A DNA stretch of 64,000 bases from Verrucomicrobiota bacterium (GTDB taxonomy: Bacteria > Verrucomicrobiota > Verrucomicrobiia > Opitutales > Puniceicoccaceae), in the NCBI GenBank assembly GCA_038744685.1, contig JBCDMB010000017.1, positions 1 to 64,000 of the forward strand, in the 5' to 3' direction. The translations under genes and the position numbers were made by a program. The stretch's first letter is position 1; every line of letters begins with the position of its first letter. The notes below the pieces were generated by a model. The model worked only from the letters and a program-made list of their open reading frames with translations. It had not been told where the DNA came from and made no database searches. Positions 1 to 64,000 of the stretch are shown here, one piece after another.

Positions 1-1
1 G

Positions 2-175
2 GTGCGCTACTTCACCGACGGAAGGGTTCTGGGCTCGGAGGCCTTTGTCGCTAGTCAGGCCGCTACGCAGCCGCAGCTCTCAGCGGTGAGACCACCGGGA
101 CCGAAGGCGATGAGAGGTGCAGATTGGAGAGGGCTCACCGTACTCGGGGGGCTTCGAAAGGATTTGTTCGGGTAG
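2..175 (+). CDS. C-terminal fragment of a REP-associated (IS200/Y1-type) transposase
   Basis: The open frame enters from the left edge and stops at 173-175 (TAG), giving 57 codons. It reads V-R-Y-F-T-D-G-R-V-L-G-S-E-A-F-V and ends in a W-R-G-L-T-V-L-G-G-L-R-K-D-L-F-G segment. This matches the C-terminal end of Y1-transposase-like RAYT proteins as I remember them in Verrucomicrobia ('RYFTDG..LGS..FV' then 'LR.LRKD..G'). The catalytic His-hydrophobic-His and Tyr motifs would lie upstream, outside the window, so I cannot say whether the gene is intact. RAYTs act on REP palindromes, and REP-like pairs do occur in this window (20704-20753). A chance open frame is possible but less likely given the motif. 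Confidence 0.6.
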   Translation: MRYFTDGRVLGSEAFVASQAATQPQLSAVRPPGPKAMRGADWRGLTVLGGLRKDLFG

Positions 176-221
176 GCTTCTGCTCAAGAGAAGAAAGTCG
201 TCTCAAATGCGAGGGTACTCT

Positions 222-1694
222 TTACCCTCGTGTTAGATGGGAAAAGAGGGTTTGTGCGAAGCTTTCTCCAAAACCTTGCACCGAGGAGAGTTCCTCCAGA
301 CTTGCAGCCCGGATGGCTTGAATTGAGCCAAAATGAGTCAACAGAGCTTCCCTTCTTTTCGGTCCCAATCCAGGAACGTCGTCTAGGATCGATTCCCGAA
401 TCTTCTTCGACCGAAGATCAGCATTGAAGGAGTTCGCAAAGCGGTGAGCTTCGTCTCTCGCGCGCTGCAAGAGTCTGAGCCCAGGGTCGTGGATGGGCAA
501 GCGTAGAGGACTTCTCTCGGTGGGAAAGATTATGGTCTCTTCTTTCTTTGCGAGTCCGATCAGGGCAGGGGGATCCAAGTCGAGAATTAGAAACGCTCGT
601 AGAGCGGCGGAGACTTGTCCTTTTCCTCCGTCTATTACAATCAAATCCGGAAACGGCGTTCCTTGCTCGGACATTCGGCGATACCGACGTCCAACGACCT
701 CCTCCATTGCCCGAAAATCATCATTTCCCTCAAACGACCGAATTTTAAATCTTCTGTAGTTCTTTTTGTCCGGTTTTCCGCTCACGAACCGCACCATCGA
801 TGCGACCGTAAAACTTCCTGAAATGTGGCTGATATCGAAGCATTCTATTGAGTTGAGCTTACCCTGCAGTCCTAAAGCTTCGGAGAGGCGGGATGAGCCA
901 GATTCTGCAATATTGTGCTCCGGAAGGGCGCGGGTAAATTTGCGCCCCTGAGCTATGGTCTTCCTTAGCGACTGGAGCGTATCCCGAAGGCCTGCTGCCT
1001 CTTCGAATCTCTGCTCCTTTGCGCACCGCCGCATTTCCTTGTCCAACTCGCGGAGCCACTCTCTACTGCGCCCTTCCAAGAAGGTGCAGGCTTTGCGAAC
1101 TCGATCCCTATATTCATCCACAGTGATTTCATTTTCGTGGCCGTAAATCTCAGCACGGGCATCTTGATACAGTCGTAGTCTGTCCCCCGGAAGCTTTCTT
1201 GGAGAGGCATCTGCCAAAAGAACACCAAATTTTTGGCGCATTTCACCGAGGGTTTTCCGCAGCGGTCCTGCGTGGGCAAAAGGCCCGAAATAGAGAGAGC
1301 CATCTTGCGAACGATTTCTGGAAAGGCGAAATTTCGGAATCTCGCTATGAACATCCACGCGGATCAAAAGAAACCGTTTGTCATCAGTGAAATCTGTATT
1401 GTAGCGGGGCTTGTATTCCTTGATGAGTCTTCCTTCGAGTAGAATAGCCTCTGCTTCAGAACGGACTTCAATGACTTCGATATCACGGACCAGAGTAATC
1501 ATGGTGCGGATCTTTGGCTGATCGATTTGGCGAAGGCGCGAAGGTTGAAAGTAAGAAGTTACCCGCTTCTTCAACTCCTTTGCTTTTCCCACATAGATGA
1601 CCTCCCCGAGGCGATCTTTCATCAGGTAAACACCCGGCCGGTAGGGAAGCTGATGCAGAATTTCCTTGAGTTTACCTGTTGGTGGAGTTCGCAA
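222..1694 (-). CDS. uvrC: UvrABC excinuclease subunit C (short form)
   Basis: UvrC makes the two incisions around bulky DNA lesions in nucleotide excision repair, after UvrA and UvrB load. The 490-residue protein carries a GIY-YIG nuclease domain at about 15-95 (GVY at 21-23, YVG at 34-36). A UVR motif for UvrB contact lies near 219-249, the RNase H-like second nuclease near 285-400 (S-I-E-C-F-D-I-S-H and V-I-D-G-G-K-G-Q), and paired helix-hairpin-helix motifs at about 430-488. Classical UvrC has about 600 residues; this one is shorter because its middle is compact, and all domains are present. The frame begins at a TTG codon, with no ATG before the GIY-YIG core. It is divergent from cinA with only 61 bases between, so promoters for both must lie there. 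Confidence 0.93.
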   Translation of the reverse strand: MRTPPTGKLKEILHQLPYRPGVYLMKDRLGEVIYVGKAKELKKRVTSYFQPSRLRQIDQPKIRTMITLVRDIEVIEVRSEAEAILLEGRLIKEYKPRYNTDFTDDKRFLLIRVDVHSEIPKFRLSRNRSQDGSLYFGPFAHAGPLRKTLGEMRQKFGVLLADASPRKLPGDRLRLYQDARAEIYGHENEITVDEYRDRVRKACTFLEGRSREWLRELDKEMRRCAKEQRFEEAAGLRDTLQSLRKTIAQGRKFTRALPEHNIAESGSSRLSEALGLQGKLNSIECFDISHISGSFTVASMVRFVSGKPDKKNYRRFKIRSFEGNDDFRAMEEVVGRRYRRMSEQGTPFPDLIVIDGGKGQVSAALRAFLILDLDPPALIGLAKKEETIIFPTERSPLRLPIHDPGLRLLQRARDEAHRFANSFNADLRSKKIRESILDDVPGLGPKRREALLTHFGSIQAIRAASLEELSSVQGFGESFAQTLFSHLTRG

Positions 1695-1755
1695 TTTAGC
1701 CGATTATCTTCACTATTTCGAACCAGTCAACCTAAGTGCTTTTAGTCCCCTTCTC

Positions 1756-3036
1756 ATGAGTCATAACTTTTCAGTCGCCGTAGTTAACGTGGGTGATGAG
1801 CTCCTGCTCGGTATCCGAGAGAACGCCCATCTGTCCTACATTGGGCAGCACGTCTCCAAGAGGGGGGGCGACCTAGTGCATGCTAGGGTGGTTCCAGATC
1901 AGGTCGACGAGATTGCCGAAGCGATCTCAGGTTCAATGAAGGTTGCGGACATAGTTTTCGTAACTGGCGGATTGGGACCAACAGCCGATGATTTGACTCG
2001 GGAAGCAATGGCAAAAGTGCTGGGGTCGCGTTTGGTTCACGACTCCCAGGTGGAAAAGGGAATTCGGCAAAAGTTCCAGTCAGTCGGTCGGAGTATGTCG
2101 CAAAATAACCTTCGCCAATGTCAACGTCCTCCGGAAGCAGAGGTAATTTCGAATCGGTGGGGCACCGCGCCGGGCCTTCGCATGCACCTAGAGCATAGCT
2201 TCATCTATCTACTCCCGGGACCGCGGTCCGAGCTGGGTCCCATGTTTGAGGAGGAAGTCCTGCCTGAATTGGAGGAGAAGGGATGTCTTGGTGATCAGTC
2301 CTCGTGGCTCCAGATTCGAACCGCTGGCCTTGGTGAATCTACAGTAGAAACCCGGCTTGCACCGATTGTAGAAAGCCGGCCCAACGTTCAGTTTGCTTTT
2401 TGCGCCCATGCAGGAATCGTCGACGTCCGTCTTTCTCCTGCGGAGTCAGGAACCGGAACCGCTGCAGTCAACCAGGCTGGGGAGGAGTGCCGTTTGATGC
2501 TTGGGGAGAATTTCTTTGGTTTTGGCAACGATTCTCTGGCTAAGATTTTGATCCTCCAGCTCCGCTGCTGGGATCGCACTCTTGCCGTAGCTGAATCCTG
2601 CACCGGGGGCCTTCTTTCTGGTTCCTTTACGGACATTCCTGGAGCCTCAAAAGTATTCATCGGTGGTGTTGTTGCTTACACTAATGCGACAAAGGTCCAG
2701 CTGTTGGATGTCCCCGAATCGCTTCTCCAACAGCATGGAGCAGTAAGCGGCGAGGCTGCAGTGGCGATGGCGACTGGTGCTGCTGAACGGCTCGGGTCTG
2801 ATTATGCTTTGTCTGTTACCGGATTTGCGGGTCCGGAAGGGGGTACTGCGGAGAATCCTGTGGGAACGGTTTACGCCGCTCATTTCTCGCCTTCAGGAGT
2901 CTGGTCGAAGAGGTTGGTGCTCCCTGGGAATCGGGGGGCTGTCAGAGAAAGGGCGGTGAATGAGACGTTGGATTGGGCTCGTCGAACACTGAATCGTTAC
3001 AAGGTTCACGACTTTCTTGCCTCTCCCGGAGAGTGA
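1756..3036 (+). CDS. cinA: CinA-family protein: molybdopterin-binding domain plus nicotinamide-nucleotide amidase (PncC)
   Basis: The N-terminal half is a MoCF/CinA domain with V-F-V-T-G-G-L-G-P-T-A-D-D near residue 75. The C-terminal half is a PncC-type amidase with A-V-A-E-S-C-T-G-G-L-L, the usual catalytic serine region, and S-V-T-G-F-A-G-P. PncC deamidates nicotinamide mononucleotide to the nicotinate form in pyridine nucleotide salvage; the N-terminal domain is linked to ADP-ribose pyrophosphatase activity in some members. The frame is open further upstream, but ATG 1756 gives the normal N-terminus (S-V-A-V-V-N-V-G-D-E-L-L-L-G) and 426 residues, the usual family length. No strong Shine-Dalgarno sequence is seen. 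Confidence 0.9.
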   Translation: MSHNFSVAVVNVGDELLLGIRENAHLSYIGQHVSKRGGDLVHARVVPDQVDEIAEAISGSMKVADIVFVTGGLGPTADDLTREAMAKVLGSRLVHDSQVEKGIRQKFQSVGRSMSQNNLRQCQRPPEAEVISNRWGTAPGLRMHLEHSFIYLLPGPRSELGPMFEEEVLPELEEKGCLGDQSSWLQIRTAGLGESTVETRLAPIVESRPNVQFAFCAHAGIVDVRLSPAESGTGTAAVNQAGEECRLMLGENFFGFGNDSLAKILILQLRCWDRTLAVAESCTGGLLSGSFTDIPGASKVFIGGVVAYTNATKVQLLDVPESLLQQHGAVSGEAAVAMATGAAERLGSDYALSVTGFAGPEGGTAENPVGTVYAAHFSPSGVWSKRLVLPGNRGAVRERAVNETLDWARRTLNRYKVHDFLASPGE

Positions 3037-3121
3037 CCTTTCTGCGCATTTCCTGCGGGAACCATCACCAACCCCTCAAGGTAGTTACTCTTCCTTCCAG
3101 GTTTTCCGTAGGAGCGTTGGG

Positions 3122-3150
3122 TTGACAGTGAATGCTCGGTCCGTTTTTGT
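3122..3150 (+). promoter_or_regulatory. Candidate sigma-70-type promoter of the rpmH-rnpA-yidC cluster
   Basis: A perfect -35 hexamer TTGACA (3122-3127) lies 47 bases before rpmH. The best hexamer 17 bases later is TTTTGT (3145-3150), a poor -10 match. The position in the 137-base gap after cinA is right for the cluster promoter, but the -10 is weak, so this is tentative. Confidence 0.35.
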
Positions 3151-3173
3151 TCTCGGTTTTTCCCGAAAGAACC

Positions 3174-3314
3174 ATGCAACCGACATATCGCCCTTCTAAG
3201 ATCAAGAGAGCCCGCAAGTTTGGCTTTCGTAAGCGCAACTCGACCCGTTCCGGTCGAAAGATACTTGCAGCACGTAGGCGTAAAGGCCGAGCACGCCTAT
3301 CTGCGTCTCGCTAG
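3174..3314 (+). CDS. rpmH: 50S ribosomal protein L34
   Basis: A 46-residue, very basic protein: [20 protein letters not shown] start, then R-N-S-T-R-S-G-R and [11 protein letters not shown]. This is the complete conserved L34 pattern. L34 belongs to the large ribosomal subunit. The frame is open upstream, but family members start at the M-x-P-T-Y motif, giving ATG 3174. The gene lies 4 bases before rnpA, the usual bacterial order. Confidence 0.96.
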
Positions 3315-3318
3315 AGAT

Positions 3319-3675
3319 ATGCACTTTTCCCGGCAGTGCCGGATTCTGAAAAGTGCGGAATTCGCTCTTGTTCGTCAACATGGTCAGTGGTTGCCCGGTC
3401 GTTTCTTTCATTTGCAGGTGATGGAGAGAGAAAACCAATCGTCCGGGAGTCGTCTTGGCCTGGTGGTTTCCCGCAAGGTAGGCTCAGCTGTCGTGCGGAA
3501 CCGAATCAAGCGCCGTTGTCGCTCTCTCTTTCAAATGCTGAGTCCAGACCTTTTACGATCTTTGGACGTAGTTGTCGTCGCAAAGCGTGATCTCGATCAG
3601 GTTTCCTTCTCTGCGCTGGAGAACGATTTTAGAAAGAGACTGAGCCGCTGGATTTTGGTCGCAGACTCCCGGTAA
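3319..3675 (+). CDS. rnpA: Ribonuclease P protein component
   Basis: RnpA is the protein subunit of RNase P, which trims the 5' leader of tRNA precursors together with the M1 RNA. The 118-residue protein has the family signature: L-G-L-V-V-S-R-K-V-G-S-A-V-V-R-N-R-I-K-R and a following R-R-C-R segment (RNP-binding RNR motif). ATG 3319 gives the standard length and follows rpmH directly. The stop TAA shares its last base with the yidC start (TAATG), so translation is probably coupled. The small yidD gene that often lies between rnpA and yidC is absent. Confidence 0.93.
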   Translation: MHFSRQCRILKSAEFALVRQHGQWLPGRFFHLQVMERENQSSGSRLGLVVSRKVGSAVVRNRIKRRCRSLFQMLSPDLLRSLDVVVVAKRDLDQVSFSALENDFRKRLSRWILVADSR

Positions 3676-5522
3676 TGGACAAAAAGAACGTATTGATTGG
3701 GCTCGCCTTCATTTTGGCGGCTTTCGGACTCATGTTCTACCAGTCCTCGCAGATGGAACCTGTTCCGGTTGAGCCTGAAACACCTGTAGAGGAGGCACTG
3801 CCCTCGAGTTCTGATACGGACTCAGGAACTGACCTTGGATCTCTAGAGGGAGAAGAAACTGCCCCGGTTGCTGATGGTTCGGGGGAAGAACCGGTCTTCC
3901 AGCCGGTGGCACCTGAAGTCGTTGCCGAGGAAGAAGAGACTGCAAGCGTCGAGGAAGTCACGAGGAGTCTGGCAAACGAGTTTATTGATGTTCAGTTCAC
4001 CTCACGTGGAGGTGGCATCAAGCAAGTCCATTTCCTCCAAACCAAACGAGGTGGGATGGACACGTTTGTGTTTAATGCGGACACTCGTTTGCCTGCCTTG
4101 GGCGTAAGCATTCGAGGGCCTGATTCGGAGTATTCGTTCTCTCGGAACTACAGTATTTTAGAGGATGAAACGAACCAAACTCAGATTGTTTTCGAGCGAG
4201 AGTTAGTGAGTAACATTTTTGTTAGACGTGTTTTCTCCATTTCTAGCCCTGGCGAGGAGGGGGTAGACCCATACCTTATTCGCCATAAAACGACTTTTAT
4301 TAACCGGTCTGAACAACCTCTGGAATCGGGAGATGGGGCCTACTTGAATTTGGGAACGGTTTACTCAATTGGGCCGGATACGAGAGGGGAATTTTTGGCT
4401 TTCGGCTATTTCGATGGTGAAGACGCAGAGTTTATCAGGAGTCGCAAATTCACGGGAAGTTCCGGTTTTCTTGGAATCGGAGCAAGTGCGCCAGTATCAA
4501 GTGTGTCAGAATCCAGAAACGATTTAAATGTAGTCTGGGGTTCGGTGAAGAATCAGTTCTTCGCTTTTGTAGCGACGGTAGGGGAGGGCGTGCGGAGTAA
4601 TGGATTCTTTGCAACAGGTTCCTCCGTCATCCCGCCGAATCCTCCAGACGCGCCTCCTGCTGATGCGATTCGGGCAAGTTTAGCCTTCCCGCTAGAGCGC
4701 ATCGAGCCAGGCGAGAGCTTGGATATCGCGATCGACTTCTACGCTGGGCCAAAAGAGTTTCGCCGCCTGACCCAACTTGGTGAGAAGCAGGACGAGGTGA
4801 TGCAGTTTGGGTTTCTGAGTTTCTTCAGCAAGATTCTTCTCTCCTTCCTGTACGCGATCCACACGGTGGTGCCTAGCTGGGGATGGTCGATCGTCGTGAT
4901 GACCATCATCATCAAGTTGATCTTCTGGCCATTGACTGCCAAGGCGACCCAATCCCAAAAGCGGATGCAGAAGATTCAGGCTCCGCTTAAGGAGCTTCGC
5001 GAGCAGTATAAGGACAACCCGCAGAAGATGCAGAAGGAGACGATGAAGCTCTTTCGCGAGAACAAGGTGAATCCGGCCGCGGGATGTCTGCCGATCCTGA
5101 TTCAGATGCCGATCTTTATCGGTCTGTTCTGGATGCTAAGGACCGCTTCCGAACTGAGGTATGCCCCGTTTCTTTGGATCGACGACCTGTCCCGACCGGA
5201 TACGGTAGCAGTCGTTTTTGGTCTGCCGATCAACATCCTCCCGTTGATCATGGGAGTCACCATGTTCTTCCAAATGAGGATGACGCCTGCGATGGCGAAT
5301 GCTGACCCTCTTCAGCAAAAGATCTTCAAGTTCCTCCCTTTCGTTTTTCTGGTCATCCTCTACAATTTTTCCTCCGGCCTCGTTCTCTATTGGACGGTGC
5401 AGAATCTACTCACTATTCTGCAGCAATACATCACGAACAAGCGAAGTGATGTGGCCAATGAACCGGTAGTGATCCCGAGTTCAGCGAAAAAGAAGGCGAA
5501 GAAGAGCACCGGAAAGAAGTAA
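3675..5522 (+). CDS. yidC: Membrane protein insertase YidC
   Basis: YidC inserts proteins into the inner membrane, alone or with SecYEG. The 615-residue protein has an N-terminal membrane anchor (about 6-22). A long acidic, Glu/Pro/Val-rich linker (about 28-98) follows, then the periplasmic beta-sandwich domain (about 100-360). The conserved C-terminal 60KD_IMP domain (about 375-590) has membrane segments near I-V-V-M-T-I-I-I-K-L-I-F-W-P-L, L-P-I-L-I-Q-M-P-I-F-I-G-L-F and F-V-F-L-V-I-L-Y-N-F. The usual first-helix positive residue is Lys here. The tail is lysine-rich, as in ribosome-binding YidC tails. The presence of a periplasmic domain fits a Gram-negative cell. Confidence 0.96.
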   Translation: MDKKNVLIGLAFILAAFGLMFYQSSQMEPVPVEPETPVEEALPSSSDTDSGTDLGSLEGEETAPVADGSGEEPVFQPVAPEVVAEEEETASVEEVTRSLANEFIDVQFTSRGGGIKQVHFLQTKRGGMDTFVFNADTRLPALGVSIRGPDSEYSFSRNYSILEDETNQTQIVFERELVSNIFVRRVFSISSPGEEGVDPYLIRHKTTFINRSEQPLESGDGAYLNLGTVYSIGPDTRGEFLAFGYFDGEDAEFIRSRKFTGSSGFLGIGASAPVSSVSESRNDLNVVWGSVKNQFFAFVATVGEGVRSNGFFATGSSVIPPNPPDAPPADAIRASLAFPLERIEPGESLDIAIDFYAGPKEFRRLTQLGEKQDEVMQFGFLSFFSKILLSFLYAIHTVVPSWGWSIVVMTIIIKLIFWPLTAKATQSQKRMQKIQAPLKELREQYKDNPQKMQKETMKLFRENKVNPAAGCLPILIQMPIFIGLFWMLRTASELRYAPFLWIDDLSRPDTVAVVFGLPINILPLIMGVTMFFQMRMTPAMANADPLQQKIFKFLPFVFLVILYNFSSGLVLYWTVQNLLTILQQYITNKRSDVANEPVVIPSSAKKKAKKSTGKK

Positions 5523-5603
5523 GATCCCTCTGCTCGGTTTGAGGAGGTTCAATTGAGGGACTATCCCCTTGCCCCGAGTCGGGTCAGTTCCATCATGTAA
5601 TCC

Positions 5604-6350
5604 ATGTCTGGACATAGTAAATGGGCGACCACCAAGCGTCACAAAGCAGCGGTGGACGCAAAACGCGGAAAAATTTTCAGTGTGATTAGCAAAGAGCTGA
5701 CCCTTTCAGCGCGTGACGGAGGGGGTGACCCCGAGTTCAATCCCCGTCTTCGGACCAATATTGCTAAAGCGAAGGCAGCAAATATGCCGGCCGATAATAT
5801 CGAACGCGCCATCAAGAAGGGGACAGGAGAACTAGAGGGAGCAACCATTGAAGAGCTCACTTACGAGGGTTACGGTCCGGGGGGGGTTGGCTTGATCGTT
5901 GAGGTCACCACAGACAATAAGAATCGGAGTGCTTCTGAGGTGAGGAGCACCTTTACCAAGAACGGCGGTAACTTGGCGGGTTCTGGTGCATTGGCGTATA
6001 ACTTTCAGAGGAAAGGCCAATTTCTTATCGCAGCTGATGCCACGAATGAAGACCAGCTGATGGAAGTGACGATTGAGGCAGGCGCAGAGGATATCCTGAA
6101 TAATGGGGATCATTTTGAAGTGCTTTGCGAGATGGGTGAGTTTGATCACGTGGTTCAGGCTCTTGAGAAGGCAGAGATTCCGACAGAGTCTGCCGAGTTG
6201 GCCTATCTTCCCCAGACTCCTGTCGAGGTGACCGACTCCGACGTGGCCCGGCAAGTGTTGCGTCTGGTGGACACTTTGGAAGAGTTGGAAGACGTGAAGA
6301 ACGTTTTTGCCAACTTCGAGATCGCTGATGAACTCTTGGCCGAGCGGTGA
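5604..6350 (+). CDS. yebC: YebC/TACO1-family protein
   Basis: The 248-residue protein starts M-S-G-H-S-K-W-A-T-T-K-R-H-K, the YebC signature, and continues with K-A-K-A-A-N-M-P-A-D-N-I-E-R-A and T-Y-E-G-Y-G-P-G-G-V-G. Family members have been described as transcription regulators, and more recently as ribosome-associated factors that help translation of proline-rich stretches; the sequence does not tell which applies here. It follows yidC by 81 bases in the same direction and may share its transcript. No clear terminator lies between them. Confidence 0.93.
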   Translation: MSGHSKWATTKRHKAAVDAKRGKIFSVISKELTLSARDGGGDPEFNPRLRTNIAKAKAANMPADNIERAIKKGTGELEGATIEELTYEGYGPGGVGLIVEVTTDNKNRSASEVRSTFTKNGGNLAGSGALAYNFQRKGQFLIAADATNEDQLMEVTIEAGAEDILNNGDHFEVLCEMGEFDHVVQALEKAEIPTESAELAYLPQTPVEVTDSDVARQVLRLVDTLEELEDVKNVFANFEIADELLAER

Positions 6351-6478
6351 CCGTTGATCGCTGATTCACTTCCGAATCTCTCTGCTCGAAACCGATTCTC
6401 GGAGGATCTTGTTTTGAGCACGAGAGAAGTGTCTCGGTGGTTGCGAAATCGCGGGGCGGTCGGGCATAGGTTTGGTCA

Positions 6479-7831
6479 ATGACTCTCTTCCGTCCGGACC
6501 GACCTTTTCAGCCGAAAAAGGTTCGATTTTACTACGGTTGGGTCATCGCTGCTGCCGGAACTGTCGGGGTTATTTGTAGTATTCCCGGTCAGACGATGGG
6601 AGTGAGCGTTTTTACCGACTCTTTGATCGAGAATCTGGGAATAAGTCGCACGTGGATTAGTTTCGCGTATTTGATTGGAACGATCTGTAGCGGGTTTCTC
6701 GTAGTCCCTGTTGGTTGGCTTCTGGATGCTTCGGGATTCCGCTCAGGTGGAGTCTATGCAGGCTTGGGATTAGGGGTCGCACTTCTCTTTTTGTCTCAGG
6801 TGGATCGCATCGCAGAGGGAGTAAAAGAGGTGATCGCTCCAGATTCGGGAGTGGTTATTGGTTTCATTTTTGTGACTGCTGGCTTTTTTCTTCTCCGCTT
6901 TTGCGGGCAAGGGGTCATGACACTGGTGTCCCGTGGCATTGTAGCGAAGTGGTTCAATCATTACCGAGGAAGAGTGACTGCGATTACGGGCATTATCGGA
7001 TCTTTTGCCTTCTCTGTAACTCCATTGTTCTTTGATGGACTGATTATAGAGTTTGGCTGGCGAGTATCCTGGGTAGGATTGGGGATTATCTGTGGATTTG
7101 TTTTTGCCGTCTTTGCATGGGTCGTGTTTCGTGACAATCCGGAAGAGTGCGGTCTTGAGATGGATGGTGGGCTTGAGAAAATTCCAGAGTCTAAGGTAAA
7201 CCCAGACAACCGGGTGGTTAAACAGTATTCTACAGCGGAGGCACTCGGAACCTATGGGTTTTGGATTTACAATTTGGCGTTCTCCTTTCAGGGGCTGTTT
7301 ATCACAGGTTACACGTTCCACATTCTATCTGTCGCGGATGATTTGGGGTTGGCCCGTGAGGTTGTTTTGGGAGCGTTTTTTCCGGGGGCCGTGATCGGAG
7401 TCTTCGTCAGTTTGGGAATCGGATGGTTGATCGATAAGACTCAGCTGAAGTATAGTCTGATTGTTTTTACGATAGGTACTGTCTTCATTCCTTTGGGCCT
7501 ATTGTTCGCGCCGCATCAGTATTCTTTGATCATCCTGATCGCGGGTTTTGCGATGGGGGGTGGGGCCTTTTCACCTCTGATTGGAACGGTCTGGGCGCGT
7601 TTCTATGGTCGTAAATCTCTTGGAGCCATTAGCGGTTTCAATATGTCCTGTCTTGTAATCGGAAGTGCGCTCGGCCCGATAGGGTTTAGTCTTAGCTATG
7701 AATTTTTGGGTGGATATCGACCCGCCATCGCAATCTCAGTGGGTTGTGGCGTGTTGCTTTTGGCGGGTGCTTTCTTCGCGGAGAACCCACAGCGGAAGCT
7801 CCGAGAAGAAATGAAGGCCACTTGTGAGTGA
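6479..7831 (+). CDS. Major facilitator superfamily transporter (OFA/monocarboxylate-like)
   Basis: The 450-residue protein has about 12 hydrophobic segments and no signal peptide. It starts with F-Y-Y-G-W-V-I-A-A-A-G-T, a pattern seen in the oxalate/formate antiporter and monocarboxylate branches of the MFS ('YGW.iv......'). A W-F-N-H-Y-R-G-R loop, the equivalent of the MFS motif between helices, lies near residue 160, and another A-R-F-Y-G-R-K-S-L-G near 380. It probably moves a small organic anion across the inner membrane; the substrate cannot be read from the sequence. The last 8 bases overlap the methyltransferase gene, so the two are probably co-transcribed. Confidence 0.85.
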   Translation: MTLFRPDRPFQPKKVRFYYGWVIAAAGTVGVICSIPGQTMGVSVFTDSLIENLGISRTWISFAYLIGTICSGFLVVPVGWLLDASGFRSGGVYAGLGLGVALLFLSQVDRIAEGVKEVIAPDSGVVIGFIFVTAGFFLLRFCGQGVMTLVSRGIVAKWFNHYRGRVTAITGIIGSFAFSVTPLFFDGLIIEFGWRVSWVGLGIICGFVFAVFAWVVFRDNPEECGLEMDGGLEKIPESKVNPDNRVVKQYSTAEALGTYGFWIYNLAFSFQGLFITGYTFHILSVADDLGLAREVVLGAFFPGAVIGVFVSLGIGWLIDKTQLKYSLIVFTIGTVFIPLGLLFAPHQYSLIILIAGFAMGGGAFSPLIGTVWARFYGRKSLGAISGFNMSCLVIGSALGPIGFSLSYEFLGGYRPAIAISVGCGVLLLAGAFFAENPQRKLREEMKATCE

Positions 7832-8807
7832 GTTGCTCCCGCAGCCTTTGGCTACCGCTTTGGAAAAGCGAGGAGCTATTCCATTTTCGCAGTTCTGTCG
7901 GATAGCCCTCTATGACGAGAACGATGGTTATTACCAAAAGGAGAAGCTTCGTGTTGGATCAAGTATCGAAGCGGATTTTACCACCAACCTTTCTGTTCAA
8001 TCTACATTTGTCCCACTGGTTTTTGAATCGGTATGCAGTCTTTTGGGAAGGACGGATGTGTCTGACTATCACTTCATTGAGGTAGGAGCTGAGCCGAACC
8101 AATCGTCTTTCAAAGGACTTGCTCCTAATTTTGCCGAGGTCAGTAGCATTGGCGTTTCGGATTCTTTTCCGTCTTTGACGGGCAAGGTTGTGCTGTTTGC
8201 GAACGAGTGGCTGGACGCGCAACCGTTTGTCCGGCTTGTTTTTACGAATGGTGAGTGGCGGGAAGTCTTTGTCGAGCGTTTGAAAGAAGGTGGACTTGTC
8301 GAGAAGCTCTACCAAGTCCAAAGCAAAGATGGACTTTCCCTAGAAGCTCGCTTGCCGAGAGAAATGCCGGAGGGTTACCGGGTTGATCTGTCGATGGAGG
8401 TGGCGGGCGTGTTAGGGGAATACCTCAAGCAACCTTGGGAAGGCCTGTTCCTTACATTTGATTACGGCTCCTCTTGGGAGTCTTTGATTAGACAAATGCC
8501 CGATGGGAGTGGAAGGGCCTATCGAAAGCAAAGACTGAGCACCAACCTTTTGGATGATCCTGGTGAGTCGGATTTGACCTGCAATGTGTGCTGGGACGAT
8601 GTTAAGGAATCGCTCGAGCTAGAGGGATTTACGGTTGACGGGCCGGAGCGCCAGGAGAGTTTTTTCCTCAATCATGCCAGCCAGAGAGTACGGGCGATTA
8701 TAGAAGGTAAGGACGATCCAGACGGAGGTTCAAAGAGGCGTCTCATGCAGATCCTGCATCCCGCTAACTTCGGTGCCGCCTTTCAGGTTCTTTGGGGCCT
8801 GCGATAA
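7824..8807 (+). CDS. SAM-dependent methyltransferase of the MidA/NDUFAF7 family (PF02636-like)
   Basis: The 327-residue protein starts with F-S-Q-F-C-R-I-A-L-Y-D-E-N-D-G-Y-Y, the hallmark N-terminus of MidA/NDUFAF7 ('f..fM..aLy.p..GYY'). It also has F-A-N-E-W-L-D-A-Q-P-F ('NE.lDalP'), L-T-F-D-Y-G-S-S ('DYG') and D-L-T-C-N-V. The mitochondrial relative methylates an arginine of a complex I subunit; bacterial targets are mostly unknown. The glycine-rich SAM loop is degenerate here (F-I-E-V-G-A-E-P-N), shorter than usual, so activity is not certain. It overlaps the upstream MFS gene and is followed by a hairpin at 8858-8878. Confidence 0.72.
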   Translation: MSELLPQPLATALEKRGAIPFSQFCRIALYDENDGYYQKEKLRVGSSIEADFTTNLSVQSTFVPLVFESVCSLLGRTDVSDYHFIEVGAEPNQSSFKGLAPNFAEVSSIGVSDSFPSLTGKVVLFANEWLDAQPFVRLVFTNGEWREVFVERLKEGGLVEKLYQVQSKDGLSLEARLPREMPEGYRVDLSMEVAGVLGEYLKQPWEGLFLTFDYGSSWESLIRQMPDGSGRAYRKQRLSTNLLDDPGESDLTCNVCWDDVKESLELEGFTVDGPERQESFFLNHASQRVRAIIEGKDDPDGGSKRRLMQILHPANFGAAFQVLWGLR

Positions 8808-8857
8808 TGCTGTTTTGGTATAGACCTGGGACAGGCTTTTTTGGAAGGAAGATATAA

Positions 8858-8878
8858 CATCCGCCTTTGCGGCGGATG
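8858..8878. terminator. Short GC-rich hairpin between convergent genes
   Basis: A perfect 8-base stem (CATCCGCC / GGCGGATG) with a 5-base loop lies between the convergent methyltransferase and glycogen phosphorylase genes. There is no T-run on either side, so it may be a factor-independent stop with poor U-tract, or a single REP-like palindrome. Confidence 0.45.
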
Positions 8879-8930
8879 CTACAGAGATTAGCTGAGAAAG
8901 GCTCCTACCCTGTTCGCCTTCAAAAGTGCC

Positions 8931-11474
8931 TCAAACAGAAACGGAGGGTAGGTCCCAAATTTCATCTGCGTATTGCTGGATCGTGCGGTCGGAAGAAAAT
9001 TTGCCGACCCGCGCGGTGTTGAGGATGGCCATCTTGGCCCAGAGATCCCGGTCCCGGTAGGCTTGGTCCACTTTGCCCTGCGCTTCAATGTAGGCCTCGT
9101 AGTCCGCGCATACGAGGAATGGATCGCCGTCTTGAAGGAGGCTGTCCACTAGTGGCCGGAACGCTCCGAATTCGCCCGGAGTGAATGCATCGGATTGGAG
9201 CCAGTTGAGAACAGCCTTCAGCTCCGGGATGCGGTTGTAGTAGTCGTAAGGATTGTAGCCACTTGCGCGCAGAGCTGCTACTTCGTCGACCTTGAGTCCG
9301 AAGATAAAGATATTTTCTTCGCCGACCTCTTCTTCGATCTCGACGTTCGCACCATCAAGCGTGCCAATAGTGAGGGCGCCGTTCAGAGCAAACTTCATAT
9401 TTCCGGTTCCCGAAGCTTCCTTTCCAGCGGTGGAAATCTGTTCGGAGAGATCGGCAGCGGGGATAATCTTCTCTGCAAGGGTTACCCCGTAATTGGGGAG
9501 AAAGGCGACTTTGATGCGACCTTCCACTCTCGGATCATGGTTGATCTTCTCCCCGACCTTGTTGATCGCCCGAATGATATTTTTCGCAAGGAAGTAGCCG
9601 GGTGCTGCCTTCGCTGCGAAGACAAAAACGCGGGGAACCATATCGTAATCCGGATTGTGTAGAATCCGGTGGTAGAGGGTCAGGATGTGAAGGAGATTCA
9701 GGTGTTGGCGCTTATACTCATGGAGACGTTTCACCTGAGCGTCGAAAATCGCCGATGGGTTGACACTGATTTTCAGGTGTTTCTCGATAAACTCCGCGAG
9801 CTGTTCCTTTTTCTTCAGTTTGACGTCGAGATAGGCTTTTCGGAACTCGGCCTTCTTGACAAGAGGTTCCAACTTGGTGAGGGCATCCAAATTCGCCGTC
9901 CAATCGCTGCCCACTTCTTTGGTGACGAGTTTGGACAGTTCCGGATTACACGCGAGAAGCCACCTTCGAGGTGTGATTCCGTTTGTCTTGTTTTGAAATT
10001 TTCCAGGATACAACTGGTCAAAATCGTAGAAAAGGTTGTCTCGCAACAATTGGGTGTGAAGTGCGGCGACCCCGTTGACAGCATGGCTCGCAACAACAGA
10101 TAGATACGCCATTCGAATCATCTGCGGGTGGCCCTCTTCAATGAGAGAGAGTTGCCTCTTCTTTTCCTCGTCTCCCGGCCACATAGCCTCTACCTCCTCC
10201 TTGAGAAACCGCCGGTTGATCTCAAAAATGATTTGGAGGTGACGAGGCAATACGCGTTCGAAAAGGGGAACACTCCATTTTTCCAGCGCTTCCGGGAGAA
10301 GGGTGTGGTTCGTGTAGGCGAAGGTCTTTCGCGTTATTGCCCATGCCTCTTCCCACTCTAATTTGTGCTCATCCACTAGGATTCTCATCAGCTCGGCCGT
10401 AGCGACAGCTGGGTGAGTGTCATTCAATTGGACGGCGACCTTCTCCGGGAACTTCGACCAATCCGTTTCCTGCTTATAAAACCGCCGGATGAGATCCTGA
10501 AGAGAGCAACAGACAAAGAAGTACTGCTGGACGAGGCGCAGCTCTTTCCCGCTCTCGGTCGCATCATTAGGGTAGAGAACCTTAGAGATCGTCTCTCCGA
10601 TCGCTTTGTCTCGGACAGCCTCTACATAACCTCCTTGATTGAATACCTGAAAATCGAACTCTTCGGAGGCCTTTGATTCCCAAAGTCGGAGGAAGTTCAC
10701 CGTTTTCGTTCCATAACCGCAGATAGGGATGTCGTAGGGAACTCCGTTAACCGTCCGCGTGTCGGTCCAGATTGGCTCAAAATCCCCTTTCTCGTTCACG
10801 CGATTTTCTACCCGACCGTAGAGACGGACCGTTTGGCTGTATTCTGGGCGGATGATCTCCCAAGGGTTACCGAATTTCTCCCAATTGTCTGGTCGTTCGA
10901 CTTGATGCCCGTTCTCAAACTCCTGCCTAAAGAGTCCATACTCATAATGAATCCCATAGCCCACCGCGGGCAGATCCAGACTGGCCAGAGAGTCGAGAAA
11001 GCATGCTGCCAAGCGCCCTAGGCCCCCGTTGCCGAGACCCATATCGTTCTCTTCCGAAGCAAGCTCGTCGAGTTCAAGTCCCAAGTCGCTCAACGCTTCG
11101 GACACTTGATCGAAGACGCCTGCGTTGAATATGTTGTTTCGAAATAGGCGTCCCATCAGATACTCGAGACTCAAATAGTAAACCCGCCTGACATTCTGCT
11201 TGTTGTGGACCCCCATCGTGTCGATGAAACGGGTGAGAATCTGGTCCTGAACCACCTTAGAGGTGGCGATCCACCAATCCCGCCGCGTCGCGGTGGCTGT
11301 GTCTCTTGCCAGAGTTTTTTCAAGGTGCCCAATGATCGCCGCCTTGATATCCTTCGAGGAAGGCAAAGCAGACTCTTGAGAAGGCGCCGTCTCGCCGTCT
11401 CGTTTCTTCGACTTTGGTTTATTTGCGCTCTTTTTTGCGACCTTCTTGCTAGTTGCGGGCGTTTTTCCTGACAT
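8931..11474 (-). CDS. glgP: Glycogen/starch phosphorylase
   Basis: This enzyme releases glucose 1-phosphate from alpha-1,4-glucans using phosphate and pyridoxal phosphate. The 847-residue protein is full family length. Clear family segments are [43 protein letters not shown] near 580, and [15 protein letters not shown] with the PLP-binding lysine. The first 37 residues are a Lys/Ser-rich extension before the enzyme core. The gene is monocistronic-looking: 456 bases separate its end from icd-side genes only by other units, and no other glycogen gene is nearby. Confidence 0.95.
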
Positions 11475-11591
11475 GATTCGAAATTGGCGTGGTGGTTAAG
11501 GTTTTGAAATCGTTCGTATGCTGTAAGCGGGAATCGTTCCCAAGCGCAAACAAATCAGAAGCGAGTGGGACGATAATAATTCTATTGATCG

Positions 11592-13802
11592 CTAGAATTC
11601 CTGAGTCCCGAGCATTGTTTGATCAATGGCGTCAGACGCAGTCTGCCACTCGGGACTGTTTCTGAGCCGAGTTGCCTTTTCCAGGGACTCTCTGGCCTTT
11701 GCAGGCTCACCGTTCCTAAGGTAGGCCAGAGCAAGATTGTACCAAGCCCTATCAAAACTCGGATCAAGCCGGGTGGTGATCTGCAGAAGCTGAATTGTCT
11801 CCGGTATCCTACCTTCTTCGGCTCGGAGGAGAGCGAGTGAAAACGGAATTTGTGCCTGATCGGGAGCCATCCCATATGCTTTTTCGAGGAGCCGATTGGC
11901 TTCGGTGAGATTTCCCAATCGGCTTTGGAGGACAGCCACTTGACGAAGCAATTCTGCGTTACCGGGTTCCAGAGAAATCGCCCGATCAATCCACAGTTGG
12001 GCATTTCTGCGATCCCCTTCTCTAATGGCTTCACTTGCGAGAAGAAGGGCGTTCTGCGGACGGTCCGAATTGTATAGCAAATACTCCTCCCATTCTACTG
12101 ACGCCGATGGATCAGGAATACTCTCTCCACGTGCGACGAATGAACGAGCGGCTGCAATCCGAACGTTGAGGCTCGGATCGTCAAGAATTTGATCAAAGTT
12201 GGGACCTGCAGCACCTGACTCGCCGAATGCGTAAGCGGCCTTAGATCGGACCATAGAACTTGGGTCGTTTAGGCTTTCTTCTAGGAAATCCTGCACCTTT
12301 GAATCGTTGGAGTACCAGGTCAGGAGCTCTGTATATGCGGCTCGCCACGCGTGGATCGGCTCTTTTCTTGCAATCGAAATTAGGTCATCAGCAATTCCGT
12401 CTTCATGGTTCCAAGCCGATTGTAAGACTCTGGCCCTTTCTCTTTGCCGTGAAAGCACTACTTTCTCGGGATACCACTCTTCGACTTTTCTGGCGGCCCA
12501 GTCGACGCTTTGATCTTCGTGGCATTTTGAACAGGCATTGGGAATACCCATCTCAATAGTGAGCAGTGGATCTGGCGAGAGAAAGCCATGATCGGCTCGT
12601 GGGTCTCGCACCATATAAGGTGTTTTTGGCATATGGCATTCTACACATAGATTTCCAGAGCTTCCTTCGGCGTGATGACTATGGGTGAGTGGTTCAATCA
12701 AAGGTGCGCCATCGAGACCGGTATCATGACACCAGGTGCAGGCTGCATTGTTTGTCGTAGGTCGGGTCAACTCCATGGAGTGTGCGTCGTGGCAATCAAG
12801 GCAGTCGACCCCCGCATGACCCATGCGACTCATCTCAAAGGATCCGAACACGAAGACCTCGTCTCGTATCTGTCCATCTGCGTAGTAGAGTCCATTCCGC
12901 ACTGGAAGAGTAAGGTCGTAGTGATCAAAGTAACTGTCGCCGGGCCTGAATTCATTCGCGGTCAGCTCGTCTCGTCGGGAGTGACAAGTTGCGCAGGAAG
13001 CTTTCACTTTCACATCGGTGAGTTTTCGAGGCAATTGGCCTCCATTTTCGGTGCTGGCGGTTGCCACATGTGCTTCCAGCCCGGTATGACACTGCATGCA
13101 GGAGATGGATTGACGGGTCCATAGGGATTGATACTCACCTGTCTTCGGATTCAGTCCTTTCTCATATTCAGTCATGTGACAAGTTGCGCAATTGGCGTTC
13201 CAGTTCATTCCTTGACCGGTCCAGTGTCCCCAGTCTCCCCTCCGTCTTCCTTCACCTGGAAAGACTTCGAACCATTCATTCTCTTTTGGGTCGAATGCGT
13301 CAGTGGTGGTTTGCCATTTTCCGCCCGGAAATGGTGCAAGATATTGAATAAGCGGATCGTAGCCGATAACGCCTTCAAGCGGATAAGCACTCCCATTTTG
13401 ATCTCCAACGACAAGTGTAGGCGTGCCGTCGTTCCACTCGAGACGATGGACTCTACCGGAGTCCGTCACTTCTCTTGCTGGTGTAAATGCGTATTCGTCA
13501 CGTAGAGTGCTAACCGCGCGGTTTGCTTGGGCATGGTGACTGCGTCTCCATTCTTCAAATTCTGCTGGATGACATTCCTTGCAAGCGTTCTCACCGATGA
13601 GCGAGAGACGTTCTGGTCGATGGGTTAAAGGGAACGGGCCGGCTGTTTGCGCCTCGTAGTCACCCTTCTGGCGTGTATCAGACTGCTTGGAGCAAGCACT
13701 GAAGATAAGGACATAGAAAACGGCTAAGGCGAAACGCGTAACAACAAGGATCGTTTTCCGGCTTTGGAACGACGACCCTCCAATGAGTCGACTCAGGGGC
13801 AT
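11592..13802 (-). CDS. Eight-haem cytochrome c lipoprotein with HEAT and TPR repeats
   Basis: The 736-residue protein has eight CxxCH haem-binding motifs in its first ~450 residues: CKECH (74-78), CATCH, CMQCH, CATCH, CLDCH, CTWCH, CVECH and CSKCH. An N-terminal hydrophobic stretch ends F-S-A-C at residue 37, a plausible though imperfect lipobox, so it is probably anchored facing the periplasm. After the haem domain come HEAT-like repeats (about 490-560) and TPR repeats (about 580-725, for example A-W-Y-N-L-A-L-A-Y-L-R-N-G). This resembles the multihaem cytochrome family with C-terminal TPRs found in Planctomycetes/Verrucomicrobia and other respirers. The redox partner is unknown; no reductase neighbour helps. 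Confidence 0.82.
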   Translation of the reverse strand: MPLSRLIGGSSFQSRKTILVVTRFALAVFYVLIFSACSKQSDTRQKGDYEAQTAGPFPLTHRPERLSLIGENACKECHPAEFEEWRRSHHAQANRAVSTLRDEYAFTPAREVTDSGRVHRLEWNDGTPTLVVGDQNGSAYPLEGVIGYDPLIQYLAPFPGGKWQTTTDAFDPKENEWFEVFPGEGRRRGDWGHWTGQGMNWNANCATCHMTEYEKGLNPKTGEYQSLWTRQSISCMQCHTGLEAHVATASTENGGQLPRKLTDVKVKASCATCHSRRDELTANEFRPGDSYFDHYDLTLPVRNGLYYADGQIRDEVFVFGSFEMSRMGHAGVDCLDCHDAHSMELTRPTTNNAACTWCHDTGLDGAPLIEPLTHSHHAEGSSGNLCVECHMPKTPYMVRDPRADHGFLSPDPLLTIEMGIPNACSKCHEDQSVDWAARKVEEWYPEKVVLSRQRERARVLQSAWNHEDGIADDLISIARKEPIHAWRAAYTELLTWYSNDSKVQDFLEESLNDPSSMVRSKAAYAFGESGAAGPNFDQILDDPSLNVRIAAARSFVARGESIPDPSASVEWEEYLLYNSDRPQNALLLASEAIREGDRRNAQLWIDRAISLEPGNAELLRQVAVLQSRLGNLTEANRLLEKAYGMAPDQAQIPFSLALLRAEEGRIPETIQLLQITTRLDPSFDRAWYNLALAYLRNGEPAKARESLEKATRLRNSPEWQTASDAIDQTMLGTQEF

Positions 13803-13918
13803 GACAAGCCAGAAAGCCTCAAGTCCAGGCGGTAGTAAAGATTGATTGAAAATTTAGAAGGCCGCTTGATTCTGGATATTAAGTGAGCTTTGCTTTGCTG
13901 CGAAAGATGCTCTGCTGC

Positions 13919-13936
13919 CTGTGGGAGACGCCACAG
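13919..13936. terminator. Hairpin after the Bat operon
   Basis: A 6-base stem (CTGTGG / CCACAG) with a 6-base loop lies 25 bases beyond the stop of the last Bat gene, between it and the cytochrome start. No U-tract follows on the minus strand. The remaining sequence of 13803-13960 shows nothing else apart from probable promoter room for the cytochrome gene. Confidence 0.3.
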
Positions 13937-13960
13937 AATCTTGCTTCTAAGGAATGGCTT

Positions 13961-16606
13961 TTACGGAAAGACCGTCTCGATTTCGCTGGCCAGAACCCAG
14001 CCTCGATCACCATCTCTAGTCTGAACCTGATAAAAGTCTCCGTAGCCCTCTTTGACAGCTACAGTAGAGCCGGGAGGGATCCTTTCTTCTAAGGGACTAG
14101 ACGCCGTTGGAGCTACGCGGAGGTGGGTTTCTGAATCGATGACGATCGCTCGCTCACTCATCTTGAACCAGATGTATTGGCTCCAAACCGAGAAACCCAG
14201 GAAGACCAGAGACAGAAGAAGAACAGTATTTCGCCAAATCTTGGGCAGGCGAGTGGGTCTGGATAGAAGGACAACTGCGATTATCGTCCAGAAAGCAACC
14301 GACAGAACGAAACCCCACGAGCTCCAGTTCAAGCGGAACGCTAGATCAGTCCAGCGGGAGATTTCCACGGGTTCGAGTGCCGCTGCCTCCCGCGTTATTT
14401 TCAGGTTGGCCCTAACATCCGGATTCCCTGTGTTAAGAACAAAGGCGCGCTCATAAAAGAGGATGGCACTTGGGTAGTCGCGCAGCTGGTAAAAAGTGTT
14501 CCCGAGATTATAAAACACCGCCTCTGAGGCAGACTGATCCACCAGCGATAAGAAACCGTTTTTCGCCTCCTCAAAATCCCCGTTTTCGTAGGCGGATACG
14601 GCACCTTCGAAGATTTGCTGCGGATCCTCATCAATAGTTGGATCGAAATCGTCTCCGAATCCTGAGTTCTCGGGAACCTGCCCTGTCACTCCCGCAGGGA
14701 ACAGCATGATCGACGCAATAAGCCCGACTATAACCAAAGCTCCCACTGATTTCTGAATGAGGCGGCTCGAAGGGGCTTTCTTTTTCTTTCCCAAAATTTC
14801 TCGAAGCAAGCGTTCAAGGTTTGGGAAATCGGACTGAGGATTCGCGCTTTTCGCGCTTCCTCCTCCGTAACCGATCGCTTCGTTGGCGCGGAAAAACTGC
14901 TGAACCTGAGAGAGGCAATCTTCCTCCGCGCTCATCGATCTTAGAGTTGAAAGGACTTCGGCTTCGGTAAGTGATTCGGGTTCACCCCGCTGGAATGGTC
15001 CGACACTTTCTTGAATAGCCCGAGTCGCCGAAGCAAGAAATCCGATCGTACTTCCCGCAGCAGCATCAGACTTTGCCTGGGTCAAGAACCTTTTACTTGC
15101 GCGACGTGCACGGTTTCGTTTGGCGTAGTCAGGATCGTCCCTGAGAAGTGCGCGATGCCGTGCGAAAACGAAAGCTGTGAGAATGAGGGCAAGCAACAAG
15201 GCCTGTAGCGCGATGAACCAAGACTTAAAGAGGATTGGCTGAAGGGGGGCATTACCGCCGCGACTCCATGCCGAACTGATCGGAAGAAGGTCTGGGCCTC
15301 TCCTCGCCTCGACCGGATTTGCATCCGGCTCGCTCCTTTGCGGTGCAAGGGTTCCTTCTGGAGCTGGTGCAACGACGAGAGCGGTCGTTGGCACAGCGAT
15401 TGTCTTGTATTCTCCAATGTCCGGCGAGAAGTAGCTAAGGTTGAACGCCGGTGTAGCAGAAATTTCTTCTGAGAGTGGAATCAGGGTGAAGGTGAAGTTT
15501 TTTACTCCCGAGTAGCCCAGATTGTCTCGCGGAGTAAAACTGGTTTCAGGGCTGTACTCTCTCCAGAGGCCATCCGAATTCTCAATCATCGGCGCGCCAA
15601 CGCGGTCAAAATTTCCGGATCCTGAGATTTCAATTGAGAACAATAACGGCTCCCCTACTTGAACATCTGTTCCGGAGACAAGGGTCTCCTCAACTTGGAA
15701 TTCTCCGATCCCGCCCGTGAAGTCTATGGGCTGCCCTGTTGTGGGGAGCGGGAGGATCTCAATCTCCTGGTCCTCGGAATAGGCTACAATTTCCTGTCGA
15801 TTGAAGATCTGATCAAAGAGCGAGGGCCCAAAGAAAGAGCGAGATTGAAAAGGATTTCGCCGATTGTTTTCCCGTAAGGTTACTGCCAGCGGTAGTTCGA
15901 AAAAGAGTGGCTGCTTGCCAGTCTTGAGGGGGGTCAAAAGAACCTTCCAATCGGCGACCGTGAAGGGCTGTTCGCCCAGTGCCGTCCGGCTCTGGGCCAT
16001 CTCGGAAAACTCACCGACTGAGAAAGCGTCCCCAATCTTATTCGGGTGATTGCCGTTTCGGAGCAATGAAGCGTTCTCGACTTTTCGGCTGTTTACGTAC
16101 AGCCTTACATCGACTGGAACTGCTTCCCCAACATACAGGTTCTCCCGGGGAAGCAGGGTCTCCAGCCAAACAGCCTCAAAGTCCTCGGTAACACCTGAAT
16201 CTTCCTGATTTGGCCGTTCCACGACGGTAAGGGAGGCGGCAGGCACTTCTATTTCCTCCCCGTTCTGAATGACTGGAAAAGGAGGCATTACAAACTCGCC
16301 GGGTCTCGTGGTGCGCACTCGGAAGAGGTGGGCGGAGTGGATGTTGGTTCGGCCGTTGATGATATTCACCTGTTGATTCGGACCGAGATACTGAAAGGTA
16401 AGTCCCTCCACAGCAGGAATTTCCGGTTGCGGCATCCGAAAGAAGTTCACAGCGCTACCTTCGCTCGAGAAGGTGATCCGAAGAAGGGCTGACTCACCTG
16501 CTACGACTCTCGTTGGTTCGAACGACGACAACGCTTGAACCTGAGCAGACACTTTGATAGCCCCCAGTAGGAGCACGGTGACAGCCGTTGCGATTACGAG
16601 TTTCAC
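13961..16606 (-). CDS. BatD protein with C-terminal TPR and SH3 domains (BatD-BatE fusion)
   Basis: Bat proteins form a membrane-associated complex linked to aerotolerance and stress in Bacteroidetes and Leptospira; the molecular role is unclear. The 881-residue protein has a signal peptide (1-21) and tandem beta-rich BatD domains (about 25-400). A membrane segment lies near 460-480 (W-F-I-A-L-Q-A-L-L-L-A-L), and a second hydrophobic segment near 625-645. TPR repeats follow at about 670-740 (A-V-F-Y-N-L-G-N-T-F-Y-Q-L), then two membrane helices near 765-810 and a bacterial SH3 domain at about 825-880. The TPR/SH3 part is what BatE encodes separately elsewhere. Its start overlaps the stop of the BatB-BatC gene by one base, so they form one operon. 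Confidence 0.82.
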   Translation of the reverse strand: MKLVIATAVTVLLLGAIKVSAQVQALSSFEPTRVVAGESALLRITFSSEGSAVNFFRMPQPEIPAVEGLTFQYLGPNQQVNIINGRTNIHSAHLFRVRTTRPGEFVMPPFPVIQNGEEIEVPAASLTVVERPNQEDSGVTEDFEAVWLETLLPRENLYVGEAVPVDVRLYVNSRKVENASLLRNGNHPNKIGDAFSVGEFSEMAQSRTALGEQPFTVADWKVLLTPLKTGKQPLFFELPLAVTLRENNRRNPFQSRSFFGPSLFDQIFNRQEIVAYSEDQEIEILPLPTTGQPIDFTGGIGEFQVEETLVSGTDVQVGEPLLFSIEISGSGNFDRVGAPMIENSDGLWREYSPETSFTPRDNLGYSGVKNFTFTLIPLSEEISATPAFNLSYFSPDIGEYKTIAVPTTALVVAPAPEGTLAPQRSEPDANPVEARRGPDLLPISSAWSRGGNAPLQPILFKSWFIALQALLLALILTAFVFARHRALLRDDPDYAKRNRARRASKRFLTQAKSDAAAGSTIGFLASATRAIQESVGPFQRGEPESLTEAEVLSTLRSMSAEEDCLSQVQQFFRANEAIGYGGGSAKSANPQSDFPNLERLLREILGKKKKAPSSRLIQKSVGALVIVGLIASIMLFPAGVTGQVPENSGFGDDFDPTIDEDPQQIFEGAVSAYENGDFEEAKNGFLSLVDQSASEAVFYNLGNTFYQLRDYPSAILFYERAFVLNTGNPDVRANLKITREAAALEPVEISRWTDLAFRLNWSSWGFVLSVAFWTIIAVVLLSRPTRLPKIWRNTVLLLSLVFLGFSVWSQYIWFKMSERAIVIDSETHLRVAPTASSPLEERIPPGSTVAVKEGYGDFYQVQTRDGDRGWVLASEIETVFP

Positions 16607-19044
16607 TACCAGTTTCTCCGTGGGCCGTCGTTGGTTGAGCCTTCTGAACCGCTGCCAGCGAAAGGTAATTTTCGCTCTGAGTTTTTCAAGCTATCGAGAA
16701 GCCGAGCTGCGTCGTCCTGAGACATTACGCCCACCACGATCTCCTCACCGGACCCGTCATCTCCTTCCTCTCCCGCGGAAGCAGCCGCTTCGGCTATTTC
16801 TTCTGCAATTTCATTAGCCTGCTCATCACTCAACTCGATCGCCTCGTTCTCTTCGGAAATCGATTCCTCTTGTTCAGCGGAGGCTTGGGACTCGGCGGAT
16901 TCTGAACTCTCCTGCTCGTCAGCTTGTTCTTCTGCTTGTTCTCTTTCTCCGTCACCAGACTGTGTTTCAGATTCCTGAGTCTGCTCGTCCCCTGCTTGCG
17001 ACTGCTGTTCATTTTCATCAGAAGCTTCAGATTGCTCGGACTCGGGGTCTTGCTGGTCAGAATTATTCTCCTCCCCGGCCCGATCTTCTTCAGGTTGGTT
17101 CGATTGTTCACTTGAACTTTCTTCATTCTCATCCTGCTGATTCTCGGATCCGGAATCTTGGTTTTGCTGCTGATCCTGACTCTGATTCTGGTCCTCTTGA
17201 TCTTGGTCCTGTTGGTCCTCGTTCTGCTGATCTTCGTTCTCTTGTTGCTCGAGGAGCTTCTTTAACTCCTCAATCAGGTATTCAAGTTCTTCGATCTGTT
17301 TCTGCTGATCCTCCTCCAACCGTTCCTTCAGATCGGTCTGCTGAGAAAGCGTAGCTGTCTCTTGCTTCACATACTCAAGATTGTGTAGGGCGTCTTCATT
17401 CGTCGGAGTGAGTTCAAGAGTGCTTTCGTAATCATTGATGGCGCGTTGCCACAAGCTTTCCACGGGACTGTTACCGTTGATTGCTAGACGGAGAGACTCG
17501 ACCGATTGCTCCGTCGCTTCTTGGCGTTGTTCCAGAAGGGAGATTGCCTGTTGAAGCTGATCTTGAGGAGGAACCTGAATAGGAGCGTTTTCCAAAATCT
17601 GACGCCCAATAGCAATTGGCTGTTGGTTTTCTCCGGAAACTGATGTCGAGGTGCGAATAGTTTCGGCCGGATCGTTATCGGAAAACAAAGAGCGCCCTTG
17701 CTGGTAGCGGGTGTTCCCCAAATTGTAGAAGGTATCGGCTTGGAGAGGGAAATCCTGGAACAGCCTCAGTGCGTCCTTGAATCGATCTTCCGCGAGTTTG
17801 TATTGCCCTTCGCCGTACAGTGCGGTGCCGCGATTGAAAAGTTCAACAGGATTGAGCGGATTACTCTCAATCTCTTGAGAGAACTGGGTGTCTGGAAGCT
17901 GGTCCAAAGGAATACTTTCGGTTTCGTTCGAAGGAGCTGATACTGGATCATTTGGGATTTGTGCCATCGCACTTGGCGTCTCAGCTACCACGAGCATGAG
18001 GCAGATCAGTAGAGTCGCAGCCACTCCAGTTGAGCGCTTTCGCCAGCCCCTGCGGCTTCCTATTAATGGTTCAAGGAGCAGAAGGAAGAGAGCGATCGCT
18101 AAAGGCCACTGAAAACGTTCGATGGCCGTGCGCTGCAACTCCGACGAGATTTCTTCCTCTGGTATGGATCCAATCCCTGCGTTCAAGACCTGCTCGAGCC
18201 CAAAACCGGTCGAGCCGAGGGGCACATAAAATCCGCCGGTTGTCTCTGCGATCTCTGTCAAAGTAGTTTCGTCCAGCCGACTCTGTACAATCTGACCACT
18301 TTCGTCGCGGACGTATTCAATTCTCCCGGAGCGGTCGCGAATTGGGATCGGGCTTCCCTCTGCAGTTCCAACGCCGACGGCGTAGACCGTAACGCCGTTT
18401 CCCGCAGCCCGTTGTGCCTCCCTGACACCACTTTCCTCCAGGTCTTCGCCATCCGTGATCAGCACGACGATTTTATAGTTATTGTCTTCCGAGAAGGCCG
18501 ACTCAGATTCTCGTAAGGCCGCGGATAGGTCGGTTCCTCCAGCGGAGATCACCGTAGTGTCCACGGCGTTGAGGGACTGCAGGAACGCATCGTAATCCAA
18601 AGTGAGTGGGCATTGGAGAAAAGCGCTTCCTGAAAACGCGACGAGCCCGATACGGTCTCCCTCGAGCTGTCCAACAAAATCCTCGATTGCGAGCTTGGCG
18701 CGAACCAGCCGGTTAGGCCTGATGTCTTGGGCAAGCATACTGCGGGATGAATCAAGTGCGAAAACGATATCAATCCCACGGCTCGTGCTCTCTGTCCAAG
18801 TGTGGCCCCATTGTGGCCTCGCAAGAGAGAGAAAGAGGAAACTGACGGCAATGAGTAGTAAAATGTTTTTGAGCTTCTTTCGCTGGGGACTGTACGACTG
18901 GAGAAGACTTTTGATGAGGCGATCCGAGGCGAATTTGCGGATCTTAAGGCGCCGACCCTTTCGATCAATTTGAAAGAGGAGAAGGACCAAGACCAACGCG
19001 ATCGGCAAAACGTAGAGCCAAAACCTATCTGCGAATTCAATCAT
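16606..19044 (-). CDS. BatB-BatC fusion: VWA domain, TPR repeats and a Gln/Glu-rich tail
   Basis: The first ~330 residues are BatB: two membrane helices (about 8-25 and 58-76), a VWA domain with an intact metal-binding MIDAS (D98, S100, S102) and T-D-G-E-D at 197-201, and a closing helix (313-328). Residues 340-362 look like the signal peptide of a once separate BatC protein (V-A-A-T-L-L-I-C-L-M-L-V-V-A), ending A-M-A-Q. TPR repeats at about 400-560 follow. A coiled, extremely Gln/Glu/Ser/Asp-rich stretch occupies about 580-765. The fusion keeps the BatB and BatC parts in fixed stoichiometry. The gene lies 13 bases after BatA in the same operon. Confidence 0.85.
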   Translation of the reverse strand: MIEFADRFWLYVLPIALVLVLLLFQIDRKGRRLKIRKFASDRLIKSLLQSYSPQRKKLKNILLLIAVSFLFLSLARPQWGHTWTESTSRGIDIVFALDSSRSMLAQDIRPNRLVRAKLAIEDFVGQLEGDRIGLVAFSGSAFLQCPLTLDYDAFLQSLNAVDTTVISAGGTDLSAALRESESAFSEDNNYKIVVLITDGEDLEESGVREAQRAAGNGVTVYAVGVGTAEGSPIPIRDRSGRIEYVRDESGQIVQSRLDETTLTEIAETTGGFYVPLGSTGFGLEQVLNAGIGSIPEEEISSELQRTAIERFQWPLAIALFLLLLEPLIGSRRGWRKRSTGVAATLLICLMLVVAETPSAMAQIPNDPVSAPSNETESIPLDQLPDTQFSQEIESNPLNPVELFNRGTALYGEGQYKLAEDRFKDALRLFQDFPLQADTFYNLGNTRYQQGRSLFSDNDPAETIRTSTSVSGENQQPIAIGRQILENAPIQVPPQDQLQQAISLLEQRQEATEQSVESLRLAINGNSPVESLWQRAINDYESTLELTPTNEDALHNLEYVKQETATLSQQTDLKERLEEDQQKQIEELEYLIEELKKLLEQQENEDQQNEDQQDQDQEDQNQSQDQQQNQDSGSENQQDENEESSSEQSNQPEEDRAGEENNSDQQDPESEQSEASDENEQQSQAGDEQTQESETQSGDGEREQAEEQADEQESSESAESQASAEQEESISEENEAIELSDEQANEIAEEIAEAAASAGEEGDDGSGEEIVVGVMSQDDAARLLDSLKNSERKLPFAGSGSEGSTNDGPRRNW

Positions 19045-19057
19045 TTGGACCAGTATT

Positions 19058-20104
19058 TTACGGAAGTGAACGGAATCGAGTGTTTGAGAGGATCAATTCT
19101 ATTCCAAAAATGACCGATGCTGCGATCAGGGGCCAGATATACAGCTCGTCAAACTGAGAGTAGTGACGAAGTTTCACCTCAGTGGTTTCCAGGCGATCAA
19201 TTTCTTCGTAGATCGCCTTTAGCTCTTCGGTGTCAGTTGCCCGATAAAAACGCCCATCGGTGATCCTCGCGATCTCCTGGAGGGTTTCTTCGTCAACGCG
19301 GCTTTCAGCGTAGCCCTGAAAAACCGGATCACCGTTGGGACGGCGGATGATGCGGTCGTTTCGATCTACAGCGGGCATCGGCACTCGTCCTGATCTTCCG
19401 GCTGCGATCGTGTAGATTTTCACTCCAAATGTCCCGGCTGCTTCGGCAGCGGCGATTGGCGGAACTTGGTTTACGTTGTCTTCACCATCGGTGAGGAGAA
19501 CTACGATCCTGCTTTCGGCAGGGAGGTCTCGCAGGCGATTCACACTCATACCAATGGCGGGGCCGATTGCCGTTTGCGTTCCGTCGATTAACCCCGTTTC
19601 GATCCGATCAAGGTTCTGGAGGAGCCATTGGTGGTTTAGGGTGAGGGGGCTGACCAGAAAACTCTCTTTGGCAAAAGCGATGAGACCGATCCGGTCGTTG
19701 GGCCGTCTCTCGATGAACTCGGTTACCGCCCGCTTGACGATTTCCAGACGGGTCGCGAGTTCCTCCCGAGATGCGAAATCGAGTGCGTTCATTGAACCGG
19801 AAACATCAATCGCGAGAACAATATCAATACCGCTGGATTCGATTTCGCTATGGCCGCTGCCGAGTTGAGGCCTCGCTAGAGCTGTTAAGACCAAAAGAAC
19901 TGCGAGCAGACGAGCGAAGAAGAAAAAGCCTCCGACTCGCGACCGAGATCCTTTCGAGACCTCTTTGGCAAGCGCGACCGAGGAAAAGGAAAGTGCCGCG
20001 TTTCTCCCCTTCCTGCCCCGCAGGTAGATCCAGATGGGAAGGAGCAGAGCCAGCCAGAACCATTCCGGGTTTTTGAAAATGAAATCGCTTACCGTGGGGG
20101 TCAT
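19058..20104 (-). CDS. BatA: membrane-anchored von Willebrand factor A protein
   Basis: The 348-residue protein has helices at about 14-28 and 59-77, a VWA domain with MIDAS residues D100, S102 and S104 (A-I-D-V-S-G-S-M), L-T-D-G-E-D-N-V further on, and a C-terminal helix near 325-340. The layout is that of BatA: a VWA domain exposed outside the inner membrane between anchors. The upstream gene's stop overlaps its start by 4 bases. A paralogous VWA gene (the BatB part) follows, as in other Bat operons. Confidence 0.85.
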   Translation of the reverse strand: MTPTVSDFIFKNPEWFWLALLLPIWIYLRGRKGRNAALSFSSVALAKEVSKGSRSRVGGFFFFARLLAVLLVLTALARPQLGSGHSEIESSGIDIVLAIDVSGSMNALDFASREELATRLEIVKRAVTEFIERRPNDRIGLIAFAKESFLVSPLTLNHQWLLQNLDRIETGLIDGTQTAIGPAIGMSVNRLRDLPAESRIVVLLTDGEDNVNQVPPIAAAEAAGTFGVKIYTIAAGRSGRVPMPAVDRNDRIIRRPNGDPVFQGYAESRVDEETLQEIARITDGRFYRATDTEELKAIYEEIDRLETTEVKLRHYSQFDELYIWPLIAASVIFGIELILSNTRFRSLP

Positions 20105-20784
20105 TTTTGCTCGTTTAACTCCACAAACTGGACGGCGGTCTCGACCAATGATTTGATTTCAGCAGCGTCGAGAGTCCGTCTAGCGTATTTCGCCTCATCG
20201 AGAGTCGAGAGAAACGTATTGAGATTCCGAACAGCCCCTGGAGGGATCTGGCTTCCATCCTTGACCTCCATCAGAAACTCTTCGGTGGTTTGCTCAGGGG
20301 CTCGAACTCCCGTTGCTGCCTCAATGTATTCTCGCAGAACGCGGGAAAGCCGGGCTGGGATTTCTTCGACCTTCTTGGAAATGAGAAGATGCTGGATTTC
20401 CTTTTCTTCGTCTTGGAAGATTTCGAAAGGAGTCATTGGTTTTTCGCGATTCAGGCGTTTTAGAAGCCAGACTACAAAGAAGGTCAATAGGACTGCGGAA
20501 ACCAGAATCGTCGGCACGGCCCAATACCAATTTTCTTCCCAGAACCCTGGAACGATAGGTCCGCGGATAGGACGAAGACCCTCTTGGGCAAGAGTTTGGG
20601 AGTAGAAGGTAATGAATAGGATAGGAGTGCGAAGAACTCGTAGATTCGTTATCGATGCAATAAGAACGAGGTTTGAGTAGAACTGCTTCGCAAAGAGACC
20701 GGGGCGGACTAAAGTCCACGGTCCGAATCCCTGGAGCGCGGACTTCAGTCCGCTTCGGCGGTAGGAGTCTTCCAGCAGCCTCAT
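20101..20784 (-). CDS. Small membrane protein of the Bat operon (DUF4381-like), with a REP pair inside its 5' end
   Basis: The position between DUF58 and BatA, one membrane helix near residues 88-110 (V-P-T-I-L-V-S-A-V-L-L-T-F-F) and a cytoplasmic helical domain fit the DUF4381/TPR-less Bat operon proteins. The start ATG overlaps the stop of the DUF58 gene (ATGA), so this start is well supported. Residues ~11-30 (S-G-L-K-S-A-L-Q-G-F-G-P-W-T-L-V-R-P-G) are simply the translation of a REP-like palindrome pair at 20704-20753. A probable original signal sequence (F-I-T-F-Y-S-Q-T-L-A-Q) lies after it near residue 60. The insertion kept the frame, but whether export still works is uncertain. Confidence 0.65.
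   Translation of the reverse strand: MRLLEDSYRRSGLKSALQGFGPWTLVRPGLFAKQFYSNLVLIASITNLRVLRTPILFITFYSQTLAQEGLRPIRGPIVPGFWEENWYWAVPTILVSAVLLTFFVVWLLKRLNREKPMTPFEIFQDEEKEIQHLLISKKVEEIPARLSRVLREYIEAATGVRAPEQTTEEFLMEVKDGSQIPPGAVRNLNTFLSTLDEAKYARRTLDAAEIKSLVETAVQFVELNEQK
20704..20753. repeat. REP-like palindrome pair inside a coding sequence
   Basis: Two imperfect 16-base palindromes, GCGGACT-AA-AGTCCAC (20704-20719) and GCGGACT-TC-AGTCCGC (20738-20753), are separated by 18 bases. Together they form the bipartite pattern typical of RAYT-mobilised REP elements. The pair lies in frame inside the small Bat-operon gene. Confidence 0.7.
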
Positions 20785-21713
20785 CGCCGTTTCCCCCTTC
20801 CTTCGAGGTAACGCCGCAACCGGTGAATGTAGGGTTCACCCGTTTTAAGGGATAACCTTCCGAGCCCCAGCTGATTGAATGCCCGATTCATCTTGGTCAG
20901 ACGATTCTCGTTCTCCTTCTCATAATTGGATCGGAGTCTCCGGCTCGACGTATCAATCTCCACGGTTTCACCTGTTTCCAGATCTTCCAGGGTAATTCGC
21001 CCAACCGGTGGGAGATGATGTTCCCGTTCATCAGAGAGGAAGATCGTTGTGAGGTCGTGCCGTCGATTGGTTCGCGAAAGAGCTCGGAACACCGCATCTC
21101 CCCGAGGGTTGTCGGGATCGGGAAGTCGACCGTCGGGGCCTTGGAGAAAGTCGGAAATTACAAAGACGACAGCCTTCCTTTTCAGCAGCCTGTTCATGTG
21201 GTCGAGAGCATCCGGGAGGTCGGTTCCCTTGCCCTCGGGCTCAAAGAAGAGAATCTCTCGGATCACCCGCAAGATGTGGGAACGCCCTTTGCGCGGAGGC
21301 ACATAAGTTTCGATGCGATCGCTAAAGATGAGGAGGCCTACCTTGTCGTTGTTTTTGGTAGCTGCAAAGGCGAGGACGCTTGCGATTTCTGCCGCCAGCT
21401 CCCTTTTTGATTCGGACTCCGATCCGAAAGATCCCGAAGCAGACAGGTCGACAAGGAGCATCAAGGTCAGCTCGCGTTCCTCTCGATAGATTTTGACAAA
21501 AGGTCGATCCATGCGCGCGGTGACATTCCAGTCGATTGAACGGATCTCGTCCCCTGGTGCATACTCACGAACCTCCTCAAAGTCCATTCCCTGTCCCCTG
21601 AAGACGCTGTGATAGGCCCCGGATAATGCATCGGTCACCATCCGGTTGGTCCGGATCTCAAGTCGGCGGACCTTTTTGAGGATGTCCCGCGTCTTCTGTT
21701 CCTGGTCAGGCAT
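20781..21713 (-). CDS. DUF58 family protein (VWA-like), MoxR partner
   Basis: The 310-residue protein has the DUF58 core: G-A-Y-H-S-V-F-R-G-Q-G-M-D-F-E-E-V-R-E-Y, then G-D-E-I-R-S-I-D-W-N-V-T-A-R. A VWA-like fold follows with L-V-D-L-S-A-S-G-S-F-G. DUF58 proteins are almost always encoded next to MoxR AAA ATPases and are thought to be their targets or adaptors. ATG 21713 is chosen; the frame is open to a TTG at 21743. It ends in an ATGA overlap with the next gene. Confidence 0.85.
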   Translation of the reverse strand: MPDQEQKTRDILKKVRRLEIRTNRMVTDALSGAYHSVFRGQGMDFEEVREYAPGDEIRSIDWNVTARMDRPFVKIYREERELTLMLLVDLSASGSFGSESESKRELAAEIASVLAFAATKNNDKVGLLIFSDRIETYVPPRKGRSHILRVIREILFFEPEGKGTDLPDALDHMNRLLKRKAVVFVISDFLQGPDGRLPDPDNPRGDAVFRALSRTNRRHDLTTIFLSDEREHHLPPVGRITLEDLETGETVEIDTSSRRLRSNYEKENENRLTKMNRAFNQLGLGRLSLKTGEPYIHRLRRYLEGRGKRR

Positions 21714-21760
21714 TGCGATGACGATTCCCGGATCGAATAGCAAGCGAACTGAAAAGTGCT

Positions 21761-22750
21761 CTAGGGGACAGCAATCGTGTCGAAAACGCGGGAGATGATT
21801 GGCTCGCTGGAGTAGCCCTCCGCTTCTGCTTCGTAGGAAGGGATGATCCGATGCCGCAGAACGTCCATGCCGATTGTCTTAATATCATGGGGAGTGACAT
21901 AGCCGCGCCCTTGGAGAAACGCCCAAGCTTTCGCAGCAAGCACGAGTGAAATCGTGGCCCTTGGACTCCCACCGAACTGAATGAAGTGATCCATATCGAG
22001 TCCGTATTCACTGGGTTTCCTGGTAGCAAAAACGAGATCGACGACGTATTGCTGTAGCTTTGGATCGACGTAGATCTTATCGACTGTTTCCCGGGCGCGA
22101 AGAATCTCTTCAAGGCCAATTACTGGATCCACGGTCGTATTTGGCTTAGTCGTCGCCATCTCCTGAAGGATCCGCAGCTCCTCTTTCTTCTCCGGGTAGT
22201 CGACCTTGAGCTTGAGCATAAAACGGTCGACCTGTGCTTCGGGGAGAGGGTAGGTCCCTTCCTGGTCAATCGGGTTCTCAGTAGCCAGCACCAAAAAGGG
22301 AGCGGGGAGGTGATGAGTTTCGTCGCCCAAAGTCACCTGTCTTTCCTGCATCGCTTCCAAGAGAGCGCTCTGCACTTTTGCGGGTGCTCGATTGATCTCA
22401 TCGGCAAGGACAACGTTGGCAAAAATCGGGCCCTTTCTCGTCTGAAATTCGCTGGTCTGTGGGTTGTAGATCAGTGTTCCGATCACGTCCGCTGGGAGAA
22501 GGTCCGGGGTGAATTGGATGCGGGAAAAGTCTGCCCTAATTGCTGTGGCCAAAGTTCGCACCGAGAGGGTCTTTGCGAGTCCGGGAACTCCCTCAAGGAG
22601 GACGTGTCCATTGGCGAGAAGGCCAACGATCAGGCGGTCAATCATGTATTCCTGGCCGACGATTACCTCGCGAATTTTATCGCGCAGAGTGGGGACCCAG
22701 GTCGCAGTCTCCTCGACTTCTTTTTGAATTTCTTCGGGTGTTAGGCTCAT
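21761..22750 (-). CDS. MoxR-family AAA+ ATPase
   Basis: A 329-residue AAA+ ATPase with Walker A G-V-P-G-L-A-K-T (54-61), Walker B V-V-L-A-D-E-I-N-R-A (D117, E118), and the A-T-E-N-P-I-D-Q-E-G-T-Y-P-L-P-E-A-Q-V-D-R-F sensor region, all classical MoxR. MoxR proteins are chaperone-like ATPases that act with VWA proteins to assemble or activate complexes. It is the first gene of the Bat operon. ATG 22750 gives the usual N-terminus; a TTG at 22810 is also in frame but adds an unusual extension. Confidence 0.9.
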   Translation of the reverse strand: MSLTPEEIQKEVEETATWVPTLRDKIREVIVGQEYMIDRLIVGLLANGHVLLEGVPGLAKTLSVRTLATAIRADFSRIQFTPDLLPADVIGTLIYNPQTSEFQTRKGPIFANVVLADEINRAPAKVQSALLEAMQERQVTLGDETHHLPAPFLVLATENPIDQEGTYPLPEAQVDRFMLKLKVDYPEKKEELRILQEMATTKPNTTVDPVIGLEEILRARETVDKIYVDPKLQQYVVDLVFATRKPSEYGLDMDHFIQFGGSPRATISLVLAAKAWAFLQGRGYVTPHDIKTIGMDVLRHRIIPSYEAEAEGYSSEPIISRVFDTIAVP

Positions 22751-22914
22751 TTCAGGGTTTATCGAATTAGTACGGAGGAAAAAGAGTCTGGATAGGGATT
22801 TCGCGTTCAAAACTCAAGGGAGTAGTCGGGTAGAGATACAGGATAGGAACCCGGTTTGAGCGCTCATATTCCCGCGGGGAGATCCTGTGGTCGCAATTCT
22901 TCCCCTTTCCGGTC

Positions 22915-22943
22915 TTTACAAGACTAGGATTGCTGACAATGAT
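22915..22943 (+). promoter_or_regulatory. Candidate promoter of the isocitrate dehydrogenase gene
   Basis: TTTACA (22915-22920) is followed after 17 bases by AATGAT (22938-22943), in the 241-base gap between the divergent moxR and icd genes. Both hexamers are partial matches to the sigma-70 consensus, so this is tentative. The rest of the gap shows no other clear element. Confidence 0.3.
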
Positions 22944-22991
22944 CATCGGCTTGCCTTTTTTCTTTCACTTCAACTACGAAAACCTACGAAA

Positions 22992-24449
22992 ATGAGCGAA
23001 TCTACGAGCATCACGGTCGCCAAAGGCGACGGAATCGGTCCCGAAATCATGGACGCTACCCTCCACATCATTCAGGAGGCGGGCGCGAGTCTGGACATTG
23101 AAGAAATTTCGATTGGAGAGAAGGAGTATCTCGCGGGTAACACGGCAGGAATTGCACCCGGTTCGTTCGATTCTATTCTACAAACGAAGGTTTTTCTCAA
23201 AGCTCCGATTACCACCCCTCAGGGAGGTGGCTACAAGAGCTTGAACGTTACCACGCGGAAGGCTCTCGGTCTTTATGCAAATGTCCGTCCCTGCGTTTCC
23301 TACCATCCATTTGTAGACACCAAACATCCCAAGATGGACGTGGTGATTGTTCGGGAAAATGAGGAAGACCTTTATGCCGGGATTGAGCACCAACAAACTG
23401 TTGATGTCACCCAATGCTTGAAGCTGATTACGCGTCAGGGAACAGAGCGGATCGTTCGTTACGCGTTTGAATATGCGAAGGCAAACAACCGTAAGAAGGT
23501 CACCTGCTTCACCAAGGACAACATCATGAAGATCACGGACGGCCTCTTTCACAAGGTCTTCGAGGAGATTGCTCCTGAGTACCCGGACATTGAGAACGAG
23601 CACTGGATTGTCGATATCGGTGCGGCAAAACTTGCTGACACACCCGAGAATTTTGACGTGGTCGTGATGCCCAATCTTTATGGGGATATCCTAAGCGACG
23701 TAGCGGCACAGATTGCTGGTTCGGTTGGTCTTGCCGGTTCCTCGAACATTGGGCCAGAGCACGCGATGTTTGAGGCCATTCACGGTTCGGCTCCCCGGCG
23801 CGCAGGACAGAACCTAGCGAACCCTTCAGGCCTTTTCCTCGGTTCGATCCTCATGTTGATCCATATCGGTCAGATTGAAGCGGCGGAGCGTGCACACAAC
23901 GCTTGGTTGAAGACCATCGAAGAGGGGATCCATACCTACGATATTTTCAAGGAAGGCGTAAGCACTGAAAAGGTAGGCACGAAGGAATTCGCTCAGGCGG
24001 TCGCGGAACGGGTCGGACAGGAACCTGAAACCCTCCCCGCTGTCTCTTACAACAAGGGTGCAGCCAGCTTTGAAACTAACCCCCCGTATGATCGTCCAGT
24101 TGTTGTGCGTGAACTCGTCGGAGTAGACGTTTTCTGCGAGTTCAAAGGCACAACCGATGAGATTGCAGCGCTCCTCCAAAAGTGTAACGGCGAGGATTTG
24201 AAGCTTCGTATGATCTCGAGTCGGGGAATGTCGGTATGGCCGGATGGTTTCTCCACGACTCTTCTCTGCGATCACTGGCGTTGCCGCTTTCTCATCGAAG
24301 ACCCAGAAAATGGTGGACCACTTCCTCATTCGGAAGTGATTGCGCTTTTAGACCGCGTCAACAAGTCCGGTCTCGAGTTCATCAAGACAGAGGGTTTATA
24401 CTACTTCGACGGAAAGCCTGCGTTCCAGATGGGACAGGGGCAGAAGTGA
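22992..24449 (+). CDS. icd: Isocitrate dehydrogenase (long, Thermus-type)
   Basis: The enzyme oxidises isocitrate to 2-oxoglutarate in the TCA cycle. The 485-residue protein has the isocitrate/isopropylmalate dehydrogenase fold: V-A-K-G-D-G-I-G-P-E-I-M near the N-terminus, N-V-R-P-C-V-S-Y-H, V-R-E-N-E-E-D-L-Y-A-G-I-E, D-V-V-V-M-P-N-L-Y-G-D-I-L-S-D and E-A-I-H-G-S-A-P. Residues ~345-485 form the extra C-terminal domain known from Thermus-type and some alphaproteobacterial enzymes. Cofactor choice (NADP or NAD) is not settled by eye. ATG 22992 is chosen because the conserved core begins 7 residues later; the frame is open upstream. Confidence 0.9.
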   Translation: MSESTSITVAKGDGIGPEIMDATLHIIQEAGASLDIEEISIGEKEYLAGNTAGIAPGSFDSILQTKVFLKAPITTPQGGGYKSLNVTTRKALGLYANVRPCVSYHPFVDTKHPKMDVVIVRENEEDLYAGIEHQQTVDVTQCLKLITRQGTERIVRYAFEYAKANNRKKVTCFTKDNIMKITDGLFHKVFEEIAPEYPDIENEHWIVDIGAAKLADTPENFDVVVMPNLYGDILSDVAAQIAGSVGLAGSSNIGPEHAMFEAIHGSAPRRAGQNLANPSGLFLGSILMLIHIGQIEAAERAHNAWLKTIEEGIHTYDIFKEGVSTEKVGTKEFAQAVAERVGQEPETLPAVSYNKGAASFETNPPYDRPVVVRELVGVDVFCEFKGTTDEIAALLQKCNGEDLKLRMISSRGMSVWPDGFSTTLLCDHWRCRFLIEDPENGGPLPHSEVIALLDRVNKSGLEFIKTEGLYYFDGKPAFQMGQGQK

Positions 24450-24502
24450 AATCCGCAGAAGCGGATTTCACGATTTGAGATCGCAGATTTCAGATTTGAG
24501 AC
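24448..24502. repeat. Hairpin plus ATTTGAGAT-type repeat after icd
   Basis: A perfect 9-base stem (GAAATCCGC / GCGGATTTC, loop AGAA, 24448-24469) starts in the icd stop codon and may end its transcript, though no T-run follows. Bases 24470-24502 repeat GATTTGAGAT / CAGATTTCAG words. They resemble the GGATTTGAGATTTGAGATT string at 37515-37535 in the prophage. Confidence 0.5.
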
Positions 24503-24559
24503 TACGACTCTGCCCTTGACTCGGGGAGTAGCCGGGAGATTCGATACCGAAGACTTGCT

Positions 24560-24649
24560 GGAGGAGTGCCAGAGTGGTCGAATGGGCCTGACTCGAAATC
24601 AGGTAAACCGGAAACGGTTTCGGGGGTTCGAATCCCTCCTCCTCCGCCA
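24560..24649 (+). tRNA. tRNA-Ser (anticodon CGA)
   Basis: The 90-base gene folds as a class II tRNA. The acceptor stem GGAGGAG pairs with CTCCTCC, the anticodon stem CCTGA/TCAGG holds loop CTCGAAA (anticodon CGA, codon UCG), the variable arm is long (about AAACCGGAAACGGTTT), and the T-loop is TTCGAAT. CCA is encoded. The long variable arm and the discriminator G fit serine. The integrase gene starts 158 bases downstream, so its 3' half is the probable attachment site. Confidence 0.95.
24615..24649. other. Predicted prophage attachment site (attL) in the tRNA-Ser 3' end
   Basis: Tyrosine integrases of this kind usually recombine at the 3' end of a tRNA gene and restore it. The T-arm and acceptor 3' strand here are the likely core. 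The matching copy (attR) must lie to the right of the window, so the exact limits cannot be read. Confidence 0.55.
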
Positions 24650-24807
24650 ATTTTAAGGCCGTAAATCACTAAATAACAGTGGTTTACGGCTTTTATTTTT
24701 GGGTGGTGCCAAAATTTGGCAACTTTAGACACTTGACAAAAGCGGATGTTTTTGGTCTGTTTGCTAGAAAATAGGCGTATAGAAAAGCGGATAAAAAGGA
24801 GGAATAT

Positions 24808-26058
24808 ATGATTAGGCATCCATCGGATTTTTCCCTGACACCACGCTCTGGTGCGACGAAAGGGAATCTTTTTCGATCCGGCGGTAAACGAAAAGATGTG
24901 ATTTACTGTCGTTTTTTTGTGACTCGCAATGGCCGGAAGAAAGAATTTAGGCGATCTACGGGGGAAACTACGGTGGTTGAGGCGCGAGCGAAGGCTTGGG
25001 CTTTTTGGCAAGAGGCGAGGGGTTTGACTGGGGGCAGTGAACGGGTGCCTCTCCAGCGGGCGACGAGTCCGAAGTTGGGTAAGATTGTCGATTTGTATGT
25101 GGAGCGACGCACGGATATTTCAGAAGCGTCTGAGCATACGGTAACGGATTACATTGGCTCGCTTCGACGGGCGGTGCAGTTGGTCGAGAAAGAAGATTGG
25201 CGGGATGTGAACCTGTCCCGGATTTCAGATGATTTTATGCTGCGCTGGTGGAAAGGCAGGTATGCGGCGCGGGGGCTTGTTTACGGGGATCCCGAAGATG
25301 TGGATGAGTCGTTGAATGCTTCCCTGAACAGCGAGACGCAGAATATGCGGGCGATCTTTGGACGGCATGCGTTGCAGGTATACAAGGATGAGGGAATGGT
25401 GATCCCGGATTCGTTACAGCGGTTTTTGACGATGCGGAAGCTACCGGCCGAAGAAGATGGATTTGAGCCGATCCCCTCTGAAGATGACTTGAAAATCCAA
25501 GTGCTTTGTCAGGCATCCATTCATCGTGCTCGGGGTATTGAGTACAGGGTGCCGGTGGATTGGGCGGAGGAGGTGCCACCGGCAGAGATCGCCGTGGCCT
25601 GTGAGATGGCTCGTTTTGCGGCTCTCACCCGGAAAGAGATTTATGCGGCGCGGGTGGACTGGTTTGCTGAGGACCTCCGATCAATCGATGTGCGGTCTCG
25701 GGTGGATGAAAAGTTTCGAACGAAGCGGGGAAAAAAGAACGGGATTGTGCCTTTAAATCCAAACCGGGTGCGTTGGTGGTTTGAGGCGTTGGGTTCGCAA
25801 GAGTTTGTTTTGCCTGGCGAAGAACACCCGCGCTGGATTACTTGTCGCACGAAAGTGGGTCTATGGCTTGCACCCTTCCTATCTGGCCGCAGAATGAGGT
25901 TGCATGAGCTGCGTAAGATGGCCGGTTGGGACGTGTGGAAGGCGAGTGGTAGCCTTTCGGCTGCAGCGGCTTTCTTGCGGGATCGAGAAGAGACGGCGCG
26001 AAAGTACTACCTACCTAAAAAGCACAATGCGGCGCAGTTCGGGGTAGAAGGGTTGTAA
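24808..26058 (+). CDS. int: Tyrosine recombinase (prophage integrase)
   Basis: The 416-residue protein would insert and, with a helper, excise the phage DNA at the tRNA-Ser site. The catalytic domain shows R275 in A-L-T-R-K-E-I, a probable beta-hairpin lysine near 310-312, the H-x-x-R motif H366/R369 (R-L-H-E-L-R-K), and the tyrosine at 400 or 401 (T-A-R-K-Y-Y-L). A core-binding domain lies at about 88-205, and an arm-type DNA-binding N-terminus precedes it. The start ATG follows a strong Shine-Dalgarno AAGGAGG. It faces a short leftward gene, with a terminator between them. Confidence 0.9.
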   Translation: MIRHPSDFSLTPRSGATKGNLFRSGGKRKDVIYCRFFVTRNGRKKEFRRSTGETTVVEARAKAWAFWQEARGLTGGSERVPLQRATSPKLGKIVDLYVERRTDISEASEHTVTDYIGSLRRAVQLVEKEDWRDVNLSRISDDFMLRWWKGRYAARGLVYGDPEDVDESLNASLNSETQNMRAIFGRHALQVYKDEGMVIPDSLQRFLTMRKLPAEEDGFEPIPSEDDLKIQVLCQASIHRARGIEYRVPVDWAEEVPPAEIAVACEMARFAALTRKEIYAARVDWFAEDLRSIDVRSRVDEKFRTKRGKKNGIVPLNPNRVRWWFEALGSQEFVLPGEEHPRWITCRTKVGLWLAPFLSGRRMRLHELRKMAGWDVWKASGSLSAAAAFLRDREETARKYYLPKKHNAAQFGVEGL

Positions 26059-26109
26059 ATCGCCCGTATTGCGAAGGCCGATTGCTGGTGCGCCCTATCG
26101 AAACGCATC

Positions 26110-26133
26110 GCGATAAAAATCGCCCGTTTTTTT
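26110..26133 (+). terminator. Rho-independent terminator of int
   Basis: Stem GCGAT/ATCGC with an AAAA loop (26110-26123) is followed by CCG and seven T residues. It lies 51 bases after int and abuts the stop of the convergent gene. The direct repeat ATCGCCCGT occurs at 26058 and again at the terminator. Confidence 0.65.
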
Positions 26134-26320
26134 AATCCTCGGTTTGAAGTTTTAAGCACTGGCGAACGTAGGCAGCCAGTTTCAGCCCGCCTGCGGCTTT
26201 GGCGGCGCGGACTACTTGCGCTTTTTCGCGAGGTGTCACCGGGATCTCAATCTTAGAGGTCCGTTTTTCCTCGTCGCTTTTTGTGGCGTAGTCGTTTCCT
26301 TTGTGGGCTGGAGGTGACAT
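26132..26320 (-). CDS. Small ribbon-helix-helix-like protein
   Basis: A 62-residue protein with a basic, disordered first third. It then has K-I-E-I-P-V-T-P-R-E-K-A-Q-V-V-R-A-A-K-A and L-A-A-Y-V-R-Q-C-L-K-L, the strand-helix-helix pattern of Arc/CopG-type DNA-binding proteins. Next to int and convergent with it, it could regulate integration or the leftward transcript. No clear Shine-Dalgarno sequence precedes it, which keeps confidence moderate. Confidence 0.55.
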   Translation of the reverse strand: MSPPAHKGNDYATKSDEEKRTSKIEIPVTPREKAQVVRAAKAAGGLKLAAYVRQCLKLQTED

Positions 26321-26382
26321 GGTTAGAAGCTAATAAAAAGGGAGGAAAGGAATCAATCCTTTCCTCCCTGTGTGTAAAATAG

Positions 26383-27021
26383 TCAGTGGGTGCTGGAAGT
26401 GTATGCGGAACCGCCACACCACTTTGAACAATGATGCCTCCATCTCGGCTTGTCTCGATTGTAGCATGGACCAGCCTTGAAACTACCATCGGGCGCAAGT
26501 GGACAGAGGAACTTCGGGCCGATAAACTCAAACCTCCTCGGGGCTGTTTTCCCTCCTCCTGGCTGGCCGTGATCACTGGAGTTTTCTTTTACCTGTCGAA
26601 CTACAACAGATTTTGGTTTAAGTTCGACAATTTGGTAAAACTCAACGTTGGTTTGATCGTAGCCCCAAGAGGTGTACGCCACATCACCGACGCTCCAATG
26701 ATCAGAAGCCTTCGCGGCTTTTCGAGGTTTGCGGTTTTTCTCAATTTCAGTTTGCCGCTCAACAACCGTTTGAAAATACTTCCAAGCGCGTTCGGAATTT
26801 TGGAATTCGTAATATGAATGAGGCTTAGCGGCCGTGCCAGTCCATATTGTCAAAATTACTTTGGTTTTATCTCTCGGGTGAGAGCGAAAAACGCCAACTA
26901 CTGGAACAGCTTTGGCGCATACCTTCCTTCCTCCTGGCTTTTTGGTTTCCTGGTCGATTAGTGCCTCACGAAGTCTTTTCCGTTCTGCTGCGTTTCTAGT
27001 GTAGTATAATCCTCTCGTCAT
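26383..27021 (-). CDS. Conserved mobile-element protein of unknown function ('SWGYDQTNVEFYQ' type)
   Basis: A 212-residue protein. Residues ~105-150 carry W-S-V-G-D-V-A-Y-T-S-W-G-Y-D-Q-T-N-V-E-F and K-S-V-V-V-R-Q-V. I recall this combination from uncharacterised proteins of phages and plasmids; no enzymatic motif is visible. The start ATG 27021 follows AAGGA at a good distance. The frame is open to 27069, but that extension is Pro-rich and lacks a binding site. It lies downstream of the repressor on the leftward strand, with a perfect 26-base palindrome 95 bases before its start, so it may belong to the lysogenic transcript. Confidence 0.6.
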   Translation of the reverse strand: MTRGLYYTRNAAERKRLREALIDQETKKPGGRKVCAKAVPVVGVFRSHPRDKTKVILTIWTGTAAKPHSYYEFQNSERAWKYFQTVVERQTEIEKNRKPRKAAKASDHWSVGDVAYTSWGYDQTNVEFYQIVELKPKSVVVRQVKENSSDHGQPGGGKTAPRRFEFIGPKFLCPLAPDGSFKAGPCYNRDKPRWRHHCSKWCGGSAYTSSTH

Positions 27022-27115
27022 TGGTTTTCCTTGCATTTCTGGTGGTCCGGGTGCCGCCCGGTCGGTCAATCAGTAATTGATTGTACGTTATGGTTAACCC
27101 TGCGTTCCGGCAAAG

Positions 27116-27141
27116 TAAAGTTTTTTCATGAAAAAACTTTA
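27116..27141. promoter_or_regulatory. Perfect 26-base AT-rich palindrome (operator or terminator)
   Basis: TAAAGTTTTTT-CATG-AAAAAACTTTA is fully self-complementary. It lies between the repressor gene and the next leftward gene. With T-runs on both strands it could end transcription in both directions, or bind a dimeric regulator. GTAAAG also occurs 12 bases downstream (27151-27156). Confidence 0.5.
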
Positions 27142-27188
27142 AAAGGTAAGTAAAGTAGTCTTACGGTTGATAACACCACTTACCCAAA

Positions 27189-27246
27189 AGACCAAACGGA
27201 CACGGTTGGTAATCCCGTGAGATCGGGCAATTAGGCCGTTTGGTCT
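27189..27246. promoter_or_regulatory. Nested inverted repeat at the 3' end of the repressor gene
   Basis: An 11-base inverted repeat, AGACCAAACGG (27189-27199) and CCGTTTGGTCT (27236-27246), encloses a smaller stem CCCG-TGAGAT-CGGG. It overlaps the last codons of the repressor. It may be a terminator, an RNA structure or a binding site. Confidence 0.45.
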
Positions 27247-27752
27247 GGTCCGGGAATTGGATCAGAACTTGTCGGGGGTCGTCCTTGGTTTTGCGTTTGA
27301 CCTGTGTTTTTTTTTGGCTTTGCAGGGTAGGGTATCGGATCTTCAGCGGCTTGCAGCGGGCGGTCCCAAGTCCTTCCACGGGATTCTCGAGCCATGTCGG
27401 CCATTCGGCGAATCATCGCCGAAAGATCAGGCTCTTCGGTCATCATTTCGTTGATGACTGTAAGGTCGTCTCCTAATCCACTTACTACAGTCTCGGCCGG
27501 CCGAATTGCAATTGTCGTCGGATCAACTCCAGCTTCTTCAAGTAAATCGGTGATCCAAGCCATTGCGATTTCCGTTTGGATAGACTGAGGCCACAGCCTC
27601 AGCACTCGTTGAAGCATCTCAGGAGAAAGGGCTCGCCCGCGAGCAACTTTGCTTAGTTGCGCAGGATACATTCCTGCTGCTCGAGCGAGATCTGACATCG
27701 TCCAGTCTTTTTGAGAGGCCGCTTGGCGAAGAACAGTAATCGTCCGGTGCAT
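27231..27752 (-). CDS. HTH-domain protein, probable prophage repressor
   Basis: Residues ~17-55 form an XRE-type helix-turn-helix (M-S-D-L-A-R-A-A-G-M-Y-P-A-Q-L-S-K-V-A-R then G-R-A-L-S-P-E). The middle is helical, and the last 40 residues are polar and proline-rich, probably disordered. At 173 residues it lacks an S24 peptidase domain, so it should not cleave itself in response to RecA; induction would need another route. It is divergent from the rightward early genes, with a 78-base AT-rich control region between, the layout expected of a CI-like switch. Confidence 0.75.
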   Translation of the reverse strand: MHRTITVLRQAASQKDWTMSDLARAAGMYPAQLSKVARGRALSPEMLQRVLRLWPQSIQTEIAMAWITDLLEEAGVDPTTIAIRPAETVVSGLGDDLTVINEMMTEEPDLSAMIRRMADMARESRGRTWDRPLQAAEDPIPYPAKPKKNTGQTQNQGRPPTSSDPIPGPDQTA

Positions 27753-27830
27753 AATAATTTTCCTTTTTGGATAATATTTTCGTTGACGGCAAGAATAATT
27801 GAATATCCTTTATGGGAAATAATTCCCCAA
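27753..27830. promoter_or_regulatory. Divergent early promoter/operator region
   Basis: This AT-rich gap separates the leftward repressor from the rightward early genes. It holds TTGACG (27783-27788) with TATCCT 15 bases later (27804-27809) as a possible rightward promoter. The dyad GGGAA-ATAA-TTCCC (27814-27827) lies just before the rightward start. GGATAAT words occur at 27768 and again at 27833, with a related GGAAAATTATT on the minus strand near 27752-27762. These may be repressor half-sites. Confidence 0.5.
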
Positions 27831-28031
27831 ATGGATAATACCGAGCTAGAAGACATTAGGAAATCGTTGATGTGCCAAGCGAAGTTTAGTCGTCGTCACG
27901 CAAGGTCATCAGGAGAGCGAAGGGCCGCTCAAATCTGGCATGACAAGATCAGGGATTTAGAGATCACGATCCCCGAAGACGAATCCCCCACCCAAACACC
28001 CGAGCCTGCGGACACCAGTCGTGGTGAGTAG
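27831..28031 (+). CDS. Small early phage protein, function unknown
   Basis: A 66-residue protein, the first rightward gene after the control region. It is charged and helical, with a Pro/Thr-rich acidic tail (E-D-E-S-P-T-Q-T-P-E-P). No HTH is evident, although the position is that of a Cro-like gene. ATG 27831 starts 4 bases after the dyad at 27814-27827, which suggests that a repressor bound there would block it. Confidence 0.5.
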   Translation: MDNTELEDIRKSLMCQAKFSRRHARSSGERRAAQIWHDKIRDLEITIPEDESPTQTPEPADTSRGE

Positions 28032-28054
28032 ATGGAGCACGCTATTTTTTGAAT

Positions 28055-28279
28055 ATGGTAAGTAGTCGTCCAGTTCGCTGCCGCAAGGCGATTGTGGAGC
28101 CTCGGCTTCATGCAAAGCAGATTGCTGCGATACATTCGGTGACCGTCAAAACGGTTTCTCGGTGGGCCGAACAACGTCAGTTCAGGGAGTGGGCTCGCCT
28201 GCCTAATGGATCAATAGAGGTTCCGATCTCAGCGTATCAGGATTTTTGCGACCGACACCGTTTAGGCGCCGCGCATTAA
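28055..28279 (+). CDS. Excisionase-like HTH (MerR-type) protein
   Basis: A 74-residue protein with L-H-A-K-Q-I-A-A-I-H-S-V-T-V-K-T-V-S-R-W followed by W-A-R-L-P-N-G-S-I-E-V-P-I-S-A-Y. This is the winged-helix pattern of phage excisionases and HTH_17 proteins ('S..TV.RW....R.PnG..rip..a'). It may bend DNA for excision or act as the lytic regulator. ATG 28055 is used; a TTG two codons earlier is also in frame. Confidence 0.62.
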   Translation: MVSSRPVRCRKAIVEPRLHAKQIAAIHSVTVKTVSRWAEQRQFREWARLPNGSIEVPISAYQDFCDRHRLGAAH

Positions 28280-28289
28280 ATTTTTAAAA

Positions 28290-29099
28290 ATGGCACTAGA
28301 AGAACAGCAAGCGATGATGACTCTGGACGATTCCAGTGGTCTGCCGCTTGAGGTCATAGAGCGGCACGAGAGCCAAGAGTCTTCTCGATACACAGCGGGA
28401 CGCCTGGAAACCGAACGGCCGCAAGTTTACCGGGCGGTAGTGGCATTGCTTCGAGCTGGCTACTCACCCGAAGAGACTGCGCAAGAATTGGGGATGCATT
28501 TCTACACCGTTAATGCGGTATCGATCAAACTCCCGGAAGTTGTCGCAGTCGGTAAAAAGACAACGGCGCGTTTGGCCCATGCAACTGGCCGAAGGGCGTT
28601 GGAAAAGATCCACGATTTCGTTGAGTCCCATTCGGTCAAAACTTGGAACGACGCGAAGAGCGCGGCGATGGTTGCGGGCATCACGATTGACAAAGGTCAG
28701 GTGTTGGACGGGGAACCCACCGAGATCCAAGGGCATACAAGCCCCAACTTGCTACAGGTTGGCGAGATGTTTAGAGAGCTGGCTGCGAGTGCAGGTAAAC
28801 CCGTTTTGACAGAGAAAAACGGGGAGCAAAAGAGCGGTTCGTTGACGGCTGGATTGGCGGTTGGGCCTGGGTTTGTCGCGGCGGCTGTGCGGTCGGAGAT
28901 GGCATCCGAAGCGGATAAGGAAGCGGATAAGGTTTTGCAAAGCGTTGATAATCAAAAGTCAAATTACGATAAACACTTGATTGATAAGCAGGGAGAAGCG
29001 GAAGTGACGGGTGGTGATGATGCCCCGGCTGTAGTTTCCGCCGAAGGGGGGCGGGGGGGGTCGGCCGATTCATCTGCGCCCCATTCTATCGATGGGTAG
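28290..29099 (+). CDS. HTH-domain phage protein (possible small-terminase-like)
   Basis: A 269-residue protein. Residues ~45-80 read V-A-L-L-R-A-G-Y-S-P-E-E-T-A-Q-E-L-G-M-H, a homeodomain-like HTH. Residues ~110-150 hold A-A-M-V-A-G-I-T-I-D-K-G-Q-V-L-D-G-E-P-T. The latter resembles the 'A.iA..I.tDK...L.GepT' segment I associate with phage HTH/terminase-small-like proteins. The C-terminal 70 residues are low-complexity and acidic. It is nearly 8.5 kb upstream of the large terminase, so an early regulatory role is equally possible. Only 10 bases separate it from the previous gene. Confidence 0.5.
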   Translation: MALEEQQAMMTLDDSSGLPLEVIERHESQESSRYTAGRLETERPQVYRAVVALLRAGYSPEETAQELGMHFYTVNAVSIKLPEVVAVGKKTTARLAHATGRRALEKIHDFVESHSVKTWNDAKSAAMVAGITIDKGQVLDGEPTEIQGHTSPNLLQVGEMFRELAASAGKPVLTEKNGEQKSGSLTAGLAVGPGFVAAAVRSEMASEADKEADKVLQSVDNQKSNYDKHLIDKQGEAEVTGGDDAPAVVSAEGGRGGSADSSAPHSIDG

Positions 29100-29129
29100 T
29101 TTCCATGGAAATTTTATGGCTAAAAGGGG

Positions 29130-29618
29130 ATGAGTAAGGGAACCAACATTTGGTATGAGAAGGATTTGGCGGATCGGTTGGGTCTGCAACGGAATATTCT
29201 GGCGCGGGCGCGGCGGAACCTGAAGTTGAAAGAGGGCGAGGGGTTTGGCTACGGGCCGTCGGGGCGGATCTATTTGACGGTGCAGGGGCGCAAGGCGGTT
29301 TTCGGTGAGCTGGAGATAGAGGAGCCGGAAGAAGAGAGGGGTTCTGATTCTGAAAAAAATTCTGCGCGCGGCGCGGAGAGTGGAGGAAACGGCAGGCGGT
29401 GGACGCCGCCGAAGTCTCGAGAGGGGAGTTTCGTGCGGGCGTTGCGGAATCCTAAGTTGATCGAGGTGAGGCTGGAGGGTGAGGAGGCGTGCACGCTGGT
29501 AAGGGTGCAGTCGAATGCGAATTTCACGGCGGGGATGACGGTGAGGGCGCGGCCGCCGATGGAGGGGTCGGTTTGGTATCTGGAGGGGCGTTGCCCTCGA
29601 TACAGGGGAAGGTGGTAA
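29130..29618 (+). CDS. Phage protein with a possible N-terminal HTH, function unknown
   Basis: A 162-residue protein. The first 40 residues (E-K-D-L-A-D-R-L-G-L-Q-R-N-I-L-A-R-A-R-R) could form a DNA-binding HTH. The middle is charged and probably disordered (about 68-95). The C-terminal ~60 residues form a small beta-type domain. Codon use is strongly G-rich, like the following genes, and differs from the chromosome. Confidence 0.5.
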   Translation: MSKGTNIWYEKDLADRLGLQRNILARARRNLKLKEGEGFGYGPSGRIYLTVQGRKAVFGELEIEEPEEERGSDSEKNSARGAESGGNGRRWTPPKSREGSFVRALRNPKLIEVRLEGEEACTLVRVQSNANFTAGMTVRARPPMEGSVWYLEGRCPRYRGRW

Positions 29619-29619
29619 G

Positions 29620-29892
29620 ATGATTATGGAAATCTATTCGGACCCGGAGACGGGGGTGGTTGAGGCGGTGAATTGCCCGGAGGAGCGGCCGGAGCTGACG
29701 CGGTTGGCTTTAGACTTTATGGGGGATCATTTGGCGGCTGTGCGGCGCGAGGAGGGGCTTGCGGGGTTTGGATGTCCGGTGCTGTTCCTGCGGTCTCCTT
29801 TGGATCGATTGGAGGGAGGACCAGAACAGGTAACAAAAAATTTGGCCGCGCCGGTGTGCGTTGATGTGCCAGGACGGAGGGCCGGATTGTGA
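29620..29892 (+). CDS. Small phage protein, function unknown
   Basis: A 90-residue protein starting one base after the previous stop. No motif is recognised. It begins M-I-M-E-I-Y-S-D-P-E-T-G; the third-codon ATG (29626) is an equally good start. Its stop overlaps the GTG start of the next gene (GTGA). Confidence 0.45.
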   Translation: MIMEIYSDPETGVVEAVNCPEERPELTRLALDFMGDHLAAVRREEGLAGFGCPVLFLRSPLDRLEGGPEQVTKNLAAPVCVDVPGRRAGL

Positions 29893-30179
29893 GGGCGTTG
29901 CGTGAGGTGGTTGAGGAGTTGTTACGCGTGCCGGAGAATATGCCGCGTGAGGTGGTTGTGCGCTGCGAGGTGGGCGGTTTGGCCCGTGGGACGGTGCTGG
30001 AGTGGGATGAGGAGTTGCGGGCGTATTGTGCGGGCAGGACTTGTGTCTTTGGATGGAGGGTGGCCCAGGGGTGGCAGGAAGAGTTTGGGCCGCTGTGGGA
30101 GTGGCGAGAATCCGCATTGGTGGCCGGGCAAGAGGGGTTTGCTTATATGGGGCCTTTGCGGAGGACAGCGGTGCTATGA
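29889..30179 (+). CDS. Small phage protein, function unknown
   Basis: A 96-residue acidic protein with a GTG start translationally coupled to the upstream gene. It is rich in Trp near the C-terminus (G-W-R-V-A-Q-G-W-Q-E-E-F-G-P-L-W). No known domain is recognised. Its last 4 bases overlap the following start (ATGA). Confidence 0.45.
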   Translation: MRALREVVEELLRVPENMPREVVVRCEVGGLARGTVLEWDEELRAYCAGRTCVFGWRVAQGWQEEFGPLWEWRESALVAGQEGFAYMGPLRRTAVL

Positions 30180-30412
30180 GCGACGAAACACCATATGGCC
30201 GCGTGAGGGAAGTTCTGAGAGAGAAGATACCAGCAAGCAGACTTCACCCGCATGAAATTGAAACCGCTAGGGAAGAAATGAATGAAACCGAAACAGAGGC
30301 TTTAGAGAGAATGCTTGAGGGTAAGGACGCAAGTGAGCTTCTCGTGATTGTTCAGCTCGAATACCAGGGGCGCAAGCGGAGACGAGTGAAACCAAGCAAG
30401 GATCAGAGATGA
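30176..30412 (+). CDS. Small accessory protein of a two-gene pair, function unknown
   Basis: A 78-residue, highly charged helical protein with a very basic C-terminus (G-R-K-R-R-R-V-K-P-S-K). Codon use is more A/T-rich than in the surrounding genes, which suggests separate acquisition. It is coupled by 4-base overlaps to both neighbours and pairs with the 155-residue gene that follows. Confidence 0.5.
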   Translation: MSDETPYGRVREVLREKIPASRLHPHEIETAREEMNETETEALERMLEGKDASELLVIVQLEYQGRKRRRVKPSKDQR

Positions 30413-30876
30413 GCAAATCCATTGATCAGATTATTCAGGAAACTGCTTTTCGGATAAAAGCACTGCCGCTGGGAACGGATGTCGGCGATGAGGGGTTTAT
30501 GGCCGAACTTAAAAGTCTGAATAAAGAGGCCCGCAGGCCAATGGTCGAGGCAGCCAACCGGAGGGATCCCGAAAACAAAAACATCAAGGTTCTTGCCGCA
30601 GATGAGAGGCGGAGACTCATGAAGGCAGCGAGGGCAGATGCCGATAGTGCTTTCTTTTCTTTGGCAAAGATTCTACTGGGAGAGCGGGCATTTGCTAGAG
30701 TCGAGACGATCAAGAAACATACCTCGCACAAGCTAGCTAGTTCACAGTTTTGGCAGGTGGGGGTTTGGAGAGGCGCGGGTGACTTTGTTGTGCTTGGTAC
30801 GGACGTAAAAAGACCGGAGGCGTTTTTAAAGGCAATGAAAGAGGCGGCTGAAAATCCTCTAATCACAACTGCTTAG
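30409..30876 (+). CDS. Accessory protein of a two-gene pair, function unknown
   Basis: A 155-residue helical protein without recognised motif. It shares the A/T-richer codon use of the preceding small gene and overlaps it by 4 bases. The pair could be a moron (lysogenic cargo). Nothing in the sequence fixes a function. Confidence 0.5.
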   Translation: MSKSIDQIIQETAFRIKALPLGTDVGDEGFMAELKSLNKEARRPMVEAANRRDPENKNIKVLAADERRRLMKAARADADSAFFSLAKILLGERAFARVETIKKHTSHKLASSQFWQVGVWRGAGDFVVLGTDVKRPEAFLKAMKEAAENPLITTA

Positions 30877-30889
30877 GACAAATAATTCT

Positions 30890-31792
30890 ATGGCTGGAGA
30901 TTGGATCAAGGTGGAAATGACTACGCCCGATAAACCCGAGGTTGTGCAGATGGCGGCGAGGCTGGATTTGGATCAGGATGCGGTTGTCGGCAAGTTGGTG
31001 CGGATCTGGATTTGGGCCGATAACAACTCGGTTGATGGTAACGCTGTGAGCGTTACATCTGCGTTTCTTAATCGTATCGTGTTTTGCCAGGGTTTTGCCG
31101 AAGCGATGCGCGAGGTCGGTTGGCTGCATGGGGACGATGGTAATCTGATTTTCCCGAACTTTGACCGTCACAACGGTAAAACGGCTAAGAAGAGGGCTTT
31201 AGCGAATCGGCGGGTTGCCGATTTACGTGAAAAGAAACGCTTTGGTAATGATAATGTAACGCCCGAAGCGTTACAAACGCGTATACCAGAGAAGAGAAGA
31301 GAAGAGTACAGTACTCCCCCTACCCCCTCCTCTGAGGGGGCGGAGAAAAATCTTGCTCTTGAGGAATCAAGCGAAGCGCAGAATTTTGAAAAAAATATTT
31401 TTGGGCGGGCGGGGTTTCCTACTCGGGCTCAGTTGAATCGGGCGAACCGGGATGAGTTGAAGGCGATCATCGATGGGGAGAGCACGCCGGTGATGATGCG
31501 GCTGAGCGGAGCGGTGAAAAACCGCTCGGCGGGGAAGAGGTGGTCTTGGAGGGAGTTGAAGTTGTTGATGAATCTCGGGAATCTGGATCGAGAGGATCTC
31601 GAGGTGGTTGAAAAATATGCGGCGACCGCTGCCAAGGGACCGGACGACAAGGATTACCGGAAAAGGGATTTGGCAACTTTGCTTGGGGATTGGTCGGCTT
31701 ATCCGGTGAAGTGCCGGGGTTGGTTGGAAGAGTTGGGGGATGGAGAGGCGGAGGATGCCGAGGAGGTGCCGGGGGTGGTGAATGCTGTATGA
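30890..31792 (+). CDS. Phage replication initiation/helicase-loader-type protein
   Basis: The 300-residue protein starts M-A-G-D-W-I-K-V-E-M-T-T-P-D-K-P-E-V-V, followed by V-V-G-K-L-V-R-I-W-I-W-A-D and F-P-N-F-D-R-H-N-G-K-T-A-K-K-R-A. This N-terminal module is familiar from phage replication proteins of the O/DnaD-like type that carry a winged-helix origin-binding domain. The middle is basic and disordered (about 105-165). The C-terminal ~130 residues could contact the helicase encoded further on. The gene is followed by a type A repeat. Confidence 0.62.
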   Translation: MAGDWIKVEMTTPDKPEVVQMAARLDLDQDAVVGKLVRIWIWADNNSVDGNAVSVTSAFLNRIVFCQGFAEAMREVGWLHGDDGNLIFPNFDRHNGKTAKKRALANRRVADLREKKRFGNDNVTPEALQTRIPEKRREEYSTPPTPSSEGAEKNLALEESSEAQNFEKNIFGRAGFPTRAQLNRANRDELKAIIDGESTPVMMRLSGAVKNRSAGKRWSWRELKLLMNLGNLDREDLEVVEKYAATAAKGPDDKDYRKRDLATLLGDWSAYPVKCRGWLEELGDGEAEDAEEVPGVVNAV

Positions 31793-31796
31793 GGCG

Positions 31797-31831
31797 AACC
31801 ACGGATTGCACGGATGGACACGGATTCGTTG
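31797..31831. repeat. Type A intergenic repeat (ACCACGGATT-like)
   Basis: AACCACGGATTGCACGGATG followed by GACACGGATTCG: a run of related 9-10-base CACGGAT words starting 5 bases after a stop codon. At least six more copies lie between prophage genes. Confidence 0.75.
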
Positions 31832-31844
31832 GGAATTTAGAATT

Positions 31845-32117
31845 ATGAAAGAGATGGAGATAGAAAAAATCAAGCTGACCCTAGCTGGTCAGGAAGTTGA
31901 ACTGACCATGGAACATGCCAAGGAACTGAAGAGTGTTCTGGAGAACCTTTTCCCGTCGCAGAAAGTGGAGACAATCCCGTTTCCTGTTCCGCAGCCGTAT
32001 CCTGTTCCCGCCGCTCCGCCAATAATCATTGAGCGATGGCCAGAGACTCCGTGGTGGCAGCAACCGACAATCACTTGTGATGGTGAATCAAACATTTTGT
32101 GCATGACCGCAAAATGA
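31845..32117 (+). CDS. Small accessory phage protein, function unknown
   Basis: A 90-residue protein. The first ~45 residues form a beta-strand plus helix (I-K-L-T-L-A-G-Q-E-V-E-L-T-M-E-H-A); the rest is proline- and tryptophan-rich. ATG 31845 is chosen because the open frame upstream runs through the type A repeat. The start context AGAATTATG matches those of several other genes after repeat arrays. Confidence 0.5.
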   Translation: MKEMEIEKIKLTLAGQEVELTMEHAKELKSVLENLFPSQKVETIPFPVPQPYPVPAAPPIIIERWPETPWWQQPTITCDGESNILCMTAK

Positions 32118-32150
32118 TCCCTCGCAACTACGAAGAAAGGAACAGAGGCA

Positions 32151-32663
32151 ATGAGTAAGGTGATACAGATGGCGGCGGAGACTCGGGGGCGCGTGGAGTT
32201 GGTGCCTAAGGGGGGCAATGGGGTGCTGCATGAGATGGTGGATGCGGAGTTTGCGGCGCAGGTGGAGGTGCAGCGCAATGATGCTCGGCGGACTGCGGAG
32301 CGGTTGCGGGATCAACAGGTGGAGGTGGCGCGGTTGTTTACGCTGCTGCTCGAGGCTGCGGGGGTCGATGAGTTGATGGAGCGCGGTGAGTGGGATGCGG
32401 CGTTGGAGCAGGTGAGGGATGCGAGGGAGAAGGTTGAAGGGAGAAGTTTACCATCAACCGTTCGACAAGCTCACGACGTGCAGGGCTTAGGTTCGCAGAG
32501 TGAGGAGATAATGCTCATTCGCAGAATCGTTGGTCGTTGGGAGGACCACAAGGATGTTGATTTCGAGAAATCGAAGCCGGTTGATTTGCTTAAACTGATC
32601 GATGACGCGGTGGTCGGAGTGGTGGGTCACCCGAAGACACAGAGGGAAGATAGTGGTGAGTGA
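32151..32663 (+). CDS. Phage protein with coiled-coil centre, function unknown
   Basis: A 170-residue protein. Residues ~30-100 are a predicted amphipathic helix region (E-V-Q-R-N-D-A-R-R-T-A-E-R-L-R-D-Q-Q-V-E). The C-terminal third (S-E-E-I-M-L-I-R-R-I-V-G-R-W-E-D) is less G-rich in its DNA than the first part, so a module boundary may lie near 32440. The DNA at 32450-32490 (GTTCGACAAGCTCACGACGT) looks repeat-derived. Confidence 0.45.
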   Translation: MSKVIQMAAETRGRVELVPKGGNGVLHEMVDAEFAAQVEVQRNDARRTAERLRDQQVEVARLFTLLLEAAGVDELMERGEWDAALEQVRDAREKVEGRSLPSTVRQAHDVQGLGSQSEEIMLIRRIVGRWEDHKDVDFEKSKPVDLLKLIDDAVVGVVGHPKTQREDSGE

Positions 32664-32853
32664 TCTTCTAGGAGGTGTTTACGTTTTTCCGCGACGTCGG
32701 TCGGGGTTGGCTGTCCGGGTTGTGTTGGCGTTTTTGTGGATGGCACTGGGGCGGCTGGGTGAGTGGCTGTTTTGGGTGGGAATTGGGCTTGTGATGCTGG
32801 TCGGGGTGTTGGGGGCAGTTGTTTTTGTGATGAAGTTTGTCGGGAATTTTTAA
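32656..32853 (+). CDS. Small membrane protein
   Basis: A 65-residue protein with two hydrophobic stretches (L-A-V-R-V-V-L-A-F-L-W-M-A-L and W-V-G-I-G-L-V-M-L-V-G-V-L-G-A-V-V-F). The GTG start at 32656 overlaps the upstream gene; a GTG one codon earlier is possible. It could be a holin-like or superinfection-exclusion protein. Its TAA stop is the first three bases of a type A repeat. Confidence 0.45.
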   Translation: MSDLLGGVYVFPRRRSGLAVRVVLAFLWMALGRLGEWLFWVGIGLVMLVGVLGAVVFVMKFVGNF

Positions 32854-32939
32854 CCACGGATTACACGGATGAGCACGGATTTGGAACGGGATGAAGAGGC
32901 GAACGTCGAACTTTTAACGTCCAACGCTGAACTTTGAAA
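32851..32939. repeat. Repeat array: type A followed by heptamer type C
   Basis: Type A (TAACCACGGATTACACGGAT..., 32851-32884) begins with the stop codon of the membrane protein gene. Type C follows (about 32895-32939): GAACGTC GAACTTT TAACGTC CAACGCT GAACTTT, imperfect 7-base units. It ends AATGGGATTATGG at the start of the helicase gene. Confidence 0.8.
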
Positions 32940-32946
32940 TGGGATT

Positions 32947-34431
32947 ATGGATACACGGGTGAGCGCGGATTTTGAAGAGGCGGGGGTGAGGACGCCGCAT
33001 TCTATTGATGTGGAGCGGGCGGTGTTGGCCTCGCTGATGCGGGAGGATTCTGGGGTGGCTTTTTTTGGGGATTGCGTGGCTGCGGGGGTTAGGGAGGAGG
33101 CGTTTTTCCGCCCGGCGCACCGGAATATTTGGACGGGGGTTGTGGGGGTTCACGAGCGGGGGATCGATGTGGATGAGATCGCGGTGGAGAATGAGTTGCA
33201 TGGGCGGGGGCTGCTGGAGGAAACGGGCGGCCGGTCGGCGATCAATGAGGTGTCGGAGTCGGTCAGTAGTACGTCGTTTGCGGAGAGTTGGTTGAAGCAG
33301 TTGGTGGATTTGTGGAAGATGCGTCAGGCGCAGCGGGCGGTGAGGGCGTTGCTGGAGGTGGTGCAGGAGCCAGCGGCGGATTTCCGCGAGGTGCAGGGGC
33401 GGATGACGGAGTTTCTGACGGAGTTGAATGGTTTGTCGCTGGAGGAGCGTCACGAGTCGCCAAGTGAGATGGCGGCGCGGGTGGAAAAAAACTTCAATGC
33501 GTGGCTGGATGGGCGCGAGGAGGAGATTGACCGGAGCCGTGAGGTGGTGTGGGGGATACCGCCGTTGGATGACACGTTTGGAGCGATCAATCCGGCGAAG
33601 GGGGAGTTCCTGATTTTGCTGGGGGCCGATAGTGGCAAGGGGAAATCAGCGTTGGCGCGGCAGGTTGTTTGGAATAACCGCAGGAAGGGGAAACGGGTGG
33701 CAACGTTTCTACTGGAGACTTCACAGGAGCTTTGGCCAGAGCAGGCAGTCTCGCAACAGGCGCAGATCAATCTGGAGGTGGATGCGGAGGCGACGCGGCT
33801 GGGCAAGAGGGGCGAGGAAAAGATTGAGCGGGCGCGGGAGTTGATGACGCAGTGGCGGCGGTGGATCGATGATGAGGAGTTGTTGATGGATGAGGTGTCG
33901 CGGTCGAGTGCGCAGATTGCGGCGCGGGTGAAGCAGTTTGAGGCGCGGACGGGCCGGGTGGATTTGATTGTTGTCGATTATTTACAGGAGATGACAGCCC
34001 CAAAGGCGGGGGTGCGCACGGATGAGACTTTGCACCAGAATTGCCAGGAGTTGAAGGCATTGGCCAAGGAGTGTGGGTGCCCGTTGATTTTGATCAGCGC
34101 GATCAACAATACTTACGATGCCAAGTTTGGGCCGAGTGAGAATGATTTTCGCGGGAGCCGGGCGATTTCCTATGCGGCGGATGTGTCGTTTATGATGTGG
34201 CGGCCGGAGGAGGATGCCAATGGGAATGCGCAGAAGGATGTGAAGGACAATGGTGAGCCGAGGTTGACGTTCCAGCAGAAGATCAAGCGGGTGAAGGGGC
34301 GTGGGCGTGCGTTGGGGTGGACGTGGGTGACGTTCCAGCCGCGTTATACTCTTTTCTGGGGGTTGCCGAAGCCGGAGATGCGGGGGCGCAAGCCGCATGA
34401 TAAGGAGCTGGAGGAGGCGGAGGAGTTTTGA
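32947..34431 (+). CDS. DnaB-like replicative helicase
   Basis: The 494-residue protein unwinds DNA at the replication fork. It has a DnaB N-terminal domain (T-P-H-S-I-D-V-E-R-A-V-L-A-S-L-M) and a RecA-like core. The core shows Walker A G-A-D-S-G-K-G-K-S (226-234), Walker B L-I-V-V-D-Y-L-Q-E near 336-344, and G-S-R-A-I-S-Y-A-A-D later on. The first ~12 residues (D-T-R-V-S-A-D-F-E-E) are encoded by DNA closely matching a type A repeat, so the repeat appears to have supplied the start codon. A stretch around 33000-34400 is unusually G-rich. The exonuclease gene 0.9 kb downstream belongs to the same replication block. Confidence 0.85.
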   Translation: MDTRVSADFEEAGVRTPHSIDVERAVLASLMREDSGVAFFGDCVAAGVREEAFFRPAHRNIWTGVVGVHERGIDVDEIAVENELHGRGLLEETGGRSAINEVSESVSSTSFAESWLKQLVDLWKMRQAQRAVRALLEVVQEPAADFREVQGRMTEFLTELNGLSLEERHESPSEMAARVEKNFNAWLDGREEEIDRSREVVWGIPPLDDTFGAINPAKGEFLILLGADSGKGKSALARQVVWNNRRKGKRVATFLLETSQELWPEQAVSQQAQINLEVDAEATRLGKRGEEKIERARELMTQWRRWIDDEELLMDEVSRSSAQIAARVKQFEARTGRVDLIVVDYLQEMTAPKAGVRTDETLHQNCQELKALAKECGCPLILISAINNTYDAKFGPSENDFRGSRAISYAADVSFMMWRPEEDANGNAQKDVKDNGEPRLTFQQKIKRVKGRGRALGWTWVTFQPRYTLFWGLPKPEMRGRKPHDKELEEAEEF

Positions 34432-34506
34432 ACCTGCTTTGCATGAGCTACGCAGGTCAAGAGTGTGAAGGCAGATTATGATTACGATTAAGATTAGGAT
34501 TAAGAG
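34430..34506. repeat. Repeat array: type B hairpin plus hexamer type D
   Basis: Type B (34430-34463): GAACCTGCTTTGCATGAGCT then ACGCAGGTCAAGAG, with ACCTGC/GCAGGT ends forming a stem. It starts inside the helicase stop codon TGA. Type D (34474-34506) is GATTAT GATTAC GATTAA GATTAG GATTAA, 6-base units. Confidence 0.78.
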
Positions 34507-34515
34507 AAAAAGGCA

Positions 34516-34695
34516 ATGAATAGGTATGAAATAGACTGGTCCACAGGACCAAACCATGTCGGGTTTTACAGTGGGACTGTAACGGTTTTCGCAGATGACG
34601 AGGTTAGCGCTATCGAAATTGGTCTTCGTAAGGCGGCCAAGGATATGTGTTGGCGTTTAAAGCTTAAATGTAAGGGCGTTCGCCGAGTTGAATGA
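34516..34695 (+). CDS. Small accessory protein (59 residues), function unknown
   Basis: Reads M-N-R-Y-E-I-D-W-S-T-G-P-N-H and ends C-K-G-V-R-R-V-E. It is compact, with a beta-hairpin-like first half and a helix (A-I-E-I-G-L-R-K-A-A-K-D-M). Base composition is A/T-richer than the genes around it. An AGGC lies just before ATG 34516. It lies directly after a type B/type D array, as do several other such genes. Confidence 0.5.
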   Translation: MNRYEIDWSTGPNHVGFYSGTVTVFADDEVSAIEIGLRKAAKDMCWRLKLKCKGVRRVE

Positions 34696-34707
34696 AAGGC
34701 GGCAGCG

Positions 34708-34947
34708 ATGAGGACGGAGGATTGTGTTCGGTTTTCTCCTGAGGAGTTGGAGCGGCGGATGGATGCGGTGCGGTTATCCTGGATTGGCCACAAGTGCTCG
34801 TTTGCGCGCGGGGAACGGACGCTTAAGGGGACGATTGTGAAGATAAAGGATATATGGGAAATGGATCACGCAAAGACGCAGAGACGCGGGGGAAAGGAAA
34901 GATGGCGAACTTTGAACATCGAACGTCGAACTTTGAATTTTAAGTGA
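34708..34947 (+). CDS. Truncated paralogue of the next gene, with a repeat-encoded tail
   Basis: The first ~48 residues (F-S-P-E-E-L-E-R-R-M-D-A-V, then W-I-G-H-K-C-S-F-A-R-G) align with residues ~6-50 of the downstream gene (F-A-E-P-E-L-T-Q-R-M-E-A-A, then W-V-G-H-S-C-T-F-V-R-E). The remaining ~27 residues (H-A-K-T-Q-R-R-G-G ... L-N-I-E-R-R-T-L-N-F-K) are the translation of type E and type C repeats. A tandem duplication was evidently cut short by a repeat array. The protein may be non-functional. Confidence 0.55.
   Translation: MRTEDCVRFSPEELERRMDAVRLSWIGHKCSFARGERTLKGTIVKIKDIWEMDHAKTQRRGGKERWRTLNIERRTLNFK
34864..34942. repeat. Repeat array: type E followed by heptamer type C
   Basis: Type E (34864-34891): TCACGCAAAGACGCAGAGAC then GCGGGG, ACGCAAAG-like 8-base words. 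Type C (34901-34942): GATGGC then GAACTTT GAACATC GAACGTC GAACTTT. The array lies inside the open frame of a truncated gene. Confidence 0.78.
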
Positions 34948-34959
34948 TGGGACGGGAAG

Positions 34960-35202
34960 ATGGAGAACCAAACGAGATTTGCCGAGCCGGAGCTGACGCA
35001 GCGGATGGAGGCGGCTTTGCTGGGCTGGGTGGGGCACTCGTGTACGTTTGTGAGGGAGGGGAAGAAGAGGAGAGGCAAGCTGGTGGGCGGTGAGTATTTG
35101 GGGATGAAGCGGGGGAAGAGTCAGTTCCGGGTGTTGGTCGAGGGGAAGAGTGGCCAGCAGGCGTGGGTGGATTTCCGCAGGGATGAGGTGAAGGTTTTTT
35201 GA
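34960..35202 (+). CDS. Small phage protein, function unknown (complete copy of a tandem pair)
   Basis: An 80-residue protein: an N-terminal helix (E-L-T-Q-R-M-E-A-A-L-L-G-W) and a basic beta-type C-terminal part (K-K-R-R-G-K-L-V-G-G-E-Y, then Q-A-W-V-D-F-R-R-D-E-V-K-V-F). The second half suggests a small nucleic-acid-binding fold, but no family is recognised. Its stop TGA overlaps a type B repeat. Confidence 0.5.
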   Translation: MENQTRFAEPELTQRMEAALLGWVGHSCTFVREGKKRRGKLVGGEYLGMKRGKSQFRVLVEGKSGQQAWVDFRRDEVKVF

Positions 35203-35288
35203 ACCTGCTTTGCATGAGCTACGCAGGTCAAGAGGGTGAAAAAGATGGCGAACTTTGAACTTCGAACGTCCAACGTTGAACTTTTGAA
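35201..35288. repeat. Repeat array: type B plus heptamer type C
   Basis: Type B (35201-35234) is nearly identical to the copy at 34430 and begins inside the stop codon. Type C (35244-35288): GATGGC GAACTTT GAACTTC GAACGTC CAACGTT GAACTTT. It ends GAAATCGAATTATGGATACA, the same leader as before the helicase gene. Confidence 0.8.
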
Positions 35289-35296
35289 ATCGAATT

Positions 35297-35938
35297 ATGG
35301 ATACAAATAAAGACACAGAGATAGAGGTGTTTCCGGTGAGATGGGTGGTGATTGATCTGGAGACGACTGGGTTGGACTGGCAGAGGCACGGGATCGTTGA
35401 GATGGCTGCGAAAACGGATTCTGGTGAGGTGTTTGAGCTGGATTGTGCGCCGTTTCATCCACCGGAATCCGTGGAGCTGGAGGCACTTGGGATCAACGGA
35501 CGCCTTTGGCCAGTTGGCGTAACACAGGGGAACTCCTGCTCCTGGAATGAACGCTTGATGCCACAAAACGAGGCGGTGGTGCGGTTGTTGTTGTTCTTGA
35601 TGCAGCTGAATCCTGGTGGGCGGTGGACGCTTGTGGGGCGGAATCCACGGTTTGATATGGGGTTTTTGAAGAACGCTTCCGGGTTGACAGATCGGGTGTT
35701 GGATCAGGAGCCGATTGATCTGCACGATTTGGTGCGGGCAGAGTTGGTGCGGCGGGGCAACCGCCCGGCTCGATTTACTACGGATGAACGGTATTCGATT
35801 TTAGGCTACGAAACCGAGCCGTTGCCTCATACGGCAGTTCAGGGGGTGAACGGTGCGTGGGAGGTGGCGCGGAGGTTTTTGACCGCAGATTACACAGATG
35901 GACCCGGATTGAACACTGACGAGAGGGGCGGCGATTAG
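35297..35938 (+). CDS. DnaQ-like 3'-5' exonuclease (RNase T/ExoX type)
   Basis: The 213-residue protein has V-V-I-D-L-E-T-T-G-L-D-W (catalytic D20 and E22), G-R-N-P-R-F-D-M-G-F-L (D120) and P-L-P-H-T-A-V-Q-G-V-N (H178). In DEDDh exonucleases an Asp follows that His by five residues; here it is Gly183, so the fourth metal ligand seems to be missing or displaced. The gene probably belonged to DNA replication or recombination of the phage. The last ~16 residues (T-A-D-Y-T-D-G-P-G-L-N-T-D-E-R) are encoded by a type A repeat. Start and leader are shared with the helicase gene. Confidence 0.75.
   Translation: MDTNKDTEIEVFPVRWVVIDLETTGLDWQRHGIVEMAAKTDSGEVFELDCAPFHPPESVELEALGINGRLWPVGVTQGNSCSWNERLMPQNEAVVRLLLFLMQLNPGGRWTLVGRNPRFDMGFLKNASGLTDRVLDQEPIDLHDLVRAELVRRGNRPARFTTDERYSILGYETEPLPHTAVQGVNGAWEVARRFLTADYTDGPGLNTDERGGD
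35881..35923. repeat. Type A repeat within the end of the exonuclease gene
   Basis: GACCGCAGATTACACAGATG followed by GACCCGGATTGAACACTGACGAG matches the CACGGATTACACGGATGGAC pattern and encodes the C-terminal tail of the exonuclease. Confidence 0.65.
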
Positions 35939-35982
35939 CCGTTCCCTCGTCGGACTGGTTATACATACGAACTTTCAAAATT

Positions 35983-36324
35983 ATGAACATACAAGACAAA
36001 CCTAAGATCGTCTGCCTCTGTGGCAGCTCTCGCTTCTACAAAGAGTATCAAGAAGCTGAATACCTAGAAACCATGAAGGGGCATATATACCTGTCGATTG
36101 GCTTTTACCCTCACGCAACAGATGAAATGCATGGCGAGGGTGTTGGACATGACAGCGCCGAAAAGGTCGCGCTCGATGAACTACACAAGCGCAAGATCGA
36201 TCTAGCCGATGAGGTCTATGTTCTGAACGTAGGGGGCTATATCGGAAACTCTACGAAGTCCGAAGTCGCCTACGCCGAAGAGACTGGCAAGCCGATCCGC
36301 TGGCTCGAACCTTCATTTGTATAA
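35983..36324 (+). CDS. Nucleoside 2-deoxyribosyltransferase-like/Rossmann protein
   Basis: A 113-residue protein: K-I-V-C-L-C-G-S-S-R-F-Y-K at the N-terminus, H-K-R-K-I-D-L-A-D-E-V-Y-V-L-N-V-G-G-Y-I in the middle and S-E-V-A-Y-A-E-E-T-G-K-P-I-R at the end. This is the compact alpha/beta fold of DUF4406/deoxyribosyltransferase-like proteins common in phages, thought to handle nucleotides. Base composition differs from the flanking phage genes, and a short inverted-repeat hairpin lies at its stop codon. Confidence 0.65.
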   Translation: MNIQDKPKIVCLCGSSRFYKEYQEAEYLETMKGHIYLSIGFYPHATDEMHGEGVGHDSAEKVALDELHKRKIDLADEVYVLNVGGYIGNSTKSEVAYAEETGKPIRWLEPSFV

Positions 36325-36352
36325 CGCTGAGCGCACTCGCGCCGAAGGCGTT
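36323..36352. other. Small two-stem hairpin with attC-like layout after an accessory gene
   Basis: AACGC (36323-36327) pairs with GCGTT (36348-36352), and inside it GCGC pairs with GCGC around an ACTC loop; the unpaired sides are TGA and CGAAG. It overlaps the preceding TAA stop. The outer AAC...GTT pairing with an inner stem recalls integron attC sites, but at about 30 bases it is shorter than known ones and the box consensus is imperfect. A simple terminator is the safer reading. Confidence 0.35.
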
Positions 36353-36382
36353 CTAATTTCTTAACACGACGAAATAACTAAT

Positions 36383-36610
36383 ATGAAAACTGATTGGGAA
36401 AACTACAGACAACTAGAGAAGGGTGAAATCATTCGCTCATACGACCAACAACTCTCGCCGGAGGGAGATGGGCATGAGGGCGATGGGGATTGGGACGAGG
36501 TAAGCACTTGCAGGGTTGGAACACCAGCGAGCGACCCAAAACCGATGGGACACATGATATACCGCAGACCTCTTCATTTAGATAACGCCGAAGTGAGGGA
36601 CGAGCAATGA
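36383..36610 (+). CDS. Small accessory phage protein, function unknown
   Basis: A 75-residue acidic protein with W-E-N-Y-R-Q-L-E-K-G-E-I-I at the start and Y-R-R-P-L near the end. This composition resembles small phage proteins I recall that share 'Y..l..GE.i' and 'yRRp', without known role. The stop overlaps the next start (ATGA). It belongs to the A/T-richer block 35.98-37.13 kb. Confidence 0.5.
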   Translation: MKTDWENYRQLEKGEIIRSYDQQLSPEGDGHEGDGDWDEVSTCRVGTPASDPKPMGHMIYRRPLHLDNAEVRDEQ

Positions 36611-36864
36611 AAGTGACCAAGCATGGTAATCCTGCTATTGAGAAACCGGGAGACGATACAGGTTATGAGGCCGGAAGGGTAGCTCGTTCCTCTCAACTGC
36701 CTGGTTCTGTAGCCTACATTTGCCCGGAATGCCACGGAGAAGACACGCAGGGCATGTGGTGCTCAGTGTGCGGTGGTCGTGGCGTAGTCTATGTAAAACC
36801 GCGTCGCTACAAATACTTCGATCAACGAATTTCTTCGCAGAACGGAAAGGTCTATGATGAGTGA
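36607..36864 (+). CDS. Small zinc-ribbon protein
   Basis: An 85-residue protein with four cysteines in C-P-E-C-H and C-S-V-C-G-G-R-G, two CxxC pairs 12 residues apart as in DnaJ-type or rubredoxin-like zinc ribbons. Zinc binding is likely; the partner is unknown. It is coupled to both neighbours by overlaps. Confidence 0.6.
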   Translation: MKVTKHGNPAIEKPGDDTGYEAGRVARSSQLPGSVAYICPECHGEDTQGMWCSVCGGRGVVYVKPRRYKYFDQRISSQNGKVYDE

Positions 36865-37132
36865 CGAGGAACGAGGAAACGAATTGATCGAACCGTATGG
36901 TTCTCGGATGGCTGACCGCTGGACTGAAAAACAAAAGGAGATAGCTTACAAGGTGAGCAACGACATAGCTGAAGGCATCGACTGTAAGGAAAGTCGAAAG
37001 ACTCTTAGGATGTGTGTGGCGATATGGGCTGACCTTTACTGCGATCTAAACACAGGCAAAGAGGCCACTGCATCGGAGAGGCTCCTGAAAAAGCTAAATG
37101 GATTTCTTTCCGAGAACAAGTTGATATCCTAA
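36854..37132 (+). CDS. Small accessory protein with a 'SENKLI' tail
   Basis: A 92-residue helical protein with no recognised domain. It ends F-L-S-E-N-K-L-I-S, and two otherwise unrelated small proteins in this prophage end I-L-S-Q-N-K-L-I-E and F-S-K-S-K-L-V-D. The similarity extends to the DNA (TTCTTTCC..GAACAAGTTGAT). Start ATG 36854 overlaps the zinc-ribbon gene; ATG 36857 is equally possible. Confidence 0.55.
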   Translation: MMSDEERGNELIEPYGSRMADRWTEKQKEIAYKVSNDIAEGIDCKESRKTLRMCVAIWADLYCDLNTGKEATASERLLKKLNGFLSENKLIS

Positions 37133-37134
37133 CT

Positions 37135-37554
37135 TTGCAAAGATATCGACAGAGGAAGAGGGAGGCGTTGCGTGCCCAGTGTTCGCGGATGGGGAAACGG
37201 TCGCAGGAAGTTCAGGCTAAGAAGAGGATGGCTGGGCCTACGCCTGACTATCCGCCGATGCTGGGTGAGTTGCTGATGGTGGAGCGTGTCACTAGGCCTG
37301 ACTTTGCCTCGGTGGAGTATGTGATTCGGCAGGGGGATCGGGCCAACCGGATTGCGGTTTCGGTGTTTGGTCGAGTGGTGCCTGGGCTTAGGACTTGGAG
37401 CGCGTTTTATGCGGCGCGTAGGCGGGGGATCATCGGCTTGACCCAGCCTTCGCACAAGGCTTCGGCGGGTAAACCTGCCGATGCTCCGGGGGGTGAGATG
37501 GAATTTGAAATTTTGGATTTGAGATTTGAGATTGCAACCGGAGGTTGCGGATGA
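37135..37554 (+). CDS. Basic phage protein upstream of terminase, with a repeat-encoded tail
   Basis: The 139-residue protein is very basic at its N-terminus (R-Q-R-K-R-E-A-L-R-A). The conserved-looking middle is V-E-Y-V-I-R-Q-G-D-R-A-N-R-I-A-V. The last ~38 residues (S-H-K-A-S-A-G-K-P-A-D-A-P-G-G-E, then F-E-I-L-D-L-R-F-E-I) are translated from repeat sequences. The start is a TTG at 37135 two bases after the previous stop; ATG 37189 is the alternative. A DNA-binding role near packaging, as for a small terminase, is conceivable but unsupported. Confidence 0.45.
   Translation: MQRYRQRKREALRAQCSRMGKRSQEVQAKKRMAGPTPDYPPMLGELLMVERVTRPDFASVEYVIRQGDRANRIAVSVFGRVVPGLRTWSAFYAARRRGIIGLTQPSHKASAGKPADAPGGEMEFEILDLRFEIATGGCG
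37441..37551. repeat. Repeat array: type B variant plus ATTTGAGAT type (G)
   Basis: Bases 37442-37475 (CCAGCCTTCGCACAAGGCTT, CGGCGGGTAAACC) match the variant at 47821-47855. Bases 37500-37536 repeat GATTTGAGATTTGAGATT words, as after icd. The hairpin GCAACC-GGA-GGTTGC follows and supplies the GGAGG Shine-Dalgarno of the terminase gene. Confidence 0.65.
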
Positions 37555-38702
37555 CGCAGACTTTGATTGAGAAGCCTTTGATGCCGGAGCATCCGGTGTT
37601 GCCGTTTAATCAGGAGATGGCGGCGGGGATTTTGGCGCAGCATGGAGAGAAGAAGCTGGCGGAGTATGTGGCGCAGCGGAATGCGGCGATCCATGCGGAG
37701 TTGACCGATCCGCTGAACTACGGATTTGAGCTGCCGACTTGGTTGCTGGCGGATGTGCTGGCGGGGTTTATCGATAAGGCGACGTTTCGCCGGAAGATTG
37801 CGGAGATACGGGCTTTGGCTTGGCGGCCGGAGGTTTACGATGGGCTGGGGCGTTGGCTCGAGTCGGAAAGTTTGGAGAGGGCGATTGATGAGGGGCCTTA
37901 CCAGTTGGTGATGGTGGTTGGAGGGAATGCGGGAGGAAAGACGGAGTGGATGTTGAAGCGGGTGGTGCAGCACGCAGACAAGTTTGAGGAGTATGAGGGG
38001 TGGGTGCTGCATGAGACGAACCCAATGAGTATTACCTATCACCAGACGCGGACTTGGAAATACCTGCCGGAGAACTGGAGAACCACGGGCAAGGGGCAGG
38101 TGGGGTATGTGAGTTATAAAAAGCAAACGGGGTTTCCTGATGGGAAAGCTACGGGGCCAAAAGGGGGGCTAATTTGGCACCGCAACTATGAGCAGAAAGA
38201 GGATTCGTTTGAGGGGGGAGAGCTGGGCGATAAGCTGGAGCGAAGGGCTATCGGTTTTGCAGCGGATGAGTTGATTCCGTTGCCTTTGTTGAAGACTCTG
38301 CGCTTACGCTTGAATCGGAGACAGGCTGCGGGGGTGCTGGGATTTACTCCTAAGCATGGCTATTCGGATGTGGTGGCTTGGTTTCGCGATGGGGCTACGG
38401 TGGTGTTGGAAGAGATGGCGATTGAGTTGCGGGAGCCGAGAATGCTTCCGTTGGTTGAGATTGGCGCACCGGAGGGAGAACCGGCAAAGCCGCGTAAGGC
38501 TGTGGTTTATTTTCCTACGATATACAATCCCTACCCTACCCGGAACAGTTACCAAAATCTGGTGGATTTGTTGTCGGGTGACTCGGATGCGACGCGGGCG
38601 ATCCGTATACGGGGGTATGCGAAGAAGCAGGAAATGAACCTTTTTCCGCGGTTGGATGAGAGGGTGCATGTGTTTGAATCGGTGATAGGAGAGAATGTTT
38701 AA
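37551..38702 (+). CDS. Terminase large subunit, ATPase part
   Basis: The terminase motor pumps phage DNA into the prohead. This 383-residue piece has Walker A G-G-N-A-G-G-K-T (124-131) and a Walker B-like A-I-G-F-A-A-D-E-L-I, then an adenine/coupling region. It ends G-Y-A-K-K-Q-E-M-N-L-F-P-R-L shortly before the stop, the point where other large terminases continue into the nuclease domain. ATG 37551 has GGAGG at the proper distance. The stop TAA is the first part of a type A repeat. The nuclease half follows as a separate gene 204 bases on, so the protein is split. Confidence 0.85.
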   Translation: MTQTLIEKPLMPEHPVLPFNQEMAAGILAQHGEKKLAEYVAQRNAAIHAELTDPLNYGFELPTWLLADVLAGFIDKATFRRKIAEIRALAWRPEVYDGLGRWLESESLERAIDEGPYQLVMVVGGNAGGKTEWMLKRVVQHADKFEEYEGWVLHETNPMSITYHQTRTWKYLPENWRTTGKGQVGYVSYKKQTGFPDGKATGPKGGLIWHRNYEQKEDSFEGGELGDKLERRAIGFAADELIPLPLLKTLRLRLNRRQAAGVLGFTPKHGYSDVVAWFRDGATVVLEEMAIELREPRMLPLVEIGAPEGEPAKPRKAVVYFPTIYNPYPTRNSYQNLVDLLSGDSDATRAIRIRGYAKKQEMNLFPRLDERVHVFESVIGENV

Positions 38703-38899
38703 CCACGGATTACACGGATGGACGCGGATTTTGGAGATGGCGGTTTTGCATGGATGGGGATGGATGAACGCGGATTGGGGAAGAATGAAGAGATGGCGAA
38801 CGTTGAACTTTAAACGTCGAACGTCGAACGTCGAACGTTAATGGATTCTTTCGGATGGTGATTACGATTATGATTAGGATTAGGATTAGGATTAGGAGG
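38700..38899. repeat. Repeat array between the two terminase halves (types A, C and D)
   Basis: Type A at 38700-38733 (starting with the TAA stop) and a degraded copy near 38742-38782. Heptamer type C at 38792-38842 (GATGGC GAACGTT GAACTTT AAACGTC GAACGTC GAACGTC GAACGTT). Hexamer type D at 38860-38899 (GATTAC GATTAT, then four GATTAG) ends in GGAGGGAG and provides the Shine-Dalgarno of the downstream gene. No coding capacity is apparent in 38703-38906. Confidence 0.85.
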
Positions 38900-38906
38900 G
38901 AGAGGG

Positions 38907-39755
38907 GTGTTTAGGTTGCCGGAGGTGGGGACTAATTATCAGTATGTGGATCCGTGTGGGCGGGGTCGGAATTGGTTTATGCTTTGGTGTCGGGTGGATG
39001 CGGAGGAGCGGCGGTGGGTTTACCGCGAGTGGCCTTGTGCGCGGATCCCGGTGCCGGGGATTGGGTTTCCTGGGGCGTGGGCGGAGACGGGGTCGAGCAA
39101 AACGCACAAGTTTGGCGGGGTGCCGGGGCCGGGGCAGAAGGGGTTTGGTCTGACGCTGGGAGAATACAAAAACGAGATTGCCCGGCTTGAGGGTTGGGAG
39201 GATGTGCGCAGTGGAAAGCCGGTGGAGGATTGGCGCGAGAGCAACGGAACGCGCGAGCGGATCTACCAGAGGAAGATCGATTCGCGGCCGGTGGCGATCC
39301 GCAACTATAAGGCGTATTCCGAAAATACTACTCTACTTGAGGAGATGGCCGATATTGGGTTGTTTTTTGAACAGGCGAGCGGGAAGGGGGTCGATGAGGG
39401 GCTGGACTTGATCAATGATGGGCTGGGCTGGAAGGATGAGTTTTTGACGGAGGAGGATCCGCTGCGGGCGGTGCAGTTGGGGCCGAAGTTGTTCATTTGC
39501 GAGGACTGCCAGAATCTGCTGTTTGCGCTTAAGGTGTATACGAGTATGGGCGGCGACAAGGAGGCGACGAAAGATCCGATCGATACGCTGCGGTATCTGC
39601 TGATGGATGATCCGTGCTATGTGCCGAATGATGGACGGCAAGGGGGATACAGTGGACGGGGCTATGGGATGCGCGCGGGCGCAGGTGGCGGGATGCGGCG
39701 AGCGGATGAGGCAGGGCCGTCGAAGGCCAGTCGAATGGGAAAGTTTAACCACTGA
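38907..39755 (+). CDS. Terminase large subunit, nuclease part
   Basis: The 282-residue protein starts with V-D-P-C-G-R-G-R-N-W-F-M-L-W (D15), the first strand of the RNase H-like terminase nuclease. It contains the acidic V-D-E-G-L-D-L-I-N-D region and D-P-I-D-T-L-R-Y-L-L-M near 240, matching the C-terminal domain of large terminases that cuts concatemeric DNA. GTG 38907 sits 7 bases after AGGAGG from the type D repeat. The last residues F-N-H and the stop come from the next type A repeat. Either the two halves work together in trans or packaging is lost. Confidence 0.78.
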   Translation: MFRLPEVGTNYQYVDPCGRGRNWFMLWCRVDAEERRWVYREWPCARIPVPGIGFPGAWAETGSSKTHKFGGVPGPGQKGFGLTLGEYKNEIARLEGWEDVRSGKPVEDWRESNGTRERIYQRKIDSRPVAIRNYKAYSENTTLLEEMADIGLFFEQASGKGVDEGLDLINDGLGWKDEFLTEEDPLRAVQLGPKLFICEDCQNLLFALKVYTSMGGDKEATKDPIDTLRYLLMDDPCYVPNDGRQGGYSGRGYGMRAGAGGGMRRADEAGPSKASRMGKFNH

Positions 39756-39927
39756 TGGACACAGATGAACACTGATGGGGAGATGGGAAATGGGTCACGC
39801 AGAGACGCAGAGACGCGGGAGATGGGGAGAGATGGCGAACTTTGAACGTTGAACGTTGAACGTTTAACTTTGAACGTTAAGTGACTCGGAATTTTTAACC
39901 ACGAAGGACATGAAGAACACAAAGAAT
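39743..39927. repeat. Repeat array: types A, E, C and A variant
   Basis: Type A 39743-39780 (TTTAACCACTGATGGACACA), type E 39794-39819 (CACGCAGAGACGCAGAGACG), heptamer type C 39831-39881 (GAACTTT GAACGTT GAACGTT GAACGTT TAACTTT GAACGTT). A variant A (TTAACCACGAAGGACATGAA...) lies at 39894-39927. Confidence 0.8.
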
Positions 39928-39941
39928 AGGAGTGAAGCGAT

Positions 39942-40154
39942 ATGAGTGAAATTCGTAGTAAACCGAAGTTGCCTGCGCCTTATTATGTGCGGTGGGGGGT
40001 GATGGTGAATTGGCTGGAGGAGTGGGGGATTTCGGTGGATGAGGTGCGGAAGATGGTCGAAGCGGAGACGATCAAAAAGCATTTTGTAGGGGAGTGTAAG
40101 CAGGCGAAGTATGTGCCCGAAGAGATCGAGCGGGAGTTGGGGTTGGGGAGGTAG
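39942..40154 (+). CDS. Small phage protein, function unknown
   Basis: A 70-residue protein: L-P-A-P-Y-Y-V-R-W-G-V-M-V-N-W-L-E-E-W-G, followed by a helix (V-R-K-M-V-E-A-E-T-I) and a Glu-rich end. It might be a winged-helix-like or head-associated protein. It lies between terminase and portal, isolated by repeat arrays on both sides. The TAG stop overlaps a type B repeat. Confidence 0.5.
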   Translation: MSEIRSKPKLPAPYYVRWGVMVNWLEEWGISVDEVRKMVEAETIKKHFVGECKQAKYVPEEIERELGLGR

Positions 40155-40326
40155 AACCTGCTTCGCATAAAGCTACGCAGGTCAAGAGTGGGAACCCGCT
40201 TCGCCAAGGCTACGCAGGTCAAGAGTTTGAAGGATGAAGAGATGGCAAGAATCACGCAGAGACGCCAAGACGCGGAGATGGCTGTTTTGCATGGATGGAC
40301 ATGGATAAATGCAGATAACAATGAGG
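40154..40326. repeat. Repeat array: two type B copies, type E and a degraded type A
   Basis: Type B copies at 40154-40188 (starting in the stop codon) and 40192-40225 (GAACCCGCTTCGCCAAGGCT...). Type E at 40249-40280. A GCATGGATGGACATGGAT string at about 40283-40326 also follows the type A copies at 38745 and 43918. Confidence 0.78.
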
Positions 40327-40364
40327 ATAGGTGCGGAAACAACACAGAGAGGTAACGAATAGCT

Positions 40365-40607
40365 ATGAGCAAAGAAAACACTAATGATACCGAGACAACG
40401 GAGCGCGAGCGGAGTTGTCCTACTCCGACTTGTTCTGTGCCCGTGAGACTTCTTGAAAACCTTTTAGATAACACTCGCCAACTCCGTGCTGAAAATCACT
40501 GGTGGAAAAATGAGCCGCGAATGGACTATCGAGCCAAATACGCGCAACTGTGTGCCGAAATCAAAATAGGCGAAGAAATTCTTTCACAGAACAAGTTGAT
40601 CGAGTAG
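40365..40607 (+). CDS. Small accessory protein with a 'SQNKLI' tail
   Basis: An 80-residue protein with a disordered N-terminus (E-N-T-N-D-T-E-T-T-E-R-E-R), a coiled-coil-like middle (L-L-E-N-L-L-D-N-T-R-Q-L-R-A-E) and the end I-L-S-Q-N-K-L-I-E. The 3' end and first bases after the stop (TAGCTTTTCAAACTTC) match those of the gene at 43973-44272. No function is recognised. Confidence 0.55.
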   Translation: MSKENTNDTETTERERSCPTPTCSVPVRLLENLLDNTRQLRAENHWWKNEPRMDYRAKYAQLCAEIKIGEEILSQNKLIE

Positions 40608-40630
40608 CTTTTCAAACTTCACCCTTCAAA

Positions 40631-40727
40631 CTCTTGACCGGCGTAGCTTTATGCGAAGCGGGTTCAAACTTCTCTCCCTGATCGGGGTGAAACTGTGTGG
40701 TTTCGTGTGGTTTCGTGTGGTTTGTGC
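40631..40727. repeat. Inverted type B copy and decamer type F before the portal gene
   Basis: Type B in reverse orientation at 40631-40665. Type F at 40677-40727: CCTGATCGGGGTGAAACTGT then three GTGTGGTTTC-like 10-base units. An almost identical type F copy precedes the scaffold-like gene (44316-44366). The rest of the 246-base gap to the portal gene is G/T-rich with no clear promoter hexamers. Confidence 0.75.
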
Positions 40728-40853
40728 GGCTGAGGGGTTGCTTTGGGTGGGAGTCTTTGGGATGGGGAGGCTTTGTTTTGCACCCGGTAGAGGGTTTGTC
40801 GCATGAAAGAGTAACTACACAGCGCACGGAAAACCCATGGGTAAGGGAAGGTT

Positions 40854-43061
40854 ATGAGTATCGGACATTCGGAGATTGATGTGCTCCAAAAGGGCAGGGT
40901 GCTGGGGGGTGCGTTGATTGATGAGTTGGAGCAGGCGATCCAGCATGCGGATGGTTGGGCGGATAATTGCCGGTTGGCTGAGGAGACGGCGTGGTGTATC
41001 TGGCCGGGGCAGTCGGATGATGGGCTGAAGCATGCGTTTCCGGGGGATGAGGAGCCGCCTTTCCCTTGGGAGAACAGCAGTGACACGCGGATACGGTTGG
41101 CAGCCGAGAAGGTGCGCGAGTGCGTAAAGGTGGCCCTTGCGGTGAAGCGGCGCGGGATGGTGAGCATCCAGGGTACGGAGGGGTTTGACTTTCAAAGGGC
41201 GCGACAGGCGCAGTTGCTTTTGGATTGGCAGATGAGGACGCAGATCCCCAATGCGGCGAGGGAGTGCAATCTGTGGGTAAACTGGGCGTGGCTGTATGGT
41301 TGGTCGATCATGGGGCTGGGCTGGACACGGGCGGAGGCCCGGTGCAGGCGGCGGGTGAGCCGTGAGGATGTGCTGGCACTTTTGCTGGTGCGCACTGGGG
41401 CGGAAATAGAGAATGTCGAGGAAAGGCGGGTAGCCGAGGAGGAGATGGCCCAGGCGTTTCAAACGGCGGTGCTTGAGGATACGGGAGATGGTTGGCTGGA
41501 GGAGTGGTTGATGACGCTTTTTCCGGGTATCACGCAGAAGAAGATGGCGCGCAAGTATGCGAAGGCATTGCGGGAGAGGGGCGAGGCGCATGTGCCGGAG
41601 CTGCGGACGGTGGCAGACCACCCGGAGTGGCGGGCTTACCGTCCGTTTGAGCATGTATTTCTCCCGGCCGAGGCCGACCATACGGGCACGGCGCGGTGGA
41701 TGGGCACACGGGAGTGGCTGTCGCGGAGTGAGGTAGAGGCGCGGGCGGCGGAGAAGGACTGGGACGCAAGTTTTGTCGAGGAGTTGTGGAACCATGCGGG
41801 GGCGGCGTCCACCTACTCGTTGGACAATTACTCGGCCAGTGCGGCTTATGGGCGGACGCGGTGGAATGGGCACAGGCGGAGTGCGTTTGCCTATGAGTAT
41901 GATCGCAAGGGGTTGTATGAGGTGATGACGTTTCGCCACCGTGCGGTGGACGACGAGGGGGTGACGGGAATATACGAGACGGTGCTTTCGCCGCATGTGA
42001 AGGGGTCGATGGCGGCAGAGGATGAGTATCTGGTGGCTTCGCAGGAGTTGATCGACGAGGGCACGGCGATGCTGCCGGGGATCGACTACACGATTTGGGA
42101 TGAGGAGCGGCCGCTGGTCGAGAGTGAGGGCTTGCCGCTGTGGATCCACACTTACCAGCAAGAGAAGAAGAATTTGCGCGATAACGAGCAGAACTATGCG
42201 GCGATTTCAATCATGCCTCCGGTGCGGCGGCATGTGCGGGATATGAATATCCCGCTGATTATCGGGCCGGATATGCCGCTCTACGAGAGCCAGGCGGGGA
42301 GCACGGAATGGATGAAGCCCCCGCAAAATCTGACGGCGGTAAGCCAGAAGCTGCAACGCGACATTGAGCGCGAGGCCAACCGGTTTACGGGGCAGCCGGA
42401 TGCGGAGGTGCCGGATATGATCGTGCAGCTCAATCAGGAACATTTGACGGACCAGTTTGGGACGCCGTATGCAGAATTGTTGCGGAGAACGTTACAGCTC
42501 GACCAGTTGTATTTGCCCGAGACTACGGTGACGAGGGTGACGGCGGCCGAGGGGGAGCCGTTTCGGATCAGCCGGGAGGAGATTCAGGGGCAGTTTGATG
42601 TGGCGGTGGCGTTTGATCCTGCGGTGCTGGACCCGGATAAGGCGCAAAAGAAGTTTGAGGCAGTCAGACAGATTGCTACGTCACTGGACCGCAACCAGAT
42701 CACCGATAGCAATGCGCTGGTGAAGCTGGGCTATCAGATGATCGATCCGGCGTGGGCGAATCTGTTGGTGCGCAGCGATGAGCAGGGGAGTGAGATGGAG
42801 CTGCGCGAGACTAAGGATGCGATTGGCGATATTGTGAGCGGGCAGGAGCCAACGTTTACCGACCGGATGAATGCGACGATGCGGTTGCAGTATTTGAACG
42901 GGCAGTTGCAAAGCAATCCAGTGCTGCGGGGGATCGCGGTGGATGAGGGCGACCCGCGCAATGAGATGCTGATGAAGTATCGGGACCATCTGGAGTTTGT
43001 GTATGGGCAGCAGCAAATACGGCCGCAGGAAGGGAGAGTTGGGGTGTCGTTGGAAGGGTGA
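40854..43061 (+). CDS. Portal protein
   Basis: The 735-residue protein is the expected size of a podovirus-type portal, the dodecameric ring through which DNA enters and leaves the capsid. It is rich in helices, with W-A-W-L-Y-G-W-S-I-M-G-L-G-W in the clip-like region. A long loop and C-terminal helical part follow (residues ~500-735), with conserved-looking F-D-P-A-V-L-D-P-D-K-A-Q-K. The start has AGGGAAGG before ATG 40854. Position between terminase and scaffold supports the call. Its TGA stop overlaps a type B repeat. Confidence 0.82.
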   Translation: MSIGHSEIDVLQKGRVLGGALIDELEQAIQHADGWADNCRLAEETAWCIWPGQSDDGLKHAFPGDEEPPFPWENSSDTRIRLAAEKVRECVKVALAVKRRGMVSIQGTEGFDFQRARQAQLLLDWQMRTQIPNAARECNLWVNWAWLYGWSIMGLGWTRAEARCRRRVSREDVLALLLVRTGAEIENVEERRVAEEEMAQAFQTAVLEDTGDGWLEEWLMTLFPGITQKKMARKYAKALRERGEAHVPELRTVADHPEWRAYRPFEHVFLPAEADHTGTARWMGTREWLSRSEVEARAAEKDWDASFVEELWNHAGAASTYSLDNYSASAAYGRTRWNGHRRSAFAYEYDRKGLYEVMTFRHRAVDDEGVTGIYETVLSPHVKGSMAAEDEYLVASQELIDEGTAMLPGIDYTIWDEERPLVESEGLPLWIHTYQQEKKNLRDNEQNYAAISIMPPVRRHVRDMNIPLIIGPDMPLYESQAGSTEWMKPPQNLTAVSQKLQRDIEREANRFTGQPDAEVPDMIVQLNQEHLTDQFGTPYAELLRRTLQLDQLYLPETTVTRVTAAEGEPFRISREEIQGQFDVAVAFDPAVLDPDKAQKKFEAVRQIATSLDRNQITDSNALVKLGYQMIDPAWANLLVRSDEQGSEMELRETKDAIGDIVSGQEPTFTDRMNATMRLQYLNGQLQSNPVLRGIAVDEGDPRNEMLMKYRDHLEFVYGQQQIRPQEGRVGVSLEG

Positions 43062-43155
43062 ACCTGCTTCGCCAAGGCTACGCAGGTCGAGAGTTGGAAG
43101 TTGGGGAGAGATGGCGAACGTCGAACGTTTAACTTTGAACGTCGAACACTAAATA
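43060..43155. repeat. Repeat array: type B plus heptamer type C after the portal gene
   Basis: Type B 43060-43093 (starts within the stop codon). Type C 43110-43155: GATGGC GAACGTC GAACGTT TAACTTT GAACGTC GAACACT. Confidence 0.8.
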
Positions 43156-43198
43156 ACCGAGAAGTTCAAAACTGGGAACTGAACAACTGAGTGAAGTT

Positions 43199-43693
43199 AT
43201 GAGTGAGGGGAAGCCTTATGAGGAGTGGACGGCTGAGGAGCTGGTGAATCGGTGTCGGCGGTTGGAGCGGGATTGTGCTAAGGCTGATGCGGCTTGCGAC
43301 AAGGAGCGGAAGGCGGCGGAAGAGTTTGTTGAGCGCACTATAGAGGAAAGGGAAAAAGCCGCGAAGCAGATCCATTTGCTGACGCAGCAGAATCATTTGC
43401 TGGGTGCGGGGATCAACCCGCGTTGGAATGATGAGACGTTGCTGGCTGCGTTGAGTGATGCGGACACCAAGGAAGGGCCGCTGGGAGCGTGCCTGGCGTT
43501 GATTGACCGTGCGGTTGAGGCTGTGCGCAAGGATGGCGAGGACGATGCCGAAGGGGGTAAGCTGGAGTCAGCGGCCGCCTGTAGCCTTGCAGCGGCGCGG
43601 ATACGGCAAGCGAAGGATAAGATCGTGGAGCTGTGGCGGCAGAGTAAGGGGATGAAGGCGGTGGAGCATCGGCCTAGAGGGTATGGAGCGTAG
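43199..43693 (+). CDS. Phage protein with N-terminal coiled coil, function unknown
   Basis: A 164-residue protein. Residues ~8-70 form a charged coiled coil (R-R-L-E-R-D-C-A-K-A-D-A-A-C-D-K), and the rest is helical and acidic (residues ~75-150). It lies between portal and scaffold, so an assembly or head role is plausible but unproven. ATG 43199 is chosen on position. Its TAG stop overlaps a type B repeat. Confidence 0.5.
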   Translation: MSEGKPYEEWTAEELVNRCRRLERDCAKADAACDKERKAAEEFVERTIEEREKAAKQIHLLTQQNHLLGAGINPRWNDETLLAALSDADTKEGPLGACLALIDRAVEAVRKDGEDDAEGGKLESAAACSLAAARIRQAKDKIVELWRQSKGMKAVEHRPRGYGA

Positions 43694-43957
43694 AACCTGC
43701 TTCGCATGAAGCTCCGCAGGTCAAAAGTTTGAACCCGCTTCGCCAAGGCTACGCAGGTCAAGAGGGTGAGGGGGGGAAGTTTGAAACGGGAAGAGATGGC
43801 GAACGTTTAACGTTCAACGTCGAACTTCCAACTTTAAGTTTGAAGGGAGAAGTGAAAGATCAGGGCGCGGAAATTCAGGGAATCACGCAAAGACGCTAAG
43901 ACGCGGAGAAGGCGGGGTTGCATGGATGGACAAAGATGAACGCAGATAACAATCAGT
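43693..43957. repeat. Repeat array: two type B copies, types C and E and a degraded type A
   Basis: Type B 43693-43727 (starting in the stop codon) and 43731-43764; type C 43795-43846; type E 43880-43909 (ATCACGCAAAGACGCTAAGA); degraded type A 43918-43957. The order B-B-(C)-E-A matches the array at 40154-40326, and each precedes an 'NKL'-tailed small gene. Confidence 0.8.
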
Positions 43958-43972
43958 AAAGCGATCACTGTA

Positions 43973-44272
43973 ATGAGCACTAGGAACGACGAAAGCATAC
44001 CAGATCACCGAGGCACTTACGGATTTAAGCCCGGCCAGCAAACCAGTGGTTCCTCTTTACCCAATGGTTCTTACCTTATCGAAAAACTAGATACCCGCAG
44101 AGAGTTTGTTACAGAGGTTGATGGATATGTATACTGGTGGCCTAACGTCTCGCATAATGGTCACTTTGCGTCTCACCACCTTCGGTGGATCGCTGACGAG
44201 TTAGACCGTAGGAATGAGAAATGGCAAACGTTCATAGATGATCATTTTTCTAAGAGCAAGTTGGTCGACTAG
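43973..44272 (+). CDS. Small accessory protein with a 'SKSKLV' tail
   Basis: A 99-residue protein with a possible beta domain (R-E-F-V-T-E-V-D-G-Y-V-Y-W-W) and a C-terminal helix ending F-S-K-S-K-L-V-D. The tail and the DNA after the stop (TAGCTTTTCAAACTTC) match the gene at 40365-40607. Its composition is A/T-richer than the structural genes around it. Function unknown. Confidence 0.55.
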   Translation: MSTRNDESIPDHRGTYGFKPGQQTSGSSLPNGSYLIEKLDTRREFVTEVDGYVYWWPNVSHNGHFASHHLRWIADELDRRNEKWQTFIDDHFSKSKLVD

Positions 44273-44315
44273 CTTTTCAAACTTCCCCCCCTTCTAACTT
44301 CCAACTTCTTCCCCT

Positions 44316-44366
44316 CCTGATCGGGGTGTAACTGTGTGGTTTCGTGTGGTTTCGTGTGGTTTGTGC
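44316..44366. repeat. Decamer type F repeat before the scaffold-like gene
   Basis: CCTGATCGGGGTGTAACTGT plus three GTGTGGTTTC-like units, 50 of 51 bases like the copy at 40677-40727. It lies 67 bases before the scaffold-like gene. Confidence 0.78.
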
Positions 44367-44433
44367 AGGCGGGGTATTGCTAAGGGTGTTTTCGCTGTGA
44401 TTGGTGGGGCTTACCTACTTGGAGGGTTAAGCC

Positions 44434-45522
44434 ATGACACAAGAAATCATCACAGAACCAGTCGCATCACCGGGGGCAGCGGAATCCCCTACCCAAACCG
44501 CGTTAAGTGATGCTGAGAACGACGCGGCCCTTTTGGCCGAGTTGGGCGTTGGAGACAGCGCTCCGGAGGAGGAAAGCCCTGCTTCGGAAGAAACGAAGAC
44601 CGATCCCGAGAAAACCAGCGAGGATGAAACGCCGGTTGCCGAGGGTGAGGATTTGGTGAACGGGCGGCCGGAAGCGGACGCCGACGCAGATGAAACGGAG
44701 GAGGCCGAAGACGACTCGCCAGAGGCGTTGACGGAGATACCCGAGGAGCTGCACGAGAAGGTGGGGGCCATCGTAAAGAAGGCCCGCGATAAGGCACGAG
44801 CCAAGGCGGAGGAGTATAAAGGTGAGCTGGAGGAGCTGCGTGAGAGTACCAGCGGACAGAGCGATGAGGTAGAGCGGTTGACCAATGAGTTGACCGAGCT
44901 GCGCGCCGAAAAGTCTGCCCCGGCCTACTCCGAGGCGAATCCCTATGCGGATGTGACCACGACCGATGCGCTGAACAAGATCGAAGACGAGCTTTGGGAT
45001 CTGCGGCAAGAGCTGATGGCCAAGCCGGAATCGTTCCAGATCGCCGATCCCTCTGCCGAGGGTGGTAAGCGCACGATGACGGAGGTCGAGCAACGCAAGC
45101 GGCTGGCTGTGGTAGACAAGCGTTTGCAGCGCGATCTACCGGCCCGCAAGCAGTGGCTGACCGAGGCGCGTCAGAAAGAGGCGGAGGTGGGCAAGGTGTT
45201 GCCGGATCTCGCCAAGCGGGGTAGCCCGCTCTCCCGTGCGGTCAATGAGGTGCTGGCAAAACGCCCGGAGGTAAAGGCACAGGCAGACTACCGCGAGGTA
45301 GCGGTGCAGATCGCCTTGGGCCAAAGCCTACTGAAAAAGCATGGCAAAGATGCCTGGGCGATTGCCGAGGGGAAGAAAGTGCCCCCCGCAGAAAAGCCCA
45401 AGAGCGTGACCAAGCCACCGCCCGTGCCGAAGACGACGCAATCGCCCGCCCGATCACCAGATCCTGCCCGCAACGCAATCATGACTGACGAAGAGTTTGC
45501 CGCTGCATTACGCGCCGGATAA
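44434..45522 (+). CDS. Scaffold-like/minor head protein (acidic, coiled-coil)
   Basis: The 362-residue protein has a very acidic, Glu/Asp/Ala/Ser-rich first ~100 residues, a coiled-coil middle (K-A-R-D-K-A-R-A-K-A-E-E-Y-K-G-E-L-E-E-L, continuing to about 170), and a Pro/Lys-rich C-terminus (~300-360). This is the usual look of a phage scaffold, and it lies directly before the major capsid gene. Shine-Dalgarno GGAGGG precedes ATG 44434. No protease domain is seen. Confidence 0.65.
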   Translation: MTQEIITEPVASPGAAESPTQTALSDAENDAALLAELGVGDSAPEEESPASEETKTDPEKTSEDETPVAEGEDLVNGRPEADADADETEEAEDDSPEALTEIPEELHEKVGAIVKKARDKARAKAEEYKGELEELRESTSGQSDEVERLTNELTELRAEKSAPAYSEANPYADVTTTDALNKIEDELWDLRQELMAKPESFQIADPSAEGGKRTMTEVEQRKRLAVVDKRLQRDLPARKQWLTEARQKEAEVGKVLPDLAKRGSPLSRAVNEVLAKRPEVKAQADYREVAVQIALGQSLLKKHGKDAWAIAEGKKVPPAEKPKSVTKPPPVPKTTQSPARSPDPARNAIMTDEEFAAALRAG

Positions 45523-45597
45523 GCGCGCGGATCATCAACGGATCGGTCTCCTAACCATACCAAGTAAACAACCACTTAAACACAGGAGACTGACACT

Positions 45598-46638
45598 ATG
45601 CCAAGACCGGCACAAAATGTAACGACAGGGGTGCATCCCAACTATCTTAATCGATTGATTGAGGTGGATGCGGAGGAGACGCCAGCCTTTTCACTGTTGC
45701 CGAAGGGAGACCCTTTAAGCAACCCAATCGCCCAATACCCGATTGACGACAGAGACACGGCCAGCAAGGAGGGTGTGCTGGACAATACGCCGACCGAAGG
45801 CGCAACCGAGGAAGACAACTACCGGATTCTGGAGTCGCCCAACCACATGCTGGACGAGTTGATCAGCGTGGGGAAGAAAGCCAACACGTTTGTAGACCAA
45901 GCCGGAATCGGCAAGGGCAAGCAATACCTCCGCGTGCTGACGAAGAAGCAGAAGGCGATCAAAACGGCCTTCGACCAAATCACTTGTGACGATGCCGAGG
46001 CGCGGTTGGAAGGCGTGGGTGGCAAAGGCTCTGAGACACGCGGGATGTTCCGCTGGTGCCAGTCGACTGCGCAGGCAGTCAAGCCGGTGGACCCGCTCTA
46101 CCGCACACCTGCCGGGCAGATCAGCACGGTGAATCACGATGAGTTCTACGAGGAAACTTTCCAAGGTCTTCTGAATGAGCATCACGATGCCACCGGACGG
46201 GAAGGAAAGTTTACGGCAATCGCCGGGATTTTCTGGAAGCAGAAGGTAAGCAACTGGACTGTGCTGGACAGTGGCGATCCTAACTTCTCCTACATCCGTC
46301 GGTTTAGCAGTGACGCAAGCCAAGAGCGCAAGGTGCTGAATGCCGTTGTGAACGTGCTCGTCTGCGATGGCGGCCGCGTCGAAGTGCACAAGAGCCGCAA
46401 CCTGTTGTGGGAACGCTCCCCGTCTTCACGCCGCGAGATTAGCCCCGGAAAATACACGGGTGCTTTCTCGATGATCGGATGGCACGAAGGTTGCGCGGAG
46501 TATCGCTTCGGCTGGGAGCCGAGCCACGAGCCGCTTGCCAAGCGCGGGGGTGGCGAAGACGGGCACATTGATATGTGTGCGGCCCTTTGCTGCGATCCTA
46601 CAGGCATGATCAAGCATGTGCCTGCCGCACTCACCTAA
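45598..46638 (+). CDS. Probable major capsid protein (SU10/DUF5309-like)
   Basis: A 346-residue protein after the scaffold-like gene. It shows A-G-I-G-K-G-K-Q-Y-L-R-V-L-T-K-K-Q-K-A-I, then F-D-Q-I-T-C-D-D-A-E-A-R, resembling the long-helix segment of SU10-type HK97-fold capsid proteins, and continues with N-A-V-V-N-V-L-V-C-D-G-G-R-V-E-V ('V..vv.dfG...v'). Size and position fit a major capsid protein; the family assignment is from memory. AGGAG precedes the start. A strong hairpin follows at 46682-46736. Confidence 0.7.
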   Translation: MPRPAQNVTTGVHPNYLNRLIEVDAEETPAFSLLPKGDPLSNPIAQYPIDDRDTASKEGVLDNTPTEGATEEDNYRILESPNHMLDELISVGKKANTFVDQAGIGKGKQYLRVLTKKQKAIKTAFDQITCDDAEARLEGVGGKGSETRGMFRWCQSTAQAVKPVDPLYRTPAGQISTVNHDEFYEETFQGLLNEHHDATGREGKFTAIAGIFWKQKVSNWTVLDSGDPNFSYIRRFSSDASQERKVLNAVVNVLVCDGGRVEVHKSRNLLWERSPSSRREISPGKYTGAFSMIGWHEGCAEYRFGWEPSHEPLAKRGGGEDGHIDMCAALCCDPTGMIKHVPAALT

Positions 46639-46681
46639 TAGCCGGGGAGCGATTGAACTGATTTTCTCACCAACCTGAGAT

Positions 46682-46736
46682 CCCCGTGGGGCCGTGCCGT
46701 AGACCCTCCTTTCTCTACGGCCGCCCCACACCGGGG
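46682..46736. terminator. Strong hairpin after the capsid gene
   Basis: CCCCG, GTGGGG and CCGTAGA on the left pair with TCTACGG, CCCCAC and CGGGG on the right, with small internal loops. There is no T-run, so it may be a partial terminator or an mRNA-stabilising structure that raises capsid mRNA relative to downstream genes. The rest of 46639-46788 holds nothing else recognisable. Confidence 0.6.
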
Positions 46737-46788
46737 TCGAGGGTGAAGCCGGGAAAACACTAACCATAGAAACTAAGATTCCAGAGAA

Positions 46789-47241
46789 ATGAATATCTCA
46801 CCACTACCACCTGCTGATCGTACCGCCCTGGGGGCAACGCACTTGATCAGCATCGATCACGAGGACTTGACGGAGACTACGAACAACACCGCGCAGACGG
46901 TGACGTTGGCAGTAGTAGACGGCAGCCTCTTTCAACTGGTCGCCATGCGCCTAGTCATCCCTTTTCAGGATGCGGACGATGCGGCCTTTAACTCGACCAC
47001 GCTGACGATTGGCGATGGGGATGATGCCGACCGCTACCTGGCGGCGACACAGCTCAACGTCAACGGCACGGAAATCGACTACGCGGCCGGGCTGAGTGTG
47101 GGCTATGCCTACAATGCAGCCGATACGGTAGACTTCGCGTTTGGCTCGATGAGTGGCAAGGCTCTTGCCGACATCGATACGGGCGAGGTGGCCCTGTATG
47201 TGCGCGTGGCCGATCTCAACCACTTCGGCCCGCATCAGTAA
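46789..47241 (+). CDS. Small head protein, possible capsid decoration protein
   Basis: A 150-residue, beta-rich, acidic protein (D-G-D-D-A-D-R-Y-L-A-A-T, then T-E-I-D-Y-A-A-G-L-S-V-G-Y-A-Y). It directly follows the capsid gene, so decoration of the head is a fair guess. No family was recognised with certainty. A GC-rich hairpin follows at 47272-47307. Confidence 0.5.
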   Translation: MNISPLPPADRTALGATHLISIDHEDLTETTNNTAQTVTLAVVDGSLFQLVAMRLVIPFQDADDAAFNSTTLTIGDGDDADRYLAATQLNVNGTEIDYAAGLSVGYAYNAADTVDFAFGSMSGKALADIDTGEVALYVRVADLNHFGPHQ

Positions 47242-47271
47242 GACGGAGCCGAGCATCATCAGTTGGTTTGT

Positions 47272-47307
47272 CGCCCGGCCCTATTTCAGGGTTTGCGGGG
47301 CCGGGCG
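47272..47307. terminator. GC-rich hairpin downstream of the head-protein gene
   Basis: A perfect 10-base stem (CGCCCGGCCC / GGGCCGGGCG) with a 16-base loop. Like the one after the capsid gene it lacks a T-run. It lies in the 123-base gap before the next start. Confidence 0.6.
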
Positions 47308-47364
47308 CAGACCTTATCGACCACTGGCATGTTTACCTTCCACAATATCCCCGAGGAGGACTTG

Positions 47365-47754
47365 ATGATCTTTCTCGAGAACTTGGACAACGAGGTATTG
47401 ATGAAGCGCGCTCTAGCCGAAGCCGAGCAGATCATTGCGGCGGGGGCAGTGCAACAGGTGGGCGGACAACGACCCACACGGGGCAAGAATGGGGAGCTAC
47501 TGGCGATGCCGGGGGCCAACATCTCCAGCGGCTACTACTTCAAGCGGATGTTTGAGGAGCGTGAGGCCGATGCGGGGCGCATGGAGCGCATGGAGAACGT
47601 GTGGGATGACCCGGATTTTCTACCGTGGGAATTGAAGCGCAATGATGCGCTGCGGCCGCAGATCGATGATGCGGGTGCGCCTGTGCACCTAAGCGGGATC
47701 GAAATACCCACTGAGGCTGGGTTTCGAGCTGCCAAACACAACGCCGGATTCTAA
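47365..47754 (+). CDS. Small virion-region protein, function unknown
   Basis: A 129-residue protein: an N-terminal helix (E-V-L-M-K-R-A-L-A-E-A-E-Q-I-I), a loop with G-G-Q-R-P-T-R-G, and a C-terminal region ending R-A-A-K-H-N-A-G-F. ATG 47365 is chosen because GAGGAGG lies at proper distance; upstream ATG 47329 is in frame but would place the Shine-Dalgarno inside the gene. The TAA stop is also the start of a type A repeat. Confidence 0.5.
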   Translation: MIFLENLDNEVLMKRALAEAEQIIAAGAVQQVGGQRPTRGKNGELLAMPGANISSGYYFKRMFEEREADAGRMERMENVWDDPDFLPWELKRNDALRPQIDDAGAPVHLSGIEIPTEAGFRAAKHNAGF

Positions 47755-47855
47755 CCACGGATTTCACGGATAGCACGGAAAACTTAATGGAAAAAGTGAT
47801 CTAGAATTTAACCAACCGAAAACCCGCCTCCGCGCAAGGCTACGGCGGGCAAACC
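47752..47855. repeat. Type A repeat and type B variant
   Basis: Type A 47752-47783 (TAACCACGGATTTCACGGAT) starts with the stop codon. A type B variant (AACCCGCCTCCGCGCAAGGC, TACGGCGGGCAAACC) lies at 47821-47855 and matches 37442-37475. Confidence 0.72.
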
Positions 47856-47880
47856 GAAAACTGGGAAACCAAGGAAAACG

Positions 47881-48345
47881 ATGAATCATATTGGAAATTT
47901 TAAGATACGGGATTGCCGGGTGGTGCCGGTGCTCGATACGAACGCTACGACTGCGGGGGATGTGCTGTGCGCTACGACGCAATTGACTGTCTTGCCACCT
48001 GGATGGAAGGGCACGGTGGAGCGAATCACGGTGCTGGACAAAGACCATAATGGGGCTGCACTGGATGTGGTGCTGCTAGAGGACGATACCTCTTTGGGCA
48101 CGGCTGGGAGCGCGGTGAGTGCGAGCGATGCGGCGGCAGAGAAAGTGGTGGCGGTGCAGCAAGTTGCGGCTAGCGATTACGCGGACTTGGTCAATAGCCA
48201 GCTAGCCGATGTGGAACTGGCAAAGCCGATTGGCGCAGGAGGCGGGGCACTCTATGCCGCCCTGATTGATCGCACCGGAGGCAACACGTTTACGGCGAGT
48301 GGGATCGTTTTGACGGTTTATCTGCGGTCAGATGATCCGAACTGA
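47881..48345 (+). CDS. Beta-rich virion-region protein, possible decoration protein
   Basis: A 154-residue protein with alternating hydrophobic strands (V-V-P-V-L-D-T-N, G-T-V-E-R-I-T-V-L-D, G-I-V-L-T-V-Y-L-R). No motif allows a firm call. It lies between small head proteins and the fibre gene. Its stop TGA is the start of a degraded type A repeat. Confidence 0.5.
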   Translation: MNHIGNFKIRDCRVVPVLDTNATTAGDVLCATTQLTVLPPGWKGTVERITVLDKDHNGAALDVVLLEDDTSLGTAGSAVSASDAAAEKVVAVQQVAASDYADLVNSQLADVELAKPIGAGGGALYAALIDRTGGNTFTASGIVLTVYLRSDDPN

Positions 48346-48383
48346 TCCGCAGATTGCGGCAATTCACGCAGATTTTGAAACGG
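48340..48383. repeat. Degraded type A repeat
   Basis: AACTGATCCGCAGATTGCGG then CAATTCACGCAGATTTTG, the last (rightmost) copy of the A family. From here on the base composition of the prophage changes and no further array is seen. Confidence 0.6.
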
Positions 48384-48421
48384 TGAACTAAAGAACTGAT
48401 AACCGGAAACTGAACGAAGCC

Positions 48422-48562
48422 ATGTTACCTCCGCTTAAAAGAGCCCGTAGACTATTGCTAAGAATCCGAGCGGCCGTCTTTCGGAGCGGTCCACTCACCT
48501 ATAACGGCGAAGCCATTGTCTACAACGGTGAGGCCCTGACGTTTAACTTTGATGAGGAATAA
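48422..48562 (+). CDS. 46-residue protein with repeated Y-N-G-E-A motif
   Basis: Reads M-L-P-P-L-K-R-A-R-R at the start, and T-Y-N-G-E-A-I-V-Y-N-G-E-A-L-T at the end, a double strand motif of the kind found in short fibre-module genes. It ends 2 bases before the fibre gene start, suggesting coupled expression. No function can be assigned. Confidence 0.45.
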   Translation: MLPPLKRARRLLLRIRAAVFRSGPLTYNGEAIVYNGEALTFNFDEE

Positions 48563-48564
48563 AT

Positions 48565-50166
48565 ATGAGTATTGATCTTGGAAATACACCTGTAGGCGAT
48601 CCGCCGTCGAGTGGAGAGCAAGCCCAAATACGAACAGCGATCGGAGCTGCTTCAGCCTCTCAAGGGACGAAAGCAGATAGTGCTTTGCAGCCGGGAGACT
48701 CTATTCCGCAAACCGATGTTACTGGTCTCACGAGCGACCTCAACACCCGCGCTCGGGATGGCGGAGTTTGGCTGGATGGGGTTAGCGGCGAGATCGATAC
48801 ACGCACGACGTGGGGCGACGACGGCGACAGCCTTGCGTTTAAATTCACGCTGGGTGCTGCAGATACATTTGCTCAAATTCTCAGCGTCGGCGGATCGGGA
48901 AACTTCCTGTTCGGTTTTTGGGACGAGGATGACCAAATTGTAGTCCGCAGACTAGGATCGGCGAACATCAATGTAGACTGGTTGCCAGAAATTGGAAAAA
49001 CCTATCATCTTTATTTTGAGAGATCAGTAGACGACCTTTTGATCTACGTTGACGGCGATCTTGCGGACACGGTGTCTGCAGCATTCAGCGGCGTTTCTTC
49101 CGGGAACGTCGTTCTCGGTAGTCGGGGTGGCTCGCATTTTATCAACGGCGGTTTTTCTGAATTTGCACCTTTTGACACGTCTCTGACGGCCCTCGATCTA
49201 CTCTCAAATTCCAATGATGACGGTCTGGCACAGATCGGCCTTAAAGAGTTTCTGGCACGGAATCCGGCATTAAAGAAAGAGACGGTCACTTATGGAGCAT
49301 CTAGTTGGTCCAATCAAAGTAATACGTGGGATACTTTCTCCTCTACTGACATTACAGGATTTGAGGCCACTGACTCGGGAGGGTCCACGGACGCGAGGTT
49401 AGTGCCGGACAACATCCGCCTGGGAGCCGAGTATGAGATTAGTTTTAGCGTAGACGCTCACAGCGGTGGCAATGTCGATCTTACTATTTTTGATACGGTT
49501 ACGTTTGGGTCCTATGCGACAATTATCACTGTTACAGGCACAGGTGATTACTCAGTAAGATTCACCAATCTTTTCCGCGAAACGGAAAACCCCATCGTCC
49601 GTTTCGCGAGTTCCTCAGCAACAGCACTGACGATCAGTGATTTCACAGTAAAGAAACTCGGTGCACTCACTGCCCTCGATTTCTCAATGGGCACGGGCTA
49701 TTACGTGCCTGATCTCTCCGGAAACGGAAACTACGCACTACTTAGCGAGAATGGTGCCGTTTGGACTGATCCCAAAGCGAGCGGCTATATAATTGAGCCG
49801 AATGTCGACGCCTACAACGCTGGCGCGGGCAACGTGGATCTGATCTCGTCGCTCCGTCCGATTCTGCCAGAGGGGGCTATGCTGACGCGTTTGAGTATTT
49901 GGAATCAAAATACAGCCGAGGTAACGGGCACTCTCGATGTGAAGCTCACCACTGGGGGAGCCGGTCAACTCACAGGCGACACCGTCACTCTAAACATGGC
50001 AGGAAAATCGTCGGTGGTTCGGGGCAATACGTTTGCCTTAGATATGGCCGATTCGAACGCCCTAACTTCATTGCGCCCTAATGTCGCCTTAACCGCCTCC
50101 GACTCAGAAGCGACCAATCTCGCTGTCCGCATCGATTACATCGTCCTCGATCCGAGTCTAACCTAA
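48565..50166 (+). CDS. Fibre/receptor-binding-type protein with LamG-like domain
   Basis: The 533-residue protein has a Ser/Thr/Gly/Asp-rich composition. Residues ~65-215 resemble a concanavalin/LamG beta-sandwich (L-A-F-K-F-T-L-G-A-A-D-T-F-A-Q-I-L-S-V and Y-H-L-Y-F-E-R-S-V-D-D-L-L-I). A second beta domain near 245-365 may bind carbohydrate (Y-E-I-S-F-S-V-D-A-H). It is probably exposed on the virion and contacts the host surface. It starts the A/T-richer module 48.4-55.0 kb. Confidence 0.6.
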   Translation: MSIDLGNTPVGDPPSSGEQAQIRTAIGAASASQGTKADSALQPGDSIPQTDVTGLTSDLNTRARDGGVWLDGVSGEIDTRTTWGDDGDSLAFKFTLGAADTFAQILSVGGSGNFLFGFWDEDDQIVVRRLGSANINVDWLPEIGKTYHLYFERSVDDLLIYVDGDLADTVSAAFSGVSSGNVVLGSRGGSHFINGGFSEFAPFDTSLTALDLLSNSNDDGLAQIGLKEFLARNPALKKETVTYGASSWSNQSNTWDTFSSTDITGFEATDSGGSTDARLVPDNIRLGAEYEISFSVDAHSGGNVDLTIFDTVTFGSYATIITVTGTGDYSVRFTNLFRETENPIVRFASSSATALTISDFTVKKLGALTALDFSMGTGYYVPDLSGNGNYALLSENGAVWTDPKASGYIIEPNVDAYNAGAGNVDLISSLRPILPEGAMLTRLSIWNQNTAEVTGTLDVKLTTGGAGQLTGDTVTLNMAGKSSVVRGNTFALDMADSNALTSLRPNVALTASDSEATNLAVRIDYIVLDPSLT

Positions 50167-50167
50167 G

Positions 50168-50647
50168 ATGAAACAACCAATTCTAGTTCACGTCGACGCC
50201 AACGCCATTCATTTTCGGGTAGAGGGCAGGGGCGGGATGTATCCCAAGCCATTGCCAGCAAGTGTGACTATTCCGGAAGGTGCAACAACCGCATGGGACG
50301 GTAAGGCTCTGACGCTGACCGTCATCGTCACGACTCCTTCGGACGTCGAAGGCGACGAACCGACTGTAACCACGACTCCTTTTGTTCTCACGGAGGCTGA
50401 GATTGCCGCCGCTTGGGCTTTTATCCCACCTCCGCCTGAGCTGCCACTTACAGATCAACTAAAGGCTTTGCTGGATAATCAGCCTGCGCTGATTCGAGCC
50501 AATTTTGAACCTTTGCGGCGGCCTGTATGGGACGCTATTGAGAGGGGCGACTATGAGGTAGCCAAAATCCTAATACAAGGCGCGACGGTTCCTCCTGAGC
50601 TAGAGTCTGTAAGACAAGAGATGTTGTCCAAATTTCCAACTGAATAA
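50168..50647 (+). CDS. Phage protein downstream of the fibre gene, function unknown
   Basis: A 159-residue protein with a beta-rich N-terminal half (H-V-D-A-N-A-I-H-F-R-V-E, and L-T-L-T-V-I-V-T-T) and a helical C-terminal half (A-L-I-R-A-N-F-E-P-L-R-R). It follows the fibre gene by one base and could be its chaperone or a fibre accessory. No family is recognised. Confidence 0.5.
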   Translation: MKQPILVHVDANAIHFRVEGRGGMYPKPLPASVTIPEGATTAWDGKALTLTVIVTTPSDVEGDEPTVTTTPFVLTEAEIAAAWAFIPPPPELPLTDQLKALLDNQPALIRANFEPLRRPVWDAIERGDYEVAKILIQGATVPPELESVRQEMLSKFPTE

Positions 50648-50649
50648 GA

Positions 50650-50976
50650 ATGAAACCTTTCTGGACAAATATAGTGAGTGGTGCAGTCACTGGGCTGCTC
50701 TCCACACTCTTGGCGGTTTTTGTATTGGTCCACAACTACGAGAAGAAACTAGCTGCGGTAGAAGCAAAAGTAAACCTTCTGAATCAAACTTCGGCTTCAT
50801 CGGTTTCCGAGATCCGTCGCGACCTCGCAAGGATGGAACAGGAAAAACTTCTTCTGATCCAATCCGATGTAAAAGCGGAGCGGGAAAGGGATCTTCTTAA
50901 AGACGATCTGGCAGACATCAAACGCGATGTCGCGGTGATAGCCTCCTATTTTGAACCCAGACAACAAAGACCATGA
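50650..50976 (+). CDS. Membrane-anchored coiled-coil protein (holin/spanin-like candidate)
   Basis: A 108-residue protein: one membrane helix (I-V-S-G-A-V-T-G-L-L-S-T-L-L-A-V-F-V) at about 8-27, then a coiled coil to about 92 (K-K-L-A-A-V-E-A-K-V-N-L-L-N). The layout is like inner-membrane spanins or small phage holin-like proteins, and the position before secreted proteins and a peptidase supports a lysis link. The stop overlaps the next start (ATGA). Confidence 0.5.
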   Translation: MKPFWTNIVSGAVTGLLSTLLAVFVLVHNYEKKLAAVEAKVNLLNQTSASSVSEIRRDLARMEQEKLLLIQSDVKAERERDLLKDDLADIKRDVAVIASYFEPRQQRP

Positions 50977-51464
50977 AACTAAAAAACATCACACTAATCG
51001 CCAGCTTCATTCTGGCTTTTGCCTCCACCTTTGCAGACCAACCCGCTTTTTATACCGGTGAGCTCATCGACGATAAGGTCCGGACGGTCTTTAAAATCGA
51101 CAACAATACGCCGATTACAACGTTTTACCGGACGTATGAGCCTCTAGGGGAAATCCCGGCCGAAGACGAGGGGGTGACTATTTCCACCCGGCAGGCGTGG
51201 ACGTTCTTCGGTGTCATTTTTAATGTAAGATCCGTTCGCTTCGCACTGCCGGACAGCGAGATTGAATATCTCGTCCAGACAGCCGAAGAGGAGGGTTGGA
51301 CTGACCGGGAGAAGATCGACGTTCTCAGCATGTATCAACCTTCGCGGGTGCCTGTAGCGCGGGTGGCATTGGGTGTCGATTACGCGGTCCCGGCAGAAAC
51401 CCTCACTTGGAAGGAAAAGTGGGAGAAGAACCGATTACTCAACGGACAAATCACAAAATACTAA
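50973..51464 (+). CDS. Secreted phage protein, first of two paralogues
   Basis: A 163-residue protein with a signal peptide (1-21, ending A-S-T-F-A). Residues ~70-130 (R-Q-A-W-T-F-F-G, then L-P-D-S-E-I-E-Y-L-V-Q-T-A) match the next gene (W-Q-A-W-E-L, then L-S-P-E-K-F-D-Y-F-V-Q-V-A). It acts outside the cytoplasm. Function unknown; it could take part in lysis or superinfection exclusion. Confidence 0.55.
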   Translation: MKLKNITLIASFILAFASTFADQPAFYTGELIDDKVRTVFKIDNNTPITTFYRTYEPLGEIPAEDEGVTISTRQAWTFFGVIFNVRSVRFALPDSEIEYLVQTAEEEGWTDREKIDVLSMYQPSRVPVARVALGVDYAVPAETLTWKEKWEKNRLLNGQITKY

Positions 51465-51468
51465 TACC

Positions 51469-51825
51469 ATGAAAACACTAATGACTCTCTTGCTGCTAGC
51501 CTTTACGGTCAGCGCGACCGCAACTGAGATCGCCTACCCGACCGATCCCACGTGGGATGTTAGGATTCCCGAAGATCGGTTTGGAATGACCGAGGTCGAT
51601 TGGCCAGAGCCTGCAGTTCTAGCCATTGAGACGCGCACAGTTATACCAAAGGGCTTGCTCAAATTCGGTTGGCAGGCGTGGGAGCTTTCCCCGGAAAAGT
51701 TCGATTACTTTGTTCAAGTAGCGACGGACGATTTCTGGACGATGGCCGATTTCAAGCGGGCGACAGAGCCTTATGATCGGACTCAAATTCCAGAGCTAAG
51801 GGAGGCTATTTTCGGCGAACTATGA
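51469..51825 (+). CDS. Secreted phage protein, second of two paralogues
   Basis: A 118-residue protein with a signal peptide (K-T-L-M-T-L-L-L-L-A-F-T-V-S-A-T-A). The rest is homologous to the preceding gene (D-F-W-T-M-A-D-F-K-R-A and I-P-E-L-R-E-A versus E-G-W-T-D-R-E-K-I-D-V and V-P-V-A-R-V-A). ATG 51469 is used because it begins the signal peptide. The stop overlaps the next start (ATGA). Confidence 0.55.
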   Translation: MKTLMTLLLLAFTVSATATEIAYPTDPTWDVRIPEDRFGMTEVDWPEPAVLAIETRTVIPKGLLKFGWQAWELSPEKFDYFVQVATDDFWTMADFKRATEPYDRTQIPELREAIFGEL

Positions 51826-52118
51826 AGCAACTGATTTTAGTCGCCTCTTGCTTGGTGGTCTTTGGCTGTGCCACGACCAACAGTAGCCAAAGGGGTGTCG
51901 TTAATAAGAACGAGCTGGTGCGAACGACTGCGTTGAACTGGCTCTTTCTGACAGACGATAGAGAATATCTGACAAAAGAACGTTTCTTCGCGGAACCGCC
52001 TACCGAAAGACCGTTGATCGAGCTGCAAGCGGCGTCGGAGTTCCACGGATACGATTTTGTGGATCTACAGCAACGGACCTGGGATCGGGTGAAAATCGTC
52101 GAGCACGTAGGAGAATGA
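51822..52118 (+). CDS. Small lipoprotein of the possible lysis cassette
   Basis: A 98-residue protein with a lipobox (V-V-F-G-C, cysteine at 16), so it is predicted to be lipid-anchored. Its size is larger than a typical outer-membrane Rz1 spanin, but the place between a secreted pair and a peptidase makes a spanin-like role possible. The stop overlaps the peptidase start (ATGA). Confidence 0.5.
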   Translation: MKQLILVASCLVVFGCATTNSSQRGVVNKNELVRTTALNWLFLTDDREYLTKERFFAEPPTERPLIELQAASEFHGYDFVDLQQRTWDRVKIVEHVGE

Positions 52119-52966
52119 GCGAAGACCTTTCAGAGATTTTGCTGCATACGCCGCAGTCCATCATGGATGAGCCCGATCCTCGGGACCATCTGCCAAACAT
52201 GAGTAGAGCAGCGGCCAACCTTTCAATCGATGAAATGCTGGCGATGCCTGGACTCGGGGAGTTTGGAGTCAAAGCGTCAAATCAAGGGCGTCGCTCGTCC
52301 TGCACTCTCCATGCAGGAGTCAATGGAATCGACATGCTTTATGGTCGGTTTTGGCCGGGAGAGGGTCCAAGTGGTTTGTCCCGTGAGGGTGCCTACAACG
52401 CGATCCGTAATCACTTTGGGCGACTTGATAAGGATGAGGGAATGACTTCCCGCCAAATGATGGAAGGGATGAAGGAAGTGGGTCTTCGATCTTCTTCGTT
52501 TTGGGAGCCTGACAGTGTCTTTGAAGCTCCACCTGCCGACTACAAAGACAGCTCGATCAAACTCGATTTAGGGTATTACAAAATGCCCACGTTTACCGAC
52601 GAGGCGGGGCAGTTCGCCCCCGGAACCAATTACTCTCTGCGGATGTGGTTACAGTGGATCAAGCTGGAGCGGTTACCGATTTGGGTATCTACCAAAATAC
52701 CCGTGGGGGACATGCGGTCTTCGCAGGTGAGGCGAACCGGGATCAGGGGTCAGGCGTTTTACCGGAGCCGCAATGAGCCTGGTTACTGGCACCGAGAAGT
52801 CGTTGAAAACCTTAGTCGTTTCCCCGATTCGAGGATCATGGTCACTTTGCTCGGATCATGGGATGAGCACGTAGGCGACAGAGGACGATTTCATGTGCCG
52901 TGGGAGAACTTCCTGAACCGCTACTACACCGGGCAGAATCACGCCCCTAAGAAGGGTCTGGCATGA
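52115..52966 (+). CDS. Papain-like (C1) cysteine peptidase, endolysin candidate
   Basis: The 283-residue protein shows the papain layout. The Q-G-x-x-S-S-C signature (Q57, C63; N-Q-G-R-R-S-S-C-T-L-H-A) corresponds to 'NQG..gSCwaf'. L-S-R-E-G-A-Y-N-A-I-R-N follows. A His (H226, Y-W-H-R-E-V-V) takes the place of the catalytic His, and G-S-W-D-E-H-V-G-D-R-G-R-F-H-V-P corresponds to the terminal 'NSWG..WG..Gy..i'. The active-site Asn seems replaced by Gly247. No signal peptide is present, so release through a holin would be needed if it is the endolysin. It might instead be a virion protease. Confidence 0.6.
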   Translation: MSEDLSEILLHTPQSIMDEPDPRDHLPNMSRAAANLSIDEMLAMPGLGEFGVKASNQGRRSSCTLHAGVNGIDMLYGRFWPGEGPSGLSREGAYNAIRNHFGRLDKDEGMTSRQMMEGMKEVGLRSSSFWEPDSVFEAPPADYKDSSIKLDLGYYKMPTFTDEAGQFAPGTNYSLRMWLQWIKLERLPIWVSTKIPVGDMRSSQVRRTGIRGQAFYRSRNEPGYWHREVVENLSRFPDSRIMVTLLGSWDEHVGDRGRFHVPWENFLNRYYTGQNHAPKKGLA

Positions 52967-53625
52967 GGCCGGAAGTAGTCAGAAAACGCAGGCTACAAAA
53001 GGCCCGATCTGAAGCTGCAAGGCGCGATGTATGGCTGACTGATCTGCATTGTTCCCCCGCGAAAGTCCATTGGGTATTGCCGGATGGGACCGTTCGGGGA
53101 AGAGTCAAAAATGGGCATGTTCTTGATGCTCCCTCAGCCTTCATTGACCGACACAATCGGTTGTGGGTGGACTGGCCTGGAGCCGCGTCGGACGGAGCGT
53201 CCTATCCGTCACCACAAGCAGAAGGATGGTGGACTAGACAAATCGGAAAACTGCTCAAGAAGGTAGTCGGCGACAGGCTCCTGGAAGGTGTTATCGCGGC
53301 CGCCTTCAAACACGACAGAATGGGCCGGAAGACACTGGTGTATTGGATTGAAGAAGAGCACCGGGAGTTGTTGGTGACGGTCTTTGATCCGAGGCACGGT
53401 CAGAATGTGATGAGGGAAGTGATCTCGGAGGCAAAGAAAGTCTATCTGAATCTTTCGATCGTTGAAGCTGCCAGGATATACGCTCACATGCTAGCGGCGT
53501 GGCCTGTGGATGAGACGGTTAGCAAGATTCAAACACTTCGGCAGAAACTCGGGCTAATCATCTTTCAGCCTTGGTATCGATTGATTCTTGGGACCGGAGA
53601 AGGCCGATGGGAGGTAGCGACATGA
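52963..53625 (+). CDS. DUF1353-like phage protein
   Basis: The 220-residue protein has W-P-G-A-A-S-D-G-A-S-Y-P-S-P (compare 'tDgaSvP' of DUF1353), a helix and A-A-F-K-H-D-R-M-G (compare 'a...HD'). DUF1353 proteins are encoded next to lysis or tail-end genes in several phages; their function is unknown. The C-terminus is helical and basic. It is coupled by overlap to both neighbours. Confidence 0.58.
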   Translation: MRPEVVRKRRLQKARSEAARRDVWLTDLHCSPAKVHWVLPDGTVRGRVKNGHVLDAPSAFIDRHNRLWVDWPGAASDGASYPSPQAEGWWTRQIGKLLKKVVGDRLLEGVIAAAFKHDRMGRKTLVYWIEEEHRELLVTVFDPRHGQNVMREVISEAKKVYLNLSIVEAARIYAHMLAAWPVDETVSKIQTLRQKLGLIIFQPWYRLILGTGEGRWEVAT

Positions 53626-54230
53626 AGGTGAAAGAGCCAATTGTAAAAGGATTAACCCACCGTTACACAGGACGCAGTGGAGCTACTGTGGGTGTGGGCT
53701 CAGTAGTAGCCTTGCTCGCGTCGGACCCAGCGCAACCTACTGAACAGGATCTATTGAATGATCCTCCTGCTATCGTTTTAGAGGCAGCTCCAAAACCTGA
53801 GCCGGTTTTTGTGGAGGCTATGCCCGTTCCTGCAACCACTCAGGTGGAACAGAAGGTCAGAGAGACCGAAATCGCTAAGGACGGTGAGTTAAGAATTTAC
53901 CGGAGCTTTGAGATGGTAGACGGGCAAGCGGTCTTGGAAGAGTATCAAGATAAATTGGCGGTCTGGGGGAAGAACGTAATTTCGAACGCCGAAGCCACAG
54001 CGACGAATTTATACAACGAAACTCAAGAGTTCTTAGATAACCCTGTGTTTGTAGAAACCAACGCTGACGTTCAGGAGCTACAGCAACATGTGGGTGCTGC
54101 CGCTGCCGTAGTTCAGAGAATTCTCGACCGTGCCGCAACAGATCCAATCCCGGTGCTCGGGGCGCTAGTCGGCGCGTTGCTGGCCTTATTTTCCAATCCG
54201 AAATCTGAACCGAAGAAGACCAATGAATAG
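53622..54230 (+). CDS. Phage membrane protein, function unknown
   Basis: A 202-residue protein with hydrophobic stretches at both ends (T-V-G-V-G-S-V-V-A-L-L-A near 22-33, and I-P-V-L-G-A-L-V-G-A-L-L-A-L-F near 177-191) and a polar, Pro/Glu-rich middle. ATG 53622 follows GGGAGG and overlaps the stop of the DUF1353-like gene. It may be a holin-type or membrane-bound structural protein. The last 8 bases overlap the next gene. Confidence 0.5.
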   Translation: MKVKEPIVKGLTHRYTGRSGATVGVGSVVALLASDPAQPTEQDLLNDPPAIVLEAAPKPEPVFVEAMPVPATTQVEQKVRETEIAKDGELRIYRSFEMVDGQAVLEEYQDKLAVWGKNVISNAEATATNLYNETQEFLDNPVFVETNADVQELQQHVGAAAAVVQRILDRAATDPIPVLGALVGALLALFSNPKSEPKKTNE

Positions 54231-54984
54231 AAAACTCGAGACGTTAATTTTAGGTTTAGTATGTATCGCAACGCTGGGCTTGGTTGGGTGCGCCAGTAAG
54301 CAGCCCACGTTTGTTCAAGGACCGCCTGTCGTGGGTGGAAAAATGCAGGATTTGCCCGCTCAATCCGCGCCGATGCTGGGAAGTTCTGATCAGGCTGAAG
54401 ATGCTCCTGCACCTGTTTATGTCAGCCCGTATTTTGACGATGACGGCATGTTTCTTGGAACTATGGTCGGCGGGACGTTTATCCCTGACGGCCCGGGTTC
54501 TCCAATGATCCAGTCGGCTTTAACTCAACTCAGCACTCCCGAGGGGTGGTGGGAAGGTTGGATTAACTTCTTCACAGCATCAGATCGAAAGTTTGCACAC
54601 GTAGAAATGGTCAATGGGATCCTTATCAATGCTTATGCCGAGTATCAAGATAGGTTCTACGCCAACAATAAGGTCAAGATACCGAATGAGTTTGGAGATA
54701 TAGAGGTGCCAGTCGGCCAGCCCTGGCCGTTTGATATGTTTGCCAAATACTTCATCGCAGCGACGAGCCCTGCTCAGGAAATGGGAGTGGACGTGTGGTC
54801 CGGCTTGGCAGTATTCGGAGCGTTCAAAACCTTTGAGACCGTTAATAATGCGATGGATAGTGTAAACGCTACTAACCAGACTGTTATTGAAGCAGGCGCA
54901 CAAGGAGCCGCTGGTGCCCTTGAAGGCGTAGGCGCGGGAGTGGAGGCTACGGTGACCGGAGCTGGATTGTTCGCAAGTCCTTAA
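54223..54984 (+). CDS. Phage lipoprotein, function unknown
   Basis: A 253-residue protein with a signal sequence and a clear lipobox (L-V-G-C, cysteine at 23). A tyrosine-rich domain (A-Y-A-E-Y-Q-D-R-F-Y, about residues 139-148) follows, and the end is Gly/Ala-rich and probably membrane-interacting (G-A-L-E-G-V-G-A-G-V). Lipoproteins late in temperate phages may block superinfection. No family is recognised. Confidence 0.5.
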   Translation: MNRKLETLILGLVCIATLGLVGCASKQPTFVQGPPVVGGKMQDLPAQSAPMLGSSDQAEDAPAPVYVSPYFDDDGMFLGTMVGGTFIPDGPGSPMIQSALTQLSTPEGWWEGWINFFTASDRKFAHVEMVNGILINAYAEYQDRFYANNKVKIPNEFGDIEVPVGQPWPFDMFAKYFIAATSPAQEMGVDVWSGLAVFGAFKTFETVNNAMDSVNATNQTVIEAGAQGAAGALEGVGAGVEATVTGAGLFASP

Positions 54985-54999
54985 AATTAAAACGAAGCC

Positions 55000-55896
55000 A
55001 TGAGTCTACCGACAGTCACTTTTGATTCCGTTGTCGAATACACGCTCTACCGGCTGGGGCTTGAGCAGGAGTCGCCGCCGAGTGCGGACTACAATGATGT
55101 CAAGGCCATACTGAATATGCGGCTGAGGGAGTGCTGGGAGTATGCACAGTGGGATTTCCTGAAGGTGCTGGTGCACGAGGATACGCGGGCGGATGCGTAT
55201 GTAGTTTCGGGAGCGGGGACGGTAGCTGTCGATGGGTATTATGCACGTAGGGGAGACTTTAACACATTCCCCCGATACTCGCAATACGAGAGCGATGGAG
55301 TGACAGTCGCAATTGACTTATTGGATGACCCGACACCGTTTAACCAACTTTGGCGACTAAGGAACCCCGATGGTTCAGTAACGTATTATACTTCAGGATC
55401 GATTGGGGTGGTGACCGAAACCCCGCCCGATCAAGGATGGATCGCAGCTTCTGGGGACGATCCCGCGCCCAGCGTTACGCGCAGCGTCTACCGCAGTATT
55501 GATCTTTCGGATGGCCGCACGGTCTTTGGTGTGTGGGCGGAAGACCCACGGGAGAATGAGCATGCGCAGATGGTGCGGACTTCGTTTTTCAACGGGACAG
55601 AATTGCGGTTGGATGCGAGTGCGCCGGACTGGGTCTACTACCACTACGCACCGGCTGCGCCGGATTGGCTGGACGATAGTCCTACGCCAACGGTCTACGA
55701 GGTGTTTCGCCAGCCAGCGGTGGAGCTGGCAGCAAGTGACTATTATGCAGGGCAGGGAAACACAGCAGCGGCCAGCCAGGCTAAGGCACGGGGGATCGAG
55801 CGGCTGGATGAGCTGTGCCGCCGCTACGCGCAGATGAACACGCAGCCCCGGGTGCAAGCACGGGTGCAGGTGCCACAGATGGGGTGGGGCCGGTAG
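55000..55896 (+). CDS. Head-tail adaptor-like protein
   Basis: A 298-residue protein. The N-terminal helical part (Y-T-L-Y-R-L-G-L-E-Q-E-S, then R-L-R-E-C-W-E-Y-A-Q-W-D-F-L-K-V) resembles the adaptor that binds below the portal in podoviruses ('i...i..rl......in.....W....w'). A helix-turn end is Tyr/Arg-rich. Codon use is again G-rich here, as in the 29-48 kb genes, so this is a return to the older module after the 48.4-55.0 kb insertion. Confidence 0.55.
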   Translation: MSLPTVTFDSVVEYTLYRLGLEQESPPSADYNDVKAILNMRLRECWEYAQWDFLKVLVHEDTRADAYVVSGAGTVAVDGYYARRGDFNTFPRYSQYESDGVTVAIDLLDDPTPFNQLWRLRNPDGSVTYYTSGSIGVVTETPPDQGWIAASGDDPAPSVTRSVYRSIDLSDGRTVFGVWAEDPRENEHAQMVRTSFFNGTELRLDASAPDWVYYHYAPAAPDWLDDSPTPTVYEVFRQPAVELAASDYYAGQGNTAAASQAKARGIERLDELCRRYAQMNTQPRVQARVQVPQMGWGR

Positions 55897-55908
55897 AAGA
55901 ATGAGGCC

Positions 55909-57294
55909 ATGGCACTGCGCAATACCAATCTCAAATCCCTTCGCGAGCCGAAGATCACGCGGCTGCACAATAACCGCTTGCAGGTAGAGCGGTGGTTTGG
56001 CCCGCGCACGAAGACGCTGGTCTATTCCGATAAAGTTGCGGGGGAATTGTTGGCCGCGTTTGCCACGGCAGATAGTGCGACCGGACCTACCGGTAAAAGT
56101 AAACCAGTACGCACCAATGAGGCGTTTACGGATGTGCACTTGGTGGAGGTGTTTGCCGATGTGTCGCCGGATCTGGGGGGCATGTATGTCTACGAGCGGT
56201 ATGTGACGCTGACGAGCACGTGGACGAATGAGGAGCCGGTGCGGGCAAAAGCCCCCCGGCGCGGACTACGGACGATGGAATACGTGGAGGTAGCCCTGCC
56301 CGGAACAGCAGTCGAGTATGACGAGGAGGATGTGGGCGTATCTACACTGGATTTCGGAGGCAAGACGCTGTACTTGGCGGAAGTGGACGACGACGCAGGC
56401 GATGACCGGATCGCTCGTGTGCGCACGCTGTGGATGGAGCCGGGCACACTGGGGCGAACAGAGGCACAGGGGCCGGTAGCGGGCACGATTGACATTGTTA
56501 TTCAGGCATTTGCTACCCAACCAAGTGTGGCAAACACTGTTTTAACCCGAAAAGCGGAATCAGACTTTGAGGGTATCAAGACTTACAATTATCATTTTAC
56601 GACGCGCATTGGAGAACAGCATGCGTTTTCCTATCCAACTACCTTGGATATTGTAGATCCGGGAACGGTGTCGCTAGAAGAACAGGCGTATGCCGTGCAT
56701 ACTGAGCAACTTTACGAAGCGGTTATTGATGGAGGAGCACCCAATCAACAGGGGTTTATCCGAACAACAGGGATGCCCGTCCTTACCGAAATCGATGATG
56801 TTGAAGAGGTCACTGACATTGAACCAATTAACAGGCGGGTTTTCGGAACCGTAGCCTATGTAAAACCAACTCGGGCCAGCCGCAAACCAGTAACGGCGAC
56901 AGTTAGAGAGTGGATAACCAGTAATCCCCCAGCACCATCAACGCCATACGCAAACAATCTCGCGAGTTATGGAGTATGGATTACCGAGTCTGCAGTGCGG
57001 ATGCGGGGTGTAGGTTCGAAACTTAATAAATCTACGCAGTATCTACCGCAAACTAAGCTCTTGAATTCAGCTGGACAAGAGGCAGCCACTTCGACTGCGG
57101 AGTCTATTCTTTATTTCTCATTTACAGAAGATTTGTCAGACAGACGCGAAAGCACAACCCGCACGTTAATCAGAGCCGAACAGGTAGGTACCGCGCCTTT
57201 GGAAACTGGTCTTTATGAGGTAAAGCCCACCTTTGCTTTTCGCGATCTCAACACGGGTACGCCCTACTACTCCGTAAAAGAAATCACCTTGTAA
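55909..57294 (+). CDS. Phage structural protein, possible tail hub/nozzle, function unknown
   Basis: The 461-residue beta-rich protein follows the adaptor gene by 12 bases, the place of the tail-nozzle gene in podovirus-like orders. Base composition and codon use change near 56510: the first ~200 codons are G/C-rich, the rest A/T-richer. The two halves therefore probably have different histories. No domain is recognised; the frame itself is unbroken. Confidence 0.5.
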   Translation: MALRNTNLKSLREPKITRLHNNRLQVERWFGPRTKTLVYSDKVAGELLAAFATADSATGPTGKSKPVRTNEAFTDVHLVEVFADVSPDLGGMYVYERYVTLTSTWTNEEPVRAKAPRRGLRTMEYVEVALPGTAVEYDEEDVGVSTLDFGGKTLYLAEVDDDAGDDRIARVRTLWMEPGTLGRTEAQGPVAGTIDIVIQAFATQPSVANTVLTRKAESDFEGIKTYNYHFTTRIGEQHAFSYPTTLDIVDPGTVSLEEQAYAVHTEQLYEAVIDGGAPNQQGFIRTTGMPVLTEIDDVEEVTDIEPINRRVFGTVAYVKPTRASRKPVTATVREWITSNPPAPSTPYANNLASYGVWITESAVRMRGVGSKLNKSTQYLPQTKLLNSAGQEAATSTAESILYFSFTEDLSDRRESTTRTLIRAEQVGTAPLETGLYEVKPTFAFRDLNTGTPYYSVKEITL

Positions 57295-57303
57295 GACAGA
57301 ACA

Positions 57304-58158
57304 ATGCAAGTATCAGCACCCACCAATGTAAATGCAGCAGCAGAGAGCGCGGGGGTAATCCGTGTGACCTGGACCAATGCGCAAACTACACACGAGTTCA
57401 ACAAAGTCGAGTATAGGGATATAACTGGCGCGGGTTCGTGGACGACTGCCAGTTCCACCATCGCTGCCGCAACTTCAACTTATGACATTACTGGACTGTC
57501 GGCACTCAATCAGTATGAGGTCCGGGTCAGTGCGCTGAATACGGCAGTGGCTCAGGTCGATGAAATTACTGCAGTCGCAGATTTAAGCGATAGCCTAGAT
57601 GGGCTCTATTTTGATGTATATGATTCTGCTGGACCCGTTAGAGTGTGGTTCGATGTGGACAATAGTGGGACCAGTGCGCCTTCGGCTCCTACGGGTGGTC
57701 GGTTGCTCGAGGTGACGGGCATCGTCACCGATGCCAGTGCAACGTCCGCTGCCACAGCAATCGCTTCCTCGATTAACGGAGACTCCGAATTCAGCGCAAG
57801 TGCTGTAGGTGCTACGATTACAATCACTAATGCGAGCACGGGGGATCGCGCAGCAATCAGCTTGGGAACCTCAACCTTCGCCGGAGCGGGGACAACGACG
57901 GAGGGCGAAGACGGAAACTCAACTACGGTATCGCCATCGGCCAGTGTGTTTACGTGGCCCAGTGCGGCTGGAACCTATTGGGGATCGAGGATCAATGAAA
58001 CAACAACCTCCTGGACTTATATCATCACCATTACAGGCAGTTCTCCATTCTTTGATGTAAGTGCTGCTCCAATATCCAGTGAACGGGTGGCGTATCCCGA
58101 TGCGGTGATAAGCGAGTTCCGGTTTGGGCCACAAATCACAATTCCAAGTTATGTGTAA
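57304..58158 (+). CDS. Virion protein with a fibronectin type III domain
   Basis: A 284-residue protein. Residues 1-85 form an FN3 domain (A-P-T-N-V-N-A-A-A-E-S-A-G-V-I-R-V-T-W, then Y-D-I-T-G-L-S-A-L-N-Q-Y-E-V-R-V). The rest is Ser/Thr-rich with beta strands, including repeated T-I-T-I-T-N and W-T-Y-I-I-T-I-T. FN3 domains are common in phage tail and surface proteins and help adhesion. The end Q-I-T-I-P-S-Y-V contacts nothing recognisable. Confidence 0.6.
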   Translation: MQVSAPTNVNAAAESAGVIRVTWTNAQTTHEFNKVEYRDITGAGSWTTASSTIAAATSTYDITGLSALNQYEVRVSALNTAVAQVDEITAVADLSDSLDGLYFDVYDSAGPVRVWFDVDNSGTSAPSAPTGGRLLEVTGIVTDASATSAATAIASSINGDSEFSASAVGATITITNASTGDRAAISLGTSTFAGAGTTTEGEDGNSTTVSPSASVFTWPSAAGTYWGSRINETTTSWTYIITITGSSPFFDVSAAPISSERVAYPDAVISEFRFGPQITIPSYV

Positions 58159-58160
58159 GT

Positions 58161-58385
58161 ATGGACGAAGTTGAACAGGCTACTTCTTCGCGATTTAATC
58201 AACTAGATCTCGCGCGCAAACCTGAATTGGCAAAACGAATCCGGATTGAGACCCAAGAAGAGCCCGATGATGAGTTTGCCAATCGGAGAGCGGCTGGCGG
58301 TGGGTCGGCTGCTGGGATTACTCTGGATGTCGTCCTCGATGACAACACGGCAGGAACAGTAACGGTATCGGGGAGTTTTGACTGA
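58161..58385 (+). CDS. Small virion-region protein, function unknown
   Basis: A 74-residue protein with an acidic N-terminal helix and a beta end (G-I-T-L-D-V-V-L-D-D-N-T-A-G-T-V-T-V). The first half of the sequence may be disordered. Its stop shares a base with the next start (TGATG). Confidence 0.45.
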   Translation: MDEVEQATSSRFNQLDLARKPELAKRIRIETQEEPDDEFANRRAAGGGSAAGITLDVVLDDNTAGTVTVSGSFD

Positions 58386-58918
58386 TGGCTATTTTACGAG
58401 CAGGGCCATTTGCAGACGTGTCCGATTCGTTTTTGGATATCGATCCAGACCCAGACATAAACACGACGGCCGACCCCGTAAACTGCGCGATGGACAACAC
58501 CTCACCTCGTTGGCCTTGGCGGGTTTTTAGGATAGATCCGTTGTCTGGAGGGAACTACGAATACGATACAGTAAATTCTAATCCCGGGGCCTCTTATTCA
58601 ACCAGTTTTTCAAATGAGGGTATACTTGAAGGAGATGGTGTCGCATGGAGATACCAAGCCGTGCAGGATTTTACACTAAATGGTTCTTACAATTGCAACA
58701 GTAGTGGAGGAAATCCGGGTCCAGATATAAGATTTTCTATTCGAGTAAGTGGAATAACTGTTTTTGCCGACAGTGATGGAGATGACGAATCAGCCAGTAT
58801 AGGTGGGAGTTTCAGCATCAATTTGCCTGCTGCTGTAGTACCCATCTCAGTTAGAATTTTAGTCAATTCAGAAAATGCAACATCAGCATTTGGTAGTTTT
58901 CAGATCAATTTCCCGTAA
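58385..58918 (+). CDS. Virion-region protein, function unknown
   Basis: A 177-residue, Asn/Ser/Asp-rich protein of mostly beta strands (Y-E-Y-D-T-V-N-S-N-P-G-A-S-Y and V-P-I-S-V-R-I-L-V-N). This composition is typical of phage surface proteins, but no family is recognised. It overlaps the preceding small gene by one base and is followed by a 36-base gap with a GGAGGAG Shine-Dalgarno. Confidence 0.5.
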   Translation: MAILRAGPFADVSDSFLDIDPDPDINTTADPVNCAMDNTSPRWPWRVFRIDPLSGGNYEYDTVNSNPGASYSTSFSNEGILEGDGVAWRYQAVQDFTLNGSYNCNSSGGNPGPDIRFSIRVSGITVFADSDGDDESASIGGSFSINLPAAVVPISVRILVNSENATSAFGSFQINFP

Positions 58919-58954
58919 CTGCAAAAAGAAAAATAAACAAGGAGGAGTAGAACC

Positions 58955-60328
58955 ATGACAGAGGAAGAGAAAAGAAAACGTGACAGGGAATTAGCAGTTG
59001 CCGCAGAGACGGATCGGACGTTGGCAGTGCTGCGAGCTAATGAGGCAAATGCAGCGGACGGCATCGAGTTTGGCACGGAAGGGACGGAAGCGGCAGGAGT
59101 AACCGGTCGGCCGCCGAGTCTTGACGAGATTATTCGGTTCCCAGGTGGCGGCGAGCTGTCAATGCGGCGAGTGCAGCCGATTGCGACGGAGACGCCCGAG
59201 CGGCAATACGGGGAGCCGCTCGACCCGCTGGAAGGGTTGTCCGTACAGGAACCCACGAATGCAACCAGCACTGCGGATCTGGCACGATTTGACAATGCGA
59301 TGCGGCTGGATGTGGCAGCACCCCCGTCACAAACGCCAGTCTCTGTTGAAGAGATTGACCGGCTAACACGGCCGGACCTCACATCGGGGTCTGCCGCAAG
59401 ACAGCGGATTGATGACAACTATTACGCAGAGATCGCGCGTGAACAGGAGGCAAAGAGGATAGACGAGATCACCTTTGGAACGGCTAACCTGACGGAGCGG
59501 AACCGCGCGTCGCGGGCAGGATTTGATCAAGGCGGTGGTCGGCCGCTGAGAAGTTCAGGCGACGCCCCGGCAGACATCCGCGCAATCGCTGCACAGGGGG
59601 GGCCAAGGAACGAACGGGAGGCCAATCGAGTAGCCCGCTGGGGAGGCAACTTAGATGCCTACATAGCGAGCCAAAAACCCCCTAGCCGCCAAGAGGTGGG
59701 TAGAGATATGTTTGTCGATGAGTTTGATCGATTGAGCAGATTTCCATCTGATACAACTTCCCTTCCCGAAGATTGGGAAACATCCATACTGCGATTGGAA
59801 CGTGCGGGGCATCAAGAACAGGCAGACCGTATGAGGGACCTCGCGCCTCAGCCGGAGATCGGGTTTTCCACTCCAGAAGAGGCGCGGGCAGCGCTAGGGG
59901 GTTCTCCAGGGCAAATTACGCAAGATAGCAATGGCCGCTGGCGCGCCCAAATGCAAGTGAATCAAGAGAATGAACCTGCATCGCCTCAGCGGATTAGAAT
60001 CGCAGAGGAAAGAAAGCGACTAATTGATGCAAAAGATTGGGAGGGCCTAGCGTTGATAATGGATCCTATAGAGGAAGCAACTGAAGAAGGATTAGGCCCA
60101 GTTGTACGACGGCCCCCGACCGCCGCTGACGCGGAACGCATTTACGGCAATAGTTTTTCTGGACCTAATCAAGATTCAGCTTCGGCGGTTGTGCCTTCCG
60201 GCGGAACTGTGCCAGAGGATAGCCCGTATACTGCCGCGCAAGAGCGAGGGATATCGGTTGTGATGCGGGATAATAACGTAAGTCGTCAAGAGGCAATTGA
60301 TGGGCTGCGCAGGGACGGGCAACTTTAG
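58955..60328 (+). CDS. Internal-virion-type phage protein
   Basis: A 457-residue, charged, largely helical or disordered protein rich in Arg and Glu, with a short C-terminal helix (S-R-Q-E-A-I-D-G-L-R-R-D-G). It has no signal peptide or catalytic motif. Proteins of this kind often lie before the large internal (ejection) protein of podoviruses. ATG 58955 follows GGAGGAG at good distance. It ends 6 bases before the giant gene. Confidence 0.5.
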   Translation: MTEEEKRKRDRELAVAAETDRTLAVLRANEANAADGIEFGTEGTEAAGVTGRPPSLDEIIRFPGGGELSMRRVQPIATETPERQYGEPLDPLEGLSVQEPTNATSTADLARFDNAMRLDVAAPPSQTPVSVEEIDRLTRPDLTSGSAARQRIDDNYYAEIAREQEAKRIDEITFGTANLTERNRASRAGFDQGGGRPLRSSGDAPADIRAIAAQGGPRNEREANRVARWGGNLDAYIASQKPPSRQEVGRDMFVDEFDRLSRFPSDTTSLPEDWETSILRLERAGHQEQADRMRDLAPQPEIGFSTPEEARAALGGSPGQITQDSNGRWRAQMQVNQENEPASPQRIRIAEERKRLIDAKDWEGLALIMDPIEEATEEGLGPVVRRPPTAADAERIYGNSFSGPNQDSASAVVPSGGTVPEDSPYTAAQERGISVVMRDNNVSRQEAIDGLRRDGQL

Positions 60329-60334
60329 CGTAGT

Positions 60335-63300
60335 ATGGCCCGCGAACCGCAAGAGCTAGACCTTTCTGGGTTTGCTGCAGCAGTAGCCGAAGAAGCTCCT
60401 GGACGCACCGTTAATGCTGGTGCGGGCGCTGACCAAGTGAAACCCCAACCGAGCCTCGATTTAAGTGGATTTGCTAGAGAATTGGCTCGCCAACCGCAAA
60501 AGTTGGATCTTTCTGGGTTTGCGGCAGCAGTAGCCGAAGAGTCTCCTGCGCGCGGCGTTGATGCAAGCGGCCTGGCTGATACGGTAGAACCCAAGCCAAG
60601 TTTGGATTTGAGTGGATTTAAGGAAGCCGTTACCCCCCCAGAAGTTCCGATTGAAACACACCCATTTGTTCGCAACACACTAAGCGATCCTGTTTTGACC
60701 GATGAGCAACGGCGCACGCTGGTAGAGACCTACGGCCGTAACTACCTGGAAGCGTACGGCAAAGATCCCACGATGGCGGAATCGTTTGTCCTGAACTTCC
60801 GTGATGCATGGGGCAACTACAACACTTTGGGCGCCGAGCTCCGGCGGAAGAGTGTAGGTGGAGATCCTCTAATTGGTTACGGAGCCAACCAAGAGATCGA
60901 AGACAGCATCCGCGTTGAGAACTTGATCACCGCTGAGCTGAAGCGGCGGGAAGCTGGAGGTAAAGAGGAAAATATCCCAGTATGGGAAGCTATTGGAGGT
61001 ATGCTCACAATAAGGCATCCTTGGCATAAAGGTTGGCGAGATGAAAAGTACTACCGCGCCGCAAAAGAAGAGGAATTACAGGGATTGCTTGTCGCTCATC
61101 GCACGGAACGTGCCGAACTTCAGGCGGAATTAAACGAGAAACGATTTGCTGGTCTTTTGGACGAAGCGGGAAAACAGGCAAGGTTTGCGGCTTTAAATTC
61201 TACAGGGGTAAAAGACAATGCGGCCGCGTTTGCCGGTCAGTTGGCGGGGGCGGCCGTAGATCCAATTAACTTTATTGGAGGATCGGTAAAACAGGTGGCA
61301 TCGCTTCCCATGCGAATGACCGTTAAGGCCGGCGAGGTAGGAACGATCAACGCGTTAGCAAACCCGCTTCTGCAAAAAGGGGCGGAAAGTGCGAACGCTC
61401 AGGAGGGGTTTGAATGGAAGCGATTCTTTGCCGATGCAGGCTTGGGTAGTCTAGTGGGAGGATCGTTCCCTCTGTTGGGAGAGATTGGCCGGGTGATTGC
61501 CCGCCGCTTCGGAGTGCAACCAGAGGATCTGGCAAAGATGGATACTCAGCAGGCACTTAAGGAGATCGGTCGAAAGGCTGACCTCCCAGATACGGAGATT
61601 GCCCGTGCACTGACAGATGAAGCCGCAGAACAGGCCGAGCAGATTAAACAGCTTCGTGATAAAACGTCCGTATCGGCCGCAGACGAGGCGGCAGAGGTCA
61701 AAGTCTTGCAGGAAGCTGAAGGGAACCGTCAACGGGGTTTCTCGCGGCGAATGGAGGGTGACGAGCGCATGGATGTCAACGAGGTCCGCGCGAACCCGGA
61801 GGAATACTATACCCCACAGTCAAACGAGACAGGACGGCAGATTGTCACGCAGATGCCAGACTCGCAGTTGGAAGATGTCTTTCGAAAAGCAGAAGCAACG
61901 ACAGGAAGTGGAGAAAACTATTCCGTTTTGGCAGGTCTTGAACTAATGAACCGACGTCTTACTCGCGGGGAACCCATACGTTCCATTCGGGAGGAACTGT
62001 CAAAGCGCGGAACTTCAGTGGCCCAGATGTTGCAACAGTTTGGTGAGATCAAGACGACCACCCCTGCTGGGATGGTGTCGATGGTAGACGATTTGGCCGC
62101 TCAATTTAATCGAAAGATCCCCGATCAAGCCCTACAGCGTGGAAGGGAACTGGCCGATGCACGGTTGCAAGCAATGGAAAGACTGAAGGAGGCAGAGGTA
62201 AGCTTGCAGCAGAACTTTACCGATAAGACTGCCGCTCAGATAGCGGGATTAAAGAAAGAGGCTGCTGCGACGGCGAGGGCCTTTGATGAGTGGGCAATGG
62301 ATTACACGCCTCAGCGCATGTTTAAAACGTTGGCGGACACGATGAAACTAAATTTACTTACATCGAGTTCGCTGATGATAAACGTGATTGGCAACATGAC
62401 GTTGCAGCCTGTTTGGATCAGTAAGAACATCATAGGTTCGGGACTTGATTTTCTTGTGAGCTTGAGAACAGGAAAACGCACTCGAAAACTTAATCCAAAG
62501 GACTACGGCGAAGGGTTGAAAGGGGCGTTTGATGGATTAAAACAGGGGGCCGAAGTTCTGTTAAAGGGTGGTTCTCCAGACGATTACATAAAAGCGGAGC
62601 TGCACCGAGGCTTTAGACCTATGCGTGCTATGATCCAAGCCTTATCTCCTTCATCTCGTGGGATTATGCCGGTGATGGAAAACGGACAAGTCGCACTATC
62701 AGATAGAGCAAAGAAGCTACTTGAGGGATTGTTTGGAGTGCCTCCTGAAGCGGTTGCCCGTATGCTCCAGTTTGGGGACAAACCGTTCCGTTATGGGGCA
62801 GAGCGTGCAGGTCGATCACAGGAAACGGCGTTAAGAGGTTTGCGTGGAGTAGATCGCGAAAGGTTTATTCAACATCCAGACCCAGTCAGCAGAGATTTAA
62901 TTGCGGAGAAGGCTAAAGCTGCGGTTTTCATGCAAGATAATGCGTTTTCTCGTAAGTTTGCTGAATGGATGCGTGACTTGGAGAAGATTCCAAAGGTTGG
63001 CGGTGCCCTTCGTTACGTAACGTCGGCTGTAGTTCCGTTTGTTCAGTTTCCAACCAACTTTATCGTGGAGGCAGTTCGATACAGAGTCCCTGGAATTAGT
63101 TTTGGAATGGCGGTGTATCGGGCGGGCCAAGGGCAACAAGACAAAGCGATTGATCATTTGGCCGCAGGGTTGGCGGGGATGACAATGTTTGGGGCTGCTG
63201 GATATTTGTGGCAGAACGGTGTGGTGACTCCGCACATTGATTATCGGGACAAGAAATTGAAAGCCTTGAGTTACAGTTTTGCTCAACCTCCTGGGTCAAT

Positions 63301-64000
63301 GAATCTTAGTGGACTGAGGAGGTTGCTAGTTGGAGAGGACGGCAGTTTTCAAGATGGAGATATCACCGTCGCCTATGAAAAACTTGGGATATGGGGAATG
63401 ATTCTTCAGGGCGAAACCGAAATGCAATGGAGGCAGGAGAAAGACAAGGCAGAAGGAAAGATCGTGCCTCCATTGGAATGGTGGAACCGGGCGATCCCAT
63501 CGTCAGAAGATATGCCAAATACGTTGAGCTACATCGCTGAAGCGACTCCTCTCTTAAATATGGCCGGATTTCTCGGAGCCATCCAATCAGGACGTGCGGA
63601 TCGTTGGGCACGTAATTTCTTTCAAGCTGTAGGATCAACAGTCGTTCCAAATACGTTAACCGCTGCTTTAAAAACGCAGTATGAATACATTCCAGAACTG
63701 ACCGGCGAAACGATTGGAGAGACGTTTAAGAACGTATGGAATTATAAGCTTCATCGGCTAGACAAAGACCATCCTGTAAAAGTGGGCTTGTTAGGAGAAC
63801 GAGTGTTACGCACTCCAGAAGGAGAAAATCCATGGCAATGGCATCTGCTCAACCCAGTTGATCTACAGTCAAAAGAGTCTGAGCCAATCTACAGATTTAT
63901 CGAAACCCTTTACAAACGCACGGCCGATACAAGGGTGATACCAGGCATTCCAAGCGAAGTGTTTACCCATCCTAAGACAAAGGAACGTTTAGTCATGAAG
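60335..64000 (+). CDS. Giant internal virion (DNA-ejection) protein, 3' end outside window
   Basis: The frame from ATG 60335 is open to the window edge (1222 codons). The N-terminus has two 49-residue tandem repeats with L-D-L-S-G-F. Residues ~290-315 read A-A-F-A-G-Q-L-A-G-A-A-V-D-P-I-N-F, typical of internal proteins. Residues 670-687 (M-K-L-N-L-L-T-S-S-S-L-M-I-N-V-I-G-N) match the 'LLTSp.t.i.N.igN' motif of large phage internal proteins. Hydrophobic stretches near 910 and 945-960 could cross the membrane during ejection. No catalytic domain (lytic transglycosylase or methyltransferase) is seen in the visible part. It marks the virion as podovirus-like. Confidence 0.68.
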   Translation, partial: MAREPQELDLSGFAAAVAEEAPGRTVNAGAGADQVKPQPSLDLSGFARELARQPQKLDLSGFAAAVAEESPARGVDASGLADTVEPKPSLDLSGFKEAVTPPEVPIETHPFVRNTLSDPVLTDEQRRTLVETYGRNYLEAYGKDPTMAESFVLNFRDAWGNYNTLGAELRRKSVGGDPLIGYGANQEIEDSIRVENLITAELKRREAGGKEENIPVWEAIGGMLTIRHPWHKGWRDEKYYRAAKEEELQGLLVAHRTERAELQAELNEKRFAGLLDEAGKQARFAALNSTGVKDNAAAFAGQLAGAAVDPINFIGGSVKQVASLPMRMTVKAGEVGTINALANPLLQKGAESANAQEGFEWKRFFADAGLGSLVGGSFPLLGEIGRVIARRFGVQPEDLAKMDTQQALKEIGRKADLPDTEIARALTDEAAEQAEQIKQLRDKTSVSAADEAAEVKVLQEAEGNRQRGFSRRMEGDERMDVNEVRANPEEYYTPQSNETGRQIVTQMPDSQLEDVFRKAEATTGSGENYSVLAGLELMNRRLTRGEPIRSIREELSKRGTSVAQMLQQFGEIKTTTPAGMVSMVDDLAAQFNRKIPDQALQRGRELADARLQAMERLKEAEVSLQQNFTDKTAAQIAGLKKEAAATARAFDEWAMDYTPQRMFKTLADTMKLNLLTSSSLMINVIGNMTLQPVWISKNIIGSGLDFLVSLRTGKRTRKLNPKDYGEGLKGAFDGLKQGAEVLLKGGSPDDYIKAELHRGFRPMRAMIQALSPSSRGIMPVMENGQVALSDRAKKLLEGLFGVPPEAVARMLQFGDKPFRYGAERAGRSQETALRGLRGVDRERFIQHPDPVSRDLIAEKAKAAVFMQDNAFSRKFAEWMRDLEKIPKVGGALRYVTSAVVPFVQFPTNFIVEAVRYRVPGISFGMAVYRAGQGQQDKAIDHLAAGLAGMTMFGAAGYLWQNGVVTPHIDYRDKKLKALSYSFAQPPGSMNLSGLRRLLVGEDGSFQDGDITVAYEKLGIWGMILQGETEMQWRQEKDKAEGKIVPPLEWWNRAIPSSEDMPNTLSYIAEATPLLNMAGFLGAIQSGRADRWARNFFQAVGSTVVPNTLTAALKTQYEYIPELTGETIGETFKNVWNYKLHRLDKDHPVKVGLLGERVLRTPEGENPWQWHLLNPVDLQSKESEPIYRFIETLYKRTADTRVIPGIPSEVFTHPKTKERLVMK
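60341..60634 (+). repeat. 147-base tandem repeat inside the giant internal protein gene
   Basis: Two diverged copies, 60341-60487 and 60488-60634, each encode R-x-P-Q-x-L-D-L-S-G-F-A-A-A-V-A-E-E and a second L-D-L-S-G-F half. The duplication is in frame. Confidence 0.75.

What the first reader, a model, noticed from the sequence alone, without database searches (positions are those of the whole stretch)
37551..39755. Large terminase split into ATPase and nuclease genes by a repeat array
The ATPase half (Walker A and B) stops at 38702 and the nuclease half (V-D-P-C-G-R-G-R-N-W-F-M) begins at GTG 38907. The 204 bases between are wholly type A, C and D repeats. The type A copy supplies the stop codon and the type D copy the AGGAGG before the GTG. 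Large terminases are normally one polypeptide, so this is either a repeat insertion that created two working pieces, or a lesion that disabled packaging.
Basis: partly seen in the sequence, partly recalled or inferred. Interest (0 to 1): 0.85.

Follow-up and report, generated by a model that had tools for sequence, protein, structure and literature searches.

The report
Phage packaging gene split by repeats
In an intact-looking prophage of a bacterium of the order Opitutales, the gene for the DNA-packaging motor has been cut into an engine gene and a cutter gene by the prophage's own spacer repeats; nearly all relatives keep one gene, and laboratory phage T4 cannot package DNA when its motor is split at this place, so whether this one still works is a real and testable question.

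Summary
ORF 37551-38702 (383 aa) and ORF 38907-39755 (282 aa) are the ATPase and nuclease halves of one large terminase (TerL), in the same frame, separated by a 204-bp spacer with no splice element. About 110 complete homologues are one unsplit ORF, including relatives from the same order (32-55% identical to the halves). No residue is missing: the summed linker is 25 residues against 17-29 in relatives. The split maps to the inter-domain linker of a predicted model of an unsplit relative. The spacer is built from the prophage's own intergenic repeats (199 of 207 nt match its other spacers; control 0.5 nt). It supplies the first stop codon and one of the strongest Shine-Dalgarno sites of the prophage (2nd of 37). 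The prophage is otherwise complete, with 29-bp att repeats, integrase, portal and capsid genes. Two further TerL splits in Verrucomicrobiota, without these repeats, were found; one belongs to a lineage whose ATPase and nuclease genes stay separate in at least four diverged phages. That precedent favours a working two-piece motor. Against it, T4 gp17 split at its linker loses translocation. Fission: near certain. Function: somewhat more likely than not; needs experiment.

The parts
37551..38702 (+). TerL ATPase half, 383 aa. Walker A GGNAGGKT (residues 124-131), Walker B FAADE (D239/E240, nt 38265-38270).
   Evidence: aligns over nearly its whole length to the N-terminal part of unsplit TerLs (43% to L066/G164)
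38698..38729 (+). type A repeat; its TAA (38700-38702) is the stop codon of the ATPase half
38733..38775 (+). A-related module (GCATGGATGGGGATGGATGAACGCGGAT), also found in the spacers at 40155 and 43694
   Evidence: 81-86% over 43 nt
38785..38840 (+). type C heptamer array (GAACGTT/GAACGTC)
38858..38899 (+). type D hexamer array (GATTAG), ending in AGGAGG (38894-38899), the Shine-Dalgarno of the nuclease half
   Evidence: duplex energy -10.7, rank 2 of 37 prophage genes, 1.6% of random positions as good
38703..38906 (+). 204-bp spacer as a whole: no splice element, less folded than shuffles, non-coding third-position GC
38907..39755 (+). TerL nuclease half, 282 aa, GTG start. Invariant acidic residues D15, D125, D223, D226. 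Its stop also lies in a type A repeat.
39756..39941 (+). repeat spacer at a junction where the two genes overlap in relatives G164 and G023
39942..40154 (+). 70-aa protein conserved between TerL and portal in relatives
40854..43061 (+). portal protein (by position and size), 735 aa, aligned over residues 20-732 with the G164 counterpart (36.8%), intact
45598..46638 (+). major capsid protein, SU10 type
   Evidence: Pfam SU10_MCP 1e-11
24621..24649 (+). attL, 3' end of tRNA-Ser 24560-24649; identical 29-bp copy (attR) at 64955-64983 of the contig, just beyond the window
24808..26058 (+). integrase-like protein beside attL (assignment by position and sequence, no library match run)
   Evidence: homologous ORFs in the G164 and G023 prophage regions (30% identity)

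Best explanation
One ancestral terL gene of a temperate phage with an SU10-type capsid protein, in an Opitutales host, was split in its inter-domain linker by a 204-bp mosaic of the repeats that fill this prophage's other gene junctions. The repeats brought a stop codon for the ATPase half and, at their other end, a Shine-Dalgarno site before GTG for the nuclease half, so one gene became two adjacent cistrons. SHOWN: the two ORFs, their collinearity with unsplit TerLs with nothing missing, the repeat make-up of the spacer, and the ancestral unsplit state. INFERRED: both cistrons are translated separately, the two polypeptides meet at the portal and package DNA in trans, held by their own domain interface in place of the peptide linker. 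The confidence given covers the whole statement including function; for the fission alone it is about 0.95.
For: All complete close homologues but one (G594) are one ORF: 16 IMG/VR loci plus phage C75C1, 72 more IMG/VR loci with 0 split (8 run off the contig), and about 20 loci in Opitutales and wider Verrucomicrobiota genomes. Junction: ATPase half aligns up to L066 residue 380, nuclease half from 384; summed linker 25 residues against 17-29. In the predicted model of L066 the linker is residues 359-388, between helix 350-358 and strand 389-395. Of 55 positions invariant in 19 unsplit homologues the window keeps 52. Window, G164 and G023 form one clade in both half-trees (UFBoot 100 and 98), and the window branch is not longer than the range of its unsplit sisters, so no domain swap and no clear acceleration. 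Shine-Dalgarno rank 2 of 37. Prophage complete with att sites. Relatives' prophages lack the repeats and have overlapping TerL-70aa-portal genes where the window has spacers. Precedent for function: a distant lineage keeps the ATPase core and the nuclease part as separate, conserved genes in L181-L186, with different genes between them.
Against: T4 gp17 split at its linker keeps ATPase and nuclease activity but loses DNA translocation completely (PMC3012670, citing Kanamaru 2004). No close relative shares this split, so purifying selection since the split cannot be measured; conservation may simply mean that the split is recent. The precedent lineage is split inside the ATPase domain, not at this linker. 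The genome is a draft assembly and raw reads were not available.
Confidence: 0.58

Rival explanations
1. Lesion: the repeat insertion disabled packaging, and the prophage is a recently grounded, otherwise intact relic.
For: The T4 split-gp17 result. Nearly all homologues are unsplit, so splitting is strongly disfavoured. No other TerL of this family in the genome to rescue it, and no Terminase_6N match (weak because the window TerL itself does not match that model).
Against: The insertion sits in the one linker (about 30 of 650 residues, so about 5% by chance). The second piece has a start codon and one of the best Shine-Dalgarno sites of the prophage. No other lesion was seen in the 40-kb prophage. 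Split TerLs persist elsewhere.
Confidence: 0.36
2. The two cistrons are rejoined at RNA or protein level (intron splicing, trans-splicing intein, translational bypass) to give one chain.
For: Known terL interruptions in phages are introns or inteins (PMC3322345, PMC10448857, PMC11878797). The spacer length is a multiple of three.
Against: No Rfam intron at either threshold; spacer folds less than shuffles (z = +2.2); the 204 bp are nearly all dispersed repeat; no intein or homing endonuclease; four in-frame stops.
Confidence: 0.03
3. Assembly artefact: an assembler joined the two halves through repeats from elsewhere.
For: Draft genome, 56 contigs; dispersed repeats are typical break points.
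Against: The same contig holds the complete prophage with both att sites in collinear order. Both halves belong to one lineage, and the spacer is like the other spacers of the same prophage.
Confidence: 0.03

Closest known systems
Large terminase (TerL) of tailed phages, Terminase_6N / phrog_2 type; structures Sf6 gp2, D6E, HK97, T4 gp17
   Same: ATPase and RNase H-like nuclease domains, motif residues, position beside the portal gene
   Different: Encoded as two ORFs in place of one
Genes-in-pieces ribonucleotide reductase of phage Aeh1 (nrdA split by the homing endonuclease mobE; Friedrich 2007, cited in PMC3322345; details from memory)
   Same: An essential phage enzyme cut by an insertion into two collinear ORFs with nothing missing
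   Different: Here the insert is 204 bp of non-coding intergenic repeats with no homing endonuclease; retention of function is not shown
Intron- or intein-interrupted terL (Campylobacter phage IBB_35 PMC3322345; ICP1 PMC10448857; SIOphi PMC11878797)
   Same: terL coding sequence interrupted
   Different: Those are spliced back into one chain; here there is no splice element and the second ORF has its own start
Artificially split T4 gp17 (Kanamaru 2004, described in PMC3012670)
   Same: Separated at the ATPase-nuclease linker
   Different: Laboratory construct, translocation lost; here a natural split whose activity is unknown
Two-gene TerL lineage found here (G277/L098, L181-L186) and G594/L097
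   Same: TerL encoded in two pieces in viral or bacterial genomes
   Different: Split inside the ATPase domain and, in most, separated by other genes (glycosyltransferase, peptidase-like or small ORFs), not by repeats

Membership tests
Large terminase (TerL) | Homology to known TerLs | tested here: met
   Unsplit homologues match phrog_2 (4.9e-15) and PF03237 (2e-9); fold of L066 matches terminases with probability 1.00. The window halves alone do not reach a library model.
Large terminase (TerL) | Walker A and Walker B of the packaging ATPase | tested here: met
   GGNAGGKT and FAADE aligned with GGNRAGKT and IWCDE of homologues
Large terminase (TerL) | RNase H-like nuclease domain with acidic active-site residues | tested here: met
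   D15, D125, D223, D226 invariant in 22 sequences. Predicted fold's highest-probability match is the G20c TerL nuclease 5m1f (0.91), though with weak E-value 0.036
Large terminase (TerL) | Both domains on one polypeptide | tested here: not met
   Two ORFs, four in-frame stops between
Large terminase (TerL) | ATP-driven DNA translocation into proheads | not testable with these tools
   needs experiment
Intron- or intein-interrupted gene | Recognisable intron, intein or homing endonuclease | tested here: not met
Genes-in-pieces (insertional fission) | Collinear pieces together covering the whole ancestral protein | tested here: met
Genes-in-pieces (insertional fission) | Complex retains enzyme function | not testable with these tools
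   needs induction or in-vitro packaging
Complete inducible prophage | att repeats, integrase, full structural module | tested here: met
   29-bp att repeats, integrase-like gene, portal and MCP homologous to relatives; inducibility itself not tested

The most novel reading that the evidence does not exclude
A natural DNA-packaging motor works with its ATPase and nuclease/translocation domains on separate, unlinked polypeptides, created by non-coding spacer repeats that carry their own stop codon and ribosome-binding site. Together with the two-gene lineage found here, this would show that the covalent linker needed in T4 is dispensable in some phages.
Probability: 0.5. Interest if true: 0.82.

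Novelty: new variant of a known kind. Interest (0 to 1): 0.66.

Why it matters
Current motor models couple ATP hydrolysis to DNA movement through the hinge that joins the two TerL domains, and T4 loses translocation when it is cut. A natural split at the same place is a ready test of whether the covalent link is needed. It also gives a case of intergenic repeats inserting into a coding sequence where the ancestral state is known: at ordinary gene junctions it is not, but here about 110 unsplit homologues define it. It shows how repeats that carry stop and Shine-Dalgarno sequences can turn one gene into an operon of two. The separate, conserved two-gene TerL lineage (L181-L186) means packaging-gene annotation and terL-based phage surveys can miss or miscount such phages.

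Tried and rejected
Intron, intein or homing endonuclease: rejected. Read-through: rejected, four in-frame stops. Domain swap with another phage through the repeats: rejected, both halves fall in the same clade. Target-site duplication: GTGTTT (38670/38907, in frame), TGTTTA, TAGGAG and several other 6-7-mers are shared by the flanks, so none is significant. Helper TerL elsewhere in the genome: none seen. Searching the ATPase half alone in viral contigs and solved structures, and both halves in PHROGs/Pfam, found nothing direct; identity came through relatives. Type C plus flank pattern in viral contigs: no match. Repeat sequences in the literature: none. A published case of two-gene TerL: none found in the open-access library; from memory, actinobacteriophage annotation lists allow 'terminase, large subunit, ATPase domain' and 'nuclease domain' as separate gene names, a lead I could not check.

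Full report
What is there. ORF 37551-38702 (383 aa) and ORF 38907-39755 (282 aa, GTG) lie in the same frame on the + strand with 204 bp between them. The gap contains four in-frame stops counting the TAA at 38700. TAA is part of a type A repeat, and AGGAGG (38894-38899) is the end of a type D array, 7 nt before GTG. Compared with 36 other prophage starts this Shine-Dalgarno is the second strongest; 1.6% of random positions do as well.

Identity of the halves. Neither half alone matches a terminase model in Pfam or PHROGs, but both align to opposite ends of single ORFs of 539-630 aa in 16 IMG/VR loci (two further loci are cut by a contig end) and to a 562-aa frame in phage C75C1. Members of that family match phrog_2 'terminase large subunit' (4.9e-15) and Terminase_6N (2e-9). 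A model of the unsplit relative L066 (pLDDT 72) finds Sf6 gp2, D6E, T4 gp17 and HK97 terminases in the PDB with probability 1.00. The nuclease half alone is predicted as an RNase H-like domain (pLDDT 75); its highest-probability match is the G20c TerL nuclease, with weak E-value.

Ancestral state and junction. The genome belongs to the order Opitutales, inferred from a same-order relative (G164 is CALXQW010000020.1, 'uncultured Opitutales bacterium'). Same-order relatives carry unsplit TerLs: G164 (650 aa; 43% and 50% to the halves), G023 (665 aa; 32% and 55%), G145 (655 aa). Wider scans gave 72 more intact viral homologues and none split (8 cut by contig ends). The ATPase half aligns up to L066 residue 380 and the nuclease half from 384. 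The summed linker is 25 residues, within the range 17-29 of 29 relatives. In the L066 model this is the linker 359-388. Both halves branch with G164 and G023 (support 100 and 98) and the window branch is not clearly accelerated. Of 55 invariant positions, 52 are kept. So one gene was split, with nothing lost.

The spacer. 199 of 207 nt match other spacers of the same prophage, against 0.5 nt for coding controls. The related prophage regions have none of these repeats, and their TerL, 70-aa protein and portal genes overlap or abut, where the window has spacers of 186 bp and about 700 bp (the latter with a small ORF inside). The repeats also occur in the host genome, but 54 genome-wide matches include about 17 in this 40-kb prophage, all on the + strand. 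The terminase insertion is therefore one of many such insertions, the one that hit a gene. Its place in the one inter-domain linker (about 30 of 650 residues) is what survival of function would predict, though a single event at 5% is weak evidence.

The prophage. A 29-bp perfect repeat of the 3' end of tRNA-Ser marks attL (24621) and attR (64955 on the contig), 40.3 kb apart. Integrase-like gene, replication genes, portal, SU10-type capsid protein (1e-11) and a 1320-aa gene near the right end are open. I saw no other broken conserved gene.

Other split terminases. Searching nuclease homologues in about 1,100 genomes (order, class and phylum samples), two more splits appeared. G594 (L097) has an ATPase ORF, a 130-aa ORF and a nuclease ORF in different frames; the break is in a variable loop inside the ATPase domain. 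G277 (L098) has an ATPase ORF (phrog_5989, 1e-5), a glycosyltransferase-like ORF and a nuclease ORF (phrog_2, 1.5e-5). The G277 type is conserved: L182, L183, L184 (and L185, the same phage as L184) keep separate ATPase and nuclease genes at 48-66% identity, directly overlapping in L184 but with different genes between them in L182 and L183; L186 keeps the end of the ATPase gene 3.8 kb upstream; L181 is the viral-database copy of G277 itself. Two genes kept over that divergence imply that a two-piece TerL works in that lineage. These breaks are inside the ATPase domain, so they are precedent, not proof, for the window.

Weighing function. For: linker position, translation signals, intact prophage, precedent. 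Against: splitting T4 gp17 at its linker abolished translocation (PMC3012670), and splits are very rare. I put a functional two-piece motor at about 0.58 and a lesion at about 0.36. Known terL interruptions are introns or inteins and no such element is present here.

Noticed in passing
L098, L181-L186: A distant TerL lineage in which the ATPase core and the nuclease part are separate genes in every record found, with no gene, small ORFs, a peptidase-like gene, a glycosyltransferase or about 3.8 kb of genes between them. L184/L185 have overlapping ORFs, which could also be a frameshift gene.
   Followed up: partly
L097 3061-5510 (reverse strand): TerL of genome G594 split in an ATPase loop by a 130-aa ORF; its spacer holds two copies of CC(A/C)AGGGTTGGAAAA, a different repeat.
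   Followed up: partly
40155-40853 and 43694-44433: Two similar cassettes: two hairpin-like repeats (AACCTGCTTCGC..GCTACGCAGGTCAAGAG), B and A-like repeats, a small ORF ending in KLIE/KLVD, then CTTTTCAAACTTC and three GTGTGGTTTC units; perhaps a mobile 'moron' unit.
   Followed up: no
32854, 38703, 39756, 47755: Type A repeats begin at the stop codon of the upstream gene; in three of four the TAA of TAACCACGG is the stop itself.
   Followed up: partly
L076 2494-2522, L077 8846-8874, L078, L079: The type A repeat occurs at gene junctions of unrelated viral contigs; in L076 as an inverted pair directly before a start codon.
   Followed up: partly
L043, L044, L048, L052, L054 (host contigs): In the host chromosome type C and D arrays tend to occur as inverted pairs in intergenic regions, whereas in the prophage all lie on the + strand.
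   Followed up: no
28290-29099: A 269-aa HTH-like protein 8.5 kb upstream of TerL is homologous to the gene that directly abuts TerL in G164: a candidate small terminase that has moved away.
   Followed up: no
34708-34947: Small ORF whose last residues (KTQRRGGKERWRTLNIERRTLNFK) are encoded by the spacer repeats.
   Followed up: no
L071: Pontiellaceae TerL frame of 771 aa with about 150 extra residues between the ATPase and nuclease matches.
   Followed up: no
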